Source of the DNA: Cellulomonas sp. C5510 | Lineage (GTDB): Bacteria; Actinomycetota; Actinomycetes; Actinomycetales; Cellulomonadaceae | Assembly: GCF_019797765.1 (NCBI RefSeq) | Contig: NZ_CP081862.1 | Span: forward strand, 1,364,001-1,428,000 | Length of the DNA stretch: 64,000 bases | Direction of reading: 5' to 3' | In this document: in pieces, positions 1-64,000 of the stretch | Position numbering within the stretch: position 1 is the first letter of the stretch | How the letters are laid out: each line of letters opens with the position of its first letter | Translations under genes and position numbers: made by a program | The notes under the pieces: model-generated | The model's database searches: none | What the model was told of the DNA's origin: nothing | Seen by the model: only the letters and a program-made list of their open reading frames with translations

Positions 1-64
1 ACCCGCACGCCCTCTCGGGCACCAGGACCTAAACCTGGCGTGGCTGCCGTTTCACCACTCCCGC
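1..64 (-). tRNA. tRNA-Leu (anticodon TAG), truncated by window edge
   Basis: Read on the minus strand from base 64, the sequence starts with the usual tRNA-Leu 5' end GCGGGAGTGG. It continues through a D-arm with GGTGAAA and GGCAG to an anticodon stem-loop carrying TTTAGGT (anticodon TAG). A long variable arm begins before the window ends. The T-arm and the 3' acceptor lie outside the window. Confidence 0.88.
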
Positions 65-104
65 GTCGGCCCGGTCACTCTGCCAGAGCGCCGGGGCCGT
101 GGCG

Positions 105-572
105 TCAGTCGATGCCGAGGTCGCGCCGCAGCTTCGCGACGTGCCCGGTCGCCTTGACGTTGTACCGGGCGAGCTCGACGACGCCCTGCGGGTCGACGAC
201 GACCGTCGAGCGGATGACGCCCGTGACCGTCTTGCCGTACAGCGTCTTCTCACCCCACGCGCCCCACGCCTCCAGCACCGTCCGGTCGGGGTCGGACGCC
301 AGCGGGAACGTCAGCGCCTCGGCCTCCGCGAACCGGGCCAGTGCCTCGACACCGTCCGGCGAGACGCCGACCACGCGGTAGCCGTGCGCCTGCAGCGACG
401 CGAGCGAGTCGCGGAAGTCGCAGGCCTGGGTGGTGCAGCCCGGCGTGCCGGCGGCGGGGTAGAAGTACACGACGACGTGCTCCCCGCGCAGATCGGACAG
501 CGTGACGGAGCCGCCGTCCGCGGTCGGGAGGGTGAAGTCCGGCGCGGTGTCGCCGGCGGCGAGGCGGGGCAT
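105..572 (-). CDS. bcp: Thioredoxin-dependent thiol peroxidase (Bcp/PrxQ peroxiredoxin)
   Basis: A 155-residue cytosolic peroxiredoxin that reduces hydrogen peroxide and organic hydroperoxides with electrons from thioredoxin. The AhpC/TSA fold covers the whole chain. The peroxidatic Cys46 lies in a TPGCT motif, and Cys51 five residues later is the usual resolving cysteine of the Bcp alpha type. The start MPRLAAGD lets the family's PDFTLP segment begin near residue 11. Upstream in-frame codons read through unrelated sequence, so the longer open frame is not used. It is divergent from the GroES-like gene, and the 82 bases between them must hold both promoters. Confidence 0.93.
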   Translation of the reverse strand: MPRLAAGDTAPDFTLPTADGGSVTLSDLRGEHVVVYFYPAAGTPGCTTQACDFRDSLASLQAHGYRVVGVSPDGVEALARFAEAEALTFPLASDPDRTVLEAWGAWGEKTLYGKTVTGVIRSTVVVDPQGVVELARYNVKATGHVAKLRRDLGID

Positions 573-654
573 GGTCGTCTCCTGCGTCTGCGGGCTGCTC
601 GGGCGGGTGCCCGGCGCCGTCAGCGTACGACGCGCGCGGGGTACCGTCTGCCGG

Positions 655-1005
655 GTGAGTGCACAGCGTCCCGAGGCCGCCGCGGCCCGCCCCGAGCTGC
701 CGATCCGCATGCTGAACGACCGCCTGCTCGTGCAGCTCGACGCCGACGCCTCGGAGCGCCGGTCGACGGCCGGCATCGTCATCCCCGCGACGGCTGCGGT
801 GGGCAAGCGCCTGACGTGGGGCGCGGTGGTCGCGGTCGGGCAGCACGTGCGCCAGGTGGCCGTGGGGGACCGGGTCCTGTTCGACCCGGACGAGCGTGCC
901 GAGGTCGAGCTGGAGGCGCGCACGTACCTGCTGCTCCGCGAGAAGGACGTGCACGCGGTGGCCGAGCCGCGCGGGGACGGCCAGGGGACCGGCCTGTACC
1001 TCTGA
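655..1005 (+). CDS. GroES-like co-chaperonin (Cpn10 family)
   Basis: A 116-residue protein with a Cpn10 beta-barrel. The opening DRLLVQLD strand, the mobile-loop segment STAGIVIP and the closing REKDVHAV strand all match GroES. It is about 20 residues longer than classical GroES, mainly because of a 20-residue N-terminal lead and a short C-terminal tail. No groEL lies beside it, so it is probably the divergent stand-alone GroES-like protein of actinomycetes rather than the main co-chaperonin. GTG at 655 was chosen because upstream sequence in this frame overlaps the divergent bcp. Its partner is unknown. Confidence 0.8.
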   Translation: MSAQRPEAAAARPELPIRMLNDRLLVQLDADASERRSTAGIVIPATAAVGKRLTWGAVVAVGQHVRQVAVGDRVLFDPDERAEVELEARTYLLLREKDVHAVAEPRGDGQGTGLYL

Positions 1006-1092
1006 GCAGCGCAGACCCTGCCGCGTCCGCGCTGTTGCGCCGCCCCGAGGGGGGTGTTCCCATGGTCGTCTGGAACGACCGGGGGAGAGGCC

Positions 1093-1458
1093 GTGGAGCA
1101 CGACGAGGGGCGGCCGCAGCGGCAGCCGCAGGAGCACCGACCGGGGGACGGTCCGGCCGCGCCGCCGGCGGTCGCCGAGGACGCGGCCGGGACGGTGATG
1201 GACCTGCTCGCCGAGCACGTGCCCCTGACCCTGCTCGCCGACCTCGCGGTGGCCGAGCCCCGTTCCGAGGCGATCCTGCGCGCCGAGGGCCTGCCCGAGG
1301 ACGCGTGGTGGGTCGAGCCCGGTGGGGACGAGGGGGACGCGGCCGACGCGGACGCCGACGACGCGGCGGGGGTCGTCGCGCCGTGCGCCGAGGACGAGCT
1401 CCCGGTCGACCCGGACGCCGCAGCGGGCAGCCTGCCGGAGGGCCGGAAGCCGGCGTGA
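1093..1458 (+). CDS. Hypothetical acidic protein
   Basis: A 121-residue protein of no family I recognise. GTG at 1093 follows a purine-rich GGGAGAGG ribosome-binding stretch. The N-terminal third is polar and proline-rich. A middle segment (VMDLLAEHVPLTLLADLAV) looks like an amphipathic helix followed by an IL-AEGLPEDAWW motif. The C-terminal third is very acidic, with repeated Asp-Ala pairs. There is no signal peptide or membrane segment. Coding character is supported by near-exclusive G/C at third positions. It lies 87 bases after the GroES-like gene and could be cotranscribed with it. Function unknown. Confidence 0.62.
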   Translation: MEHDEGRPQRQPQEHRPGDGPAAPPAVAEDAAGTVMDLLAEHVPLTLLADLAVAEPRSEAILRAEGLPEDAWWVEPGGDEGDAADADADDAAGVVAPCAEDELPVDPDAAAGSLPEGRKPA

Positions 1459-1551
1459 GCGCAGGTCAGCCGTGACCTGCACCACAACGGGCGCCTGGCG
1501 CGGGATCGGATTCGCGTCCGGCCGCAGGGCGGTGCTAACGTTCTCAACCGC

Positions 1552-1624
<73 letters not shown>

Positions 1625-1628
1625 CTGT

Positions 1629-1666
1629 GAGAGGCCCCGTCCGGCGAGAGCCGGGCGGGGCCTCTC
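1629..1666 (+). terminator. Terminator hairpin after tRNA-Lys
   Basis: A 17-bp stem (1629-1645 with 1650-1666), perfect except one G-T pair, closed by the tetraloop GAGA. There is no U-tract, as is common in high-GC actinomycetes. It starts four bases after the tRNA end. Confidence 0.8.
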
Positions 1667-1770
1667 TGCATGGCCGATTCGCACCCCGCAGCAGGGTGTC
1701 CCTCGCTACGCTGGGCCGCACGTCGGTGCGGGAGCGCTCCCACGCCGCTGACCTCGAAGGAGAGCGTCCA

Positions 1771-3273
1771 GTGCCGTCCCCGACCACCCCCTCCCTCGCC
1801 GACCTGCTGCGGCAGGGCGGCCCCGTGCTCGACCGCCGCACCGTCCTGGGCCTGGGAGCGGCCGCGGGTGTCGCGCTGCTCGGTGCCTGCTCGGCCGGTC
1901 CGGGCCCGGCGCCCTCCGCCTCGCCCGGCGTCTGGGCACCACCGGCGGAGCCGCTGGCGTTCCCCGCCGGCTACACCTGGGGCGCCGCCACGTCCGCGTT
2001 CCAGGTCGAGGGCTCCACGACCGCCGACGGGCGCGGGCCGTCGGTCTGGGACACGTTCTGCGCGACGCCCGGGAAGGTGAAGGGCGGGGCGACGGGGGAC
2101 CCGGGCGCCGACGTCTACCGGCGGTGGGCGGACGACATCCGGATCATGTCCGAGCTGGGCATCGGGTCCTACCGGTTCTCGGTCGCGTGGCCGCGCATCC
2201 AGCCGACCGGGGCGGGCGCGGCGAACCAGGCGGGGCTCGACTGGTACCGCCGGTTCGTCGACGGGCTGGTCGACGCCGGCATCCGGCCCGCGATCACGCT
2301 GTTCCACTGGGACCTGCCGCAGGCGCTCCAGGACGCGGGCGGGTGGGCGCGGCGGGACACGGCCGAGCGGTTCGCGGACTACGCCGGGATCGTGGTCGAC
2401 GCGCTCGGCGACGTGGACGCCGACTGGTTCACGATCAACGAGCCCAAGACCCACGCGTACGTCGGCCACTGGTACGGCGCGCAGGCACCCGGTCTCCACG
2501 ACCCCGCGACCGCGGTGGCGGCGGTGCACCACCAGCTGCTGGCGCACGGGTTGGCGGTCCGGCGGTTCCGGGAGAGCGGGGCGCGAGGGCGGATCGGGAT
2601 CGCGCTCAACCTGCTGCCCGTCTACCCGCTGGAGGGCGCCGACGAGGCGGCGGCGCGGGTGGACGCCCGGGAGAACCGGCTCTTCCTCGACGCGGTGCTG
2701 CGGGGGTCCTACCCGCAGGACGCGATCGGCCCGGAACCCGGTCAGGTCCCGGCCGACCCGGACGCGTTCGCCGCGCTCGTGCAGGACGGGGACCTCGAGG
2801 TGATCAGCACACCGGCGGACCTGCTGGCCGTCCAGTACTACGGGGTCACCGGCGTGGGCGTCACCGGCGAGCAGGTGGAGATCCACCCGACGTCGGCGGC
2901 GACCTGGCAGCAGGTGTGGCCGGAGGGGCTGTACGACCTGCTGGTGCGGCTGCGCGACGAGTACCCGGCGATCCCCCTGCTGCTCACCGAGAACGGCATC
3001 CCCGACGAGACGCCGGAGCTCACCACCGACGACCCGTACCGGACGGAGTACCTGCGCACCCACATGCAGCAGGCCGCGCGGGCGATCGCCGACGGGGTGC
3101 CGCTCGAGGCGCACTACGTCTGGTCGTTCCTCGACAACTTCGAGTGGGGGGAGGGGTACCAGCAGCGCTGGGGCATCGTGGGGGTCGACTTCGACACCCA
3201 GGAGCGGGTGCCCAAGGACAGCTTCCGGTTCTACCAGCGGGTGATCGCCGGCAACGCGGTGCCGGCGGCCTGA
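1771..3273 (+). CDS. Exported lipoprotein beta-glucosidase, GH1 family
   Basis: A 500-residue family 1 glycoside hydrolase that retains configuration while cleaving beta-glucosides such as cellobiose. The GH1 barrel begins near residue 66 (FPAGYTWGAATSAFQVEG). The acid/base glutamate is in TINEPKTH and the nucleophile in LLTENGIPDE. The N-terminus is unusual: a twin arginine (DRRTVLG) at about residue 22 is followed by a hydrophobic run and a lipobox LLGAC, with Cys40 as the likely lipidation site. This predicts Tat export and lipid anchoring outside the cell, whereas most GH1 enzymes are cytoplasmic. GTG at 1771 follows GAAGGAGAG. It stands alone, with no adjacent sugar transporter. Confidence 0.93.
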   Translation: MPSPTTPSLADLLRQGGPVLDRRTVLGLGAAAGVALLGACSAGPGPAPSASPGVWAPPAEPLAFPAGYTWGAATSAFQVEGSTTADGRGPSVWDTFCATPGKVKGGATGDPGADVYRRWADDIRIMSELGIGSYRFSVAWPRIQPTGAGAANQAGLDWYRRFVDGLVDAGIRPAITLFHWDLPQALQDAGGWARRDTAERFADYAGIVVDALGDVDADWFTINEPKTHAYVGHWYGAQAPGLHDPATAVAAVHHQLLAHGLAVRRFRESGARGRIGIALNLLPVYPLEGADEAAARVDARENRLFLDAVLRGSYPQDAIGPEPGQVPADPDAFAALVQDGDLEVISTPADLLAVQYYGVTGVGVTGEQVEIHPTSAATWQQVWPEGLYDLLVRLRDEYPAIPLLLTENGIPDETPELTTDDPYRTEYLRTHMQQAARAIADGVPLEAHYVWSFLDNFEWGEGYQQRWGIVGVDFDTQERVPKDSFRFYQRVIAGNAVPAA

Positions 3274-3317
3274 CCGTCCCCGTCGGGCCGGCCGGCGTCA
3301 GGGGGCGTCGGTGCGGG

Positions 3318-3530
3318 TCACTCCGCGTCGGGGGTGCGCGCCCGCCCGGCGTGGGCCCGGACGTCGTCCGCGAGCTGCTGCGCCTGCGCGTGGACGAGCA
3401 TCCGCAGGACGTCGTACCGGCGGGCCACCTCCGCGTCCGTGGCGCCGCCGTCGCGGGCGGCCGCCCACTCGCGCTTCGCGGCGCGGACATCGGCATCGGT
3501 CACGTCGATCCGCCACTCGTCCCGTTCCAT
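3318..3530 (-). CDS. Small hypothetical protein
   Basis: A 70-residue charged protein rich in Ala, Arg and Asp, predicted to be mostly helical (DADVRAAKREWAAARDGGATDAEVARRYDVL). There is no signal peptide or membrane segment and I recognise no family. The ATG start and G/C third positions support it as real. It is convergent with the beta-glucosidase, 44 bases away, and divergent from the oxidoreductase gene. The 264-base gap on that side contains no other gene that I can see. Confidence 0.65.
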   Translation of the reverse strand: MERDEWRIDVTDADVRAAKREWAAARDGGATDAEVARRYDVLRMLVHAQAQQLADDVRAHAGRARTPDAE

Positions 3531-3794
3531 GGGACAAAGGTCCCACCAGTCGGCGGTCCGCCACAGGGGGACGGACCCGTTTCACCCGGGTGCATCCACC
3601 CGGAACCGTCACGTCACGCGGTCGGCGGCCGAAACGCCCGGTCCGGGTCGACCTGCCGACCGGTGCGGACGGGGCCACCATGGGTCCGTACGCCGCGACC
3701 CGCTCTGCCTCGTCGCGGCGTCGGCACCCGCGAGCCGGCCACCTGCTGCGTCGCGGGCGACCCGACCGCGCACGCCAGGGAACGGAGCGAGCAC

Positions 3795-5279
3795 ATGACC
3801 GAGAGCCCTCAGACCCCCGGGACCACCGGATCCGGCGGCACCACCGTCACCTACGACGTGGTGGTCATCGGCGCCGGAGCGGTCGGGGAGAACGCCGCGG
3901 ACCGCGCCGGACGCCTCGGGCTGTCCGTCGCGGTGGTCGAGCACGAGCTCGTCGGCGGCGAGTGCTCGTACTGGGCCTGCATGCCGTCGAAGGCGCTGCT
4001 GCGCCCCGGCGCGGTCCTCGCGGCGGCGCAGGCGGTGCCCGGCACCGCGGAGCTGGTGACCGGCACGCCGGACCCGGCGCAGGTGCTGGCCCGCCGCGAC
4101 GTCTTCACCTCGCACTGGGACGACCACGGGCAGGTCGAGTGGCTGGACTCGGCGGGCATCGCGCTGGTGCGCGGCACCGCGCGGTTCACCGGCCCGCGGG
4201 AGCTGCTCGTCGAGAGCGAGGAGGAGGACGTCCGCGTCATCGCCCGGCACGCCGTCGTCGTCGCCACCGGCAGCGAGCCGGTGATCCCGCCCGTCCCGGG
4301 TCTGGCGGAGTCCGCCCCCTGGACCTCACGGGAGGCCACGGCCGTCCAGGACGTGCCCGAGCGGCTCGCGATCCTGGGCGGCGGCGTGGTCGGCGTGGAG
4401 ATGGCGGTGGCGTACCGGGACCTGGGTGCCGCGGTGACGCTGCTGGTCCGCGGCGACCGGGTGCTCACGGGTGCGGAGCCGTTCGCGTCGGAGGAGGTCG
4501 CGGCGGGGTTGCGTGACCTCGGCGTGGACGTGCGGCTCGGCACGGCGGTCACGGCGGTGCGCCGGGACGAGGACGGCGTGCACGTCGCCACCACCGGCCC
4601 GCAGGGGGAGGAGGAGGTGCACGCCGACGAGCTGCTCGTCGCCACCGGGCGCCGGCCGCGCACGGCGGACCTGGGTCTCGACGTCCTCGGGCTCGAGCCC
4701 GGCGCGCCGCTGGCCGTCGACGACGCGCTGGAGGTCACCGGGGTCGACGGGGGCTGGTTGTTCGCGGTCGGGGACGTCACGGGCCGCACCGCCACCACCC
4801 ACCAGGGCAAGTACGACGCGCGCGTGGCGGGCGACGTCGTCGCCGCGCGGTTCTCCGAGGGGCACGCGGACGCGGAGCGGGAGGCCGGGCCGTGGACGCG
4901 CTACCGGGCCAGCGCGGACGCCGCCGCGGTGCCGCAGGTGGTGTTCACGCGGCCCGAGGTGGCGTGGGTGGGGCGGACCGAGCAGCAGGCGCGGGACGCC
5001 GGCCTGCGCGTCCGGGCCGTCTCGTACCCGATCGGATCGGTGGCGGGCGCCTCCGTCGCCGCCGACGGCTACAGCGGGACCGCGCACCTGGTGCTCGACG
5101 AGGACCGCGGCGTCGTCGTCGGGGCGACGTTCACCGGTCCCGACGCGGCGGAGGTGCTGCACGCCGCGACGATCGCCGTCGTGGGGGAGGTGCCGCTCGA
5201 CCGGCTCTGGCACGCGGTGCCGGCGTACCCCACCGTCAGCGAGCTGTGGCTGCGGCTGCTGGAGACCGCCGGCCTCTGA
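3795..5279 (+). CDS. FAD-dependent pyridine nucleotide-disulfide oxidoreductase (dihydrolipoyl dehydrogenase-like)
   Basis: A 494-residue class I flavin disulfide reductase. The N-terminal FAD site is VVVIGAGAVGEN (residues 23-34). The redox-active pair is Cys57 and Cys62 in GGECSYWACMPSK, with the CxxxxC spacing of this family. The NAD(P)-binding motif ILGGGVVGVEMA and the second FAD motif LFAVGDVTG follow, and the dimerisation domain ends in HAVPAYPTVSE, which carries the catalytic His-Glu pair. SYWA between the cysteines is unlike lipoamide dehydrogenase (CLNVGC), so the substrate may not be lipoamide. ATG at 3795 follows GAGCGAGCAC. It is a single transcription unit ending in a long hairpin. 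Confidence 0.88.
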   Translation: MTESPQTPGTTGSGGTTVTYDVVVIGAGAVGENAADRAGRLGLSVAVVEHELVGGECSYWACMPSKALLRPGAVLAAAQAVPGTAELVTGTPDPAQVLARRDVFTSHWDDHGQVEWLDSAGIALVRGTARFTGPRELLVESEEEDVRVIARHAVVVATGSEPVIPPVPGLAESAPWTSREATAVQDVPERLAILGGGVVGVEMAVAYRDLGAAVTLLVRGDRVLTGAEPFASEEVAAGLRDLGVDVRLGTAVTAVRRDEDGVHVATTGPQGEEEVHADELLVATGRRPRTADLGLDVLGLEPGAPLAVDDALEVTGVDGGWLFAVGDVTGRTATTHQGKYDARVAGDVVAARFSEGHADAEREAGPWTRYRASADAAAVPQVVFTRPEVAWVGRTEQQARDAGLRVRAVSYPIGSVAGASVAADGYSGTAHLVLDEDRGVVVGATFTGPDAAEVLHAATIAVVGEVPLDRLWHAVPAYPTVSELWLRLLETAGL

Positions 5280-5299
5280 GCGCGCGCCCGGCCCGGAGG

Positions 5300-5344
5300 C
5301 GCCGACGGCCCGGCAGGAGGTGTCCTCCTCCCGGGCCGTCGGCG
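5300..5344. terminator. Bidirectional terminator between convergent genes
   Basis: A long stem (5300-5319 region with 5325-5344) of about 20 bp with one bulged base and a short loop TGT. It lies between the oxidoreductase (plus) and the osmolyte-binding protein gene (minus), so it can end transcription from both sides. Confidence 0.8.
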
Positions 5345-5401
5345 TGAGCGGGGTCCGGCGCCGCCGGGCGCGCGGTGCTCGCCGCAGCCCGTCCGCTGCG
5401 G

Positions 5402-6406
5402 TCAGCTCGCGAGCGAGCCGTCGCTGGACAGGACGAGGCCGATCGACGCCTCGCCCTGGCGCACGGCGTCCCCGATGAGGCCGAAGTCGTACGAGCGGAA
5501 CTCGGTGAAGCTGAGCCCGTAGGTCTCCTCGAGGCCCGGCTGGCAGAACGGCCGCTCCGGGCACTCGGCGGGCCCGGCGAGCACGAGGCCGCCGCCGCAC
5601 GCGGTCGCCAGGTCGGACAGCGTCGTCACGTCGTGCTCCTCGGCGAACGCGCTGGTCACGGCGAACGCGTTCTGGTCCTGGGCGGCGGACACCGCCCCGA
5701 ACGTCAGCCCGGCGTCGGCGCCCAGCGCGGTCAGGGCCTCGACGGTCGCGTCCGGGTCGGCGCTCGCGACCGGCTCGGCGTCCGGGCCGTTGGCCGAGGC
5801 GTTGAGGAACTCCGCGAGCGTCGCGGCGTACTCCGGGGTCAGCGTGATCTGGCCGCTCTCGAGGGCCGGCAGGTACGTCTCCCGGTTCCCGATGGTCTGC
5901 ACCTCGGCGGTGTAGCCGGCCGAGCGCAGCACGGCGGCGTAGATCTCGCCGAGCGTCGCGCTCTCCGAGAAGTTCGCCGCGCCGACGACGACGCTCTTCC
6001 CGGCGCCCGCCGCGTCGTCGTCGGCCGCCAGGCCCTCGTCCTCGACGAACTGCGCGGCGGCCTCGGAGGAGGTCTGCCGGTCGATGTCGACGGCCTTGTT
6101 GAGCGCGATGAGCTTGTCGGTGTCGAGCGCCTCGGACACGGTGTCGAGCAGCGGCACCAGGCCGGGGTCCGCCTCGGCGGCCGCGGCGTTCACGGCGGGG
6201 ATCACGTTGTCGGCGTTCTGCAGGCCCTCGTCGTCCTCCAGGACGACGAGCTGGTCGCCCGCGACGGGCTCGCAGACCGCGCCGGACGCGTCGGAGCCGG
6301 AGGTGGGGTCGGCGGTGCCGCCGCCCGAGCCCGGGTCGCCGCAGGCGGCGACCAGGAGCAGGAGCCCGGCCGCCGCGGCGGGGAGCGTGGATCGGCGGAG
6401 GTTCAT
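5402..6406 (-). CDS. Osmolyte (glycine betaine/choline-type) ABC substrate-binding lipoprotein, apparently circularly permuted
   Basis: A 334-residue OpuAC/ProX-like binding protein. A signal peptide ends in LLVAACG, with Cys22 as the lipidation site. Residues about 138-334 (SVVVGAANFSES to GEASIGLVLSSDGSLAS) match the family's usual first two thirds. Residues about 51-127 (DQLVVLEDDEGLQNADNVIP to AAAQFVEDEGL) match what normally follows that point. So the C-terminal segment has moved to the front, joined by an Asp/Ala/Gly linker at about 128-136, and the chain stops where the segment would normally start. Both permease genes lie upstream on the same strand, after a 154-base gap. The fold and ligand are inferred from the family. 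Confidence 0.86.
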   Translation of the reverse strand: MNLRRSTLPAAAAGLLLLVAACGDPGSGGGTADPTSGSDASGAVCEPVAGDQLVVLEDDEGLQNADNVIPAVNAAAAEADPGLVPLLDTVSEALDTDKLIALNKAVDIDRQTSSEAAAQFVEDEGLAADDDAAGAGKSVVVGAANFSESATLGEIYAAVLRSAGYTAEVQTIGNRETYLPALESGQITLTPEYAATLAEFLNASANGPDAEPVASADPDATVEALTALGADAGLTFGAVSAAQDQNAFAVTSAFAEEHDVTTLSDLATACGGGLVLAGPAECPERPFCQPGLEETYGLSFTEFRSYDFGLIGDAVRQGEASIGLVLSSDGSLAS

Positions 6407-6560
6407 GTGCGTTCCTCTGTTCTCGGGATGGGGGCACACGGGCGGGGTCGCGGTGGTCCGGCGCCGTCGTCCGGCGCCGGGGTCGCGGAGGGCGCGCAGA
6501 GCGCGCCGTTCATCGAACCGGTGAACCAGGGCACCGGCAACCGCTGGGGACGTCGCGCGG

Positions 6561-7397
6561 TCACGAGGACCTCCTGGCGCTCGGCCCTGCCGTCTCGGTG
6601 ACGGACGTGCGGGCGGGACCCGTCGCGCTCGTCGCACCGCGGCCGGCCGGCCCGGTCCGCGCCGGGTCGGTGGAGCCGGACGAGCCACCCGACCCGCGCC
6701 CGCCGGAGCGGCCCCGGGCGGCCCGGCGCCGGGCGGACGCGCGCATCGGCTCGGGCGTGGCGGCGTGCTGGGCGAGGGCCAGCAGCCCCTCGACGAGCAG
6801 GCACAGCCCGGCGACGAGCACGGCGCCTGCGACGACCTGCCCGTACCGCTGGAGCGCCATGCCCTGGACGATGACCGAGCCGAGGCTGGTGCCGCCCACG
6901 AGCGCCGCCAGCGGCACGGTCGCGAGCACCTGGGTGGCGGCGGTGCGCAGCCCGGCCCCGACGAGCGGCAGCGCGAGCGGCAGCTCGACGAGCGCGAGGG
7001 AGCGGGAGCCCGACATGCCCATGCCGCGGGCGGCCTCGCGCACGTCGGCGTCGACCTCCATGAGACCGGTGAAGGTGTTGGACAGGATGGGCGGCACGGC
7101 GAACACCGCGACGGCGAGGATCGTCGCGCTCGCGCCGAACAGCCCGCTCGCGGCGAAGATCGTGAGCAGCGCGAACGTGGGCAGGGCGCGCGACGTGTTG
7201 GCCAGGACGACGGTGAGGACGCCTCCGCGGCGGCGGTGCCCGAGCCAGATGCCCGCGGGCAGGGCGACGAGGGCGGCGAGCAGCACGGCCAGCGCGCTGA
7301 TCCGCAGGTGCTCCGCGGCCAGGGCCAGCACGCCGCCGCGGCCCGTCCAGTTCAGCGGGTCGTTGAGCCAGGTGACCGCGTCCTGCAGCACGTCCAC
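6561..7397 (-). CDS. ABC transporter permease, OpuC/ProW type (second permease)
   Basis: A 278-residue inner-membrane permease with about five or six hydrophobic segments. The cytoplasmic coupling (EAA) motif is DVREAARGMGMSGSRSLALVELPLALPLVGAGLR. It should pair with the permease encoded just upstream and with the divergent ATPase. The C-terminal 55 residues after the last membrane span form an Arg/Gly/Ser/Thr-rich tail that is not part of the family fold. It starts four bases after the stop of the other permease, so the two are probably translated together. A 154-base gap separates it from the binding-protein gene. Confidence 0.88.
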   Translation of the reverse strand: MDVLQDAVTWLNDPLNWTGRGGVLALAAEHLRISALAVLLAALVALPAGIWLGHRRRGGVLTVVLANTSRALPTFALLTIFAASGLFGASATILAVAVFAVPPILSNTFTGLMEVDADVREAARGMGMSGSRSLALVELPLALPLVGAGLRTAATQVLATVPLAALVGGTSLGSVIVQGMALQRYGQVVAGAVLVAGLCLLVEGLLALAQHAATPEPMRASARRRAARGRSGGRGSGGSSGSTDPARTGPAGRGATSATGPARTSVTETAGPSARRSS

Positions 7398-7400
7398 GCG

Positions 7401-8147
7401 TCAGGCCTCCCGTCCGCGGGCCCACGGCGTCACCGCGCGCCCGACCAGCCACAGCACGAGGTCGAGCACCAGCGCGAGCGCGAGGCACAGCAGCGTCGCC
7501 GTGAGGATCTCGGCGTGGTACTTGTTGTTGCGGAAGCCGCGGAACATCAGGTTGCCGAGCCCGCCGTAGCCGACCACGACGCCGACCGTGACGAGCGCGA
7601 CGGTGGTCACCGTCGCGAGCCGGATGCCGGTGACGATCGCGGGGAGCGCGTTGGGCAGCTCGACGGTGAGCAGCAGGCGCAGCCGCCCGTAGCCGAGTCC
7701 GCGCGCCGCGTCCCGGACGCTGTCGTCCACGCCGGCGAGGCCCACGAGCACGTTGCGCACCAGCACGAGCAGCGCGTACAGCACGAGCCCGGCGAGCACC
7801 GGCGTCCGGCCGATCCCCGTCCACGGCACGAGCACCGTGAACAGGGCGAGCGACGGGATCGTGTAGAGCACGCCGGTGGTGCCGACGATCGGGGCCGCCA
7901 GTCGTGGACGCAGGTGGGCCAGCATGCCGAGCGGCAGGGCGATGAGGCAGGCGATGAGCACGGCCTGCACGGTGAGGCCGGCGTGCTGCTCGAGCGCCCG
8001 GCTGATGTCACCCCAGTTGCGCTGCACGTACTCCCACGACAGCCAGGGGTTCGCGGCAGGGTCGCCCGCCGCGGCGGCGGCGCGCGCCACAGTCGTGGCC
8101 GTCGGGTCTCCAGTCACCTCCGTGACGCTACCCGGGAGCTCCGACAC
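7401..8147 (-). CDS. ABC transporter permease, OpuC/ProW type (first permease)
   Basis: A 248-residue BPD-type permease. After a polar N-terminus of about 55 residues come the membrane segments VQAVLIACLIALPLGMLA, VLYTIPSLALFTVLVP and others. The EAA-type loop is SVRDAARGLGYGRLRLLLTVELPNALPAIVTGIR. It forms the presumed heterodimer with the next gene for glycine betaine, carnitine or choline uptake. It is the first gene of the minus-strand permease/binding-protein unit and is divergent from the ATPase. The 104 bases between them hold both promoters. Confidence 0.88.
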   Translation of the reverse strand: MSELPGSVTEVTGDPTATTVARAAAAAGDPAANPWLSWEYVQRNWGDISRALEQHAGLTVQAVLIACLIALPLGMLAHLRPRLAAPIVGTTGVLYTIPSLALFTVLVPWTGIGRTPVLAGLVLYALLVLVRNVLVGLAGVDDSVRDAARGLGYGRLRLLLTVELPNALPAIVTGIRLATVTTVALVTVGVVVGYGGLGNLMFRGFRNNKYHAEILTATLLCLALALVLDLVLWLVGRAVTPWARGREA

Positions 8148-8251
8148 GCGCGGCCCGGGACGTCACGGGCGGTGCGCGGCGGTGACGTGAGGCGGTCACC
8201 GGGGGAGCACCTCGTGGCGCGGCTGTCGGCGGGCCCGGATAGCGTGGGCGC

Positions 8252-9292
8252 ATGGCGACGGCGATCGGGTTCGAGCACGTGCGCAAGGAGTACCCGGACG
8301 GCACCGTGGCGGTCGGGGACCTCTCCCTGGAGGTGCGCGAGCACGAGCTGCTCGCCCTCGTCGGGCCGTCGGGCTGCGGCAAGTCCACGACCCTGCGGAT
8401 GGCGAACCGCCTGGTGGAGCCGTCGTCGGGGCGCATCGTGCTCGACGGCGAGGACGTCACCGACGTCGACGCGGTGGGCCTGCGGCGCCGCATCGGCTAC
8501 GTCATCCAGAACGTCGGGCTGTTCCCGCACCGCACCGTCGAGCAGAACGTCGGCACCGTCCCGCGCCTGCTCGGCTGGGACCGGGCGCGCACCCGGGCCC
8601 GCACCGCGGAGCTGCTCGAGCTGGTCGGACTCGAGCCGGGCCGGTACGCCCGCCGCTACCCCCACGAGCTGTCGGGCGGCGAACGCCAGCGCGTCGGCGT
8701 CGCCCGCGCGCTGGCGACGGACCCGCCCGTGCTGCTCATGGACGAGCCGTTCGGGGCGGTCGACCCCGTCGGCCGGCGCCGGCTGCAGACGGAGTTCCGC
8801 CGCATCCAGCAGGAGCTCGGGACGACCGTGATGCTCGTCACGCACGACGTCGACGAGGCGGTGCGGCTCGCCGACCGGGTGGCGGTGCTCAGCCGCGGGG
8901 GTCACCTGGAGCAGCTCTCGGACCCCGTCCGCCTGCTCGCCGCGCCGGCCTCGGAGGCGGTGGCGGACCTCGTGGGGACCGGCGCAGCGGTCCGGCTGCT
9001 GTCGCTCGGCACGGTCGAGCCACGGGACGTCCGGCCGGTGCGCGGGCCGACGGAGGGCACCCGGGCGGCGGCGGCGCCCGTGCGGCTCGGCGACCCGCTG
9101 GACGCCGCGTTCGCCGCCCTCGCCGCGGAGCCGTCCGGGCGCGTCCCGGTGCACGCGCCCGACGGCGGCGGTGTCGCCGGGGAGCTGGACGCCTCGGGGC
9201 TGCTCGCCGCGCTGCACCGCCTGGTGGACGACGCGCAGGAGCGGGCGACCGGCACGGTCGAACCGGAGCCGTCCGCGGGGGTGCGTGGGTAG
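8252..9292 (+). CDS. ABC transporter ATP-binding protein, OpuC/ProV type
   Basis: A 346-residue ATPase energising the osmolyte importer encoded on the opposite strand. Walker A is GPSGCGKST (38-46), the Q-loop is in YVIQNVGLFPH, the signature is ELSGGERQRVGVARAL (139-153) and Walker B is VLLMDEPFGAVD. The switch His is in MLVTHDVDEAV. After residue about 250 there is a short degenerate regulatory tail, where relatives carry CBS domains that sense ionic strength. Only a fragment ([23 protein letters not shown]) resembles CBS, so that sensing may be reduced. A -10-like TAGCGT at 8240-8245 lies six bases before ATG, suggesting a leaderless mRNA. Confidence 0.9.
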   Translation: MATAIGFEHVRKEYPDGTVAVGDLSLEVREHELLALVGPSGCGKSTTLRMANRLVEPSSGRIVLDGEDVTDVDAVGLRRRIGYVIQNVGLFPHRTVEQNVGTVPRLLGWDRARTRARTAELLELVGLEPGRYARRYPHELSGGERQRVGVARALATDPPVLLMDEPFGAVDPVGRRRLQTEFRRIQQELGTTVMLVTHDVDEAVRLADRVAVLSRGGHLEQLSDPVRLLAAPASEAVADLVGTGAAVRLLSLGTVEPRDVRPVRGPTEGTRAAAAPVRLGDPLDAAFAALAAEPSGRVPVHAPDGGGVAGELDASGLLAALHRLVDDAQERATGTVEPEPSAGVRG

Positions 9293-9302
9293 TCTGCCGA
9301 GG

Positions 9303-10220
9303 GTGAGCACACGGATCGCCCTGGCCACCTGCGCCGCCCTGCCGGACCTCGACCCGGATGACGCGCCGCTGGTCGCCGCGCTCCGGGAGCGCGGCCTCGA
9401 GGTCGAGTCGCCCGTCTGGAACGCCGCCGACGTCGACTGGTCGTCGTACGACGCCGTCGTCGTCCGCTCCACCTGGGACTACACCGAGCGCCCGCGGGAC
9501 TTCCGCTGGTGGGCGCAGCGCGTCAGCCAGTCCTCCCGCCTCATCAACCCCGCCCAGGTGCTGACCTGGAACATCGACAAGATCTACCAGCGCGCGATGG
9601 AGGCGGCGGGCCTGCCGATCGTCCCGACCATCTGGATGGACCCGGCCCGCAACTTCGACGCCCGCGCGATCCACACCCGGTTCCCGGCGTTCGGCGAGTT
9701 CGTCATCAAGCCGACCATCAGCGCCGGCTCCCGCGACACCGGGCGGTACGACGCCAGCCAGACGCCGTCGCGGGCCCTGGCGATCCAGCACGTGAAGCAC
9801 CTGCTGGACGCCGGGCGCCACGTCATGGTGCAGCGGTACCTCAAGCAGGTCGACACGGTGGGGGAGACCGCGCTCGTCTACTTCGACGGCGAGCTCAGCC
9901 ACGCCGTGCGCAAGGCGCCGCTGCTGGAGGGTCCGTACCGGGAGGGGGAGACCGACGGCGTGCTGTACAAGGAGGAGGTCATGGCCCCCCGCGAGGCCTC
10001 CGAGGCGGAGCTCGCGCTGGGACGCCGGGTCGTCGACGCGCTGCCCGCTCTGGTGCCGGGCGTCGAGCAGCCCCTGGCCTACACGCGCGTCGACCTCATC
10101 CCCGACGACCAGGGGAACCCTGTGGTCCTGGAGCTGGAGCTCATCGAGCCGTCGTTCTTCTTCGCGCAGGCGCCCGAGGCCGTGCAGCGGTTCGCCGACG
10201 CGGTCGTCCGGCGGCTCTGA
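9303..10220 (+). CDS. ATP-grasp domain protein
   Basis: A 305-residue enzyme of the glutathione synthetase-like ATP-grasp fold, which joins a carboxylate to an amine through an acyl-phosphate. Visible elements are the N-terminal domain with VVVRSTWDYTERP and LINPAQVLTWNIDKIY, the nucleotide-binding lysine region FVIKPTISAGSRDTGRY, the strand MVQRYLKQVD, and the metal-binding end DLIPDDQGNPVVLELELIEPSFFF. The substrates cannot be told from sequence. GTG at 9303 was chosen because a -10-like TAGTCT ends at 9295 and upstream sequence is the end of the ATPase gene. It starts only 10 bases after that gene, so cotranscription is also possible. Confidence 0.82.
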   Translation: MSTRIALATCAALPDLDPDDAPLVAALRERGLEVESPVWNAADVDWSSYDAVVVRSTWDYTERPRDFRWWAQRVSQSSRLINPAQVLTWNIDKIYQRAMEAAGLPIVPTIWMDPARNFDARAIHTRFPAFGEFVIKPTISAGSRDTGRYDASQTPSRALAIQHVKHLLDAGRHVMVQRYLKQVDTVGETALVYFDGELSHAVRKAPLLEGPYREGETDGVLYKEEVMAPREASEAELALGRRVVDALPALVPGVEQPLAYTRVDLIPDDQGNPVVLELELIEPSFFFAQAPEAVQRFADAVVRRL

Positions 10221-10257
10221 GGCCGTGGCCGGCCCGGGGTCGCCGGGCGGCACGTAC

Positions 10258-10294
10258 GACAGCGGCGCAGCCCCTCGGGGACTGCGCCGCTGTC
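10258..10294. terminator. Bidirectional terminator
   Basis: A 13-bp perfect stem (10258-10270 with 10282-10294) with a loop that folds further as CCCC/GGGG. It lies between the ATP-grasp gene (plus) and the 3' end of tRNA-His (minus). Confidence 0.78.
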
Positions 10295-10302
10295 GTCGGT
10301 GG

Positions 10303-10376
10303 GGTGGCTAACGGGACTTGAACCCGCGACCCCCTGGACCACAACCAGGTGCTCTACCTACTGAGCTATAGCCACC
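10303..10376 (-). tRNA. tRNA-His (anticodon GTG)
   Basis: On the minus strand the cloverleaf starts G-GTGGCTA, including the extra 5' G typical of tRNA-His. The D-arm is TAGCTCAGTAGGTAGAGC, the anticodon loop TTGTGGT (anticodon GTG) and the T-loop GGTTCAAGTCC. The acceptor closes with TAGCCAC and C73, which pairs with the extra G. CCA appears to be encoded at 10300-10302. Confidence 0.95.
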
Positions 10377-10431
10377 ATGCGGCCCCGGTTTCGCAGGGCC
10401 GACGAGAAGTGTACCGGTTCCCGCGGGGTCC

Positions 10432-11094
10432 TCAGGACGAGGGGGTCGAGGCGCGGTGAGCGGCGGCCACGGACGTCGCCTCGATGCGGGCGGCGACGGC
10501 CCTGGCGGCCTTGGAGTCCGGGCCGGGCTGCGGCACGAGCAGCGCCTCCCGGTAGTAGCGCAGCTCGTCGACCGACTCGAGGATGTCGGCCAGCGCCCGG
10601 TGCCCGCCGTGCTTCTGCGGCGAGGCGAAGTAGACGCGCGGGTACCAGCGGCGGGCGAGCTCCTTGATCGACGACACGTCGACGACCCGGTAGTGCAGGT
10701 GCGCCACGAGCTCCGGCATGTCGCGGTCGAGGAACACCTTGTCGGTGCCGACGGAGTTCCCGGCCAGCGGCGCCTTGCCCGGCTCCGGAACCCACTCGCG
10801 CACGTACGCGAGCACCTGCTCCTGCGCGTCCGCGAGGGTGGTGCCGGTCGCGAGCGCGTCCAGCAGGCCGGAGGTCGTGTGCATCGTCCGGACGAAGTCG
10901 CCCATCTGCGCGAGCGCCTCCGGGGGCGGGGCGATGACCACGTCGACGCCCTCGCCGAGGACGTTGAGCTCGGAGTCCGTGACGACGGCCGCGACCTCGA
11001 CGAGCGCGTCCGACACGGAGTCCAGCCCGGTCATCTCGCAGTCGATCCACACGATGCGGTCGGCACTGCCGTTGCCGTTGCTGAGGGTGCTCAC
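10432..11094 (-). CDS. orn: Oligoribonuclease
   Basis: A 220-residue DEDDh exonuclease that degrades 2-5-nucleotide RNAs and pGpG in the cytosol. The first acidic pair is Asp18 and Glu20 in VWIDCEMTGLD. The family motif AGNSVGTDKVFLDRDMPEL follows, then the Tyr/Lys region IKELARRWYP and the final His-Asp pair in GGHRALADILESVDELRYYR. A C-terminal extension of about 25 residues (KAARAVAARIEATSVAAAHRA) is longer than in E. coli. GTG at 11092-11094 is the start. It lies 56 bases from tRNA-His on the same strand. Confidence 0.95.
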   Translation of the reverse strand: MSTLSNGNGSADRIVWIDCEMTGLDSVSDALVEVAAVVTDSELNVLGEGVDVVIAPPPEALAQMGDFVRTMHTTSGLLDALATGTTLADAQEQVLAYVREWVPEPGKAPLAGNSVGTDKVFLDRDMPELVAHLHYRVVDVSSIKELARRWYPRVYFASPQKHGGHRALADILESVDELRYYREALLVPQPGPDSKAARAVAARIEATSVAAAHRASTPSS

Positions 11095-11106
11095 CCGCCC
11101 AGGGTA

Positions 11107-11146
11107 CGGGCGAGCCCGCCGGACGGGGGTCCGGCGGGCTCGCCCG
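11107..11146 (-). terminator. Terminator of the small minus-strand gene
   Basis: A 17-bp perfect stem (11107-11123 with 11130-11146) and a 6-base loop. It sits just downstream of the small gene at 11153-11335 and just upstream of orn, and should keep transcription of the two apart. Confidence 0.8.
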
Positions 11147-11152
11147 TCCTGG

Positions 11153-11335
11153 TCAGCGCGCCGCGGCGGGTCGCCGCAGGAGGTGGCGGGGTCGCCGTTC
11201 CGGCGGGCGGCCGCGGGTCTCGGCGACCTGTCTGGACCCCCGGGCGGCGAGCAGCCGCTCGGAGCGCAGGCGGGAGGCCTCCAGGCGCGCCTGGTGGTCG
11301 GCTCGGACGAGCTCGAAGGTGAGGGTGGGGTGCAT
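11153..11335 (-). CDS. Small basic hypothetical protein
   Basis: A 60-residue protein with a helical front half (MHPTLTFELVRADHQARLEASRLRSERL) and an Arg-rich C-terminus (PERRPRHLLRRPAAAR). I recognise no domain. The start at 11335 is preferred to the longer frame because an MHPTLTFEL opening followed by a helix looks like a natural N-terminus, and because CAGGACCACC before it can serve as a weak binding site. A dedicated terminator follows it. The upstream region has no obvious partner gene. Function unknown; it may bind nucleic acid, but that is a guess from charge only. Confidence 0.6.
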   Translation of the reverse strand: MHPTLTFELVRADHQARLEASRLRSERLLAARGSRQVAETRGRPPERRPRHLLRRPAAAR

Positions 11336-11487
11336 GGTGGTGGTCCTGTCGTGCTGCTGGGAAGGACCTGGCCGGGTCCCGGGACTCACCGCGGTGACCC
11401 CTACGGTTCCACCGCCGGGCCGGTCGCGTCACCGGTATTTCTGGGGGACGAACCTGGTCCGCGCGGCGTGGCGCGCGTCGCCCACAG

Positions 11488-11515
11488 TTGAAGCGTCAAT
11501 CACTTCGGGTAGGCT
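11488..11515 (+). promoter_or_regulatory. Promoter with inverted repeat at the -35 of the marR gene
   Basis: A -35 box TTGAAG (11488-11493) and a -10 box TAGGCT (11510-11515) are 16 bases apart, six bases before the ATG at 11522, so the mRNA is probably leaderless. The -35 is inside the palindrome TTGA-AGCG-TCAA (11488-11499), a fitting operator for autoregulation. Confidence 0.55.
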
Positions 11516-11521
11516 CCGGGT

Positions 11522-12052
11522 ATGTCCGACGACCCGCGCTGGCTGACCGCCCGGCAGCTCCAGGCGTGGATGCGGCTCGAGGCGGTGGCCGAGCTGCTGC
11601 CGGCCGCGCTCGACCACCAGCTCCAGCGGGACGCCGACCTGACGCACTTCGACTACCTCGTGCTCGCGAAGCTGTCCGAGGCCCCGGGCCGGACGCTGCG
11701 GATGACCGCCCTCGCGTCCGGCACGAACGCGACGCTGCCCCGGCTCTCGCACGTCGCCGCGCGGCTCGAGTCCCGCGGCTACCTCACCCGCACCCGCAGC
11801 GCGGCGGACCGCCGCGCCACGCTCGCGACCCTCACGGAAGCCGGCTGGGCGAAGGTCGTCGCGACGGCACCGGCGCACGTCGCGGAGGTGCGCCGCCTCG
11901 TGGTCGACCGGCTCACGTCCGACCAGCTCGACCAGCTCGACGCCATCGCGCTCGCTGTCCTCGGGGCCCTCGACCCGGACAACCGGCTGCAGGCGCAGAC
12001 CCCCGTGGCCGACCCGTCCGGCGCCTGCGGGAACGCCGTCGTCGCGTCCTGA
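11522..12052 (+). CDS. MarR-family transcriptional regulator
   Basis: A 176-residue winged-helix regulator. The N-terminal dimerisation helix has WLTARQLQAWMRLEAVAELLPAALDHQL. The wHTH runs from about residue 45, with FDYLVLAKLSEAP, the recognition region MTALASGTNATLPRLSHVAARLESRGYL and the wing TRTRSAADRRATLATLT. The DRR of the wing is typical of the family. The gene sits alone, divergent from the small basic protein, so it may control that gene as well as itself through the TTGA-N4-TCAA site. The ligand and the wider target set cannot be seen. Confidence 0.9.
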   Translation: MSDDPRWLTARQLQAWMRLEAVAELLPAALDHQLQRDADLTHFDYLVLAKLSEAPGRTLRMTALASGTNATLPRLSHVAARLESRGYLTRTRSAADRRATLATLTEAGWAKVVATAPAHVAEVRRLVVDRLTSDQLDQLDAIALAVLGALDPDNRLQAQTPVADPSGACGNAVVAS

Positions 12053-12088
12053 GGGCGACCGCCTCCTGACGCGCCCCCCCGGCCGACC

Positions 12089-12433
12089 TCAGGCCGTGTC
12101 GGCGGCCCGACGCGCGCGGCGGGTCCGCCAGCGGTGCCACACCCGCAGCACCAGCGCCTTGAACCGGTCCGTGAGCCGCCGCACCGCCGGGAACTCCGTC
12201 CCGAGGATCCCCAGGCCGAGGAAGATCACCAGCCAGCCCGGGCCCGGCAGCACGAGCAGGGCGATCCCCACCGCGACCACGCCGCCGCCCACGACCGTGA
12301 CCAGGACCTTGTAGGTCAGCCGCAGCCACGGCGAGCCGTCCAGACGCGCGCGCAGCCGGGCCAGCGCACGGTGCGCCCGGCCGTCCGTGCGCTCCCCGGC
12401 GGCGATCTCCGCGGCCAGGCCGTCGTCCGTCAT
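12089..12433 (-). CDS. TIGR02611-type small membrane protein (PGPGW)
   Basis: A 114-residue membrane protein. Two adjacent hydrophobic spans, [21 protein letters not shown] and [19 protein letters not shown], are joined by the conserved PGPGW turn. A basic C-terminal tail ([18 protein letters not shown]) should face the cytoplasm. This actinobacterial family has no known function. Its 3' end faces the marR gene 37 bases away. It is divergent from the aldehyde dehydrogenase, with a 200-base spacer holding repeated regulatory-looking sequences. Confidence 0.85.
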
Positions 12434-12484
12434 GCGGGCTCCAGGGGTGTCGGGGGTCCTCGGAGAGTAGACGCACCACGACGC

Positions 12485-12535
12485 CCCCGTGTTCCCGCAC
12501 GGGGCTGACCTGCGCTGCAACGGTGCTGCAACCGT
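12485..12535. promoter_or_regulatory. Candidate activator sites upstream of the aldehyde dehydrogenase gene
   Basis: Two adjacent 11-base direct repeats, GCTGCAACGGT (12514-12524) and GCTGCAACCGT (12525-12535), lie one helical turn apart and also create an ACGGT/ACCGT inverted pair. Just upstream is an inverted repeat CCCCGTG-N6-CACGGGG (12485-12491 with 12498-12504). The GAF regulator at 14746 is the obvious candidate to bind here. Confidence 0.5.
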
Positions 12536-12633
12536 GCCCTGCCTACCGTCGCGGCACGGCGCACCGCAACGACGCGGTGCCCCCGGCCCCGGCCGCACCC
12601 CGGCCCGGCCGCAGACCTGCACGGAGGGTGCAC

Positions 12634-14157
<1,524 letters not shown>

Positions 14158-14168
14158 TCGGCACCCCG

Positions 14169-14203
14169 CGCGCGGCCCCGCCCCGACCCGGCGGGGCCGC
14201 GCG
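14169..14203 (+). terminator. Intercistronic hairpin (terminator or attenuator)
   Basis: A 14-bp perfect GC stem (14169-14182 with 14190-14203) between the aldehyde dehydrogenase and DUF779 genes. Because the next gene starts only 20 bases later, it probably lowers rather than abolishes read-through. Confidence 0.65.
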
Positions 14204-14222
14204 GCGGGCGGGACGGAGGCAC

Positions 14223-14678
14223 GTGGACGACGACGAGACGCCCGGCCGGGTCGCGCTGACCCCGGCGGCGGCGGACCTGCTGCGCCGGCTGCACGACCAG
14301 CACGGCGACCTGATGTTCCACCAGTCCGGCGGCTGCTGCGACGGCTCCTCGCCGATGTGCTACCCCGCGGGCGAGCTGCTCACCGGCGACGCGGACGTCC
14401 ACCTGGGCGACCTGCGGGTGGACGGCTTCACGGTGCCGGTGTGGATGAGCCGCGCGCAGTTCGCGTACTGGCGCCACACGCACCTGACGATCGACGTGGT
14501 GACCGGGCGCGGCGCCGGCTTCTCGCTGGAGGCGCCCGAGGGGGTGCGGTTCCTCATCCGGTCGCGGCTGCTCACCGACGAGGAGTGGCGCGCGACGTCG
14601 GCGGGCGAGGAGCCGCCGGAGCTGCTCGTGCGCGGGCCGGGGCGGACGGGCGCGGCGCCGGTGCCGGGAGGGGGCTGA
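14223..14678 (+). CDS. DUF779 domain protein
   Basis: A 151-residue DUF779 protein. The family hallmark QSGGCCDGSSPMCYP (about residues 35-49), with three cysteines, could bind a metal. The rest is a small beta-rich domain (GFTVPVWMSRAQFAYWRHTHLTIDVVTGRGAGFSLEAPEGVRFLIRSRLL). Family members are typically encoded next to aldehyde dehydrogenases, as here, but no biochemical role is established that I know of. GTG at 14223 follows GGACGGAGGC. The C-terminal 25 residues are low-complexity Gly/Pro. Confidence 0.9.
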   Translation: MDDDETPGRVALTPAAADLLRRLHDQHGDLMFHQSGGCCDGSSPMCYPAGELLTGDADVHLGDLRVDGFTVPVWMSRAQFAYWRHTHLTIDVVTGRGAGFSLEAPEGVRFLIRSRLLTDEEWRATSAGEEPPELLVRGPGRTGAAPVPGGG

Positions 14679-14745
14679 CCTCTGGCGCGCCGGGGGCCGG
14701 CCGGGTCAGACTGGCGGCGCGACGACGACGTCGAGGGGGTGGGCC

Positions 14746-16014
14746 GTGCGGACCGACGAGCCGTCGGCGCTCGCGCGCACCCGTGTCGCCCACGAGCGCT
14801 TCCTGCACACCGGGGTGCGCGTCGCGGGCGTCCGCCCGCTCGTCGCCGACTCGTGGCTGCGGAGCCTGCGCAGCGGCGTCGACCCGGAGCGGCCCGCGCC
14901 GCCGGTGACCCTCTCGGAGGCCGACCTGCGGGCGTACCGCGACGAGCACCCGCTGCGCCACGCCCTGCCCCTGGTGCGGGGCCTGCTGCTCGACGCGGCC
15001 GTCGGGGAGGGGTTCGTGGTCGCGCTCACCGACGCCGACGGCCGCCTGCTGTGGGTCGCGGGCGACGCGCGCGTCCGGCGGGCGGTCGAGGAGGTCGGGT
15101 TCGTCGAGGGCGCCGCCTGGGACGAGCAGCACGTCGGTACGAACGCCCCCGGGACCGCGCTGGCGACCGGCCACGACGTGCAGGTGCGCGCCGCCGAGCA
15201 CTTCACGCGGGCCGTCCAGCCGTGGAGCTGCACCGCCGCGGTGCTGACAGGACCGGACGGGCGGGTGCTCGGTGCGCTCGACGTCACCGGCCGCGAGCAG
15301 GCCGCGTCGGTGCTCATGGGCTCCCTCGTCCGCGCCACGGCCGTCGCGGTGGAGGCCGACCTGCGGGCGCGCAGCCTCGCGCGGGACCGTCCCGTCGCCG
15401 CCGGTCGGATGCGGCTCGAGGTGCTGCGCCCCGGGTCGGGCGTGCTCGTCGGGTCCGACGGCGCCCCGCGCACGCTGTCGCTGCGGCACGCCGAGCTGCT
15501 GCTCCTGCTGGGCGAGCACCCGCACGGCCTGCACGCCGACGAGCTGGCGGTGCTGCTGCATCCCGACGCGATGTCCGACGTGGCCGTCCGCGCGGAGGTC
15601 TCACGGCTGCGGCGCGTCGCGGGGCCGCTGGTCGCGCACTCCCGGCCGTACCGCCTCGCCGCGCCGCTCGACTCCGACGTCGCGGCCGTGCGGGAGACGC
15701 TCGCGTCCGGTCGCGTGCGGCAGGCGCTCGACCAGTACCCCGGGCCGGTGCTGCCCCGGTCCCGGGCGCCGGGGGTCGAGCGGGTGCGCGACGCGCTCGC
15801 GGCCGACGTCCGCGGCGCCGTGCTCGGCGGCGACGACCCCGTCGCCCTCCAGGGCTGGCTCGACCGCGACGACGGGGCGGACGACTGGCAGGGCTGGGAG
15901 CGGCTGGTCGCGTGCACCCGGCCGGGCACCGCGGTGCACGCCCGCGCGCTGTCGCGGCTGGACCTGCTGGTGCGGCGGCTCGGGGTGGGGCCGGCACCGT
16001 ACCCGTGGCGGTGA
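14746..16014 (+). CDS. GAF-domain transcriptional regulator with winged-helix C-terminus
   Basis: A 422-residue regulator. Residues about 10-75 resemble the N-terminus of AcoR-type regulators (RPLVADSWLRSLRSGVDPE). Residues about 80-200 form a GAF sensor with AAWDEQHVGTNAPGTALATGHDVQV, AAEHFTRAVQPWSCTAAVL and GALDVTG. There is no AAA+ sigma-54 domain. Instead, residues about 225-305 look like a winged-helix DNA-binding domain (LSLRHAELLLLLGEHPHGLHADELAVLLHP to VRAEVSRLRRVAG). It probably senses an aldehyde or alcohol and activates the upstream aldehyde dehydrogenase. GTG at 14746 was chosen. The C-terminal 100 residues are of unknown role. Confidence 0.83.
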   Translation: MRTDEPSALARTRVAHERFLHTGVRVAGVRPLVADSWLRSLRSGVDPERPAPPVTLSEADLRAYRDEHPLRHALPLVRGLLLDAAVGEGFVVALTDADGRLLWVAGDARVRRAVEEVGFVEGAAWDEQHVGTNAPGTALATGHDVQVRAAEHFTRAVQPWSCTAAVLTGPDGRVLGALDVTGREQAASVLMGSLVRATAVAVEADLRARSLARDRPVAAGRMRLEVLRPGSGVLVGSDGAPRTLSLRHAELLLLLGEHPHGLHADELAVLLHPDAMSDVAVRAEVSRLRRVAGPLVAHSRPYRLAAPLDSDVAAVRETLASGRVRQALDQYPGPVLPRSRAPGVERVRDALAADVRGAVLGGDDPVALQGWLDRDDGADDWQGWERLVACTRPGTAVHARALSRLDLLVRRLGVGPAPYPWR

Positions 16015-16027
16015 CGGGCGCGGTGCG

Positions 16028-16417
16028 TCAGCGGGCGGGGTCGGCGGTGGCGGTGGCGGGACCCGGGCGGTCCGCGCCGTCTCCTCCTGTGCCGCCCGTG
16101 CCGCCCGTGCGGGCCTGCGCCTCGACGTAGGCGCGCAGCACCTCGTGCGGGATGCGGCCCGTGGCCGTGACGGCCATGCCCTGACGCGCCGCCCACGTGC
16201 GGATCACCGACGCCTCCCGCAGCGGGGCTGCCGTGCGGGGCCGACGCGAGGTCCGGCCGGCCTCGAGGAACGGTGCCACGGCTGCGGCGAGCCGGGCCGC
16301 GTTCGCGGGGGACAGGTCCAGCTCGACGACGTGCCCGTCGAGCGCCAGCACGTGGCTCGACGTCGCGGGAGAGCCGTCCAGGTCGTCGACCAGGGCGACC
16401 TGCGTGCGTCGTGCCAC
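16028..16417 (-). CDS. Lsr2-family nucleoid-associated protein
   Basis: A 129-residue Lsr2-like DNA-bridging protein. The N-terminal dimerisation domain has RTQVALVDDLDGSPA and VVELDLSPANAARLAAAVAPFLEAGR. The C-terminal DNA-binding domain has REASVIRTWAARQGMAVTATGRIPHEVLRAYVEA. In M. tuberculosis Lsr2 the minor-groove hook is RGR before IP; here it reads TGR, so one arginine is lost. A Gly/Thr-rich tail follows. This suggests an accessory paralogue, possibly with weaker AT preference. GTG at 16415-16417 is the start. It is convergent with the GAF regulator, 13 bases apart. Confidence 0.87.
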   Translation of the reverse strand: MARRTQVALVDDLDGSPATSSHVLALDGHVVELDLSPANAARLAAAVAPFLEAGRTSRRPRTAAPLREASVIRTWAARQGMAVTATGRIPHEVLRAYVEAQARTGGTGGTGGDGADRPGPATATADPAR

Positions 16418-16616
16418 GTCCGCCCTCCGGGGTCCGATCCCGCACCTCGCCGGCAGCGGGCGGGGTCCGAACCTACGCGCGCGCCACCGGCCGGAAGCGG
16501 CCCGCGGTCGAGGTCGGGGGTGCTGTGCGTCGGGATCGGGGGTCGTGGACACCGCGGCAGGGGTCGGGTGCAAGCCGGGCAGGTACACGACCCCGGGTCC
16601 GTGACGTCAGGTGCGG

Positions 16617-16689
16617 TGCCCCCAGCAGGACTCGAACCTGCAACCGACGGATTAGAAGGCCGTTGCTCTATCCATTGAGCTATGGAGGC
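16617..16689 (-). tRNA. tRNA-Arg (anticodon TCT)
   Basis: A full 73-base cloverleaf on the minus strand. The acceptor is GCCTCCA with TGGGGGC (one T-G pair) and discriminator A. The D-arm is TAGCTCAATGGATAGAGC, the anticodon loop CTTCTAA (anticodon TCT) and the T-loop GGTTCGAGTCC. CCA is not encoded. Confidence 0.96.
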
Positions 16690-16829
16690 GGGGGACGGCC
16701 CGCCGGCGGGCGCCCGTCCGGCGCACCAGCCTACGCGCCCCGGGCCTGCCGCCCCGGGGCCGTCTGCCCCATGGAATCGCAGGTCGCGCGGCGCGGGGGT
16801 TTGGCCGGTGCCCGGTCACGGGCGAGGAT

Positions 16830-18527
16830 GTGGCCGTGCACGCAGAGGCGGGGAGCTCGGCCGCGGGGGACGTCCTCGACCGGCCGCTCGCCGCCACGTC
16901 GCTGCTCGACGCCGTGACGGACCTGCTGCGGGACACGCGGGCGACGGACTTCCCGCTCGACGTGCCGGGGGCGGAGCAGGCGCGCGCGTCGTGCACCCGC
17001 CTCGTGGACCAGCTCGCCGACCACCTGGTGCCGCGGCTCCGGCAGCTGTCGGCGCCGGCCGTCGTCGTCGTCGCCGGGTCCACGGGTGCGGGCAAGTCGA
17101 CGCTGGTCAACTCCCTGGTGGGCGCCGAGGTGAGCGCCGCTGGCGTGCTGCGGCCGACCACGCGCCGGCCGGTGCTGGTGCACCACCCGGACGACGCCGA
17201 GCTGGTGCGCGAGCACCCGGTGACCGACGCCGTCGACGTCGTGGCCTCCGAGCAGGTACCGCGGGGCATCGCGCTCATGGACGCCCCGGACCTCGACTCG
17301 GTGCTGGAGAGCAACCGTCGCTCCGCCCAGCGGCTCCTGGAGGCCGCGGACCTGTGGCTGTTCGTCACGACGGCCGCGCGGTACGGCGACGCGCTCCCGT
17401 GGCGGGTGCTCGGCGAGGCGACCGCGCGCGGGGCGTCCGTGGCGATGGTGCTCAACCGGGTCGACCCCGCGTCCCTGCCCACCGTGCGGGGTGACCTGCT
17501 GGAACGGCTCCGCGCGCACGGGATGCAGGGATCGCCGCTGTTCGTGGTGCCGGACCTCGGCCCGCACGAGGGACTGCTCGAGCCGGCGCGCGTCGCGCCC
17601 GTGAAGCGGTGGCTCACGATGCTCGCCGGACCCGACCGGGCGAGGACCGTCGTGGCGCGGACGCTGCGCGGCTCGCTCGCGGCGCTGCGCCCCTGGGTCG
17701 ACGAGCTCGCCGACGCGGTCGAGCGGCAGGCCGAGGCCGCCACCGCGATCCGTGCGGCGCTGGACGACGCGGTCCGCGGGCCGGCCGAGGAAGCCCGACG
17801 CACGGTGGCGAGCGGGGCGGTGTCCCAGGGCAGCGCTCAGGCACGGTGGGTCGAGCTCACGGCACCCGGTGCACCGCTCGCGGGTGCGGTGCGCCCCTCC
17901 GGCCGGGTCGACCGGTCCCGCCGCGCCGGGAAGGACCGCGCGACCGCCGTGCTGCCGCTCGTGCAGGACCTCGTCTCGTCGGCGTCCGCGACGCTCGCCG
18001 CCGTCGGCGCCGCGACGGAGCGGACCCTGCGCGACGCGCTGGCGACGGGACCCGACGGGGCGCGCTCGGCCGCCCGGGAGTGGTCGGCGTCCGACCGGGC
18101 CGCGGACCGGCCGCGCGAGGTCGAGCGTGCCGCCCGGGAGTGGGTCGCCTCCGCCGTCGAGGTGCTGGAGGACGAGCTCGGGCGTGCGCGTCCCGCACCG
18201 GTGGACCGCTCCGGACGCCGCGCGGCCGTCCGGGCGGACCGGCGGGTGGCCGCCGGCCGGCGCGCGCTCGGCGACGAGGGCCTGGCCGCGCTGGCGCTCG
18301 CGGCGGCTGCGGGGCTCGACGCCGCCGACCGCATGCTCCGCGGTCTCCTCGGTGACCGCGGGGACGCCGCCGTCCGCGTGCTGCGCGACCGGCTCGCCGA
18401 CCAGGCCGCCGCGCAGGCGCACCGCGAGCGTGACGCGGCCGCGGCCGTGCTGGACCGCCCGGAGCTGCGGCCCGACGCGGCGTCGCTGCTGCGGTTGCGT
18501 CTCGCCGTCGTCAAGGGGCTGACATGA
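16830..18527 (+). CDS. Dynamin-like large GTPase A1
   Basis: A 565-residue P-loop GTPase, often mislabelled as an ABC protein. The G1 motif is GSTGAGKST (83-91), the G2 threonines are in VLRPTTRRP (106-114), G3 is the unusual LMDAPDLDS, and G4 is VLNRVDP. A long helical C-terminal region follows (residues about 270-565, rich in Ala, Arg and Glu). Unlike its paralogue A2 it has no clear membrane hairpin: the matching place reads ALGDEGLAALALAAAAGLDAADRML, only weakly hydrophobic. The stop overlaps the start of B1 as ATGA, so A1 and B1 are translationally coupled and probably form a heteromeric pair. The start may be GTG 16830 or GTG 16836. The cellular role is unknown. Confidence 0.84.
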   Translation: MAVHAEAGSSAAGDVLDRPLAATSLLDAVTDLLRDTRATDFPLDVPGAEQARASCTRLVDQLADHLVPRLRQLSAPAVVVVAGSTGAGKSTLVNSLVGAEVSAAGVLRPTTRRPVLVHHPDDAELVREHPVTDAVDVVASEQVPRGIALMDAPDLDSVLESNRRSAQRLLEAADLWLFVTTAARYGDALPWRVLGEATARGASVAMVLNRVDPASLPTVRGDLLERLRAHGMQGSPLFVVPDLGPHEGLLEPARVAPVKRWLTMLAGPDRARTVVARTLRGSLAALRPWVDELADAVERQAEAATAIRAALDDAVRGPAEEARRTVASGAVSQGSAQARWVELTAPGAPLAGAVRPSGRVDRSRRAGKDRATAVLPLVQDLVSSASATLAAVGAATERTLRDALATGPDGARSAAREWSASDRAADRPREVERAAREWVASAVEVLEDELGRARPAPVDRSGRRAAVRADRRVAAGRRALGDEGLAALALAAAAGLDAADRMLRGLLGDRGDAAVRVLRDRLADQAAAQAHRERDAAAAVLDRPELRPDAASLLRLRLAVVKGLT

Positions 18528-20050
18528 GCGCCGCGACGCCGCCGCCGGACGGGGCCCCCGCTGCGGCGGCGCCCGCGGCGGGCACCGAGACGGCCGCCCT
18601 GGGGCGACGGCTCGCGCAGCTCGACGAGGCGCTCGCGGTGGCGGGCGACCGCGTCGACGCACGGACGGCGTCCCGGGCACGCGTCATCGGCGACCAGGTG
18701 CGCGCGCGGCTCGCGCTCGGGGTCGACCACACGGTGGTCGCGCTCCTCGGTGGGACCGGGTCCGGCAAGTCCAGCCTCTTCAACGCGATCTGCGGGCTGG
18801 ACTTCGCGGAGGTGGGGGTCCGCCGGCCGACGACGGCGCAGGCCGCGGCGTGCGTGTGGGGTGCCGGGGGCGAGGCGCTGCTCGACTGGCTGGAGGTCGA
18901 GGCCGACCGGCGCATCGAGCGGGAGAGCGCCCTGGACGGCGACACGGAGGCGCCGCTGCGCGGACTGGTCCTGCTCGACCTGCCCGACCACGACTCGATC
19001 GAGCCGGCCCACCGGGCGGCGGTGGACCGGCTGCTGCCGATGGCGGACCTGTTGGTGTGGGTGGTCGACCCGCAGAAGTACGCCGATGACGCGCTGCACT
19101 CGGGGTACTTGCGCCGGCTCGTCGGCCACGAGGGCGCGATGGTGGTCGTGCTCAACCAGGTGGACACGGTCCCCGCGGACCAGCGCGAGTCCCTCGTGCG
19201 CGACCTGCGGCGGCTGCTCGTCGAGGACGGGCTCACCGACGTGCCGGTACGGACGGCATCGGCCCGCACCGGCGAGGGGGTCGCGGAGATGCGGGACACC
19301 CTGGCCGACGTGGTCTCCCGCCAGAGCCTCGCGGCACGTCGTGGATCCGCTGAGGTCGCCGACGCCGCGCAGCTCGTGTCCGCCGAGGTCGGGTCGGCCG
19401 AGCCGCCGGAGGCGGACCTGGACGTCACCCCGGTGGCCCTGACGCTCGCGCAGGCGGCCGGTCTGCCGGCCATCGCGGACGCGGTCGCCGCCGTCGTGCG
19501 CGGCAGCGAGGACCCGGTGCCGGCGTTCGTCGCGGTGCAGCCCGGCACCGTCTCCCTGGCCCGCGCCCAGTGGGCCGACGCCGTGACCGCCCGGCTCCCG
19601 CGACGGTGGGCGGACGCGGTGCGGACGAGCCTGGCCGGCACCGACGAGATCCGGGCGGCCGCGGACGACGCGCTGTCCCGCGTGGCGGTCGTCGCCCGCC
19701 GGTCCGCGCGTGCGGCGGTGCTGTCCGTGCTGACGTTCGTGCTCGCGGTGTCGGCGGTCGCCTCCGCCGCCGTGGGTACCGGGTTGGCTCTCGGCACCGG
19801 CGGGGTGGACGACGCCCTGCGGCCGGCTTGGCCGGCCGCCGCCGTGCTCGCCCTGCTCGCCGTGCTGTGCGGCGTCCTGGCCGTCCGGGCGCGCCGGTCG
19901 GCGGCCCTGCGGCGGGCCGAGGCGGTGCGCCGGGACGGCCGGACGGCGCTCGAGGCCGTGGCCGGGCGCTGCCTCGCGGACCCGACCCGGGCGGTGCTGG
20001 CGGACCACCGTCGGGTGCGGGAGCTGCTCGCGGGGGCGCGGGGCAGCTGA
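18524..20050 (+). CDS. Dynamin-like membrane GTPase B1
   Basis: A 508-residue GTPase partner of A1. G1 is GGTGSGKSS (76-84), G2 is VRRPTTAQA, G3 is LLDLPDHDSI and G4 is VLNQVDT, followed by VWVVDPQKYADDALH, a strong signature shared with B2. Two membrane spans lie near the C-terminus: VLSVLTFVLAVSAVASAAVG (about 396-418) and AAAVLALLAVLCGVLAVRA (about 440-458). The GTPase head is therefore anchored on the cytoplasmic face. Paired dynamin-like proteins elsewhere (IniA/IniC, Streptomyces DynA/DynB) act in membrane maintenance or septation, and a similar role here is inference. ssb follows after 182 bases. Confidence 0.85.
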   Translation: MSAATPPPDGAPAAAAPAAGTETAALGRRLAQLDEALAVAGDRVDARTASRARVIGDQVRARLALGVDHTVVALLGGTGSGKSSLFNAICGLDFAEVGVRRPTTAQAAACVWGAGGEALLDWLEVEADRRIERESALDGDTEAPLRGLVLLDLPDHDSIEPAHRAAVDRLLPMADLLVWVVDPQKYADDALHSGYLRRLVGHEGAMVVVLNQVDTVPADQRESLVRDLRRLLVEDGLTDVPVRTASARTGEGVAEMRDTLADVVSRQSLAARRGSAEVADAAQLVSAEVGSAEPPEADLDVTPVALTLAQAAGLPAIADAVAAVVRGSEDPVPAFVAVQPGTVSLARAQWADAVTARLPRRWADAVRTSLAGTDEIRAAADDALSRVAVVARRSARAAVLSVLTFVLAVSAVASAAVGTGLALGTGGVDDALRPAWPAAAVLALLAVLCGVLAVRARRSAALRRAEAVRRDGRTALEAVAGRCLADPTRAVLADHRRVRELLAGARGS

Positions 20051-20232
20051 TCCGCGCGCCGGTCCCGACGCGGACCGCTTCGCCTCGTGCGGCGGCCGAG
20101 TCCTCCACAGCGCGTGTCGGCGGAGCGGGTCCCCAGGCGACGGGTCGGAGCCCGGCAACGGGGGTGCGCCCCGCGGGACGGTGCGTCCACGGCCGGCCCG
20201 ACAGGGGCGCCGGCCACGCACGAGGAGGACGC

Positions 20233-20772
20233 ATGGCGGTCAACGAGCTCAGCCTGACGGTGGTCGGCTGGGTGGGCAACGAGCCCACCCTCTACCTCGG
20301 TGAGGACGGCCAGGTGCCGTTCACCAAGTTCCGGCTCGGCAGCACGCCGCGGCTGTACGACCGGGAGCGGGACGCGTACGTGGACGCCGCGACGAGCTGG
20401 TTCACGGTCAAGGCGTTCCGCGACCTCGCCCAGAACGTCGCGGCGAGCATCCGCCGCGGGGACCCCGTGGTCGTGACCGGGCGGGTACGGCTGGTCGACT
20501 GGGTCGCCCCCGACGGGCACACGCGCACGACGGCCGAGCTCACGGCGGACACGGTCGGCCACGACCTCACGCGGGGGACGACCCGGTTCGCGCGCACGGT
20601 GCACGAGCAGCGCGGCGGGCCCGGCGACGCGGCGGGCGGGGCGGCCGACCGGACCGACGGGGAGCACGCCGGTGCCGTAGCCCGGGGAGCGGGGCCCGTG
20701 GACGTGAGCGGTGCCGTCGTGCTGGAGGACGAGACGGCCGACGACGCCCGCGCGGCGCCCGCGCCCGCGTGA
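20233..20772 (+). CDS. ssb: Single-stranded DNA-binding protein
   Basis: A 179-residue OB-fold ssDNA-binding protein. The OB fold spans about residues 3-110 with LTVVGWVGNEP, FTKFRLGSTPR, SWFTVKAFRDLAQNVAASIRRGDPVVVTGRVRL and TTAELTADTVGHDL. The tail is acidic (VLEDETADDARAAPAPA) but lacks the DDDIPF tip with which housekeeping SSB recruits partners. This makes it likely to be the second, accessory SSB of actinobacteria (the M. tuberculosis Rv2478c type). ATG at 20233 follows CGAGGAGGAC, a strong ribosome-binding site. ettA follows from its own promoter. Confidence 0.92.
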   Translation: MAVNELSLTVVGWVGNEPTLYLGEDGQVPFTKFRLGSTPRLYDRERDAYVDAATSWFTVKAFRDLAQNVAASIRRGDPVVVTGRVRLVDWVAPDGHTRTTAELTADTVGHDLTRGTTRFARTVHEQRGGPGDAAGGAADRTDGEHAGAVARGAGPVDVSGAVVLEDETADDARAAPAPA

Positions 20773-20864
20773 GGGTGCGCCCGCGCGCCCGCCGGGTGGG
20801 CCGTGGCGGGACGGGCGGGTGGGCGAGAGGTCGCCCGGGCGGTGTCCCGGGCACGCCGATCGCC

Positions 20865-20870
20865 TAGGCT
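20865..20870 (+). promoter_or_regulatory. -10 element of the ettA promoter
   Basis: TAGGCT at 20865-20870, the consensus-like -10 seen elsewhere in this window, would give an ettA leader of about 93 bases. No clear -35 is visible. Confidence 0.4.
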
Positions 20871-20969
20871 GGGTGACCGCGACGTCGCCCGGCCCCAGCC
20901 CGTCCGCCCGCCCGGCGGACCCGACGCGCACCCCGATCACCGACGAGCACCGAGGCGGACGAGAAGCCA

Positions 20970-22652
20970 GTGGCTGAGTTCATCTACAGCATGTACAAGG
21001 CGCGCAAGGCGCACGGCGACAAGGTCATCCTCGACGACGTCTCGCTGAACTTCCTGCCCGGCGCCAAGATCGGCGTCGTCGGGCCGAACGGCGCGGGCAA
21101 GTCGACGATCCTCAAGATCATGGCCGGTCTCGACCAGCCGTCGAACGGGGAGGCGCGGCTCAGCCCCGGCTACACGGTCGGCATCCTGCAGCAGGAGCCG
21201 CCGCTGAACGACGAGAAGACCGTGCTCGGCAACGTCGAGGAGGGCGTCGCCGAGATCAAGGGCAAGATCGACCGGTTCAACGAGATCTCCGCCCTGATGG
21301 CCGAGCCCGACGCGGACTTCGACGCGCTGCTCGCCGAGATGGGACAGCTACAGGAGGCGATCGACGCCGCCGACGCCTGGGACCTCGACGCCCAGCTCGA
21401 GCAGGCGATGGACGCGCTGCGCTGCCCGCCGCCGGACGCGGACGTCAAGGTGCTGTCGGGCGGTGAGCGTCGTCGCGTCGCCCTGTGCAAGCTGCTGCTC
21501 GAGAAGCCCGACCTGCTGCTGCTGGACGAGCCGACCAACCACCTGGACGCCGAGAGCGTGCTGTGGCTCGAGCAGCACCTCGCGTCCTACCCGGGCGCCG
21601 TGCTCGCGGTCACCCACGACCGGTACTTCCTCGACCACGTGGCGGAGTGGATCTGCGAGGTCGACCGGGGTCGCCTCTACCCGTACGAGGGCAACTACTC
21701 CACCTACCTGGAGAAGAAGCAGGCGCGCCTGGAGGTGCAGGGCAAGAAGGACGCGAAGCTCGCGAAGCGCCTCAAGGACGAGCTCGAGTGGGTCCGGCAG
21801 TCCGCGAAGGGTCGTCAGGCGAAGTCCAAGGCACGTCTGGCGCGCTACGAGGAGATGGCGGCCGAGGCCGACCGCACCCGCAAGCTGGACTTCGAGGAGA
21901 TCCAGATCCCGCCGGGCCCGCGCCTGGGCAACGTCGTCCTCGAGGCCACGGACCTGCGCAAGGGCTTCGGCGACCGCGTGCTCATCGACGGCCTGAGCTT
22001 CACCCTGCCCCGCAACGGCATCGTCGGCGTCATCGGCCCGAACGGCGTCGGCAAGACGACGCTCTTCAAGACCATCGTCGGCCTCGAGCCTCTCGACGGA
22101 GGCACGCTCAAGGTCGGCGAGACCGTCTCCGTGTCCTACGTCGACCAGTCGCGCGGCGGCATCGACCCGAAGAAGACCCTGTGGGAGGTCGTCTCCGACG
22201 GTCTGGACTTCATCAAGGTCGGCAACGTCGAGATGCCGTCCCGCGCGTACGTCGCGTCCTTCGGGTTCAAGGGACCGGACCAGCAGAAGCCCGCCGGCGT
22301 GCTGTCCGGTGGTGAGCGCAACCGCCTGAACCTCGCGCTCACCCTCAAGCAGGGCGGCAACCTGCTGCTGCTCGACGAGCCGACCAACGACCTCGACGTC
22401 GAGACCCTCGGCTCCCTGGAGAACGCCCTGCTCGAGTTCCCCGGCTGCGCCGTCGTGGTCTCCCACGACCGCTGGTTCCTCGACCGGGTCGCGACGCACA
22501 TCCTCGCCTACGAGGGCACCGAGGAGGACCCGGCGAGCTGGTACTGGTTCGAGGGCAACTTCGCGGCCTACGAGGAGAACAAGGTCAGCCGGCTCGGCGC
22601 CGACGCCGCGCGCCCGCACCGCGTGACGTACCGCAAGCTCACGCGCGACTGA
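20970..22652 (+). CDS. ettA: Energy-dependent translational throttle protein EttA (ABC-F ATPase)
   Basis: A 560-residue ABC-F protein that binds the ribosomal E site and gates translation according to the ATP/ADP ratio. There are two ABC cassettes: Walker [10 protein letters not shown] (38-46) and GPNGVGKTT, two signatures LSGGERRRVAL and LSGGERNRLNL, and Walker B motifs LLLLDEPTNHLD and LLLLDEPTNDLD. The arm insertion in cassette 1 and a charged linker (LEKKQARLEVQGKKDAKLAKR) are present. The length is typical. There is no membrane partner. GTG at 20970 starts VAEFIYSMYKARKAHGDK. Codon use here is the most biased in the window, as expected for a highly expressed gene. Confidence 0.96.
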   Translation: MAEFIYSMYKARKAHGDKVILDDVSLNFLPGAKIGVVGPNGAGKSTILKIMAGLDQPSNGEARLSPGYTVGILQQEPPLNDEKTVLGNVEEGVAEIKGKIDRFNEISALMAEPDADFDALLAEMGQLQEAIDAADAWDLDAQLEQAMDALRCPPPDADVKVLSGGERRRVALCKLLLEKPDLLLLDEPTNHLDAESVLWLEQHLASYPGAVLAVTHDRYFLDHVAEWICEVDRGRLYPYEGNYSTYLEKKQARLEVQGKKDAKLAKRLKDELEWVRQSAKGRQAKSKARLARYEEMAAEADRTRKLDFEEIQIPPGPRLGNVVLEATDLRKGFGDRVLIDGLSFTLPRNGIVGVIGPNGVGKTTLFKTIVGLEPLDGGTLKVGETVSVSYVDQSRGGIDPKKTLWEVVSDGLDFIKVGNVEMPSRAYVASFGFKGPDQQKPAGVLSGGERNRLNLALTLKQGGNLLLLDEPTNDLDVETLGSLENALLEFPGCAVVVSHDRWFLDRVATHILAYEGTEEDPASWYWFEGNFAAYEENKVSRLGADAARPHRVTYRKLTRD

Positions 22653-22691
22653 CCGGAGGACCCTCCGCGGCTCGGCCCACCCCCGACGCGC

Positions 22692-22727
22692 ACGCGCCGT
22701 CGCCCCCCCCACGGGGCGGCGGCGCGT
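22692..22727 (+). terminator. Terminator after ettA
   Basis: A stem of about 15 bp (22692-22706 with 22713-22727) with G-T pairs and a C-rich loop. It lies 40 bases after the ettA stop and directly before the tandem repeat. Confidence 0.7.
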
Positions 22728-22731
22728 CCGT

Positions 22732-22802
22732 GTGCACCGCTCCCGTGCACCGCTCGCGTGCACCGCTCGCGTGCACCCGTCCCGTGCACCGCTCCCGTGC
22801 AC
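22732..22802. repeat. 13-bp tandem repeat GTGCACCGCTCSC, 5.5 copies
   Basis: Five head-to-tail 13-base units (22732-22744, 22745-22757, 22758-22770, 22771-22783, 22784-22796) and a partial sixth. Each starts with the palindrome GTGCAC, and units differ at only one to three positions. The gene-free stretch 22653-23025 also holds the ettA terminator before this array and a group of palindromes after it, and no gene. Because 13 is not a multiple of three, a coding origin is unlikely. Confidence 0.85.
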
Positions 22803-22840
22803 CAGCGGCGCGAGCGACTCCACCTGCCGCCCCGGTGCAC

Positions 22841-22945
22841 GTTCGGAGGCTCCGAACGCACTCGGAGAGGTGCGCGCGCCATCGAGGTGGTCCGCGGAGA
22901 CCTCCGAGAGCACGCGGGCCCCTCCGAGCACGCTCGGAGACTCCG
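22841..22945. repeat. Cluster of TCGGAG/CTCCGA palindromes upstream of GTPase A2
   Basis: Two strong palindromes: GTTCGGA-GGC-TCCGAAC (22841-22857) and CTCCGAGC-AC-GCTCGGAG (22922-22939). Further single CTCGGAG or CTCCGA copies lie near 22861, 22901 and 22940. The cluster occupies the last 190 bases before the GTPase A2 start and may be a multi-site operator. Confidence 0.6.
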
Positions 22946-23025
22946 AACGGGAACGCTGGGAGTGGCGCCGCGCGGGCGTGCGGCGCTGACCGGCGCGGAC
23001 GCCCGTCGGCGGGCACACTGGCCCC

Positions 23026-25118
23026 ATGGCCGACCTGCCCCAGGACGCCGCCGACCCCGCGGGCGGTGCGCCCGCCCCTGCGCCCCCCGCCGACGGCGCC
23101 GACGCGGCGCTCCTCGGGCCGGTCGAGCAGGTGCACCTCCGGCTCCGCGAGCTCGCGCTGCCGCTGGAGGTCCCCGGCGCCGTGCAGGCGCGCGCGGTCC
23201 GGGAGGCGGCGGCCCGTCAGGTCGACGACTACCTGCTGCCGCGTCTGCGGTCGGCGGCGGCGCCGCTGCTCGTCGTCGTCGGCGGCTCCACCGGCGCGGG
23301 CAAGTCGACGCTCGTGAACTCCCTGCTCGGCGTCACCGTGACCGACCCCGGGGTGCTGCGACCGACGACGCGCGCGCCCGTGCTGGTGCACCACCCGCTG
23401 GACGGGGCGTGGTTCTCGGGTGACCGGGTGCTGCCCGGGTTGGCGCGCGTGACAGCGTCGGCGCCGACGGTCCCCGTCGCAGAGCCCCGGGAGACCCCAC
23501 CGACGGACCGACCGCCCGCACCGGCGGTGCGCCTCGTGCCGAGCGAGGCGCTGCCTCGCGGGCTGGCGCTGCTCGACGCGCCGGACGTGGACTCCGTCGA
23601 GGCGGCGAACCGGGCGCTGGCCGCGCAGCTGCTCGCGGCTGCGGACCTCTGGCTGTTCGTCACCACCGCCGCGCGGTACGCCGACGCGGTGCCGTGGGAG
23701 CTGCTGCACGACGCCGCCGCCCGGCACGCCGTGGTCGCGCTCGTCGTCGACCGGGTGGATCCGGGGGCCGAGGCCGCGGTGGCGGACCTGCGCCGGATGC
23801 TCGACGAGCACGGACTGGCGGACGCGCCGTCGTTCGCGCTGCCGGAGGGGCTCGACGCGGACGGCCTGCTGCCCGAGGACGCGGTGGGGGAGCTCGCTGC
23901 GTGGCTGTCGGATCTCGGCGGCGACGTGGGCGCCCGGCAGGAGGTTGCGCGGGCGACGCGGGACGGGGCGGTCGCGGAGCTCGTGCGCCGCGCCCTGGCT
24001 CTGGCGGACGCCGCGGACGCCCAGGTCGGCGCCTCGGCGAGGCTCCGCGAGTCCGTGACCCGCGCGTACGGCGAGGCCCGGCGGCAGGTCGCCGCGGCGA
24101 CGTCCGACGGCGCCTTGCTGCGCGGGGAGGTGCTGGCGCGCTGGCAGGAGCTCGTCGGCACGGGCGACCTGCTGCGTGCCGTGGAGCGCCGGGTCGGCCG
24201 GGTGCGGGACGCGGTGTCGGGCTTCCTGCGCGGGCGGCCGGCGCCGGTGCCGCCGGTCGAGCAGGCGATCGCGCACGGGCTGGCCGCCGTCGTGCTCGAC
24301 GCGGCGGACGGGGCCGCGGAGCGCACCCACGCGGCCTGGCGCGGTGACCCCGCGGGCGAGGCGCTGCTGCCCGACCTCGGGCTGTCGCGGTCGTCGGCGT
24401 CGCTGCGGGCCGCGGTCGACGCCGAGGTCCGCGCGTGGCAGGGCGACGTGCTCGACCTGGTGCGCGAGCAGGGCGAGCGCCGGCGCGGGGCCGCGCGGGC
24501 GCTGTCCTTCGGGCTGAACGCCCTCGGCGTGAGCCTCATGGTGGTGGTGTTCGCGTCCACGGGCGGGCTGACGGGCGTCGAGGTCGGCATCGCCGGCGGC
24601 ACGGCCCTGGTCGCCCAGCGGCTGCTGGAGGCGGTCTTCGGCGACGACGCGGTGCGCCGCCTCACGGTCGCGGCCCGCGAGCGCCTGGACACGCGGGTGT
24701 CGCGGCTGCTGGAGGCGGAGGCGGAGCGGTTCACGGCACAGCTCGACGCGTTGGGGACCTCGTCCGGCGACGGCCTGCGCGCCGCCGGCCTCGCGCTGCA
24801 GGAGGCGTCCCGGCGGCGCGTCCCGGGGCCGCCCACGCCGGAGCCACCCGCGCCGGGGCAACCCGCGCCGGGGCGACCCGCGCCGAGGGTGGACGACGAC
24901 GCCGCTCTCCCGGGCGCTCCTCGCGCGGCTCAGCCCCCGGTGCGGACCGGGTGGAGCTGCGCGGCGCCTCCGCCTGGCGCGCGGCGGCGACCGCGCGCGG
25001 GCGCGGCGGTCTCGCGGGCGGTGCGCCCGCGCGGCACCCGGATGGCCCCGGCGGTGCCTCCGGCCAGGCGCGGCCGGGCTTCTGGCGCCGGCTGCTCGGA
25101 CGCGGGGGTGCGGGGTGA
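23026..25118 (+). CDS. Dynamin-like membrane GTPase A2, with two frame disruptions near the 3' end
   Basis: Paralogue of A1. G1 is GSTGAGKST (87-95), G2 is VLRPTTRAP, G3 is LLDAPDVDSV and G4 is VVDRVDP, with Asp in place of Asn. A membrane hairpin lies at about 495-534 (FGLNALGVSLMVVVFASTGG and VEVGIAGGTALVAQRLLEAV). After a pentapeptide Pro/Ala/Gly repeat (24844-24888), coding signal moves to the +1 frame at about 24904 and again at the C5 run 24934-24938. It then runs to a TGA at 25116-25118, ending GFWRRLLGRGGAG and overlapping the B2 start. Without the shifts the open frame would continue to 25173 with poor codon use. Two single-base insertions, real or artefactual, explain this. Confidence 0.78.
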
Positions 25119-26809
25119 GCGCGACGCCGGCCGAGCGGGTGGCCGCGCTCGACCGTGCGCTGACGGCGGGTGAGGGCCGGTTGCCGCGCGAGGTGGTCGA
25201 CGCGGGGCGCGCCGTCGTGGCGCGTGCGGGGGAGCGGGCCGCGCTGTCGGCGGAGCACACGGTGGTGGCGCTCGCCGGGGCGACCGGGTCGGGCAAGTCC
25301 TCGCTGCTGAACGCGCTGGCCGGTGAGGAGGTCGCGCGCACGGGCGTGCAGCGGCCGACCACCTCGGAGGCGCTGGCCGTGGTGCGGGGACCGGGTGCGG
25401 GCCCGCTGCTCGACTGGTTGGGCGTGCGGCGACGGCACGAGCTGGCGGGCGGTCGTCCGCGCCGCGGCGCGGGGCTGGTGCTGCTCGACCTGCCCGACCA
25501 CGACTCGGTGGTGGCCGAGCACCGGCTGCGCGCCGAGCACCTCGTCGACCGCGTCGACCTGCTCGTCTGGGTGGTGGACCCGCAGAAGTACGCCGACGCC
25601 GCGCTGCACGAGCGCTACCTGCGCCCGCTGGCCCGGCACGCCGACGTCCTGGTGCTGGCGCTCAACCAGGCCGACCGGCTCTCGGCCGCCGAGGTGGACG
25701 CCGTGCTCGCCGACCTGCGACGGCTGACGGCGCTGGACGGTCCGGCGGGTGCCCGCGTGCTGGCCGTCTCGGCGCGGACGGGTCTGGGCCTCGACCGCCT
25801 CGGCGCGCTGCTCGACGAGGCCGCGGAGCGCCGGGAGGCCGCGACGCGGCGCCTCACCGCGGACGTCGAGGTCGTGGCGCTGCGCGTGCTCGAGGCATGC
25901 GGTGACGCCACCGGCTCCGCGCGGCAGCGCCTGCTGCCGTCGCGCGGCACCCCGACGGCGTCGGGGAGGACGGACCGTGCCGCCCCGCCGCCGGATCTCG
26001 TCGCGGCGCTGGCCGACGCCGCCGGCGTGCCGGTCGTCGTCGAGGCGACACGGCGTTCTGCGGTGCGGCGCGCGACCGCGGCGGCCGGCTGGCCGCCGGT
26101 GCGGTGGCTCCAGCGCCTGCGCCCCGACCCGCTGCGGCGGCTCCACCTCGGCGCGGGTTCCGCCGGCGCGGGTTCCGCCGGACCGGGTTCCGCCGGACCG
26201 GGAGCCGCTGGTGCGGGTGCTGCCGCTCCGACCGGGCGCACCTCGCTGCCCGCACCCGGCCCCGCCACCCGGGCGGCGGCCGCCACCGCGGTGCGGCGGT
26301 CGCTCGACGCCGCCACGGCAGGCGTGCCCGACGCGTGGGCGCTCGCCGTGCGGTCGTCGGTCGGTGACCCGGACCTCGCCGACCCGCTCGACGTCGCGGT
26401 GTCGTCGACCCCGCTGCTGCCGGACCGGGTGCCCTGGTGGGCGAGGGCGACGAACGTGGTGCAGACCGTGCTGCTGGCGGCCGCCGCCGCCGGGGCGCTC
26501 TGGCTCGGGGTGCTGGCCGGCCTGGCCTACCTGCGGCTGCCCGAGCCCCGCACGCCGCAGTGGGGACCGCTGCCCGTGCCCACGGCCCTGCTCGGTGGCG
26601 GCCTCCTCGTGGGCATCGCCCTCGCGCTGCTCGCCGGGGCGCTCGCCCGGTTGATGGCCCGACGCCGCGCGCGAGCGGTGCGCGCGCGTCTGCTCGGCGC
26701 CGTGGCGGAGGTGGCCCGCGACCGCGTCACCGGGCCTGCGGCCGCCGTGCTGGACGACCTGGACGCGTGCCGCACGCAGGCGCGGGTGGCCGCGGGCCGG
26801 TCACGCTGA
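25115..26809 (+). CDS. Dynamin-like membrane GTPase B2
   Basis: A 564-residue paralogue of B1. G1 is GATGSGKSS (55-63), G2 is VQRPTTSEA, G3 is LLDLPDHDSV and G4 is ALNQADR, with the shared WVVDPQKYADAALH stretch. A variable linker at about residues 347-367 consists of a pentapeptide tandem repeat (GSAGA/GSAGP) encoded by 15-bp repeats at 26153-26212. Two membrane spans follow: TVLLAAAAAGALWLGVLAGLAYL (about 451-474) and LLGGGLLVGIALALLAGALARL (about 491-512). The GTG start overlaps the A2 stop as GTGA, giving the same coupled architecture as A1/B1. The membrane-remodelling role is inferred from the fold. Confidence 0.85.
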   Translation: MSATPAERVAALDRALTAGEGRLPREVVDAGRAVVARAGERAALSAEHTVVALAGATGSGKSSLLNALAGEEVARTGVQRPTTSEALAVVRGPGAGPLLDWLGVRRRHELAGGRPRRGAGLVLLDLPDHDSVVAEHRLRAEHLVDRVDLLVWVVDPQKYADAALHERYLRPLARHADVLVLALNQADRLSAAEVDAVLADLRRLTALDGPAGARVLAVSARTGLGLDRLGALLDEAAERREAATRRLTADVEVVALRVLEACGDATGSARQRLLPSRGTPTASGRTDRAAPPPDLVAALADAAGVPVVVEATRRSAVRRATAAAGWPPVRWLQRLRPDPLRRLHLGAGSAGAGSAGPGSAGPGAAGAGAAAPTGRTSLPAPGPATRAAAATAVRRSLDAATAGVPDAWALAVRSSVGDPDLADPLDVAVSSTPLLPDRVPWWARATNVVQTVLLAAAAAGALWLGVLAGLAYLRLPEPRTPQWGPLPVPTALLGGGLLVGIALALLAGALARLMARRRARAVRARLLGAVAEVARDRVTGPAAAVLDDLDACRTQARVAAGRSR

Positions 26810-26818
26810 CGCGCACTT

Positions 26819-27025
26819 CCGACACGCACCGCCGCCGCGGGCAGGCCGCGCCGACACGCATCGCCGCCCCCGCCGACACGCACCGCCGCCCCCGCCGACA
26901 CGCACCGCCGCCGCGGGCAGGCCGCGCCGACACGCACCGCCGCGCCCGCCGACACGCGCCGGCGTCCTCGCGCACACGCCGCGCCCGCCGACACGCACCG
27001 GCACCGCCGCGCGGACACGCCGCGC
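26819..27025. repeat. GC-rich tandem repeat array (CCGACACGCACCGCCGC)
   Basis: About eight to nine copies of a core CCGACACGCACCGCCGC fill the 305-base gap between GTPase B2 and the thioesterase gene. Copies begin near 26819, 26851, 26873, 26895, 26927, 26949 and 26988, with degenerate ones near 26972 and 27012. Spacing alternates between 22 and 32 bases, and the 32-base form, containing GCGGGCAGGCCGCG, occurs twice. I see no gene in this stretch; a weak hairpin near 27078-27092 is the only other structure. Confidence 0.85.
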
Positions 27026-27114
27026 CGCGCCGCCGGTGCGCGCCGTGCCGCCCGCGGGTGCAGGATGCTGGACGGCCCGCCGCGCGGCGGGCCCGGGGGA
27101 CGGACGGAGGACGT

Positions 27115-27630
27115 ATGACGAGGCTGCAGGTGCCGGTCCAGCTGCGGTGGTCCGACATGGATGCCTACGGGCACGTGAACAACGTGGAGCTGCTGCGCCT
27201 GCTCGAGGAGGCGCGCATCGAGGCGTTCTGGGCGCACCCCGCCGAGGCGGGTCCTTCCGGTGCGGCCGACCGGCCGGTGTGGCCGACCGCCGTGCTCGAC
27301 GCGGGACCGGGCGCGCAGACGTTCACGCTGGTCGCCCGTCAGGAGGTCGAGTACCTCCGCCCGGTCGGGTACCGGCGGACACCCGTCGTCGTGGACATGT
27401 GGATCGGTCACCTCGGGGGCGCGAGCATCGACGTCTGCTACGAGCTGCACGACGCCGCGCCGGCCGCCGACGGGACGGCGGACCCGGACGGGCCGTACGC
27501 CCGCGCGGTGACGACGCTCGTGCTCGTGGACGCCGCGACCGGCGCACCCCGCCGGATCGGGGAGGCGGAGCGCGCCGCGTGGTCGCCGTACGTGGAGGCG
27601 CCGCCGGCGTTCCGGCGCCGCAGTCGCTGA
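27115..27630 (+). CDS. Acyl-CoA thioesterase, hotdog fold (4HBT)
   Basis: A 171-residue hotdog-fold thioesterase of the 4-hydroxybenzoyl-CoA thioesterase/YbgC type. The catalytic Asp lies in the N-terminal motif LRWSDMDAYGHVNNVELLRLLEEARIEAFW. The beta-sheet core FTLVARQEVEYLRPVGYRRTPVVVDMWIGHLGGASIDVCYEL follows. The acyl group is unknown. ATG at 27115 follows GACGGAGGACGT, a good binding site. In mycobacteria a thioesterase of this kind lies between ettA and glbO (Rv2475c), matching its place here. Confidence 0.9.
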   Translation: MTRLQVPVQLRWSDMDAYGHVNNVELLRLLEEARIEAFWAHPAEAGPSGAADRPVWPTAVLDAGPGAQTFTLVARQEVEYLRPVGYRRTPVVVDMWIGHLGGASIDVCYELHDAAPAADGTADPDGPYARAVTTLVLVDAATGAPRRIGEAERAAWSPYVEAPPAFRRRSR

Positions 27631-27649
27631 CGCCGCCGACCTCCGCCCG

Positions 27650-29314
27650 TCACCGGTCCCGGCGAGCCCGCTCCGCGGTCTCCGCCGCCCGCGCGATGTT
27701 CCGCTGCATGCCCCCGAACACGACACCGTGGAACGGGTACACCGACCACCAGTAGAGCTGCCCGAGCAGGCCGTGGGGGTGGAACACGGCGCGCTGCGCG
27801 AACGTCACGGGCGGCGTGGTCCAGCGCGCGGTGTCGGCGGGGTCGGTGCCGTCGTCCTCCGGCTCGACCCGCAGCTCCAGCCACGCGAGCCCGGGCAGCC
27901 GCATCTCGGCGCGCAGCCGCAGCAGCCGGCCCGGCTGGACGTCCTCCACGCGCCAGAAGTCGACCGCGTCGTCCACGACGAGCCGGCCGGGGTCCCGCCG
28001 GCCCCGCCGCAGACCGGGCCCGCCGACCACCCGGTCCAGCAGCCCCCGCACCCGCCACGCGAGCGTCCACGAGTACCAGCCCCGCTCGCCGCCGACCGCC
28101 TCCAGCACCCGCCACAGCGCCGCCGGGGAGGCGTCCACGGTCGTGCGCCGCTCGTCCACGTAGAGCGAGCCGCCGGCCCAGTCCGGGTCCGAGGGCAGCG
28201 GGTCGCTCGGCACGCCGGGGATCCCGGCGGACGACCACCGGGTCGTCACGTCGGCCTCGCGGATCCGGGTGAGCGCGAGCCGCACCGCACGCTCGAAGCC
28301 GATCAGCCCGCCGGGCGGGTCGGGGACGTGCTCGGCGATGTCGTGCTCACGGCACACCACCTCGTGCACGAGGGACTCCACGAGCGGCCGCGCGATCCCG
28401 GACGGCACGGGCGTCACCAGCCCGACCCACAGGCTCGACAGCCGCGGGGTCAGCAGGCCGACGCCGACGATGATCCGCCGCGGCAGCCCGGCCGCCTCGG
28501 CGTAGCCCTGCATCATGTCGCGGTACGTGAGGACCTCCGACCCCCCGATGTCGAACGCCCGGTTCACCTCGGGCGGCATCGACGCGGAGCCCACGAGGTA
28601 GCGCAGCACGTCGCGTACCGCGATCGGCTGGATGCGGTTCTCCACCCAGCGCGGCACGGTCATCGCGGGGAGGCGCTCGGTGAGGTAGCGCATCATCTCG
28701 AACGACGCGGAGCCCGACCCGAGGATGACGGCGGCGCGCAGCACGGTCGTCGGCACGCCCGAGGCCAGGAGGATCTCCCCGACCTCGGTGCGGGAGGCCA
28801 GGTGCGGCGACAGGTCCTCGACGTCGGGGGCGAGCCCGCCGAGGTACACGATCCGGCCGACGCCGGCCTCGCGCACCGCGCGGCCGAAGGTGAGGGCCGT
28901 CGACCGGTCGCGCTGCTCGAACCGCCGTCCCGTGCCGAGCGAGTGGATGAGGTAGTACGCCACGTCCACGCCGTCGAGCGCGGCGCGGATCTGGCCGGGG
29001 TCGGACGCGTCGGCCTGCGCGATCTCGACCGCGTCGTACCAGGGGCGCCCGCGCAGCCGCTCGGGTCGTCGGGCGACGGCGCGCACCCGGTACCCGGCGG
29101 CCAGCAGCTCGGGGACCAGGCGGCCGCCGACGTACCCGGTGACCCCGGTGACGGCGACAAGGGGCGCGTCCTCGCGCGGGCGGCCGTCGTCGCCGACGCC
29201 CGGGACGAGGCCCGTGAGGCTCGCCGCGACAGGTTCCGGCAGCAGGTCCTCGCCGGTCGGGCCGGAGCCCGTCGGCCCGGTGCGGGTGGGGGCGTTGGTG
29301 TCGTCGTGGGGCAC
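27650..29314 (-). CDS. NAD(P)-binding SDR-like protein with C-terminal DUF2867 domain
   Basis: A 554-residue two-domain protein. Residues about 50-270 form an atypical short-chain dehydrogenase/NmrA-like fold with VAVTGVTGYVGGRLVPELLAAGYRVRAVARRPERL and a YYLIHSLGTG stretch. Residues about 370-540 are DUF2867 (SRPBCC-like), with SLYVDERRTTVDASPAALWRVLEAVGGERGWYSW and a C-terminal Trp/Phe-rich end LYWWSVYPFHGVVFGGMQRNI. The substrate is unknown; similar proteins are annotated as putative epimerases or membrane-associated oxidoreductases. GTG at 29312-29314 is the chosen start, since the far longer open frame upstream runs through the divergent methyltransferase promoter and gene. Confidence 0.85.
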   Translation of the reverse strand: MPHDDTNAPTRTGPTGSGPTGEDLLPEPVAASLTGLVPGVGDDGRPREDAPLVAVTGVTGYVGGRLVPELLAAGYRVRAVARRPERLRGRPWYDAVEIAQADASDPGQIRAALDGVDVAYYLIHSLGTGRRFEQRDRSTALTFGRAVREAGVGRIVYLGGLAPDVEDLSPHLASRTEVGEILLASGVPTTVLRAAVILGSGSASFEMMRYLTERLPAMTVPRWVENRIQPIAVRDVLRYLVGSASMPPEVNRAFDIGGSEVLTYRDMMQGYAEAAGLPRRIIVGVGLLTPRLSSLWVGLVTPVPSGIARPLVESLVHEVVCREHDIAEHVPDPPGGLIGFERAVRLALTRIREADVTTRWSSAGIPGVPSDPLPSDPDWAGGSLYVDERRTTVDASPAALWRVLEAVGGERGWYSWTLAWRVRGLLDRVVGGPGLRRGRRDPGRLVVDDAVDFWRVEDVQPGRLLRLRAEMRLPGLAWLELRVEPEDDGTDPADTARWTTPPVTFAQRAVFHPHGLLGQLYWWSVYPFHGVVFGGMQRNIARAAETAERARRDR

Positions 29315-29414
29315 GGTCGCAGTGTGCGTCGCGCCGAGGTGCGGCGCATCCGGGCAGATCCGGGCGCCGGTGCCCGCCGGGTGGCTCAGGTCCGCCGTGG
29401 TGCCATCATGAGGG

Positions 29415-30077
29415 ATGGCCGACTGGGCGGCGGTGGACGCGTACCTGACCGGGACCTTGGTCGACGAGGACCCGGACCTCGTCGCGGCGCGGGAGGCCGG
29501 GCGGGCCGCGGGCCTGCCGGCGATCGAGGTGTCGCCGCTGCAGGGCAAGCTCCTCGCGCTGCTGTGCACCCTGTCGGGCGCGCGCCGCGTGCTGGAGTTC
29601 GGCACGCTCGCGGGGTACAGCGCCCTGTGGTTCGCCCGGGCCGTGGGACCGGAGGGGCACGTCACGACGCTCGAGCTCGACCCCGTGCACGCCGCCGTCG
29701 CGCGGGAGAACCTCACCCGCGCCGGTGTGGCGCACCGGGTGGACGTGCACGAGGGCCCGGCCGCCGAGACCGCCCGCGCCCTGGTGGACGCGGGCACCGA
29801 GCCGTACGACCTGGTGTTCGTCGACGCGGACAAGCCGGGCAACACCCGGTACCTGGAGCTCGCGGTGGCGCTGTCCCGTCCGGGCACGGTGGTCGTCGTC
29901 GACAACGTGGTGCGCGCCGGGGCGGTGGCGGACGCCGGCTCCGGCGACCCGCGCGTGCAGGGCTCCCGCGCCGTCCTGGGCGCCCTCGCCGCGCACCCGC
30001 GGCTCGAGGCGACCGCGCTGCAGACCGTGGGGGGCAAGGGCTGGGACGGCTTCGCGCTCGCGGTCGTCACCGCCTGA
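29415..30077 (+). CDS. O-methyltransferase (CCoAOMT/COMT-like, class I)
   Basis: A 220-residue SAM-dependent O-methyltransferase of the caffeoyl-CoA/catechol OMT family. Features are the SAM-binding motif VLEFGTLAGYSALWFARAV, the acidic residue after strand 2 in VTTLELDPVHAAVARENL, the metal-binding YDLVFVDADKPGNTRYLELAV and VVVDNVVRAG. These Asp and Asn residues coordinate the divalent metal. The acceptor substrate is unknown. ATG at 29415 lies 100 bases from the divergent SDR gene. A palindrome over its stop codon also covers the end of the convergent topoisomerase gene. Confidence 0.92.
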   Translation: MADWAAVDAYLTGTLVDEDPDLVAAREAGRAAGLPAIEVSPLQGKLLALLCTLSGARRVLEFGTLAGYSALWFARAVGPEGHVTTLELDPVHAAVARENLTRAGVAHRVDVHEGPAAETARALVDAGTEPYDLVFVDADKPGNTRYLELAVALSRPGTVVVVDNVVRAGAVADAGSGDPRVQGSRAVLGALAAHPRLEATALQTVGGKGWDGFALAVVTA

Positions 30078-30092
30078 GCGGGTGGCTCAGGC
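30072..30092. terminator. Hairpin spanning two convergent stop codons
   Basis: Perfect inverted repeat GCCTGAGC-N5-GCTCAGGC (30072-30079 with 30085-30092). It contains the stop of the methyltransferase on one strand and of topoisomerase IB on the other. Confidence 0.5.
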
Positions 30093-31079
30093 TCGCAGCA
30101 GCGCCAGCGTCTCCTTCTCGCCGACCGCCTGCGAGCGGGTGGGCCGGATCGTGGTGCCGTGCTCCCACAGGTCCACGACGCGCGGGTCGATGTAGGACGC
30201 GCGGCACACCGCCGGCGTGTTGCCGAGCTCGGCCGAGACGTCCGTGACCACCTGCGCGACGACCCGCCTCCGCCCCCGCTCGGACGCGGGGGCGGGTCCG
30301 GCCGCCGCGAGACCGCGCGCCGCCAGCACGGTCGCGTGCCACGTGCGGAAGTCCTTCGGACTGGCGTCCGGGCCCAGCCGGTTCTTGACGTCGGCGCCGA
30401 CCTCGGCGCTGGTGATGTCGTGCCAGCCGGTCTCGTCCCGCCAGGCGAGCAGCTCCGACCCGCCGCCGCGCCGCCGCAGGAGCGTCCCGACGAGCTCCGC
30501 CACCTGGGCGTCCTCGACGACGACGTCGCGCACCTGGCCCGACTTCGCGGGGTAGCAGAACCGGACGGCCGTCGGGGCGCCCGCCGGGTCGTGGAGCACC
30601 TGCACGTGCTCCCGGCGCAGCGTGGCGAGGCCGTAGGAGCCGTTGCGCTGCGCGTAGCCCTCGCCGCCGGCGCGGAAGTACGCCAGGTCGAGCAGCCGGA
30701 ACGCCAGCGCGAGGGCCTTCGCCCGGGGGAAGCCGTCGAGCGCCGTGTCCCGGCGGACCGACCGGCGGGCCGCCGGCAGCCGGCGGGCGACGTCCAGCAC
30801 GTGGTCGTGCTTGAGGCGGTCACGGCGCCGGCGCCACTGCTCGTGGTACAGGTACTGCCGCCGCCGGGCGTCGTCGAGGCCGGCCGCCTGGATGTGCCCG
30901 TTCGGCCACGGGCTGATCCAGACGTCCCGCCACGCAGGGGGGATGGCGAGCGCCGTGATCCGGTCGAGGTGCACGGGGTCGCTGATGCGGGTCGCGTCGA
31001 CGTCCAGGTACCAGAACCCGCGGCCTGCGCGCCGCCGGGTCCACCCGGGGGAGTCGATCCGGACCCGTCGCAGCCTCAC
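30087..31079 (-). CDS. DNA topoisomerase IB
   Basis: A 330-residue poxvirus/bacterial-type topoisomerase I that relaxes both positive and negative supercoils through a 3'-phosphotyrosyl link. The N-terminal domain has GRGFWYLDVDATRISDPVHLDRITALAIPPAWRDVWISP. The catalytic core has KHDHVLDVARRLP, the Lys-containing FCYPAKSGQVRDVVVED, KDFRTWHATVLAA and the active-site tyrosine in VCRASYIDPRVVDLWEHG. GTG at 31077-31079 is chosen, but the adjacent GTG at 31080-31082 is equally possible. It is an accessory enzyme with scattered distribution in bacteria. Confidence 0.92.
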   Translation of the reverse strand: MRLRRVRIDSPGWTRRRAGRGFWYLDVDATRISDPVHLDRITALAIPPAWRDVWISPWPNGHIQAAGLDDARRRQYLYHEQWRRRRDRLKHDHVLDVARRLPAARRSVRRDTALDGFPRAKALALAFRLLDLAYFRAGGEGYAQRNGSYGLATLRREHVQVLHDPAGAPTAVRFCYPAKSGQVRDVVVEDAQVAELVGTLLRRRGGGSELLAWRDETGWHDITSAEVGADVKNRLGPDASPKDFRTWHATVLAARGLAAAGPAPASERGRRRVVAQVVTDVSAELGNTPAVCRASYIDPRVVDLWEHGTTIRPTRSQAVGEKETLALLRA

Positions 31080-31143
31080 CACCGGGACACTGTGCACCGG
31101 GCCCTGCGCCCCCGCCAGCGGAGGGCGGGACGGTGCTCCGGTC

Positions 31144-32040
31144 TCAGGCGGGCACCCGGACCATGCCCTCCTGCGCGATGGTCGCGACCAGCACACCCTG
31201 CTCGCTGAACACCCGGGTGGTGCCGAGCCCCCGGCCGCCCTGGGCGGTCGGGCTGTCCTGGTCGAACAGCAGCCACTCGTCCACCCGGACGTCCCGGTGC
31301 CACCACATCGCGTGGTCGAGGCTGGCGACCGACAGCCCCGGCGTCAGCCAGGACAGGCCGGCGCGGCGCAGCACGGGCTCGAGCATGATCTGGTCGCAGG
31401 CGAAGGCGAGCACCGCGCGGTGCAGCAGCGGGTCGTCCGGCAGGGCGCCCTTGGTCCGCATCCACACGCGCTGCCGGCCGTCGGGTGCCGGGGCCGGGCC
31501 GAGGTACAGCGACCCGCCGACGTGCCGCACGTCGAACGCGCTCTCGTGCGTCCAGAACCGGGCCAGCGGGTGGTCGAGGTGGCCCATGCGGTCCATGGCC
31601 GACTCGACGTCCTGCGGTGCGGGGACGTCCGGCATCGGCTGCGTCAGCTCGATGCCCGGCTGGTCCTCCTGGAACGACGCGATCATCGACAGGATCGGCT
31701 CGCCGTCCTGCAGCGCGTGCGTGCGCCGGGCGGAGAACGACCGGCCGTCGCGCAGCCGCTCCACGGACAGCGTGATCGGCGCCGCGACGTCGCCGGCCCG
31801 CAGGAAGTACCCGTGCAGCGAGTGCGGCAGCCGGCCCTCGGGCACGGTGCGCCCGGCGGCGACGAGCGCCTGCGCGACGACCTGCCCGCCGAACACCCGG
31901 CCGCCGGGCTTGGGCAGGTTGGCGGCCACGAGCTCGTCGGGGCTGCCGGACGGCTGCACGTCGAGGACGTCGAGCAGAGCGGCGATCGGGTCGGGGGTGG
32001 GCTCGTGCGCGGTGGTGGCGCCCTGGGCAGCGTCGGTCAC
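31144..32040 (-). CDS. tesB: Acyl-CoA thioesterase II (TesB)
   Basis: A 298-residue double-hotdog thioesterase releasing free fatty acid and CoA from acyl-CoA. The first hotdog has GGRVFGGQVVAQALVAAGRTV, LHGYFLRAGD and LRDGRSFSARRTHALQDGEPI. The second has LLHRAVLAFACDQIMLEPVLRR, ASLDHAMWWHRDVRVDEWLLFDQDSP and RVFSEQGVLVATIAQEGMVR. The catalytic Asp-Thr/Ser-Gln set lies in the second half. The GTG start at 32038-32040 is 14 bases after the stop of the globin gene, so the two probably form an operon. Likely a housekeeping lipid gene. Confidence 0.94.
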   Translation of the reverse strand: MTDAAQGATTAHEPTPDPIAALLDVLDVQPSGSPDELVAANLPKPGGRVFGGQVVAQALVAAGRTVPEGRLPHSLHGYFLRAGDVAAPITLSVERLRDGRSFSARRTHALQDGEPILSMIASFQEDQPGIELTQPMPDVPAPQDVESAMDRMGHLDHPLARFWTHESAFDVRHVGGSLYLGPAPAPDGRQRVWMRTKGALPDDPLLHRAVLAFACDQIMLEPVLRRAGLSWLTPGLSVASLDHAMWWHRDVRVDEWLLFDQDSPTAQGGRGLGTTRVFSEQGVLVATIAQEGMVRVPA

Positions 32041-32053
32041 GCGCGCCAGGATC

Positions 32054-32551
32054 TCACGGCCGCGACGCCGTGTTGACGAGCGAGTGCGCGGCCCGCTCCA
32101 GGTAGTCCCACAGCACCTCGCGGTGCAGGGGCGCCAGGTCGAGCGCGTCGACGGCGTCCCTCATGTGCCGCAACCACCGGTCGCGGGCGTCGGTGTCGAC
32201 CGGGAAGGGCGCGTGGCGCATGCGCAGCCGGGGGTGGCCCCGCTCGGCCTGGTACGTGGTGGGACCGCCCCAGTACTGCTCGAGGAACATCGTGAGGCGT
32301 CGGCGCGCCGGGCCCAGGTCCGTCTCGGGGTACATCGGCGCGAGCACCGGGTCGGCCGCGACGCCCTCGTAGAACCGGTCCACGAGCCGCTCGAACGTCG
32401 CGTGCCCGCCGACCGCGTCGTAGAACGACTCGCGGACGCGGTCGGGCACCGCGCCGGGTGCCGAGGTGGCGGCTGCCGGGGCGCCCGCCGCGGTGAGCGG
32501 CAGCGACGGGCCGGCCGGGCGGGGTGCCGGGGACGGGTGGTCGGCGGTCAT
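32054..32551 (-). CDS. glbO: Truncated haemoglobin, group II (GlbO-like)
   Basis: A 165-residue protein with a 2-over-2 globin domain from about residue 36. [34 protein letters not shown] is the group II opening. [28 protein letters not shown] holds the proximal His in RMRHAPF, and [14 protein letters not shown] holds the conserved G8 Trp. About 35 extra N-terminal residues are Pro/Ala-rich and disordered. It binds O2 and may protect against NO or peroxide, as proposed for mycobacterial GlbO. It is the first gene of a pair with tesB. ATG at 32549-32551. Confidence 0.92.
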
Positions 32552-32674
32552 GCGTGCCAGTGTCGCACCGGGCAGGACGCGGTCCGTCGCGGTCCGCCAC
32601 CGCGGACTAGGCTGGGAGCCGAGGCCGCCCTCCGGCGGTCGCGGGGGCGGGACCGGCAGCACGACGGGGGTTCG

Positions 32675-32905
32675 ATGAGCAAGGCAGAGCAGATCCTGGT
32701 GGCGCTGGGCGGCGGCGGGAACGTCGTCGACCTGGAGCCGTGCATCACGCGGCTGCGGGTCGAGGTCACGGACCCGCAGCGCGTGGACGAGGCCGCCCTC
32801 AAGGCGACCGGCGCGTTCGGCGTGGTGCGGTCCGGCCGCATCGTGCAGGTCATCGTCGGCCCGGAGGCGGACAACCTGGCGGCGGAGCTCGACGGCCTGC
32901 GCTGA
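32675..32905 (+). CDS. Stand-alone PTS EIIB domain (glucose/N-acetylglucosamine type)
   Basis: A 76-residue single-domain EIIB of the glucose superfamily. The fold [31 protein letters not shown] carries the phosphorylated Cys in EPCITRLR. The end [25 protein letters not shown] is the conserved second half. It normally passes phosphate from EIIA to sugar during EIIC-mediated uptake, but no EIIC or EIIA is nearby, so the partner is encoded elsewhere or it has a regulatory role. ATG at 32675 lies 123 bases from the divergent globin gene. A strong hairpin follows it. Confidence 0.92.
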
Positions 32906-32932
32906 CGCGGGCGCGCGGCGAGCCGCGACGGC

Positions 32933-32972
32933 ACGCAGCCCCGGGACCCGGACGACGGGCCCGGGGCTGCGT
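32933..32972. terminator. Terminator between EIIB and mscS genes
   Basis: A 13-bp perfect stem (32933-32945 with 32960-32972) and a 14-base loop. It lies 27 bases after the EIIB stop in a convergent gap. Confidence 0.75.
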
Positions 32973-33082
32973 CGTGTCCGGGGCCGGTGGGCCGCGCCGG
33001 GACGGCGGCAGCGCGTGCCCGCGGGGAGCAGCCCGGCCCGGGCGGTGACGACCGCCGGGGGTGGTGGCCGCCGGACGCGCCC

Positions 33083-34144
33083 TCAGCCCTGACCGCCGGG
33101 CGCGGCTCCCTCGTCCGCGGGCGGCGCGTCGGGGCCGTCGACGACGACCGCCCCCTGCGCCTGCACGCGCTCGCGGTGCGCGGCCAGCAGGTCCCGCTGC
33201 CCGGCGAGCGGCACGTCGGCGTCCTCCAGCGCGTCCCGGACCGCGGTGCGCAGGGCCCGCGCCACCGCCCACTGCCGGGAGGGTGCCGTGCGCTGCGCGA
33301 TCCGCACCGTCACGGCGTCGAAGGTGAGGTCCTCGGCCGTGGTGACGGTGGCGGCACCCTCCAGCGCGTCGCCGATCTCCGGGTCGGCCGCGAGCCGGGC
33401 GGCCGCGCCGACCAGCAGGTCCCGCACGAGGTCGAGGTCCGCGAAGTAGTCGACCTTGACCTCGACGACGGCGTTCGCCCAGCCCTGCGTCTTGTTGCCG
33501 ACCCGCAGCATCGAGCCGTTGGGGACGTACCAGAGGGTGCCGTCGGCGTCGCGGATCTTCGTCACGCGCAGCCCGACCGCCTCGACGGTGCCCTGCGCCG
33601 GACCCGCGTCGACGACGTCACCGACGCCGTACTGGTCCTCCAGCAGCATGAACATGCCGGACAGGAAGTCCTTGACCAGGCTCTGCGCGCCGAAGCCGAA
33701 CGCCACGCCGACGATGCCCGCGGACGCGATGAACGGCGCGATGTTCACCCCGAGCTGGTCGAGCACGAGGAGCACGGCGATCGAGCCGATGACGATGGCG
33801 GCGGTCGACCGCAGCACGGACCCGATGGTGCGGGCGCGCTGCGTGCGACGGGCGCTCGCCACCGGGCCGACCTTCCGCAGGGCCGCGGCGACCTCGGTGG
33901 CGCCGAGCGGCCGGGTGATCCCGCGCTGGAGGAGCGACGTGCCGTCGGCGATGTGCTCCGTGACGGCGCGGATGAGCCGCCGCACCAGCAGCAGCGTCAC
34001 GACTGCGGCCACGACGATGATCGCGATGCGCAGGCCCGGCCCGAGCAGCCAGTCGACGAACGCGTTCGCGCCGTCGGCGAGCTGCTCGGACGGGGCGGGG
34101 TCGGTGGCGGCGGGCAGCGCGAGGCGGAGGAGAGCGGTGGTCAC
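33083..34144 (-). CDS. Mechanosensitive ion channel, MscS family
   Basis: A 353-residue small-conductance mechanosensitive channel that releases solutes on hypo-osmotic shock. Membrane spans are at about 38-57 (LRIAIIVVAAVVTLLLVRRL), 110-130 (AAIVIGSIAVLLVLDQLGV) and the pore helix region IASAGIVGVAFGFGAQSLVKDFLSGMFMLLED. The cytoplasmic beta domain starts at QYGVGDVVDAG with VEAVGLRVTKIRDADGTLWYVPNGSM. The cage domain follows, and the C-terminal tail is Asp/Ala/Gly/Pro-rich. It stands alone. The osmolyte importer elsewhere in the window has the opposite function in osmotic balance, but there is no genetic link. Confidence 0.93.
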   Translation of the reverse strand: MTTALLRLALPAATDPAPSEQLADGANAFVDWLLGPGLRIAIIVVAAVVTLLLVRRLIRAVTEHIADGTSLLQRGITRPLGATEVAAALRKVGPVASARRTQRARTIGSVLRSTAAIVIGSIAVLLVLDQLGVNIAPFIASAGIVGVAFGFGAQSLVKDFLSGMFMLLEDQYGVGDVVDAGPAQGTVEAVGLRVTKIRDADGTLWYVPNGSMLRVGNKTQGWANAVVEVKVDYFADLDLVRDLLVGAAARLAADPEIGDALEGAATVTTAEDLTFDAVTVRIAQRTAPSRQWAVARALRTAVRDALEDADVPLAGQRDLLAAHRERVQAQGAVVVDGPDAPPADEGAAPGGQG

Positions 34145-34229
34145 CGGGCCACGCTAGCCCGGCCGCCGCCGGGACCGCCCACCTGCCCCGCTCCGCCCCG
34201 GCCGGGCCTGTGCGCCGCCCCGCGGCCGG

Positions 34230-36434
34230 TCAGCGGGCGGTCGCCAGCCCGGTCCGGTCCCCGACGAACTGGAGCTGCTCGACGGTGAGTGCGATCGTGC
34301 GCGACAGCGCCCGCCCGCCGTGCCCGACGCCCCGTTCCCGCCGCACGAGCACCGGGGCCTCGTCCACGGGCGCCGACGTCGCGGCCTGCAGCGCCGCGGC
34401 CAGCTTGCGTGCGTGCAGCGGGTCGACGCGCGTGTCGCCGTCGAACACGGTGAACAGGGTCGCGGGGTACGCGGTGCCGTCCACCACCCGGTGGTACGGC
34501 GAGTAGGACAGCAGCCAGTCCAGCTCGGCGGGCGTGTCCGCGTCGCCGTACTCGTCCGTCCACGTGACGCCCAGGCCGAACCGCTGGTACCGCACCATGT
34601 CGAGCAGCGGCGCCGAGCAGACGACCGCCGCGAAGGTCTCCGGGTGCTGGGTGAGCGCGGCCCCGACCAGCAGGCCGCCGTTCGACCCGCCCCAGCACGC
34701 GAGCCGGTCGGTCGTCGTCCAGCCGTCGTCGACCAGCAGGCGCGCGACGGCGTGGAAGTCGTCGAACACGTGCTGCTTGCTGCCGCGCCGTCCCGCGCGG
34801 TGCCACGCCTCGCCCTTCTCCCCGCCGCCGCGGAGGTTCGCGACGACGTAGACGCCGCCGGCCTCCACCCAGGCGAGCGTCGTGGCGGAGAACGCCGGGT
34901 CGAGCGAGATCTGGAAGCCGCCGTAGCCGTAGAGGACGGTCGGCGCGGGGGCGAGCGGCCGGCCGTCCGGGTCGAGGGCGTCGGCACGGGCCACGACGAA
35001 CGCCCGGACCGGCGTGCCGTCGGCGCTCGTCGCCACGACGCGCTGCACCCGGACGTCCGGCAGGTCGGCGACCGCCCCGGGCGGTGCGGCCCACAGCGAC
35101 GTCGTCCCGGCGGCCGCGTCGTACCGGTGCACCTCGGTGACGGTGGTGTGGTCCGTGTAGGTGAACCACACGTCCGGCCCGCCGTCGGGCCGGGTGACGA
35201 GCCCGCCGACCGAGCCGAGCCCGGGCAGGGCCACCTCGCCCGCGGGACCGGGGAGCTGCTCGCCCGTCGCGGGGTCGTGCACGGTGAGCTCGCTCACGGC
35301 GTGCCGGCGCCAGGCCGCCACCAGCCGCAGGGGACCGGTGTCGTCGCCCCCGCCGTCCGTGAGCGCGACGTCCTCCAGCACGGCCTCCGGGTGCTCGGCC
35401 AGCAGGGTCCGCCAGTGCGGGACGCCCGGCTCCCGCGGGTCGGCCACCGCGAGGCGCCCGCGGTCGGCGTCGAGGGTGGTGTGCAGGTAGAGGCGCCCGT
35501 CGCGCCCGACCCACGCGCCGACCTCGGCGTCGTACCCGACCGCCACCTCACGCAGCTCCGGGACCGTCCCCGGCTCCGACGCCTCGAGGTCCGCGATCCA
35601 GACGTCCGTGCGCGGGGCGGTGCCGGCCGACGCCGAGACGATCAGCCAGCGGCCGTCGCGCGACACCGAGACGCCGTAGTAGTTCGTCATGTCGAGCCCG
35701 GCACCGAAGACCTCCAGGTCCGTGGCCGGGTCGGTGCCGACGACGCGGCGCCAGACGCGCCGGTGGTACTGGCGCTCGTCCTCCGGCAGCAGCTCCGGCG
35801 CGAGCCGTCGCACGTAGTAGAACGCCCGCCCGCCCGGCTCCCAGGCCACGGGGGAGTACCGCGCGCGGTCGACCGGGCCGTCGACGGGCTCGCCGGTCGC
35901 GACGTCGAGGACGTGCAGGACGCTCTCCTCGGTACCACCGTGCGACACCTGGTAGGCGAGCAGGTCGCCCTCCTTGCTGGGCTGCCACGCGTCGAGCGTC
36001 GTGGTGCCGGCGGGGTCGATCGCCACCGGGTCGACGAGCACCCGCTCCCGCTCCGCGCCCGGGACGGCCGGGTCGGGCTCGGTGACGACCACCACGGCGT
36101 GCTCATGGTCGCCCGCCCGCCGGGCGGTGAAGCGCCGCTGCCCGCGCCACGCCGGGGCCCCGACGAAGCCCGCGCCGAGCAGCTCGCCGAGCCGGGCCGT
36201 GAGGCGCTCCGACGCGAGCGGGTGGTCCGCCGGGACGCGGGCCGTCACCCCGCCGCGGTACGCCGCGTACAGCGCGTCCTGCGCCGCGGACCACGCCGCG
36301 GTCTCCTCGGAGTCCGGGTCCTCCAGCCAGCGGTACGGGTCGGCGACGGCGCGGCCGTGGAGGTCCTCGACGAGGTCGCTCCGGCGGGCGTCGGGGTAGG
36401 CGGGCAGGCCGGTGGGGACGGGGTCGGCGGTCAT
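34230..36434 (-). CDS. Prolyl oligopeptidase family serine peptidase (S9A)
   Basis: A 734-residue cytosolic peptidase with a beta-propeller gate (about residues 80-440) and a C-terminal alpha/beta-hydrolase domain. It opens with the family signature DLHGRAVADPYRWLEDPDSEET. The nucleophile serine lies in CWGGSNGGLLV, the Asp in VFDGDTRVDPLHARK and the His in ERGVGHGGRAL. The oxyanion and substrate region has ANLRGGGEKGEAWHRAGRRGSKQHVFDDF. It cleaves peptides after proline. The ATG at 36432-36434 is chosen. It is divergent from malQ, with 118 bases between starts. Confidence 0.95.
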   Translation of the reverse strand: MTADPVPTGLPAYPDARRSDLVEDLHGRAVADPYRWLEDPDSEETAAWSAAQDALYAAYRGGVTARVPADHPLASERLTARLGELLGAGFVGAPAWRGQRRFTARRAGDHEHAVVVVTEPDPAVPGAERERVLVDPVAIDPAGTTTLDAWQPSKEGDLLAYQVSHGGTEESVLHVLDVATGEPVDGPVDRARYSPVAWEPGGRAFYYVRRLAPELLPEDERQYHRRVWRRVVGTDPATDLEVFGAGLDMTNYYGVSVSRDGRWLIVSASAGTAPRTDVWIADLEASEPGTVPELREVAVGYDAEVGAWVGRDGRLYLHTTLDADRGRLAVADPREPGVPHWRTLLAEHPEAVLEDVALTDGGGDDTGPLRLVAAWRRHAVSELTVHDPATGEQLPGPAGEVALPGLGSVGGLVTRPDGGPDVWFTYTDHTTVTEVHRYDAAAGTTSLWAAPPGAVADLPDVRVQRVVATSADGTPVRAFVVARADALDPDGRPLAPAPTVLYGYGGFQISLDPAFSATTLAWVEAGGVYVVANLRGGGEKGEAWHRAGRRGSKQHVFDDFHAVARLLVDDGWTTTDRLACWGGSNGGLLVGAALTQHPETFAAVVCSAPLLDMVRYQRFGLGVTWTDEYGDADTPAELDWLLSYSPYHRVVDGTAYPATLFTVFDGDTRVDPLHARKLAAALQAATSAPVDEAPVLVRRERGVGHGGRALSRTIALTVEQLQFVGDRTGLATAR

Positions 36435-36552
36435 GCGCGCCACCCTACGGCGGGGCGCGCGCCCGACGGCGCCGGTGCCACCTGCGCGTCCGTCCGCCCG
36501 GCCTCCTGCGCGGCGACCGGCGCGAGCAGCACCGCTCTGGCAGGATCGTGAT

Positions 36553-38709
36553 GTGGCACCGCACACACCGCCGTCCGAGTCCCTGGTGCGCCTCGCGCGG
36601 GCGCACGGCGTCGCCCCGGAGTTCCAGGAGTTCGGCGGCGGGCAGCGTGCGGTCCCCGCGAGCACGCTGGTCGCGGTGCTCGGCGCCCTGGGCGTGGACG
36701 CGTCCACGCCGGAGCGGGTCGAGGTGGCGCTGCGGCACGCCGAGGACGCCCCGTGGCGCCGCGTGCTGCCGCCCGTCGTCGTCGTCCGGCAGTCGCAGGG
36801 CACGACGGTGCCGGTGCACGTCGCGCACGGCGACCCCGTGCGCGCGTGGCTCGAGCTGGACGCCGCCGAGGGCCACGGCCGCCGGGCGGCGGGCGCGGAG
36901 CCGCGTCGCGTCGACCTGGAGCAGGCCGACGTCTACGTGGACCCGCGGACCGTCGACGGCCGCGAGATCGGCCGGGCGACGTTCGTGGTCCCGCCCGACC
37001 TGCCGCTCGGCTGGCACCTGCTGCGGACCGCCGGGCCGTCCGGCGAGGCCGCCAGCCCCCTGGCCGTCACCCCCGACCGCCTCGAGCTGCCCGCGGCGCT
37101 CGACGAGCGGCGCGCGTGGGGACTGATGGTCCAGCTCTACTCCGTGCGGTCCAGCCGGTCCTGGGGCGCGGGCGACCTGCGCGACCTCGCCGACCTGGCC
37201 TGGCTGGCGGGGCGCGAGGCGGGCGCGCAGTTCGTGCTCGTGAACCCGCTGCACGCCGCCGAGCCCGTGCCGCCGCTGACCCCGTCGCCCTACCTGCCGA
37301 CGACCCGGCGGTTCGTGAACCCCCTGTACCTGCGGGTGGAGGACGTCGACGAGGCCGCGTACCTGTCGTCGGCCGACCGGGCCCTCGTGGAGTGGTCCGC
37401 GGAGCAGGCGCTCGCCCTCGACACGGACGACGGCCCGATCGACCGGGACGTGGTGTGGGCGGCGAAGAAGGCGGCGCTGGACGTCGTGTTCGCGGTCCCG
37501 CGCTCGGCGGCCCGGCAGTCGGCGTTCGACGACTTCCGCCGCCGTGAGGGCCGCGGGCTGGAGGACTTCGCGCTCTGGTGCGCGCTGGTCGAGCGGCACG
37601 GGCCGGGACCGTGGCCGGCTGAGCTGCGCGACCCCGCCGCGCCGGGCGCGCTGCGGGCCCGCACCGAGCTGGCCGACCGCGTCGAGTTCTTCTGCTGGCT
37701 GCAGTGGCTCGCGGACCAGCAGCTCGCCACGGTGCAGCGCACGGCCCACGAGGCCGGCATGGGCCTGGGCGTGATGCACGACCTCGCCGTGGGCGTGCAC
37801 CCCGCCGGTGCGGACGTGTGGGCGCTCGGGCCGGTGCTCGCGCGCGGCGCGTCGGTCGGCGCCCCGCCCGACATGTACAACCAGCAGGGGCAGGACTGGT
37901 CGCAGCCGCCGTGGCACCCCGCGGAGCTCGAGCGCGTCGCGTACCGGCCGTACCGGGACATGCTCCGCACCGTGCTGCGGCACGCGGGCGCCGTGCGGAT
38001 CGACCACATCATCGGCCTGTTCCGGCTCTGGTGGATCCCGCAGGGCAACAGCCCGGCGGACGCCGCGTACGTCCGGTACGACCACGACGCGATGATCGGC
38101 ATCCTGGCCCTCGAGGCGCACCGGGCCGGCGCCGTCGTCATCGGCGAGGACCTCGGCAACGTCGAGCCGTGGGTGCGGGACTACCTGTCGGATCGCGGGG
38201 TGCTCGGCACGTCCATCCTCTGGTTCGAGAAGGACGGCGAGGGCCGGCCGCTGCCGCCCGAGGACTACCGGCGCCTCGCGCTGGCCAGCGTCACGACGCA
38301 CGACCTGCCGCCGACCGCGGGCTACCTGGCCGACGAGCACGTCGCGCTCCGCGAGCGGCTGGGGCTGCTGACCGAGCCGGTGGAGCAGGTGCGGCGCGCC
38401 GCCCGGGCGGAGCGGGAGGCGATGCTGGCGGCGCTCGCCGAGCGCGGGATGCTCGGGGACGACCCCTCGGAGCGCGAGGTCGTCGAGGCCCTGCACCGGT
38501 ACGTGCTGCGGACGCCCAGCGTCCTCGTCGGGGTCTCGCTGGCCGACGCGGTGGGGGAGCGGCGCGCCCAGAACCAGCCCGGCACCGACCAGGAGTACCC
38601 GAACTGGCGGGTGCCGCTGGCCGACGGCTCGGGGCGCCCGGTGCTGCTCGACGACCTGTTCCGCACGGCCCGGTTCCGCTCGCTCGCGGCGGTCCTCGGC
38701 GAGGCCTGA
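36553..38709 (+). CDS. malQ: 4-alpha-glucanotransferase (amylomaltase)
   Basis: A 718-residue GH77 disproportionating enzyme that transfers maltodextrin chains between glucans. The N-terminal 170 residues are the extra domain of actinobacterial and E. coli MalQ. The GH77 barrel includes WGLMVQLYSVRSSRSWGAGDLRDL, NPLHAAEPVPPLTPSPYLPTTRRFVNPLYL, the nucleophile Asp in AVRIDHIIGLFRLWWIP, the acid/base Glu in VIGEDLGNVEPWV and the third Asp in TTHDLPPTAGY. GTG at 36553 follows a -10-like CAGGAT. A small P-loop gene follows after three bases and is probably cotranscribed. Confidence 0.95.
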   Translation: MAPHTPPSESLVRLARAHGVAPEFQEFGGGQRAVPASTLVAVLGALGVDASTPERVEVALRHAEDAPWRRVLPPVVVVRQSQGTTVPVHVAHGDPVRAWLELDAAEGHGRRAAGAEPRRVDLEQADVYVDPRTVDGREIGRATFVVPPDLPLGWHLLRTAGPSGEAASPLAVTPDRLELPAALDERRAWGLMVQLYSVRSSRSWGAGDLRDLADLAWLAGREAGAQFVLVNPLHAAEPVPPLTPSPYLPTTRRFVNPLYLRVEDVDEAAYLSSADRALVEWSAEQALALDTDDGPIDRDVVWAAKKAALDVVFAVPRSAARQSAFDDFRRREGRGLEDFALWCALVERHGPGPWPAELRDPAAPGALRARTELADRVEFFCWLQWLADQQLATVQRTAHEAGMGLGVMHDLAVGVHPAGADVWALGPVLARGASVGAPPDMYNQQGQDWSQPPWHPAELERVAYRPYRDMLRTVLRHAGAVRIDHIIGLFRLWWIPQGNSPADAAYVRYDHDAMIGILALEAHRAGAVVIGEDLGNVEPWVRDYLSDRGVLGTSILWFEKDGEGRPLPPEDYRRLALASVTTHDLPPTAGYLADEHVALRERLGLLTEPVEQVRRAARAEREAMLAALAERGMLGDDPSEREVVEALHRYVLRTPSVLVGVSLADAVGERRAQNQPGTDQEYPNWRVPLADGSGRPVLLDDLFRTARFRSLAAVLGEA

Positions 38710-38712
38710 CCC

Positions 38713-39270
38713 GTGACCTCGGCACGACCGCGGCTGCGGCGCGTCCGGGTGGTGGGCAACTCCGGCGCGGGCAAGACGACGTTCGCCCGGGAGCTCGCGC
38801 GCCGGCTCGACGTGCCGCACCGCGAGCTCGACGAGGTGTTCTGGGGTCCCGGCTGGGTCAAGAAGGACCCCGAGGTCGCCCGCGCGCTGCTCCGGGAGTT
38901 CCTCGACGCCGCGCCGGGCGGCTGGGTCGTGGACGGGAACTGGACGAGCGCCCGGCAGGGCCTCGCCGACGACGTCGACGCGATCGTCTGGCTCGACTAC
39001 CCGCGCCGGGTCGTCATGCCGCGGGTGGTGCGGCGGACCCTCGCCCGGGCGGTGCTCCGGCGGCCCGTCTACCACGGCAACACGGAGTCGCTGCGCTCGT
39101 TCGTGCGGCGGGACCCGGAGCAGAACATCGTGCTGTGGTCGTGGACGCAGCACGGGGCCTACCGGAGGCAGTACCTCGCGCTCGCGGAGTCCGGGGCGGT
39201 GCCGGTGGTCCGGCTGCGCAGCCCGCGCGAGGCGACGCGGTGGCTGGCGGGGGTCACCGGCACCCGGTGA
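38713..39270 (+). CDS. P-loop kinase-like ATPase (adenylate kinase/topology-modulation family)
   Basis: A 185-residue AAA/kinase-like protein. Walker A is VVGNSGAGKTTFARELARRL (about residues 13-32). HRELDEVFWGPGWVKKDPEVARALLREFL and WVVDGNWTSARQGLADDVDAIVWLDYPRRVVMPRVVRR are hallmarks of the FlaR/DNA-topology-modulation-like kinases. The phosphoacceptor is unknown; the shikimate/adenylate-kinase fold suggests a small-molecule kinase. GTG at 38713 begins three bases after the malQ stop, so translation is coupled to it. A perfect hairpin overlaps its 3' end. Confidence 0.85.
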   Translation: MTSARPRLRRVRVVGNSGAGKTTFARELARRLDVPHRELDEVFWGPGWVKKDPEVARALLREFLDAAPGGWVVDGNWTSARQGLADDVDAIVWLDYPRRVVMPRVVRRTLARAVLRRPVYHGNTESLRSFVRRDPEQNIVLWSWTQHGAYRRQYLALAESGAVPVVRLRSPREATRWLAGVTGTR

Positions 39271-39275
39271 CCCCC
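39249..39275. terminator. Bidirectional terminator overlapping the kinase-like gene end
   Basis: A perfect 12-bp stem (39249-39260 with 39264-39275) and loop CAC. It covers the stop codon of the plus-strand kinase gene, followed by a run of C. The convergent pepN ends 17 bases away. Confidence 0.7.
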
Positions 39276-39291
39276 CCCGCCCCGGAGCCCG

Positions 39292-41922
<2,631 letters not shown>

Positions 41923-42148
41923 GCGCGGGTCTCCTCGTGGGGTTGGGTGAGCGGCCGTCGCCGCATCATTCCACCAACGGGCGGGTCCGTGCGCCGGGTC
42001 GCCGGGGCACCGCGGCCGTCCCCCGGCGTGACAGCGCCCCCGGGTCTCGGGGCATGATGGCGGGGCGCGCCGGTCCGTCCCCGCGGGGGCACCGCGCGCC
42101 CCGGCACCAGTGCACGACCCCGCAGCCCCGCCCACGAGGAGCCCCTCC

Positions 42149-42775
42149 GTGACCGACACGCAGCCGCCCGCCACCCGCGACACCGCCGACTTCTGGTTCG
42201 ACCCGGCCTGCCCGTGGGCCTGGATGACGTCGCGGTGGATGGACGAGGTGCAGCGGGTGCGCGACGTGGACGTGCGCTGGCACGTGATGAGCCTCGCGGT
42301 GCTGAACGAGGGCCGGGACCTGCCGGAGGACTACCGCGCGGCCATGGACGACGCCTGGGCCGCGGTCCGCGTCCTGACCGCCGCCACGGAGCTGTACGGC
42401 GTGGAGCACCTCAAGCCCCTGTACGACGCCCTGGGCACGCGCCGGCACCCGGGCGGCAGGACGGACACCTGGGCCATCATCCGGGAGTCGCTCGACGAGG
42501 TCGGCCTCCCGCAGTCGCTCGTGGCGTACGGCGACACCGACGAGTTCGACGAGCAGCTGCGCGCCTCGCACGCCGAGGCGATCGCCCTGGTCGGCGACGA
42601 GGTCGGCACGCCCGTGGTCGCCGTCAACGGCACCGCGTTCTTCGGGCCGGTCATGACGCCCGCGCCGCGCGGCGAGGACGCCGGCCGGCTCTGGGACGGG
42701 TTCGTGCTGGTCACCGGTGTGCCCGGTTTCTACGAGCTGAAGCGCACCCGGACCAAGGGCCCGGTCTTCGACTGA
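42149..42775 (+). CDS. Mycothiol-dependent nitroreductase, Rv2466c family (DsbA-like fold)
   Basis: A 208-residue thioredoxin/DsbA-fold oxidoreductase. The N-terminal active site FWFDPACPWAWMTSRWMDEV is the Rv2466c signature, with one Cys in CPWA. It also shows VDVRWHVMSLAVLNEGRD, the helical insertion and the cis-proline region VGTPVVAVNGTAFFGPVMTP. Family members use mycothiol as electron donor and reduce disulfides or nitro compounds, supporting an actinobacterial, mycothiol-making host. GTG at 42149 follows CACGAGGAGC. The next gene begins 17 bases after its stop. Confidence 0.93.
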   Translation: MTDTQPPATRDTADFWFDPACPWAWMTSRWMDEVQRVRDVDVRWHVMSLAVLNEGRDLPEDYRAAMDDAWAAVRVLTAATELYGVEHLKPLYDALGTRRHPGGRTDTWAIIRESLDEVGLPQSLVAYGDTDEFDEQLRASHAEAIALVGDEVGTPVVAVNGTAFFGPVMTPAPRGEDAGRLWDGFVLVTGVPGFYELKRTRTKGPVFD

Positions 42776-42791
42776 CCCGGGGAGGGGAACC

Positions 42792-43343
42792 ATGGGAGCG
42801 TTCGCGGGGATGAGCCGCGGGATGAAGGCGTTCGTGGCGGTCGACGTCGTCCTCGTGCTGGCGCTCGTCGTCACGGCGGTGCTCGTGCTCGGCGGCCGCG
42901 GGGACGGTGACCCCGCGGCGTCGCCGACGACCGGCTCGACGCCCGCCGCGGTGGGCGAGACGACCGGCGCCACCGACCGGGCCACGAGCGACAGCGCGCT
43001 GTCCTTCGCTTCCCCGACCGGCAACATCGCGTGCACGATGTCGCCCGACGGCGTGACCTGCACCATCGCGAACATCCGCTACACCGTCCCGGCGTCCGAG
43101 GGGTGCACCGGCACCACCGGCCACGTGATCGTCCTCAACACCGCGGACGGCGTCACGACCCCGTGCGTCGACGGCCCCGGCCCCGCGGTCGCCTCGGCGG
43201 ACACCCCCGTCCTCGACTACGGACGCGCCCAGACCGTCGGCCCGTACACGTGCACGAGCGCGTCCAACGGCATGTCGTGCGTCGTCGACGCCACGGGCGT
43301 GGGCTTCCGCGTCGCGACGGCGGCCCTGACCACCCTCCCCTGA
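42792..43343 (+). CDS. Membrane-anchored secreted protein, DUF6636-like
   Basis: A 183-residue protein. A single N-terminal membrane span (FVAVDVVLVLALVVTAVLVLGG, residues 14-35) acts as an anchor. A Thr/Ala/Gly-rich linker follows. The extracellular domain of about 100 residues has six cysteines (NIACTM, VTCTI, EGCTG, TPCVD, YTCTS, MSCVV), likely forming three disulfides, and the phrase SFASPTGNIACTMSPDGVTC typical of DUF6636. Function unknown. GGGGAGGGGAACC before the ATG is a strong binding site. It lies 17 bases after the nitroreductase gene and is probably in the same operon. Confidence 0.82.
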   Translation: MGAFAGMSRGMKAFVAVDVVLVLALVVTAVLVLGGRGDGDPAASPTTGSTPAAVGETTGATDRATSDSALSFASPTGNIACTMSPDGVTCTIANIRYTVPASEGCTGTTGHVIVLNTADGVTTPCVDGPGPAVASADTPVLDYGRAQTVGPYTCTSASNGMSCVVDATGVGFRVATAALTTLP

Positions 43344-43399
43344 CCCCACCCACCCACCCGCCCATCCGCCCTCGGGCCTCCCGCCCCGCCCCGTCCCAC

Positions 43400-43476
43400 C
43401 CGGCGAGTCCGGCACTCCGGTGACGAGGTCGGCAGCTCCAGGTGCCGACCTCGCCTCGGACTGCCGAACTCGCCGG
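43400..43476. repeat. Long imperfect palindrome (REP-like element or terminator)
   Basis: A 77-base hairpin of about 34-bp arms with several mismatches and the central GAGGTCGGCA-N10-TGCCGACCTC. It lies between two convergent genes and may terminate both. The embedded repeats of CGGCA and ACTCC/GACTGCC spacing look like a dispersed palindromic element rather than a simple terminator. Confidence 0.65.
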
Positions 43477-43492
43477 GGGGCGGGGTGCGGGG

Positions 43493-44419
43493 TCAGGGGG
43501 GTGGGGCGGGGCGGCGGTCGCGGCCGGAGGTGGCCACCAGCAGGGCGCCCGCCAGGGAGACCACCGCGATGCCCGCGACCGCCGCCGGGCCGGTGCTCTG
43601 GCCGAGCACGACCAGGGCCACGAGCGCGCCCATCGCGGGGTCGATGCTGAACAGCGTGCCGACCACCCGGGCGGACGTGAGGCGCGCCGCGACCGTGTCG
43701 ACGCTGTAGGGGACGACGACGCCGATCACCGCGGACGCCGCGAGGACGCCCCACTGGCCGGCCGTGACCTCGGCGACCCGGCCGGCGCCCCACGGCAGGG
43801 CGACGAGCGCGGCGACCGCGACGGACAGCGCCAGGCCGGACAGCCCGTCCTCGGCCTTGCCCACCCGGCCCGCGAACACGGTGTAGAGCGCGAAGAACAC
43901 GGCGGCGGCCAGGGCGAACGCGTAGCCGGCCAGGTCGAACGCCCCGCCGGGCCCGGAGATGAGACCGACGCCGACCAGCGCCGCGACGGCGCACAACCCC
44001 TCCCGCAGGTGCCGCGACGCCAGCAGCGCCACGGCGCACGGCCCGAGGAACTCCAGCGTGACCGCGACGCCGAGCGGGATCCGGTCGATCGCCGCGTACA
44101 GGCTGAGGTTCATCGCCGCCATCGCGACGCCGTACACGACGATGCCCGTCCACTGGGTGCGCGACCGTCCGCGCAGCCGCGGCCGGAGCACGACCAGCAG
44201 CACGGCCGCGGCCAGCGCCAGGCGCAGCGAGCTGACCGACGCCGGGCCGAGCGCCCCGAACAGGCCCGCCGACAACGCCGACGACGTCTGGATGCCCAGC
44301 GAGCCCAGCGCGATGAGACCCATCGCCTGGAGCACGCGGCGGCGGCCCGGCGACCGGTGGCCCGGGGCGGGGTGGACGGGCTCGACCGGCTCGACCGGGC
44401 CGTGCGCGGGCGCTCCCAT
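43493..44419 (-). CDS. EamA/RhtA-type transporter (DMT superfamily)
   Basis: A 308-residue membrane protein with ten predicted spans in two EamA repeats, from VLQAMGLIALGSLGIQTSSALS to AVAGIAVVSLAGALLVATSG. SLYAAIDRIPLGVAVTLEFLGPCAVALL and GTLFSIDPAMGALVALVVLGQ match threonine/homoserine exporters of the RhtA type. It probably exports amino acids or related metabolites. ATG at 44417-44419 was chosen. A much longer open frame upstream is a shadow of the M13 peptidase. It begins 42 bases after that gene's stop, so joint transcription is possible. Confidence 0.88.
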   Translation of the reverse strand: MGAPAHGPVEPVEPVHPAPGHRSPGRRRVLQAMGLIALGSLGIQTSSALSAGLFGALGPASVSSLRLALAAAVLLVVLRPRLRGRSRTQWTGIVVYGVAMAAMNLSLYAAIDRIPLGVAVTLEFLGPCAVALLASRHLREGLCAVAALVGVGLISGPGGAFDLAGYAFALAAAVFFALYTVFAGRVGKAEDGLSGLALSVAVAALVALPWGAGRVAEVTAGQWGVLAASAVIGVVVPYSVDTVAARLTSARVVGTLFSIDPAMGALVALVVLGQSTGPAAVAGIAVVSLAGALLVATSGRDRRPAPPP

Positions 44420-44460
44420 GACCGGGGCCGGCGGCGTGCCGGCCCCGGGGACGACGCCCG

Positions 44461-46437
44461 TCACCAGATGCGGACGCGCTGCTCCGGCGCGAGCCAGAGA
44501 CCGTCGCCGGGCTGCACGTCGAACGCCTCGGCGAACTCGTCGACGTTGCGCACCACGGCGTTGCACCGGACCTCGTCGGGGGAGTGCGGGTCGGTGGCGA
44601 GGCGGCGGATGACCTCCTCGTCGCGGCCCTTCGCGCGCCACACCTGCGCCCAGCCGAGGAACACCCGCTGCACGCCGGTCAGCCCGTCGACCACCGGCGC
44701 CTCGTCCAGCGGTCGGCCGAGCGAGATCCGGTACGCCCGCAGCGCGATGGACAGCCCGCCGAGGTCGCCGATGTTCTCGCCGATGGTCAGGGCGCCGTTG
44801 ACGTGGTGCGACCCCTGGAGCTGGGCCGGCGAGAAGCCGTCGTACTGGGCGACGAGCGCGGCCGTGCGCTTCTCGAACTCCGCCCGGTCGGTCTCGGTCC
44901 ACCAGTCCTCGAGGCGCCCCTGGCCGTCGTACTTCGAGCCCTGGTCGTCGAACCCGTGCCCGATCTCGTGGCCGATGACCGCGCCGATGCCGCCGTAGTT
45001 GACGGCGTCGTCCGCCTCGGCGTCGAAGAACGGCGGCTGCAGGATCGCGGCCGGGAACACGATCTCGTTCATGCCGGGGTTGTAGTACGCGTTCACGGTC
45101 TGCGGCGTCATGAACCACTCGTCGCGGTCGATGGGCCGGCCGATCTTGCGCAGCTCGAAGTCCTGCTCGAACGCGGACGCCCGGCGCACGTTGCCGACGA
45201 GGTCGTCCGCGCGCAGCTCGAGGCCGGAGTAGTCCCGCCACTTCACGGGGTAGCCGATCTTCGGCGTGAAGGCGTCGAGCTTCGCCAGCGCCTTGGCCTT
45301 CGTCTCCTCGCCCATCCAGTCGAGCCCGGTGATGGACTCGCGGTAGGCCTCGACGAGGTGCGCGACGAGCTGTTCCATCCGCTCCTTGTGGGACGGCGGG
45401 AAGTGCCGGGCGACGTACACCTCGCCGACCGCCTCGCCGAGCACGCCCTGCACCAGCGAGACGCCGCGCTTCCAGCGGTCCCGCAGCTCCTGGGCACCCG
45501 TGAGGGTGCGGCCGTGGAAGTCGAAGTTCGCCTCGACCAGCTCCGACGACAGGTACGGCGCCCGCGCGGTGGTCGCGTGGTACGCGAGCCAGGCCTGCCA
45601 CGACTCGACCGGCTCGGACGCCCACAGTGCCGCGAAGGCGGTCGCGAACGACGGCTCGCGGACGACGAGCGCGTCCAGGGCACCCTGCGGGGCGCCGAGC
45701 GCCCTCACCCACGCCTCCCAGTCGAAGCCCGGCGCGGCGGTCGCGAGCTCGGCGAGCGTCGTGGGGTTGTAGGTCAGGTCCGCGTCGCGGTCCTTGACGA
45801 CGTCCCAGTGGCCGGCGGCGAGCTGCGTCTCCAGCGCGACGACGCGCCCCGCGGCCTCGTCCGCTGCGGCCCCGTCGGTGGCCCACCCTCCCAGCCGCAG
45901 CATGCGCGCGACGTGCGGGCGGTAGGCCGCCAGCACGGCGGCGTACTGCTCGTCGCGGTAGTACGACTCGTCCGGCAGCCCGAGCCCGGACTGGTGCAGG
46001 TAGACGACGTAGCGCTCCGGGTCCTTGGCGTCGTTGTCGACCCAGAACGCGGTGGCGCCGGCGGCCCCGGTGCGCTGGAGCGAGCCGAGCACGTCGGTGA
46101 GGTCCTGCCGCGTGGCCGCGGCGGCGATCGCCGCCAGGTCGGGCCGCAGGGGCCCGACACCGGCGGCCTCGACGGCGTCGGTGTCCATGAAGCTGGCGTA
46201 GAGCGCGCCGATCTGCGCCTGCACGCCCGTGGCGTCCGGCGCCTCGCCGGCCTCCACGATGATGTCCCGGACCTGCTCCTCGGCCTGGTCGTGCAGGGCG
46301 CGGAACGACCCGTCCATGGCGCGGTCGGCGGGGATCACGTGCTCCGCCACCCAGCGGCCGTTGACGTACGCGTACAGGTCGTCCTGCGGGCGCACCGCGG
46401 GGTCGAAGGCCGAGGAGTCGATGCCGCTGCGGGTCAT
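44461..46437 (-). CDS. M13-family zinc metallopeptidase (neprilysin/PepO type)
   Basis: A 658-residue endopeptidase of the neprilysin family. The substrate-backbone motif is VNAYYNP, zinc ligands lie in VIGHEIGHGFDDQG, the third ligand in LTIGENIGDLGGLSIAL, and the terminal part CNAVVRNVDEFAEAFDV is typical. No signal peptide or membrane anchor precedes the domain (MTRSGIDSSAFDPAVRPQDDLYAYVNGRWV), so it acts in the cytosol, unlike eukaryotic neprilysin. It degrades oligopeptides. ATG at 46435-46437. It is divergent from rpiB, with 149 bases between. Confidence 0.96.
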   Translation of the reverse strand: MTRSGIDSSAFDPAVRPQDDLYAYVNGRWVAEHVIPADRAMDGSFRALHDQAEEQVRDIIVEAGEAPDATGVQAQIGALYASFMDTDAVEAAGVGPLRPDLAAIAAAATRQDLTDVLGSLQRTGAAGATAFWVDNDAKDPERYVVYLHQSGLGLPDESYYRDEQYAAVLAAYRPHVARMLRLGGWATDGAAADEAAGRVVALETQLAAGHWDVVKDRDADLTYNPTTLAELATAAPGFDWEAWVRALGAPQGALDALVVREPSFATAFAALWASEPVESWQAWLAYHATTARAPYLSSELVEANFDFHGRTLTGAQELRDRWKRGVSLVQGVLGEAVGEVYVARHFPPSHKERMEQLVAHLVEAYRESITGLDWMGEETKAKALAKLDAFTPKIGYPVKWRDYSGLELRADDLVGNVRRASAFEQDFELRKIGRPIDRDEWFMTPQTVNAYYNPGMNEIVFPAAILQPPFFDAEADDAVNYGGIGAVIGHEIGHGFDDQGSKYDGQGRLEDWWTETDRAEFEKRTAALVAQYDGFSPAQLQGSHHVNGALTIGENIGDLGGLSIALRAYRISLGRPLDEAPVVDGLTGVQRVFLGWAQVWRAKGRDEEVIRRLATDPHSPDEVRCNAVVRNVDEFAEAFDVQPGDGLWLAPEQRVRIW

Positions 46438-46586
46438 GGTCGGGGGACGTCCCTTCTGTCGGCGGGCGCGCGGGCGCGCGCCGGGGTCAGCCTAGGTCCC
46501 GCTGCCGGGGCGACGCCCGGCCGACCGCAGGGTGGCTCCGCGGGGCAGGCGCCCGCGCGACCTCCCGCGTGCGGCAGGATGGCCCC

Positions 46587-47039
46587 ATGCGTATCCATGT
46601 CGCCGCCGACCACGCCGGATTCGAGCTCAAGGTCGCGCTCGTCGAGCACCTGCGCGCCGGGGGGCACGACGTCGTCGACCACGGGGCCGCCGAGTACGAC
46701 CCGCAGGACGACTACCCGGCCGTGTGCTTCGCGGCCGGCGAGGCGGTCGTCGCGGACCCGGGCAGCCTCGGGGTCGTCATCGGGGGCTCGGGCAACGGCG
46801 AGCAGATCGCCGCGAACAAGGTCACGGGCGTCCGCGCCGCGCTCGCGTGGAACCTGGACACCGCGCGCCTGGGCCGCCAGCACAACGACGCGAACGTCGT
46901 CGCGATCGGCGCCCGCCAGCACTCGGTCGACGAGGCGCTGGAGCTCGTGGACGCGTTCGTCGCGGAGCCCTTCAGCCAGGACCCGCGGCACCAGCGCCGC
47001 ATCGACCAGCTCGCCGCCTACGAGGCCGCGCGCGCCTGA
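46587..47039 (+). CDS. rpiB: Ribose-5-phosphate isomerase B
   Basis: A 150-residue RpiB/LacAB-type isomerase interconverting ribose 5-phosphate and ribulose 5-phosphate. The phosphate-binding start is MRIHVAADHAGFELK. The active-site loop GGSGNGEQIAANK has Glu72 in place of the E. coli catalytic Cys, as in M. tuberculosis RpiB. LDTARLGRQHNDANVVAIGARQ holds the ring-opening His. The ATG at 46587 is preferred over one six codons upstream because the beta strand must start directly. A hairpin ends the gene. Confidence 0.95.
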   Translation: MRIHVAADHAGFELKVALVEHLRAGGHDVVDHGAAEYDPQDDYPAVCFAAGEAVVADPGSLGVVIGGSGNGEQIAANKVTGVRAALAWNLDTARLGRQHNDANVVAIGARQHSVDEALELVDAFVAEPFSQDPRHQRRIDQLAAYEAARA

Positions 47040-47047
47040 CGCCCCGT

Positions 47048-47080
47048 GCGTGCCCCCGGCCCGGCCGGCCGGGGGCACGC
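47048..47080. terminator. Terminator between rpiB and the acetyltransferase gene
   Basis: A perfect 14-bp stem (47048-47061 with 47067-47080) with a 5-base loop, nine bases after the rpiB stop, in a convergent gap. Confidence 0.8.
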
Positions 47081-47103
47081 GCGCTGCGAGCACCCGGGGG
47101 CGC

Positions 47104-48375
47104 TCAGAACACCCAGGGGCAGACCGGGGCGACGGGCCACCCGAAGGCGGCCGTCGCGCGGTGCAGCGCCTCGGCGCTCGCGGCCTCGACGAGGCCGGCG
47201 GCCGCCAGGGCGGTCAGGCTCCGGCCGCCGAGGTAGGCCGCGCCGAGCTCCCGGACGTCGAGCGTGAGGTCCGGGGCGTCACCGGTGCGCTCCACGCGCG
47301 CCGGGTGCGTGCCGTCCGCGACCGGGTCGCCCGTGACGAGCCGCCACGCCCCGTCGTTCCCGGGCAGCCGGGCGTCGCGCACGCCCAGCACCAGGTCGGC
47401 CGGAGCCGCGTACCGGCGCCCGGCGAGGGCCGCGGGCACGTCGAGCAGCCGCAGCCACAGGTTGTCGCTCAGCTTCGGCACCGCCCGGCGGGCGTCGACG
47501 AGCAGCGCGAGCAGCGGGTCGTCCACGGCGAGCATCCCCGAGTTCACGGTCGTCGTCAGGTCGAGGTCCAGCAGGAACGACCACAGGCGGTGCGCCGCGG
47601 GCGCGTCGACCGCCGCGGCCGCGCGTACGTGGACGGTGTACTCCGCGCCGCCGTCGCCCCACGTCTCCGTGCGGCGCAGGATCGCGTACGCGCGCGGAGC
47701 CCCCGCCGCGTCGTGCACGGTCGCCAGGCGCGCCTGCTCGCCGCCGCGGCGCCACGCCGGCGGGTCGACGACGGCGATGCGCCGCAGGGTGTCCGATCCG
47801 CGCTGCAGCCACCCGGGCCGTCCCCGCCCGGCGGCGGCGTGCACGTCCGCCACGAGGCCCTCGTGCCGGTCGGCGTCCAGGGTGGTGAAGCGCACGGTCA
47901 GCGCGTCGGACCCGCGGACGTCGCGCAGGGCGGCGCCGCGCGGCAGCGTGAGCCGGACGTCGTCGCACGCGGACCCGTAGCCGAAGCGGCCGTAGATCCC
48001 GGGCTCGGCGGCGAAGAGCGCGGACACGACCTCGCCGCGGCGCGCCGAGCGCTCGTGGTGCGCGGCGATCATCGCGGTGAGCAGCCCGCGGCGACGGTGG
48101 TCGGGGCGCACACCGACCCAGGTGAGGCCGGCGCACGGCAGCTCGCCGCCCGGGACGGGCAGGTCGAACGCGTACGAGCCGTGCACCGCGACGATCTCGT
48201 CGGCGGCGTCCGCGACGGCGACGGCTCGCTCCAGCGGCACGGTGAACGGCACCGCCGCCAGGGTCTCGGCGTCCTGCGCCGGTTCGGCGAACGCCATGGC
48301 GTCGAGCGCCCGGAACTCGGGGAGGCGGTCGGAGGTGATCTCGGTCAGGCGGTAGCCCTCGGGTGCGCTGGTCAT
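47104..48375 (-). CDS. Eis-like GNAT N-acetyltransferase
   Basis: A 423-residue protein with the Eis architecture: an N-terminal GNAT domain, a second GNAT-like domain and a C-terminal SCP2-like domain. The acetyl-CoA site is WVGVRPDHRRRGLLTAMIAAH (about residues 86-106). IYGRFGYGSACDDVRLTL and the SCP part TLDVRELGAAYLGGRSLTALAAAGLV fit. It ends in WVF, so the C-terminal Phe carboxylate could act as general acid/base, as in Eis. Eis proteins form hexamers and acetylate amines, including aminoglycosides; the natural substrate here is unknown. ATG at 48373-48375. Confidence 0.92.
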   Translation of the reverse strand: MTSAPEGYRLTEITSDRLPEFRALDAMAFAEPAQDAETLAAVPFTVPLERAVAVADAADEIVAVHGSYAFDLPVPGGELPCAGLTWVGVRPDHRRRGLLTAMIAAHHERSARRGEVVSALFAAEPGIYGRFGYGSACDDVRLTLPRGAALRDVRGSDALTVRFTTLDADRHEGLVADVHAAAGRGRPGWLQRGSDTLRRIAVVDPPAWRRGGEQARLATVHDAAGAPRAYAILRRTETWGDGGAEYTVHVRAAAAVDAPAAHRLWSFLLDLDLTTTVNSGMLAVDDPLLALLVDARRAVPKLSDNLWLRLLDVPAALAGRRYAAPADLVLGVRDARLPGNDGAWRLVTGDPVADGTHPARVERTGDAPDLTLDVRELGAAYLGGRSLTALAAAGLVEAASAEALHRATAAFGWPVAPVCPWVF

Positions 48376-48471
48376 GGGCCCATCCTGACCGCGGGTGCGG
48401 GGCAGGGCACGCCGTTTTCCGGCCCGGCGCGGCTCTGCCGGCGGCCGCGGCGGGCTGGATACCCTCGCGGG

Positions 48472-49587
48472 ATGAACCCGAGCGACGCCCCGGCCCCGCG
48501 GCGGTCGCGTCCGCGCCGGGCCCCGGGCGTGCCGGACCGGGTCCGCCGGGTGCTGCTGCGCTGGGGGCTCGGGTCGCAGGGGGCGCTGACGCTGCTGCTG
48601 GTCGGCCTGACGCTGCTGGCGTCCGCCGGCATCGTGCTGGCCCGGCCCTGGTTCCCGCCGTCGACCTTCGTGCTCATCGAGCTGCTCGGCGCGTTCCTGC
48701 TGCGGCTGCGCGGCATGGTGGTGCTGTGCGCCGCGATCGTCGTGCAGGTGCTGGGCATCCCGCTGGCCGGGCTGGGGGTGTTCACGCCGGGGACGTTCGT
48801 GCTGCAGGGCGTCGCGGTCGCGGCCGTGCTGGCGTTCGCGACGCAGCGGGAGCGGCTGGGGCTGCAGGGCGCGCCGGGCGGCCTCATGATCGTCGACCTG
48901 CGCGACCGCCTCGCGGCGCACGGCGTGGTGCCGGCGCTGCCGGACGGCTGGTCCGTGCAGACGGCGCTGCGGTCCGCCCACCGGGAGGCGTTCTCCGGTG
49001 ACTTCGTCGTGACGGCCACCCGGGAGCACGGCCGCGTGCTCGAGCTCGTGCTGGTGGACGTCTCCGGCAAGGGCCAGGGCGCGGGCGTGCGCTCGCTGCA
49101 GCTCTCCGGGGCGCTCGCGGGGCTGGTGGGGCACCTCGAGAGCGCGGACTTCCTGCCCGCCGCGAACGCGTACCTGCTGGGCCAGGCGTGGGACGAGGGG
49201 TTCGCGAGCGCCGTGCACCTGTCGGTCGACCTGGGGACGGGCGACTACGAGGTGGCGTCCGCGGGGCACCTGCCGCCGGTGCACCTGCACTCCGGGTCGG
49301 GGGTGGTGGAGCTGCTCACCGTGCCGGGCGGCCCGGTGCTGGGCGTCGTCGAGGGCGCGTGCTTCGGGCGGACGCGGGGCCGCATCGAGCCGGGCGACGC
49401 CCTGCTGCTGTACACCGACGGGCTGGTCGAGACGCCGGGCGGTGACCTCGACCTGGGCATCGACCGGCTCCGTGGCGCCGCGGAGGACGTGCTCGCGACG
49501 CGGCGCGGGGGAGCGGACGACGTGATCGCGCGGATCGGCGCGAGCGAGGGCGACGACCGGGCGCTCGTCCTGGTGCGCCGGGACTGA
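48472..49587 (+). CDS. Membrane-bound PP2C-type serine phosphatase (SpoIIE domain)
   Basis: A 371-residue regulator. Residues about 35-125 contain three or four membrane spans (ALTLLLVGLTLLASAGIVLA, FVLIELLGAFLLRL, MVVLCAAIVVQVLGIPLAGL, FVLQGVAVAAVLAFA). The SpoIIE/PP2C domain spans about 160-370 with EAFSGDFVV, the metal ligands in LVDVSGKGQGAG, SAGHLPPVHL and LLYTDGLVETPG. It probably dephosphorylates an anti-anti-sigma factor in a partner-switching stress pathway, though no such partner is adjacent. A -10-like GGATAC lies at 48456-48461. The next gene starts five bases after its stop. Confidence 0.92.
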   Translation: MNPSDAPAPRRSRPRRAPGVPDRVRRVLLRWGLGSQGALTLLLVGLTLLASAGIVLARPWFPPSTFVLIELLGAFLLRLRGMVVLCAAIVVQVLGIPLAGLGVFTPGTFVLQGVAVAAVLAFATQRERLGLQGAPGGLMIVDLRDRLAAHGVVPALPDGWSVQTALRSAHREAFSGDFVVTATREHGRVLELVLVDVSGKGQGAGVRSLQLSGALAGLVGHLESADFLPAANAYLLGQAWDEGFASAVHLSVDLGTGDYEVASAGHLPPVHLHSGSGVVELLTVPGGPVLGVVEGACFGRTRGRIEPGDALLLYTDGLVETPGGDLDLGIDRLRGAAEDVLATRRGGADDVIARIGASEGDDRALVLVRRD

Positions 49588-49592
49588 CGGCC

Positions 49593-49934
49593 GTGGACGA
49601 GGACTACCTGGAGGCGGTGCTGGACGTCGTGGGGGCGATCCCGCCGGGGCGCGCGATGACGTACGGGCTGGTGGCCGAGGTGGTGCAGGACCGCCTCGTC
49701 GCCGCAGGGCTGCCCGCCCGCGGCGGACCGCGGCAGGTGGGCCGGGTCATGGCGCGCGGCGGCAGCGGGGTGCCCTGGTGGCGGGTGGTGAACGCGGCCG
49801 GGTCCCCGCCCGCGCACCACGCCCTGGCGGCCCTGGGCCGGTTGCGGGCGGAGGGCACCCCGCTGACCGCGGACGGTACGCGCGTCGCGCTGCGGCGCGC
49901 GGTGTGGTTCCCCGACGACCCGCCCGGCGGCTGA
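49593..49934 (+). CDS. Alkyltransferase-like protein (ATL; MGMT family)
   Basis: A 113-residue protein with the DNA-binding domain of O6-alkylguanine-DNA alkyltransferase. It has IPPGRAMTYGLVAEVVQDRL, RQVGRVMARGG and the active-site segment VPWWRVVNAAG, where MGMT has PCHRV. The acceptor Cys is replaced by Trp, so it cannot remove alkyl groups itself but should bind alkylated DNA and hand it to nucleotide excision repair. GTG at 49593 lies five bases after the phosphatase stop, so they share a transcript, an odd pairing. Its end faces the ABC permease gene. Confidence 0.9.
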   Translation: MDEDYLEAVLDVVGAIPPGRAMTYGLVAEVVQDRLVAAGLPARGGPRQVGRVMARGGSGVPWWRVVNAAGSPPAHHALAALGRLRAEGTPLTADGTRVALRRAVWFPDDPPGG

Positions 49935-49942
49935 GCGGGCGG

Positions 49943-51583
49943 TCAGCCCCGCAGGTCCCGCCTCCGCACTGCGGCCAGGGCACCGGCCGTCAGCGCGACC
50001 GCGACCGCCGTCAGGGCGGCCAGCGGCGCGAGGTCCAGCGCGGCGGCCGGCATGGCCGGGACCAGCCCGAACGGCGCGAGGTCCAGCACCGAGTCCGGCA
50101 GCCCGAGCACCGGCCCGTACACCCCGACGACCACCGAGGCGACCAGCAGCGCCCACCCCGGCCACGCCGGTGACCCGGTGCCGTGCAGCAGGGCGGCGAG
50201 CGCGGCGAACGCCGCGACGACCGGCAGGTGCGCGAGCGAGGCGAGGGTGCACGCGGTCACCGCGCCGTCGACCGCTCCCGCCGCCCCGAGGCCGAGACCC
50301 AGGCCGCTCGCCAGCAGCAGCACGGTCGCCCCCGCGACGGCGACGCCGAGCTGTGCGCCCAGCCACGCGCGCCGGTCGACGGCCGCCGCGAGCACGGCGG
50401 ACGCCCGGCCGTCGGTCTCCTCGCGGCGCAGCCGCCCGACGACCGTGACCGCGTGCACGGCGACCGCCATGGCCAGGATCCCCAGGAACGTCGACACGGT
50501 GCCCAGCACGAGGTCGTCGCCGCCGGTGGACCCGAACGCCTGCGCGAGCTGCGGCTGGTCCGCGAAGCTGTCGACGATGCCCTGCGTCATCGAGCCGGTC
50601 AGCGCGGCGAAGGCGAACAGGGAGGCCGCCCACCAGGCGAGCCCCGCCCGCTCGAGGCGTGCCGCGAGGCCCACCGGACCGGCCAGCGAGCGGGAGGCGC
50701 GGGCGGCCCCGCGGCGCTCGGGGACGAGCCCGGCGCCGACGTCCCGGCGCACGGCGAGCGCGGTCGCGACGGCGAGCAGCACCGCGGCGGCGGCGACGTG
50801 CAGCAGCAGCGGCCACCACCGCAGGTCGACGAACGCCCGCGTCTGCTGGGCCCAGCCGACGGGGGACGCCCACGAGAGCGCGCTGCCGCCGGTCCGTCGC
50901 GCGTCGCCGACACCGCGGAGCAGGAACGCGAGGGCGAGGACGGCGCCCGCCGATCCGCTGGCGGCGCGGGCACCGGTGGTGAGCTGCGCGGTCACGGCGG
51001 CGACCGTGCCGAACGTGACGCCGACCGCCGCGACGCCGAGGGCGACGGCGGCGCTGTCGCGCGCGTCGAGGCCGTTCGCCGTCAGCGCGCCCAGCAGCCC
51101 CACCGCCACCGCGGCGTCCGCGACGAGCATGACGGCGAGCGCGGCGGCGAGGGGTGCGGCGCGGCCGACGACCCCGGCGCGCACCAGGTCTGTGCGCCCG
51201 TCCTCCTCCTCCGCGCGGGTGTGCCGGACGACCAGGAGGATCGACATGAGGGCGGCGGCCACGGCGAGCATGCCGAGCACCTCGTTGGCGATCATCACGC
51301 CGAACGTGTAGTCGTCGAGCCCGTACCCGGGGCCCGTCAGGAGGGCACCGGACGGCTCGCGCATGATCGCGGCGCGGGTCCGGCGGGCGGCGGCGTCCGG
51401 GTAGACGGTCGGCACCACGGCGCCGAAGTACGCCACGAGCCCGCCGAGGGACAGCGTCCACACCCCGATCCGGACGCGGTCCCGCCGGAGGGCGAACCGG
51501 GTGAGGTGACCCGCCCCGGCGAGCGGGCCGCCGGGCGCGGGTCCCGTGCGGCGGGGCCGGGTCGCGGCGGTCGCGGCGGTCAC
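49943..51583 (-). CDS. ABC-2 type exporter permease
   Basis: A 546-residue membrane protein with about twelve spans in two halves, like the large permeases of polyketide or antibiotic exporters (tetronasin type). Examples are [41 protein letters not shown], the central [29 protein letters not shown], which is a family hallmark, and C-terminal [23 protein letters not shown]. It works with the ATPase encoded directly upstream. GTG at 51581-51583 overlaps the ATPase stop (GTGA). The long open frame upstream is a shadow. Confidence 0.9.
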
Positions 51584-52497
51584 GACGACGCCCCGGCACC
51601 GGCGGCGCTGCGGCCGTACTGCTCGACGAACAGCTGCTCCAGCGAGGGCGGCGCGGTGGTCAGGGCGGTCAGCCCGAGTGACGCCAGCGTGGCGGTGACG
51701 GGGGAGAGCGCCTCGGCGTCGACCGACAGGTGCACCGTCCGGCCGTCCACCCGCACGTCGTGCGTCCCGGGCAGCGACGCGACCGCGCCGGGGTCGCCGG
51801 TGACGGTGGCGGTGACCGTCGTGCGGTGCAGGTGGCGCAGCCCGGACAGCGTGCCGGACTGCACCGCGCGCCCGTCGCGGATGATCGTCACGCGGTCGCA
51901 GAGCCGCTCGACCTCCGCGAGGATGTGCGACGAGAGCAGGACGGTGCGGCCCTCGTCGCGTGCGCGGACGATGCACTGCTGGAACACGAGCTCCATGAGC
52001 GGGTCCAGGCCGGCTGTCGGCTCGTCCAGCACCAGCAGCTCCACGTCGGAGGCGAGCGCGGCGACCAGCGCGACCTTCTGGCGGTTGCCCTTGGAGTAGG
52101 TGCGGGCCCTCTTCGTGGGGTCGAGGTCGAACGCGTCCAGGAGCTCGGCCCGTCGCGCCGGGTCCGCGCCGCCCCGCAGCCGGGTGAGCAGGTCGATCGC
52201 CTCCCCGCCGGTGAGCTTCGGCCACAGCGTCACGTCGCCCGGCACGTACGCCAGCCGACGGTGCAGCGCGACCGCGTCGGACCAGGCGTCCCCGCCGAGC
52301 AGCCGCACCGTGCCGGCGTCGGCGCGCAGCAGCCCGAGCAGCACGCGGATGGTCGTGGACTTGCCGGCCCCGTTGGGGCCCAGGAACCCGTGCACCTCGC
52401 CGGCCTCGACCCGCAGGTCGAGCTCGTCGAGCGCGCGCACGGGGCCGAAGGACTTGGTGAGCCGGACGACGTCGATCACAGCGGGCACGGGGATCAC
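51580..52497 (-). CDS. ABC exporter ATP-binding protein
   Basis: A 305-residue DrrA/CcmA-type ATPase. Walker A is [20 protein letters not shown] (about residues 39-58), the Q-loop region is [18 protein letters not shown], the signature is [16 protein letters not shown] (with SKGN instead of LSGG, as usual in this subgroup), Walker B is [13 protein letters not shown] and the switch is [13 protein letters not shown]. The C-terminal 75 residues form the regulatory domain of drug exporters. It is the second gene of the tetR-ATPase-permease operon, 23 bases after tetR. The cargo is unknown. Confidence 0.93.
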
Positions 52498-52520
52498 GGG
52501 CTTTCGTCGCGGGGAGGGGT

Positions 52521-53198
52521 TCAGGCGGCGGGTGGGGTCGGGGCCGGCGCTCCGGGCGGCGCGTGGCCGGCCTGCCGGCGGTACGCGTCGAGGAGGGCCG
52601 GGTCGGTGAGCAGGCCCTGCGTGTAGAGCTCGAGCGCGGGCAGGGCGGCTGCGTCGGCGTACGCGCGCAGGGCGGGGCCGAGCCCCTCGGGGCCGACCGG
52701 GTGGAGGCTGAGGTGGACGAGCAGGGCGCCGATGCCGCTGAGCGCGAGCCAGCGGGCGCGGGCGGCCTCGTCGAGGCTGGGCCGGACGGTGCCGGCGGCG
52801 ACGCCGTCCTCGAGGTAGCGGCGCGTGTCGGCGACGAACGACTCGAGGAAGCCGCGGGCGAGGCCCTCCCCGTCCTGCAGGCTGCGGACCACGTACGCGG
52901 CGAGCGGCGCGAAGGACTCGACCTGCGCCATCTTCAGGAGCACCGCGTCGGCGCCGGCCGGCCCGAGCGTCTCGGTCTTGTGCGCCGCGATCGTGGCGAG
53001 GACGTGGGCGTCGCAGGCCTCGCGCAGCCCCTGCTTGCTGCCGAAGTGGTGCAGCACGAGCGCGGGGCTGACCCCGGCGTCCTGCGCGACGGTGCGCACG
53101 CCCGTCCGGAAGCCGTCGCGCCCGAACCGGAGGATCGCGGCGTCCCGGATGCGGGCGCGGGCGGTGAGGTCGTCCGGGTCCGCAGCGGCTGAACGCAT
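52521..53198 (-). CDS. TetR-family repressor of the ABC exporter operon
   Basis: A 225-residue TetR regulator. The HTH has [55 protein letters not shown] (about residues 11-65). The rest is a helical ligand domain. ATG at 53196-53198 is chosen rather than one 12 codons upstream, because the perfect palindrome CTGAAC-GCAT-GTTCAG includes this ATG and would act as operator over the start. As the first gene of the exporter operon it should repress itself and the exporter until a toxic ligand appears. Confidence 0.92.
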
Positions 53199-53204
53199 GT
53201 TCAG
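53189..53204 (-). promoter_or_regulatory. Operator palindrome over the tetR start codon
   Basis: Perfect inverted repeat CTGAAC-GCAT-GTTCAG. The start codon lies in its centre. A further GTTCAG half-site is at 53219-53224. Position and symmetry fit autorepression by the TetR protein. Confidence 0.65.
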
Positions 53205-53277
53205 GATGCTAGACGCCCGTTCAGCGGGGTGCAACGACCGGTGGACGGCGACGCGGATCGCCGCCCACCCGGGGACG

Positions 53278-53314
53278 CCGCGAGGGCGGGCCGTCGTGCG
53301 GCCCGCCCTCGCGG
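53278..53314 (-). terminator. Terminator after the MFS gene
   Basis: A 15-bp perfect stem (53278-53292 with 53300-53314) with a 7-base loop. It is 40 bases downstream of the MFS stop and separates that gene from the tetR operon. Confidence 0.82.
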
Positions 53315-53354
53315 TGCGACCGTCGCGGCCGGTGCGTGGCCGCGACCGGGTGGC

Positions 53355-54767
53355 TCAGTGCGCGACCACCGCCGCCTCGGCCGTCACGGCGACGGGCGCC
53401 GCCGCCCGGGCGCGGCGGTCGTCCAGCCGGCGGAACAGCACGCCAGCCAGCACCGCACCGCCGACGAAGATGCCCGCGGACCACGTGTAGGCGGTGTCGA
53501 AGCTGTGCAGCGCGGCGGCCGCGAGCACCTCCGGGGTGGCGGGGGCGTGCGCCGCGACGTACGTGGTCGCCGCGGTGGCGGCCAGCGTGTTGAGCAGCGC
53601 CGTGCCGATGGCGCCGCCCACCTGCTGGCTCGTGGAGACGAGCGCCGAGGCGGCGCCGGCCAGGCGCGGCTCGACGCCCAGCGTCGCGAGCTGGAACGCC
53701 GCCGGCATGATCGAGGCCATGCCGACCCCCATGAGCACCAGTCCCGGCAGGACGTGCGCGTAGCTGCTGTCGACGTCCAGCGTCGTGAACGTCAGCATCG
53801 CCCCCGCCGCCAGCAGCATGCCGATCGGGACCAGCACCTTCGGGCCGAAGCGGGGGATCAGCAGGTTCGACTGGATCTGCGCGGTGACGATGATGGACAC
53901 GACCATCGGCAGGAACGCGACGCCGGTGCGCATCGGGGCGTAGCCGAGCGTCGACTGCAGGTAGTACGTGAGGAACAGGAAGACCCCGAACATCCCGGAT
54001 CCGGCGACGAGGATCGCGAGGAACGACGCGCCCCGGTCGCGGTCGAGCACGACCTCCAGCGGCAGCACGGCGTGCGAGGCGGTGCGCTGCCGCAGCACGA
54101 AGCCGACGAGCAGGACGGCGCTCGCCGCCAGCGGTCCCCAGGTGGCCGGGGAGTCCCAGCCCTGCGGCTCGGCCTGCGAGAAGCCGAGGACCAGCGCGAA
54201 CAGCCCCGCGGAGCCGAGCAGCACGCCCGGCAGGTCGAGGCGGTGGCCGGCCGTGCCCCCGGCCCGGGGGAGCAGCGCGGTACCGGCGGCCAGGGCGACG
54301 GCGGCGATGACGACGTTGACGTAGAGGTTCCAGCGCCAGTCGAGGTTCTCGGTCAGGTACCCGCCGAGCAGCAGGCCGATGGCGCCGCCCATGCCGGCGA
54401 TCGCGCCGAACACGCCGAACGCGCGCGCCCGCTCCCGGGGGACGGTGAACGTGGTGGTCAGCACGGACAGTGCGGCGGGTGCGAGCACCGCGCCGAACAC
54501 GCCCTGGAGCGCGCGGGCGGCGACGAGCAGCTCGAAGGACCCGGCGGCTCCGCCGAGTGCGGACGCGACCGCGAACCCGACGAGCCCGATGAGGAACATG
54601 CGGCGCCGCCCGATCATGTCGGACAGGCGCCCGCCGAGCAGCAGCAGGCTGCCGAACGCCAGGGCGTAGGCGGTGACGACCCACTGGCGGTCGTTGTCGG
54701 AGAAGCCGAGCTCGGCCTGGGCCGAGGGCAGGGCGATGTTCACGATGGTCGCGTCGAGCACGACCAT
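53355..54767 (-). CDS. MFS drug-efflux transporter, DHA2 (14-span) family
   Basis: At least 470 residues of a 14-span proton-coupled efflux pump. Motif D1 is MVVLDATIVNIALPS, motif A is LGGRLSDMIGRRRMF and motif C-like GAIAGMGGAIGLLLGGYL is present. Starting at ATG 54767 would cut the first membrane span in half, because in-frame sequence upstream (PDPRRWLVLATAALAQL) completes it. No ATG, GTG or TTG lies between there and an in-frame TGA. The only options are GTA at 54846-54848 in the expected VSTPDA context, or a CTG. The true start may be non-standard, or a G-to-A change may have occurred. The divergent TetR is the likely regulator. Confidence 0.88.
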   Translation of the reverse strand: MVVLDATIVNIALPSAQAELGFSDNDRQWVVTAYALAFGSLLLLGGRLSDMIGRRRMFLIGLVGFAVASALGGAAGSFELLVAARALQGVFGAVLAPAALSVLTTTFTVPRERARAFGVFGAIAGMGGAIGLLLGGYLTENLDWRWNLYVNVVIAAVALAAGTALLPRAGGTAGHRLDLPGVLLGSAGLFALVLGFSQAEPQGWDSPATWGPLAASAVLLVGFVLRQRTASHAVLPLEVVLDRDRGASFLAILVAGSGMFGVFLFLTYYLQSTLGYAPMRTGVAFLPMVVSIIVTAQIQSNLLIPRFGPKVLVPIGMLLAAGAMLTFTTLDVDSSYAHVLPGLVLMGVGMASIMPAAFQLATLGVEPRLAGAASALVSTSQQVGGAIGTALLNTLAATAATTYVAAHAPATPEVLAAAALHSFDTAYTWSAGIFVGGAVLAGVLFRRLDDRRARAAAPVAVTAEAAVVAH

Positions 54768-54898
54768 GAGCTGGGCGAGCGCGGCGGTCGCGAGGACGAG
54801 CCAGCGCCGCGGGTCGGGTGCCGGCAGGGCGGCGTCGGGTGTGGATACAGGTGTGCTTCCTCAGGACGTCGGTGTGGGGATGGGACGACGGTAATCCA

Positions 54899-54928
54899 AG
54901 ACCGGCTAGTTCCGAAACCCATCGGTCT
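54899..54928. promoter_or_regulatory. Candidate operator between MFS and tetR genes
   Basis: The inverted repeat AGACCG (54899-54904) and CGGTCT (54923-54928) encloses GTTCCGAAAC (54909-54918), itself near-palindromic. It sits midway between the divergent start codons. Confidence 0.45.
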
Positions 54929-54985
54929 CGATTTGTGTCCCGGGAGTCCCGGCGGGCACAATGGCCGGGACGGAGGGGAGCGGGT

Positions 54986-55645
54986 ATGGCAGCGCGTGGC
55001 GACGACGCGGACGTCGCGCTGCCCGCGCCCGCACCTGCCGCCCGCCCCGGGCGCCCCCGGGACGAGGCCAAGGACGAGGCGATCCTCAGCGCGGCGCGCG
55101 AGCTGCTGCGCGAGCGCGGGTACGCCGGCATGACCATGGACGCCGTGGCCGAGCGGGCCGGCGCCGGCAAGGCCACCGTCTACCGCCGCTGGTCCTCCAA
55201 GGTGCAGCTCACGGTCGACAGCATGCTCTGCGCCAAGCAGCTCACCATCGACGAGGTCCCGGACACCGGCTCGCTGCGCGACGACCTGCTGGCCGTGGCC
55301 ACCCGCGCCTCCCGGCTGAAGAACGACGACCTCATGCACGGCGTCATGTCGGCCATCCGCGAGGAGCCCGAGGTGGCCGCCGTCTTCCACGAGCAGTTCG
55401 TCGCCAGCCAGGCGCGGCTCATGCGGGACGTCCTCGAGCGCGCCGAGCTGCGCGGCGAGACGTCGCCCGACGCGGACGTGGAGATGATCACGGCCGTCGC
55501 GCTCGCGATGGTGCACTACCGCAAGGTCGTGGCGCACCGGCCGATGGACGCGGCGTTCGCCGCGCGCCTCGTCGACGCGGTGATCCTGCCGCTCGCGACC
55601 GGCCGGCTCACGTCGGCCAGGGAGCGCGAGGCCGCGGACGCCTGA
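54986..55645 (+). CDS. TetR-family regulator
   Basis: A 219-residue TetR protein. The HTH is DEAILSAARELLRERGYAGMTMDAVAERAGAGKATVYRRWSSKVQLTVDSM (about residues 30-80), followed by a TetR_C-type helical domain with MITAVALAMVHYRKVVAHRPMD. The N-terminal 25 residues are Ala/Pro-rich and disordered. It is divergent from the MFS exporter and probably represses it by binding the palindromic spacer. Its last 38 bases overlap the 3' end of the convergent PH-domain gene, so antisense pairing between the transcripts is possible. Confidence 0.92.
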   Translation: MAARGDDADVALPAPAPAARPGRPRDEAKDEAILSAARELLRERGYAGMTMDAVAERAGAGKATVYRRWSSKVQLTVDSMLCAKQLTIDEVPDTGSLRDDLLAVATRASRLKNDDLMHGVMSAIREEPEVAAVFHEQFVASQARLMRDVLERAELRGETSPDADVEMITAVALAMVHYRKVVAHRPMDAAFAARLVDAVILPLATGRLTSAREREAADA

Positions 55646-57281
55646 CGTCGCGCCCGCCGCCCCCGGGCGCCCGGCCCCCACCCGCCGCCCCGCCCGGTTC
55701 CTGGTCGTCGCGCACGAGGAACGGCTCCAGCAGGCCCGGCGCCGCCGCGACGGCGAACCGCAGCGCCTCGTCCGCGTCGACGTCGGGCGCCTCGTACCGC
55801 CCCCAGCCGGCCGCGGTCATGACGGCGACGGTCCGCAGCCCGAGCCGGCGCTGGAGCACCGACTCCCGCAGCGCGACGGTGCTGACCGCGTCCCGCCGCA
55901 GCGCTGTGGTCGCACGGGCGGCCAGCCCGGACCGCACCACCAGGTGGTCCCCGGTCACCGTGTGCCCGAGCGCCCGGTAGGCGACCTCGGCGGCTGCCAG
56001 CGCGACCGGCCACAGCGCCGCACCCCACCAGGGCGCCGCCGCCGGCAGGACGCCGGAGGACGCGAGCAGCACCAGCAGCCCGACGACGGCGCCGGTCGTC
56101 GCCGTGGCCCACCACAGCCGTCGCCGCCGGGCGCCCGGCGGGTGCCGGCGCAGCGGCGCTGCGAACGGGTCGGGGTCCGCGTCGAGAACGGCGCGCGCCA
56201 CCGGCCACGCCACGGAGCCGGGTCCCCGGGGCAGGATCGACGCCGGCTGGGAGGGCGAGAACAGCGACAGCCCGGTGGTGATGACCAGGGTGTCCGCCAT
56301 GTCCGCCCACCGCCACAGCACCGGTTCCGAGACGGTGACGCCGCGCAGCCGCCGGTCGTCCCGGCTGACCTCGCGGGTGGTCAGCAGGCCCTGCCGGGTG
56401 CGGAGCTGGGTCCCCTCCTCGCCCGGCACGCGGGCCAGCTCGAACCCCCACGACGTGGCCAGGAAGTTCGCGCCCATGCCGAGGGCGCCGATCACGAACA
56501 TCAGCAGCAGCGCCACGACGACCGTGCCCGTGCGACCGCGGGCCTCCCAGTCGAGCAGCCCGCGCACCCACCCGGCCGGGTCGAGCCCGAAGCCCTCCAG
56601 CAGCCAATACCCGCCCCACAGCAGACCGCCCGCCATGAGGAACGCCCAGACGCCCGCCACGTTGTAGACGACCCACCACGGCCGGAAGCGGGCGAGGACG
56701 CGCACCCGCGGAGGTTCGGCGTCGGCGGCCGGGGCGCGGGGCCCGCTCAGCAGCACGGCGCGCAGCGCGTCGGCGTCCCGGCGCGACACCGCGTCCAGGG
56801 CGAGCGCCGACTCGCCGGCGGCGAGCTGCTGACCGGCGCCGACCAGCACGACGCGCAGCCCGGACAGGCGGTGCCGAAGCCGTGCGGTGGTGTCGACGCT
56901 GCGGATGCGGTCGCGCCGCACCGACCGGTAGCGCCGCACCAGCACGCCGGTCCGCCGCTCGAGGTAGTCGTCGGTGACGCGGTAGCGCGTGAACGCCCAC
57001 CGGAGCAGGTCGAGCCCGGCGCCCGCCAGACCGGCCGCGGCGACGAGCAGCAGCGGCCAGAGGCTCTCCCAGGTGGGCTCGACGCCGAAGACGCCCACGG
57101 CCACGGCGGACGGGACCAGGGAGAGCAGCGAGCGCACGAGGTCGACGAGGACCATGCGGGCGTCCAGCCGCGACCACGGCGTCCCGTCGTCGGCGGCGGG
57201 CCGGTCGGCCTCGCGGACGGCATCCGTGACGGAGCCCGGCGCGGCCTCGGCCGTGGTGGGCGTGTCGGCTCGCTCGCTCAC
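55608..57281 (-). CDS. PH-domain membrane protein (YdbT-like, bPH2)
   Basis: A 557-residue membrane protein with three bPH2 (DUF304) domains alternating with membrane spans. The spans are about SLLSLVPSAVAVGVFGV, LWPLLLVAAAGLAGAGLDLL, VYNVAGVWAFLMAGGLLWGGY, VVVALLLMFVIGALGMGANFL and VVGLLVLLASSGVLPAA. PH motifs are YRVTDDYLERRTGVLVRRYRSVRRDRIRSVD, LRTRQGLLTTREVSRDDRRLRGVTVSEP and VTGDHLVVRSGLAARATTALRRDAVSTVAL. The length suits YdbT. The start overlaps the smaller PH gene as GTGA, so the two are coupled. YdbS/YdbT of Bacillus are implicated in resistance to antimicrobial compounds. Confidence 0.88.
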   Translation of the reverse strand: MSERADTPTTAEAAPGSVTDAVREADRPAADDGTPWSRLDARMVLVDLVRSLLSLVPSAVAVGVFGVEPTWESLWPLLLVAAAGLAGAGLDLLRWAFTRYRVTDDYLERRTGVLVRRYRSVRRDRIRSVDTTARLRHRLSGLRVVLVGAGQQLAAGESALALDAVSRRDADALRAVLLSGPRAPAADAEPPRVRVLARFRPWWVVYNVAGVWAFLMAGGLLWGGYWLLEGFGLDPAGWVRGLLDWEARGRTGTVVVALLLMFVIGALGMGANFLATSWGFELARVPGEEGTQLRTRQGLLTTREVSRDDRRLRGVTVSEPVLWRWADMADTLVITTGLSLFSPSQPASILPRGPGSVAWPVARAVLDADPDPFAAPLRRHPPGARRRRLWWATATTGAVVGLLVLLASSGVLPAAAPWWGAALWPVALAAAEVAYRALGHTVTGDHLVVRSGLAARATTALRRDAVSTVALRESVLQRRLGLRTVAVMTAAGWGRYEAPDVDADEALRFAVAAAPGLLEPFLVRDDQEPGGAAGGGRAPGGGGRDVRRPRPRAPWPT

Positions 57282-57856
57282 GTCGCGTCCCCCGGCGTCC
57301 GCTCGGTCACCTGCGTGAGCCGCTCGGCGACCTCGGCGGCGAGCTCGGCGTCGAGCCCCCGGATGGTGAGGGCGCCGCTGCTCGACGCGGTGGTCACCCG
57401 GAGGGTCGCCAGGCCCAGCGCCTGCTCGAGCGGCCCGCGGACGGCGTCGACGGTCTGCACGCGTGACAGCGGGGCGACGCGCCACTCCCGGGTGATCCAG
57501 CCCGAGAGCCCGTACACCGCGTGGTCCGTGGTCTCCCAGCGGTGCACCGCGTACCGCCGGCGCGGCTCGACCAGGACGCGCGCGAGGGTCCAGGCCGCGG
57601 CGAGCGCCAGGGGGACGGCGAGCCACGGCCGGGCGGGCTCCCACAGCCACCACGGCACCGCGACGACGACGGTCGCGCCGCCGCCGGTGACGAGCCCGCG
57701 CAGCACCCACCAGCGGCGGGCGCGGGGGTCGACGCGGTGCGTCGGGGGCCGCAGGCGCAGCGCGGGCGGCGGCAGGTCCAGCCGGGCGTCGTGCACGGAG
57801 TCGTGCCGCGGCGCCGCGGGGGAGGGCGGGGTGGGCTCGGCCGAGGTCGGGTCCAT
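57278..57856 (-). CDS. PH-domain membrane protein (YdbS-like, bPH2)
   Basis: A 192-residue partner of the large PH protein. Two close membrane spans occur at about 50-68 (WVLRGLVTGGGATVVVAVPWWL) and 75-92 (WLAVPLALAAAWTLARVLV). The bPH2 domain then follows with YAVHRWETTDHAVYGLSGWITREWRVAPLSRVQTVDAVRGPLEQALGLATLRVTTASSSGALTIRGLD. The leading 40 residues are Pro-rich. It is the first gene of the pair, and its ATG lies 79 bases from the stop of the CoA-binding gene on the same strand. The function is not established. Confidence 0.88.
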   Translation of the reverse strand: MDPTSAEPTPPSPAAPRHDSVHDARLDLPPPALRLRPPTHRVDPRARRWWVLRGLVTGGGATVVVAVPWWLWEPARPWLAVPLALAAAWTLARVLVEPRRRYAVHRWETTDHAVYGLSGWITREWRVAPLSRVQTVDAVRGPLEQALGLATLRVTTASSSGALTIRGLDAELAAEVAERLTQVTERTPGDAT

Positions 57857-57937
57857 GCCCCAGTCTGACCCGGGCGCCGCCGGACGGGAACCCTCGCCGC
57901 CGGGCGGCGTGGCGCGGACCGCCCGGCGGCGGCGCGG

Positions 57938-58429
57938 TCAGGGCAGCGCGCGCCGGGAGCTGATGACCCCCGTGTCGAACCCCGCGAGGTGCAGCCCGCC
58001 GTGGAACCGGGCGTGCTCGATCTTCACGCACCGGTCCATGACGACGGTCAGCCCGGCCTCCTCGCCGCGGCGCGCGACGTCCTCGTGCCAGGACCCGAGC
58101 TGGAGCCACAGCGCCCGGGCGCCCACCGCGAGGGTCTCGTCGAGCACCGTCGGCAGGTCGTCGTGGCGGCGGAACACGTCGACGAGGTCCGGCACCACCG
58201 GCAGCGCGTCGAGCGACGGGTAGACGGGCAGGCCGAGGATCTCGGTCTCGCGCGGGTTCACCAGGTACAGGTCGTACGGGGAGCTGGAGCGCAGGTACGT
58301 CGTGACGAAGAACGACGCCCGGGACGGGTTGTTCGACGCTCCCACGATCGCGATGGACCGGGTGCGGCGCAGCAGGGCCAGCCGCTCCGGGGCGGACGGG
58401 CCCTGCCAGGTGCGGGTCGCGGTGCTCAT
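57938..58429 (-). CDS. CoA-binding domain protein (Rossmann fold)
   Basis: A 163-residue single-domain CoA-binding protein of the YccU type. The Rossmann segment SIAIVGASNNPSRASFFVTTYL is followed by YDLYLVNPRETEILGLPVYPSLDALP and VDLVDVFRR, with the family's Cys-containing VVMDRCVKIEHAR near the end. It presumably binds CoA or acyl-CoA, but has no known reaction. The start overlaps the metY stop as ATGA, making it the last cistron of the acs-metY operon and perhaps an accessory factor for CoA ester handling. ATG at 58427-58429. Confidence 0.9.
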   Translation of the reverse strand: MSTATRTWQGPSAPERLALLRRTRSIAIVGASNNPSRASFFVTTYLRSSSPYDLYLVNPRETEILGLPVYPSLDALPVVPDLVDVFRRHDDLPTVLDETLAVGARALWLQLGSWHEDVARRGEEAGLTVVMDRCVKIEHARFHGGLHLAGFDTGVISSRRALP

Positions 58430-59841
58430 CGGGTGACCTCCGGGAGGGCGCAGGCGTCGGCGGTCCCGACTGCGGGGACGGGGAGGGCGGCCGGGCGACC
58501 GGGGGAGCCGCTGCCGTCGTCGGTGGCGTCGTCGGTGGCGGTCGCGACCCTCAGCGCCTGGTCGAGGTCCCAGAGGATGTCCTCCGGGTCCTCGAGCCCC
58601 ACGCTGATCCGCACGAGGTCCTCGGGGACGCCCGCGGCCTCGAGCTGCGCGGCGGACAGCTGCTGGTGGGTGGTGGACGCGGGGTGGATGACGAGCGTGC
58701 GGGCGTCGCCGACGTTCGCGAGGTGGCTCGCGAGCTGGAGCGCCTCGATGAACCGGCGTCCGACCTCACGACCGGAGCGCTCGGGGGTGGCCGCCAGCCG
58801 GAACGCGAACACGGACCCGGGGCCCAGCGGCAGGTAGTGCGCGGCCCGCTCGTGGTGGGGGTGGGACGGCAGCCCCGCCCAGTGCACGGCGCCGACGCGC
58901 CGGTCCGCGTCGAGCCACTCCGCGACCGCGCGGGCGTTCGCGAGGTGCGCGTCGAGCCGCTGCGGCAGCGTCTCGACGCCCTGGAGGAGCTGGAACGCGG
59001 ACTGCGCCGACAGCGCCGGGCCGATGTCCCGGAGCTGCTCGGAGCGCAGCTTGGTGAGGAACCCGTACTCGCCGAAGTTCCCCCACCAGGACACGCCGTT
59101 GTACGACGGCACGGGCTCGGTCATCTGCGGGAACTTGCCGTTCCCCCAGTCGAACCGACCGGACTCGACGACCACGCCGCCCAGCGTGGTGCCGTGCCCG
59201 CCGAGGAACTTGGTCGCCGAGTGGATGACGATGTCCGCGCCGTGCTCGATCGGCCGCACCAGGTACGGGGTCGACAGCGTCGCGTCCACGACCAGGGGGA
59301 CGCCGGCGGCGTGCGCGACCTCCGCCAGACCGGCCAGGTCCGCGACGTCTCCGGACGGGTTCGCGACGACCTCGGTGTACAGCACCTTGGTCTCCGGGCG
59401 GATCGCCGCGGCGAAGTCGGCCGGGTCGGTGCCGGGCACGAACGTGGTCTCCACCCCGAACCGGCGCAGCGTGACGTCGAGCTGCGTGACCGTGCCGCCG
59501 TAGAGCTGCGCGGAGGCGACCACGTGGTCGCCGGCCCCGACGAGCGCGGCGAACGTCACGAACTCCGCGGCCATCCCGGAGGCCGTGGCCACGGCACCGA
59601 TGCCCCCCTCGAGCGAGGCGATGCGCTCCTCGAACGCCGCCACGGTGGGGTTGCCGATGCGGGAGTAGATGTTCCCGTACTTCTGGAGCGCGAACAGGTT
59701 GGCCGCGTCGGTGGTGTCGGCGAACACGAAGGACGTCGTCTGGTAGATCGGCACGGCGCGCGCGCCGGTCGCGGCGTCGGGGATCGCCCCGGCGTGCAGC
59801 GCGCGGGTGCGGAAGCCGAAGCGGTGCTCCTCGGTGGTCAT
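58426..59841 (-). CDS. metY: O-acetylhomoserine sulfhydrylase
   Basis: A 471-residue PLP enzyme that makes homocysteine and acetate from O-acetylhomoserine and sulfide. PLP contacts are YSRIGNPTVAAFEERIASLEGGIGAVATASGMAA and ASAQLYGGT, and the Schiff-base lysine is Lys211 in IHSATKFLGGHG. The long insertion SWWGNFGEYGFLTKLRSEQLRDIG separates MetY from shorter cystathionine enzymes. C-terminal NVGDARTLVIHPASTTHQQL is typical. The last 35 residues are an extra Pro/Ala-rich tail. It overlaps acs upstream and the CoA-binding gene downstream, each by four bases. ATG at 59839-59841. Confidence 0.95.
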   Translation of the reverse strand: MTTEEHRFGFRTRALHAGAIPDAATGARAVPIYQTTSFVFADTTDAANLFALQKYGNIYSRIGNPTVAAFEERIASLEGGIGAVATASGMAAEFVTFAALVGAGDHVVASAQLYGGTVTQLDVTLRRFGVETTFVPGTDPADFAAAIRPETKVLYTEVVANPSGDVADLAGLAEVAHAAGVPLVVDATLSTPYLVRPIEHGADIVIHSATKFLGGHGTTLGGVVVESGRFDWGNGKFPQMTEPVPSYNGVSWWGNFGEYGFLTKLRSEQLRDIGPALSAQSAFQLLQGVETLPQRLDAHLANARAVAEWLDADRRVGAVHWAGLPSHPHHERAAHYLPLGPGSVFAFRLAATPERSGREVGRRFIEALQLASHLANVGDARTLVIHPASTTHQQLSAAQLEAAGVPEDLVRISVGLEDPEDILWDLDQALRVATATDDATDDGSGSPGRPAALPVPAVGTADACALPEVTR

Positions 59842-61901
59842 GCGGGCAGGGCCTCCTCGGCCGTCGTGGGGTGGGGGCGGGGGGCGCGGGGCAGCAGGGC
59901 GGCCACCTGCTCCACGGCCCAGGGGTTCTGCAGCGAGGTGCTGTCGCCGAGCGGCCGGCCGTCGTGCAGGTCGGCGAGCAGGCGGCGCAGGATCTTGCCC
60001 GAGCGGGTCTTGGGGACCTCCGGGACGAGGACGACGTGCCGCGGCTTGGCGACCGGCCCGATCTCGCGGGCGACCTGCGCCCGCAGCTCGTCGCGCAGCG
60101 CGTCGGCGGCGGCGCGCCACGCGGCGACGTCCTCGACGGGGCCCGGTGGCACGGCCGGCACGACGAACGCCGCGACGGCCTGCCCGCCCACCGCGTCCGC
60201 CACCCCGGCGACGCCGGCCTCACCGACCGCGGGGTGCGCGACGAGGGCCGACTCGATCTCGATGGTGGACAGCCGGTGCCCGGCGACGTTCACCACGTCG
60301 TCCACCCGGCCCAGCAGCCACACGTCGCCGTCGGCGTCCCACGACGCGCCGTCGCCCGCCAGGAAGAACCCCTGCGCCGCGAACGGCCGCCAGTAGGAGT
60401 CGAGGTACCGCCGAGGGTCGCCCCACACGGTCCGGGCCATGCCGGGCCACGGGCGGTCGATCACCAGGAACCCGCCGGACCCGCGCGGCACGTCGGCGCC
60501 GTGCTCGTCGACCACGCGGGTGGACAGGCCCGGCAGCGGCCGGGTCGCCGAGCCGGGCTTCAGCGTCGTCACACCGGGCAGCGGGGCAATCACGGCTGCG
60601 CCCGTCTCGGACTGCCACCACGTGTCGACCACGGGCGCGCGGTCGCCGCCCAGCTCGCGGCGGAACCACACCCACGCCTCGGGGTTGATGGCCTCGCCGA
60701 CCGTCCCGAGCAGCCGGATGCTCGACAGGTCGTAGCGGTCCGGCAGGCCGCCGGGGAACCACGTCATGAACGTCCGGATCAGCGTCGGCGCCGTGTAGTA
60801 CACCGTGACGCCGTACCGCTCGATCACCTCCAGGTGGCGCTCGCGGTGGGGCGTGTCGGGCGTGCCCTCGTAGATCACCTGCGTGACGCCGTTGGTCAGC
60901 GGGCCGTAGATCTCGTAGGTGTGCGCGGTCACCCACGCGAGGTCCGCGGTGCACCAGTGGACGTCGTCCGGCTTGGCGTCGAACACCGCCCAGTGCGACC
61001 ACGACGCGTGCGTGAGGTAGCCGCCCGTGGTGTGCACCAGGCCCTTCGGCTTCCCGGTGGTGCCCGAGGTGTAGATGATGAACAGCGGGTGCTCGGCGTC
61101 GAACGCCTGCGCCTCGTGCCGGTCGGAGGCGGTGTCCACGACGTCGTGCCACCAGACGTCGCGCCCCGCGGTCCAGGCGACGTCCTGCCCGGTGCGCCGC
61201 ACCACGAGCACGTGCTCGACGTGGTCCAGGCCCTCGACCGCGGCGTCGGCCGCGGACTTCACCTCGACGGCCTGCCCGCGGCGGAACTGCCCGTCGCTGG
61301 TGACCAGCAGCTTCGCCCCGGTGTCCTGCACCCGGAACCGCACCGCCTCCGCGGAGAACCCGCCGAACACCAGCGAGTGCACCGCCCCGATCCGGGCGAT
61401 CGCCAGCGTCATGATGACGGTCTCCGCGATCACCGGCAGGTAGACCACGACCCGGTCGCCCGGCCCGACGCCCAGGTCGGTGAGGGCGTTCGCCGCCCTC
61501 GCCACCTCGCGCTGGAGGTCGGCGTACGTGAACGAGCGGCGGTCGCCGCGCTCGCCCTCCGCGTGGATCGCGACCTTGTCGCCGCGGCCCGCAGCCACAT
61601 GCCGGTCGACGCAGTTCACGGCCGCGTTGAGGCGGCCCCCGACGAACCAGCGCGCCTCCGGCACGGTGAGCTCGCCGTCCGGCCCGGGCACGGCGGGGGA
61701 CCAGGTGTGCGCGGTGTGCCAGGGCTCCGCCCACTCCAGGCGGCGGGCGGCGTCCTCCCAGAACCCCACCGGGTCGGCGGCGGCGCGCTCGCGCAGGGCG
61801 GCGTCCGCCGCGGGGTCGACGTTCCAGCCGCCGGCCACCCCGACGGGGCGGTCGGGCGCCGGGTAGCTGCGGGTCTCGGACTGCAGGGCCGTGAAGGTCA
61901 C
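59838..61901 (-). CDS. acs: Acetyl-CoA synthetase (AMP-forming)
   Basis: A 687-residue adenylate-forming ligase converting acetate, ATP and CoA to acetyl-CoA. The P-loop is YTSGTTGKPKG. The acyl-pocket Trp that limits substrates to acetate or propionate lies in VDTWWQSETG. The hinge region is in LLGRVDDVVNVAGHRLST, and the catalytic, acetylatable Lys in PKTRSGKILRRLL. It is slightly longer than E. coli Acs at the C-terminus. GTG at 61899-61901 overlaps the permease stop (GTGA), and its own stop overlaps metY. Its place with MetY suggests recapture of acetate released in homocysteine synthesis. Confidence 0.95.
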   Translation of the reverse strand: MTFTALQSETRSYPAPDRPVGVAGGWNVDPAADAALRERAAADPVGFWEDAARRLEWAEPWHTAHTWSPAVPGPDGELTVPEARWFVGGRLNAAVNCVDRHVAAGRGDKVAIHAEGERGDRRSFTYADLQREVARAANALTDLGVGPGDRVVVYLPVIAETVIMTLAIARIGAVHSLVFGGFSAEAVRFRVQDTGAKLLVTSDGQFRRGQAVEVKSAADAAVEGLDHVEHVLVVRRTGQDVAWTAGRDVWWHDVVDTASDRHEAQAFDAEHPLFIIYTSGTTGKPKGLVHTTGGYLTHASWSHWAVFDAKPDDVHWCTADLAWVTAHTYEIYGPLTNGVTQVIYEGTPDTPHRERHLEVIERYGVTVYYTAPTLIRTFMTWFPGGLPDRYDLSSIRLLGTVGEAINPEAWVWFRRELGGDRAPVVDTWWQSETGAAVIAPLPGVTTLKPGSATRPLPGLSTRVVDEHGADVPRGSGGFLVIDRPWPGMARTVWGDPRRYLDSYWRPFAAQGFFLAGDGASWDADGDVWLLGRVDDVVNVAGHRLSTIEIESALVAHPAVGEAGVAGVADAVGGQAVAAFVVPAVPPGPVEDVAAWRAAADALRDELRAQVAREIGPVAKPRHVVLVPEVPKTRSGKILRRLLADLHDGRPLGDSTSLQNPWAVEQVAALLPRAPRPHPTTAEEALPA

Positions 61902-62785
61902 GACCACCTCCTCAGCAGGCGCTTCTCGGCCAGGCCGATCAGCGCGTCGGTCGTCTTGCCCAGCAGCGCCAGCAGCACGATCGCCAGCAGGATCCGGTCG
62001 ACGCGGCCGTTCTGCCCGGAGTCCGTCAGCAGGAACCCGAGCCCCATCGACGACGCGATGAGCTCGGCGGCCACCAGGAACAGCCACGCCTGCGCCATGC
62101 CGAGTCGCAGGCCGGCCACCACCGCGGGCAGCGCGGCGGGCAGCTGCACGCCGCCCAGCAGCCGCGGCCCGCGCAGCCCGTAGGCGCGCCCGGCCTCCAC
62201 CAGGTGCGGGTCGACGTGCCGCAGCGCGGCGACCACGGTCGTGTACACCGGGAAGAACGCGCCGATCGCGATGAGCGTGATCTTCGAGTCCTCGCCGATC
62301 TTCAGCCACAGGATCAGCAGCGGCACCCACGCCAGCGACGGCACCGCGCGCACGGCCGCGAGCACCGGCTCCAGCAGGGCGCCGGCCAGCCGGGACAGCC
62401 CGACCAGCGACCCGAGCGCGAGCCCCAGCGCGGCGCCCGCGACGAAGCCGAGCAGCACGCGCTGCGTCGAGATCGCCACGTACGGGCCCAGCAGGCCGCG
62501 CTCTGTGAGGTCCACCGCGGCGGTCCACACGGACGCGGGGCTGGGCAGCTGGTACGGCGCGACCCGCCCCGTCGCCGTGACCCACTGCCACGCGAGCAGC
62601 AGCAGGGCGGGGACGACGAGGCCGAGCGCCACGCGGACCGGGCGCCGGCCGAGCGGCCCCGCGGCGCGGGGTCCGGGCCCGAGGCCGGGGCTGAACGGGT
62701 TCCGGCCGGGCCGGACGCGGCCGCGGTCGTCCGTCACCGGGGCGGACGTGCCCGCGACGGTGGCGGTGCCGAGCACCTGGGACAT
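61898..62785 (-). CDS. ABC transporter permease, SsuC/TauC type
   Basis: A 295-residue permease for sulfonates, taurine or nitrate-like anions. The N-terminal 50 residues are a Pro/Gly/Arg-rich cytoplasmic lead. There are six spans, and the EAA loop is VEAGRAYGLRGPRLLGGVQLPAALPAVVAGLRLGMAQAWLFLVAAELI, where the last part is a signature of SsuC/TauC. It pairs with the lipoprotein encoded 59 bases upstream. The stop overlaps the acs start. ATG at 62783-62785 was chosen, since upstream in-frame sequence runs into the binding-protein gene. Confidence 0.92.
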   Translation of the reverse strand: MSQVLGTATVAGTSAPVTDDRGRVRPGRNPFSPGLGPGPRAAGPLGRRPVRVALGLVVPALLLLAWQWVTATGRVAPYQLPSPASVWTAAVDLTERGLLGPYVAISTQRVLLGFVAGAALGLALGSLVGLSRLAGALLEPVLAAVRAVPSLAWVPLLILWLKIGEDSKITLIAIGAFFPVYTTVVAALRHVDPHLVEAGRAYGLRGPRLLGGVQLPAALPAVVAGLRLGMAQAWLFLVAAELIASSMGLGFLLTDSGQNGRVDRILLAIVLLALLGKTTDALIGLAEKRLLRRWS

Positions 62786-62844
62786 GGGGGCTCCTCGGGA
62801 GGGGTGGGGCCGGGGGCCGCGGGGGCGCGGCCGCCGGCGGGAGG

Positions 62845-63906
62845 TCAGTCCGCGATCGTGGACGGGTCCGCGGCCTCGGCGAGCTGCGGGTCGAACAGCT
62901 CGTCGAGCGCGGTGTCGACCACGTCCTGCGAGGCCACGTCGCCGGACTCCACGAAGATCGGCCCCACCACCTCGAGCACCGCGCGCTGCGCGTCGCCCGG
63001 GACGGGGTCGATGTCGAGCGTCGTGCGCTCGGTGATCACCGTCTCGGCCACCGCCGGGTCGATGCCGGCGACGTCCGCGAGGATCGCGGCGACCTCGTCG
63101 GGGTTCTCCTGCGCCCACCCGCGCGCCTTCTCGTAGGCGTCGACGACCACCTGCGCGAGGTCCGGGCTGGCGTCCAGGAAGTCCTGCGTCGCGTTGAGGA
63201 ACCCGTAGGTGTTGAAGTCCACGTTCCGGTACAGCAGCGTCGACCCGGCCTCCGCCTCGCTGGCAGCCATCAGCGGGTCCAGGCCCGCCCAGGCGTCCAC
63301 GGAGCCGTTCTCGAGCGCGGCCTTGCCGTCGGCGTGCTGGAGGTTCTGCACCTCGACGTCCGCCGGGTCGACGCCCGCCGCATCGAGCGCCTGCAGCAGG
63401 AAGAAGTACGGGTCGGTGCCCTTCGTGGCGGCGACCGACCGACCCGCGAGGTCCGCGACGTCGGTGATGCCGGACCCCTCCGGCACGACGAGCGCCGACC
63501 ACTCGGGCTGGGAGTAGATGTCGATCGTCCGGATGGGGGAGCCGTTCGCGCGGGCCAGCAGCGCGGCCGATCCTGCGGTCGAGCCGACGTCGACCGCGCC
63601 GGCCCGCAGCGCCTCGTTGGCCTTGTTCGAACCGGCCGACTGCACCCACTCCACGGTGACGTCGTCGCCGAGGGTGGCCTCCAGCCAGCCCTGGTCCTTG
63701 ATGACGAGGCTCAGCGGGTTGTAGGTCGCGAAGTCCAGCGTGAGGGTGTCGGCGCTCCAGGTGGAGTCGTCGCCCCCCTCGGGGGCGGAGCCGGCCTGAG
63801 CCTCGCCCTCGCCGGCGACGCAGCCGCCGAGCAGCAGGGTCGCGGCGAGCACGGAGGCCACGGCGGCGGCGGGGCGGCGCACGGTGGCGCGGGATCGGGC
63901 GGTCAT
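62845..63906 (-). CDS. ABC transporter substrate-binding lipoprotein, SsuA/TauA type
   Basis: A 353-residue binding protein for aliphatic sulfonates or similar compounds. A signal peptide ends in LLLGGCVAG, with Cys29 for lipidation. The SsuA-like core includes FATYNPLSLVIKDQGWLEATLGDDVTVEWVQSAGSNKANEALRAGAVDVG, TAGSAALLARANGSPI and DVADLAGRSVAATKGTDPYFFLLQALDAAGV, followed by GSVDAWAGLDPLMAASE. NMT1/SsuA folds bind sulfonates, nitrate or thiamine precursors, so sulfonate is inferred from the linked metY. The ATPase gene is probably the one ending just upstream. Confidence 0.92.
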   Translation of the reverse strand: MTARSRATVRRPAAAVASVLAATLLLGGCVAGEGEAQAGSAPEGGDDSTWSADTLTLDFATYNPLSLVIKDQGWLEATLGDDVTVEWVQSAGSNKANEALRAGAVDVGSTAGSAALLARANGSPIRTIDIYSQPEWSALVVPEGSGITDVADLAGRSVAATKGTDPYFFLLQALDAAGVDPADVEVQNLQHADGKAALENGSVDAWAGLDPLMAASEAEAGSTLLYRNVDFNTYGFLNATQDFLDASPDLAQVVVDAYEKARGWAQENPDEVAAILADVAGIDPAVAETVITERTTLDIDPVPGDAQRAVLEVVGPIFVESGDVASQDVVDTALDELFDPQLAEAADPSTIAD

Positions 63907-63974
63907 GTCGGTCGACTCCTCGGTGGGTGGGTGCCCGTCGGGGGCGGGTGGGGAAGGGCGTGGGGGAGGGCGGG

Positions 63975-64000
63975 TCAGATGGTGTGGTGCAGGTCGGGGT
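63975..64000 (-). CDS. 3' end of a gene, probably the transporter ATPase (partial)
   Basis: At the window edge a minus-strand frame ends with codons for PDLHHTI and a TGA at 63975-63977. DLHHTI at a C-terminus, directly before the binding-protein gene, fits the end of an SsuB-like ATPase, but only eight codons are visible. The 68 bases between it and the lipoprotein gene are purine-rich on the plus strand and show no hairpin. Confidence 0.35.

Follow-up and report, generated by a model that had tools for sequence, protein, structure and literature searches.

A solute-binding lipoprotein encoded in a stretch of 64,000 nucleotides from Cellulomonas sp. C5510 (the window) is very probably a circularly permuted component of an ABC importer of the OpuC/ProX-like kind, in which the usual segment order N1-N2-C has become C-N1-N2 and in which a putative disulfide would staple the rearranged chain. 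The rotated order is conserved within a single clade, the canonical relatives of this clade lie mostly in matching operons, and the protein is confidently predicted to adopt one fold. Two extra cysteines are found in every member of the clade that was examined, and together in no canonical protein examined.

We name the segments after the canonical order: N1 (about 130 residues), N2a, N2b and C. Canonical proteins then read N1-N2-C, the window protein reads C-N1-N2a-N2b (P1), and two further orders described below read N2a-N2b-C-N1 (P2) and N2b-C-N1-N2a (P3). The coordinates that the earlier note gave for the gene are correct (Table 1). A single signal peptide with the lipobox LVAAC and a single frame cover both parts of the protein, as had been claimed; read from the ATG at 6406 this frame has 334 amino acids, and the open reading frame list starts it at an upstream GTG (428 amino acids). 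The lipobox cysteine, C22, is invariant in the alignment of homologues (A2).

Table 1. Features of the binding protein locus, in positions of the window.
Feature	Position	Strand	Remarks
Permuted solute-binding lipoprotein gene	5402..6406	-	334 aa + stop
Lipoprotein signal peptide and lipobox Cys, residues 1-22 (LVAAC, Cys22)	6341..6406	-	read from sequence
Cys45 codon	6272..6274	-	just ahead of the first strand, LVVLEDD; inferred partner Cys270
Segment C, residues 51-127	6026..6256	-	N-terminal here, C-terminal part in usual OpuAC/ProX proteins
New linker, residues 128-136	5999..6025	-	joins old C-terminus to old N-terminus
Segments N1 and N2, residues 137-334	5405..5998	-	C-terminal here, N-terminal and middle parts in usual proteins
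Cys270 codon	5597..5599	-	between N1 and N2
Permease A (BPD_transp_1)	6561..7397	-	profile match
Permease B (BPD_transp_1)	7401..8147	-	profile match
ATPase, divergently encoded	8252..9292	+	best NCBIfam match TIGR01186 proV, 279.6 bits, below the cut-off of 326.6

The OpuAC profile PF04069 matches the window protein with 130.1 bits (cut-off 21.2) in two stretches that are not colinear, profile positions 187-256 preceding positions 1-184. A profile search of the genome places positions 1-184 at 5408-5998 of the window and positions 187-256 at 6041-6253, both on the minus strand, where the normally C-terminal part of the OpuAC domain is encoded first, upstream of positions 1-184. A canonical control (L025) is matched from 2 to 257 in one stretch. 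Comparison with A. fulgidus ProX by phmmer gives the same reversed pair, with query residues 136-322 on chain residues 5-186 and query residues 53-127 on chain residues 201-274. The claim that residues 51-127 correspond to the normal C-terminal part of the family and residues 138-334 to its N-terminal and middle parts is thereby borne out, and the profile alignment proposed as a check of it returned two high-scoring segments in reversed order. The cut falls between ...SSDGSLAS and ...LVVLEDD, so the chain does stop where VVLED would follow. As an observation, the reversed order of the window protein is confirmed.

The second proposed check, structure prediction, points the same way. From 100 sequences, AlphaFold2 predicts one fold with a pLDDT of 90.6 and a pTM of 0.83, confident from about residue 41 onward. 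With each segment present once and rotated, one confident predicted fold and homologous relatives of canonical order, the protein is a true circular permutation. Sequential alignment by Foldseek covers only part of the chain, with TM-scores by query of 0.26-0.49 among the matches listed (50 of 624), as expected because the protein is permuted. Chains of ProX, OpuC and EgtU align with about residues 132-334 of the model only. B. subtilis OpuAC (2b4l) aligns over its residues 5-272 with residues 39-268 of the window model, and on this alignment residues 51-127 are not favoured as a separate, free domain. The OpuAC chain (to residue 272) ends where segment N1 ends; like that of the window protein, it therefore looks permuted relative to ProX, and its order would be P2, N2-C-N1, with a cut at about profile position 113. 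The cut of the window protein, at profile position 184|187, is not this P2 cut and is the same in 8 P1 genomes. The entry 5nxy, titled OpuAC, aligns with residues 137-334 of the model and was considered as a counter-case; its molecule is named OpuCC, and it aligns like OpuC. Among the matches to solved structures that were listed (50 of 624; 50 entries; 27 sequences), no chain has the full P1 order, and B. subtilis OpuAC is absent from the listed sequence matches of the window protein to solved structures.

The lipoprotein is encoded together with two permeases and a ProV-like ATPase, as in ABC importers of the OpuC/ProX type, and the assignment to an OpuC-type system stands. The genome encodes a second OpuAC protein outside the window (G000:C1:2844296-2845039), with canonical order in a frame of 318 amino acids; at E 0.001 it gave no match to the window protein. 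By its operon and its fold, the window protein would belong to an ABC importer of the OpuC/ProX kind; the osmolyte label is inherited annotation. The betaine cage of A. fulgidus ProX we take to include the tyrosines in PEY, RDDYALAV and PPYDAI. In the phmmer alignment, the tyrosine of PEY is kept and the positions presumed for the other two align with N246 and D66. Because two of these presumed cage positions are non-aromatic, transport of betaine by the window protein is not supported. The ProX of M. tuberculosis, presumably of canonical order, offers a comparison. Like the window protein, it is actinobacterial and ProX-like and has divergent ligand residues, and in the part of the report available to us it showed no detectable interaction with any of betaine, choline and carnitine (PMC5894108).

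P1 proteins contain two cysteines, one ahead of LVVLEDD (C45 in the window protein) and one between N1 and N2 (C270). Both are present in all 358 homologues, which come from the three best-120 lists of permuted queries and show conservation, not frequency, and in all 88 distinct P1 stretch pairs from the loci. They occur together in none of 69 distinct canonical pairs, two of which have one of them, and neither is present in the nearest canonical relatives (L230-L232). Two homologues without the ECP..FC pair retain C45 and C270. The window protein thus has both marks that we propose for a P1 subfamily, the order C-N1-N2 and a cysteine before LVVLEDD combined with one at the N1/N2 joint. In type II binding proteins, the canonical chain crosses from N2b into LVVLEDD at the hinge, and for this reason a bond between C45 and C270 would re-link the opened chain. 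We infer a disulfide that would reconnect the hinge where the chain was severed. The P1 proteins form one clade, and their fixed cysteines count as one evolutionary event; the cysteines could therefore be lineage markers instead.

We propose that the permuted protein would still serve as a Venus-flytrap receptor for the two permeases. The cut would have opened the second hinge crossing, from lobe II to lobe I, and the new Cys45-Cys270 disulfide would staple the new N-terminus to lobe II. The lipid anchor would then enter at the hinge or at lobe II, not at lobe I. Going by the linker alone, the gene may have arisen from an ordinary one by tandem duplication, fusion and trimming of the ends, with the signal peptide kept.

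The order seen in the window is not the only rearranged one. A scan of the phylum gave colinear matches that end early, and reading of these loci revealed the orders P2 and P3. P2 was found in the families f26 (five genomes, with a further divergent one), f50 (one), f59 (two genomes, one of which has two tandem copies), f24 (one) and f132 (two), P3 in two genomes of f84 and one of f33. With the curated profile and 18 chosen genomes, the P1 break (183-184|187-188) was seen in 8, the P2 break (first part to 111-117) in 5 and the P3 break (151-153) in 3, the other 2 being canonical controls. Of the 16 genomes that have a permuted protein, 10 encode an unbroken canonical protein as well. In each of two loci, L215:5427-7505 (+) and L214:5070-7352 (-), one chain joins a P2 binding domain to a peptidoglycan-binding domain and to a polysaccharide deacetylase, so that a solute receptor is, unusually, coupled to an enzyme of the cell wall. 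In L217 (G458), at 5624-6655 and 6659-7750, tandem P2 binding proteins lie behind one set of permease and ATPase genes, a possible stage for duplication-driven rearrangement; a reading of G458 and G478 as canonical tandem copies is ruled out, as both have the P2 order and G458 has two tandem P2 genes. A divergent member of P3 order (L216:2615-3595, minus strand) has a cysteine on either side of the cut, and these may hold the new ends together. The orders of L215 and L216, and N2a of the first G458 copy, which has no profile match, were read by eye.

P1, P2 and P3 are three cut sites within one phylum, and because relatives in this phylum carry cuts at two further sites, the binding protein of this transporter seems unusually open to circular permutation. 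The permutation may simply be neutral: the old termini would be close together, the loops of lobe II would tolerate chain ends, and the cuts would recur because permissive loops are few. We consider this to have a little less than an even chance of being right. The P2 and P3 cuts do recur at near-identical profile positions (111-117 and 145-153), and the solved-structure matches include GFP-carrying sensors made from proteins of this kind. P1, however, has been kept through several taxonomic orders with the same two cysteines in every homologue examined, and this suggests at least structural compensation.

If the three orders stemmed from one permuted ancestor by re-cutting, or if the canonical order were itself the derived one, a single ancient event would suffice, which we regard as unlikely. 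Parsimony on the full-length trees counts 7 order changes with 105 rows (P1 1, P2 4, P3 2), 8 with 108 rows and 7 with 82 rows. Canonical forms are interleaved with permuted ones, and the starred branches alone force switches between canonical and permuted order, 5 in the 105-row tree, 6 in the 108-row tree and 4 in the 82-row tree. AU tests, run on the 82-row tree after it had been seen and with groups defined by order, reject the monophyly of all permuted forms (p 7.7e-50), of P2 (p 6.7e-5) and of P3 (p 1.2e-4); the clustering of P3 on the tree was equalled in 14 of 500 label shuffles. Trees from N1, N2 or C only, which omit five rows (L214, L215, L216, L167 and L152), have 5, 8 and 5 order changes, and the low figures for N1 and C speak for an ancient event, as does the P2 order suggested in the distant B. 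subtilis OpuAC, by which permuted forms would be old in the wider family. All trees are quick ones with SH-aLRT and no bootstrap, and because they are midpoint-rooted, gains of a permuted order are not separable from losses, which also leaves room for one ancient event. The 108-row tree was thinned by clustering and holds 40 of 99 P1 and 53 of 72 canonical sequences; the 105-row tree holds 20 of these 40 P1 rows and 4 new ones, the 82-row tree 16, and L214 and L215 are omitted from both. L010, at a contig edge, was excluded from the trees, and L152/L220 (G203) starts at a contig edge.

Relatives of canonical order are close. With the permutation undone, 24 P1 rows are 43.8-59.6% identical to their closest canonical relatives, and the window protein is 53.8% identical to its best one. 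Most of these relatives adjoin the same two permeases and an opposite-strand ATPase, as in the window; in L233 the ATPase is on the same strand, unlike in the window, and in the fetched canonical loci L231 and L243 no complete operon is visible. P1 forms one clade with an SH-aLRT of 98 in the 108-row tree and 99 in the 105-row tree, and the trees from N1 only and C only each return it as one clade again (97 and 91); the short N2 tree (74 columns) gives it 3 changes. Less likely still than one ancient event is a chimera, in which the C-terminal part of another paralogue would have been joined to the front of a truncated binding protein, the parts having different origins. For 3 of the 40 P1 rows, C does find its best canonical match outside the sister clade in which N1 finds its own. 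In the other 37, both best matches fall in this same clade, 357 of the 358 homologues have every segment exactly once, and on the agreement of these matches and the single-segment trees we reject the chimera.

The search for orthologues of the same order, also proposed earlier, was productive. Three protein searches with permuted queries gave 358 different homologues, in 357 of which the P1 order is plain, and it is found in all 80 named loci kept (the best 80 of 329 confirmed relatives). The remaining homologue, P0057 (382 amino acids), has the P1 order with N1 matched twice, overlapping, perhaps by an insertion or a short-contig error. The linker between the matched segments has 5-9 residues in 357 of the 358 and 69 in one. 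P1 proteins occur in Cellulomonas, Actinotalea, Promicromonospora, Isoptericola, Demequina, Georgenia, Micromonospora, Actinoplanes, Catellatospora, Geodermatophilus, Motilibacter and other genera. Of 149 genomes sampled in the order, at least 18 have a P1 match running across the joint (one at a contig edge), as have at least 12 of 296 in the class and at least 4 of 396 in the phylum; the samples overlap in part, and the counts are lower bounds. The P1 protein of a named Spirochaetaceae MAG (L040) groups with one of Sporichthyaceae, and the genome bin is probably mislabelled. A viral contig (IMGVR_UViG_3300028422_001984, L036:1-423) has a partial relative at its edge, 58% identical over residues 196-334, which is likely host flank. 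As 357 homologues share the order and the other one differs by a doubled N1, the order is neither chance nor misassembly; with the 80 loci and the separate genomes of three samples also agreeing, the notion that a normal gene was cut and pasted in the assembly, or its start misread, is ruled out, its probability being negligible. The homologues listed from the window query are annotated with PF04069 and, where named, with ordinary transporter names, so that automatic annotation conceals the permutation.

The domain and fold of the window protein are those of the canonical OpuC/ProX binding proteins (PF04069; A. fulgidus ProX 1sw1, OpuCC, EgtU), which differ in having the order N1-N2-C, while P1 has C-N1-N2, the extra cysteine pair and a cut hinge connection. 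Actinobacterial canonical proteins of the OpuC/ProX type share with the window the adjoining permeases and ProV-like ATPase, and reach at most 59.6% identity to a P1 row. The earlier note knew of no natural permutation in the family; this does not hold, as the part of the CPSARST paper available to us reports circular permutation among the glycine-betaine-binding proteins 2B4L, 1R9L and 1SW1 (Genome Biol 2008, PMC2395249). Treponema MglB-2 (Tp0684), like the window protein, is a natural circularly permuted and membrane-tethered binding protein; it still binds its ligand, and its authors name tethering as a possible cause of the permutation (excerpts of PMC4990184). According to the same excerpts it differs from the window family in its type I fold, sugar ligand and other cut, and a single permuted order is described. 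Permuted binding proteins are thus already known. Among the matches listed from open-licence PMC papers, only the CPSARST paper was found on permutation within the family and none on the P1 cut, on repeated permutation in the family or on the cysteine pair, which seem to be unreported there.

Many permutations come to light only when distant structures are compared. In this family, relatives as close as 60% identity with and without the permutation, mostly in matching operons, permit a before/after comparison of folding, hinge motion and docking. Tentatively, and with rather less confidence than we give to neutrality, we suggest that the family is a natural laboratory of permutation: at least 4 changes, by parsimony 7 or 8, with three cuts that lie within lobe II or at its margin, each of which would transfer the lipid anchor away from lobe I, to lobe II or the hinge, and thereby alter the seating on the two-permease transporter, and with a disulfide that would replace the severed hinge peptide bond in the lineage of the window. 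Permutation in this family seems to have arisen several times, the cysteine pair is a testable case of a disulfide in place of a peptide bond, and the P1, P2 and P3 cut sites are candidate positions at which biosensors designed from the family could be split or take an insertion.
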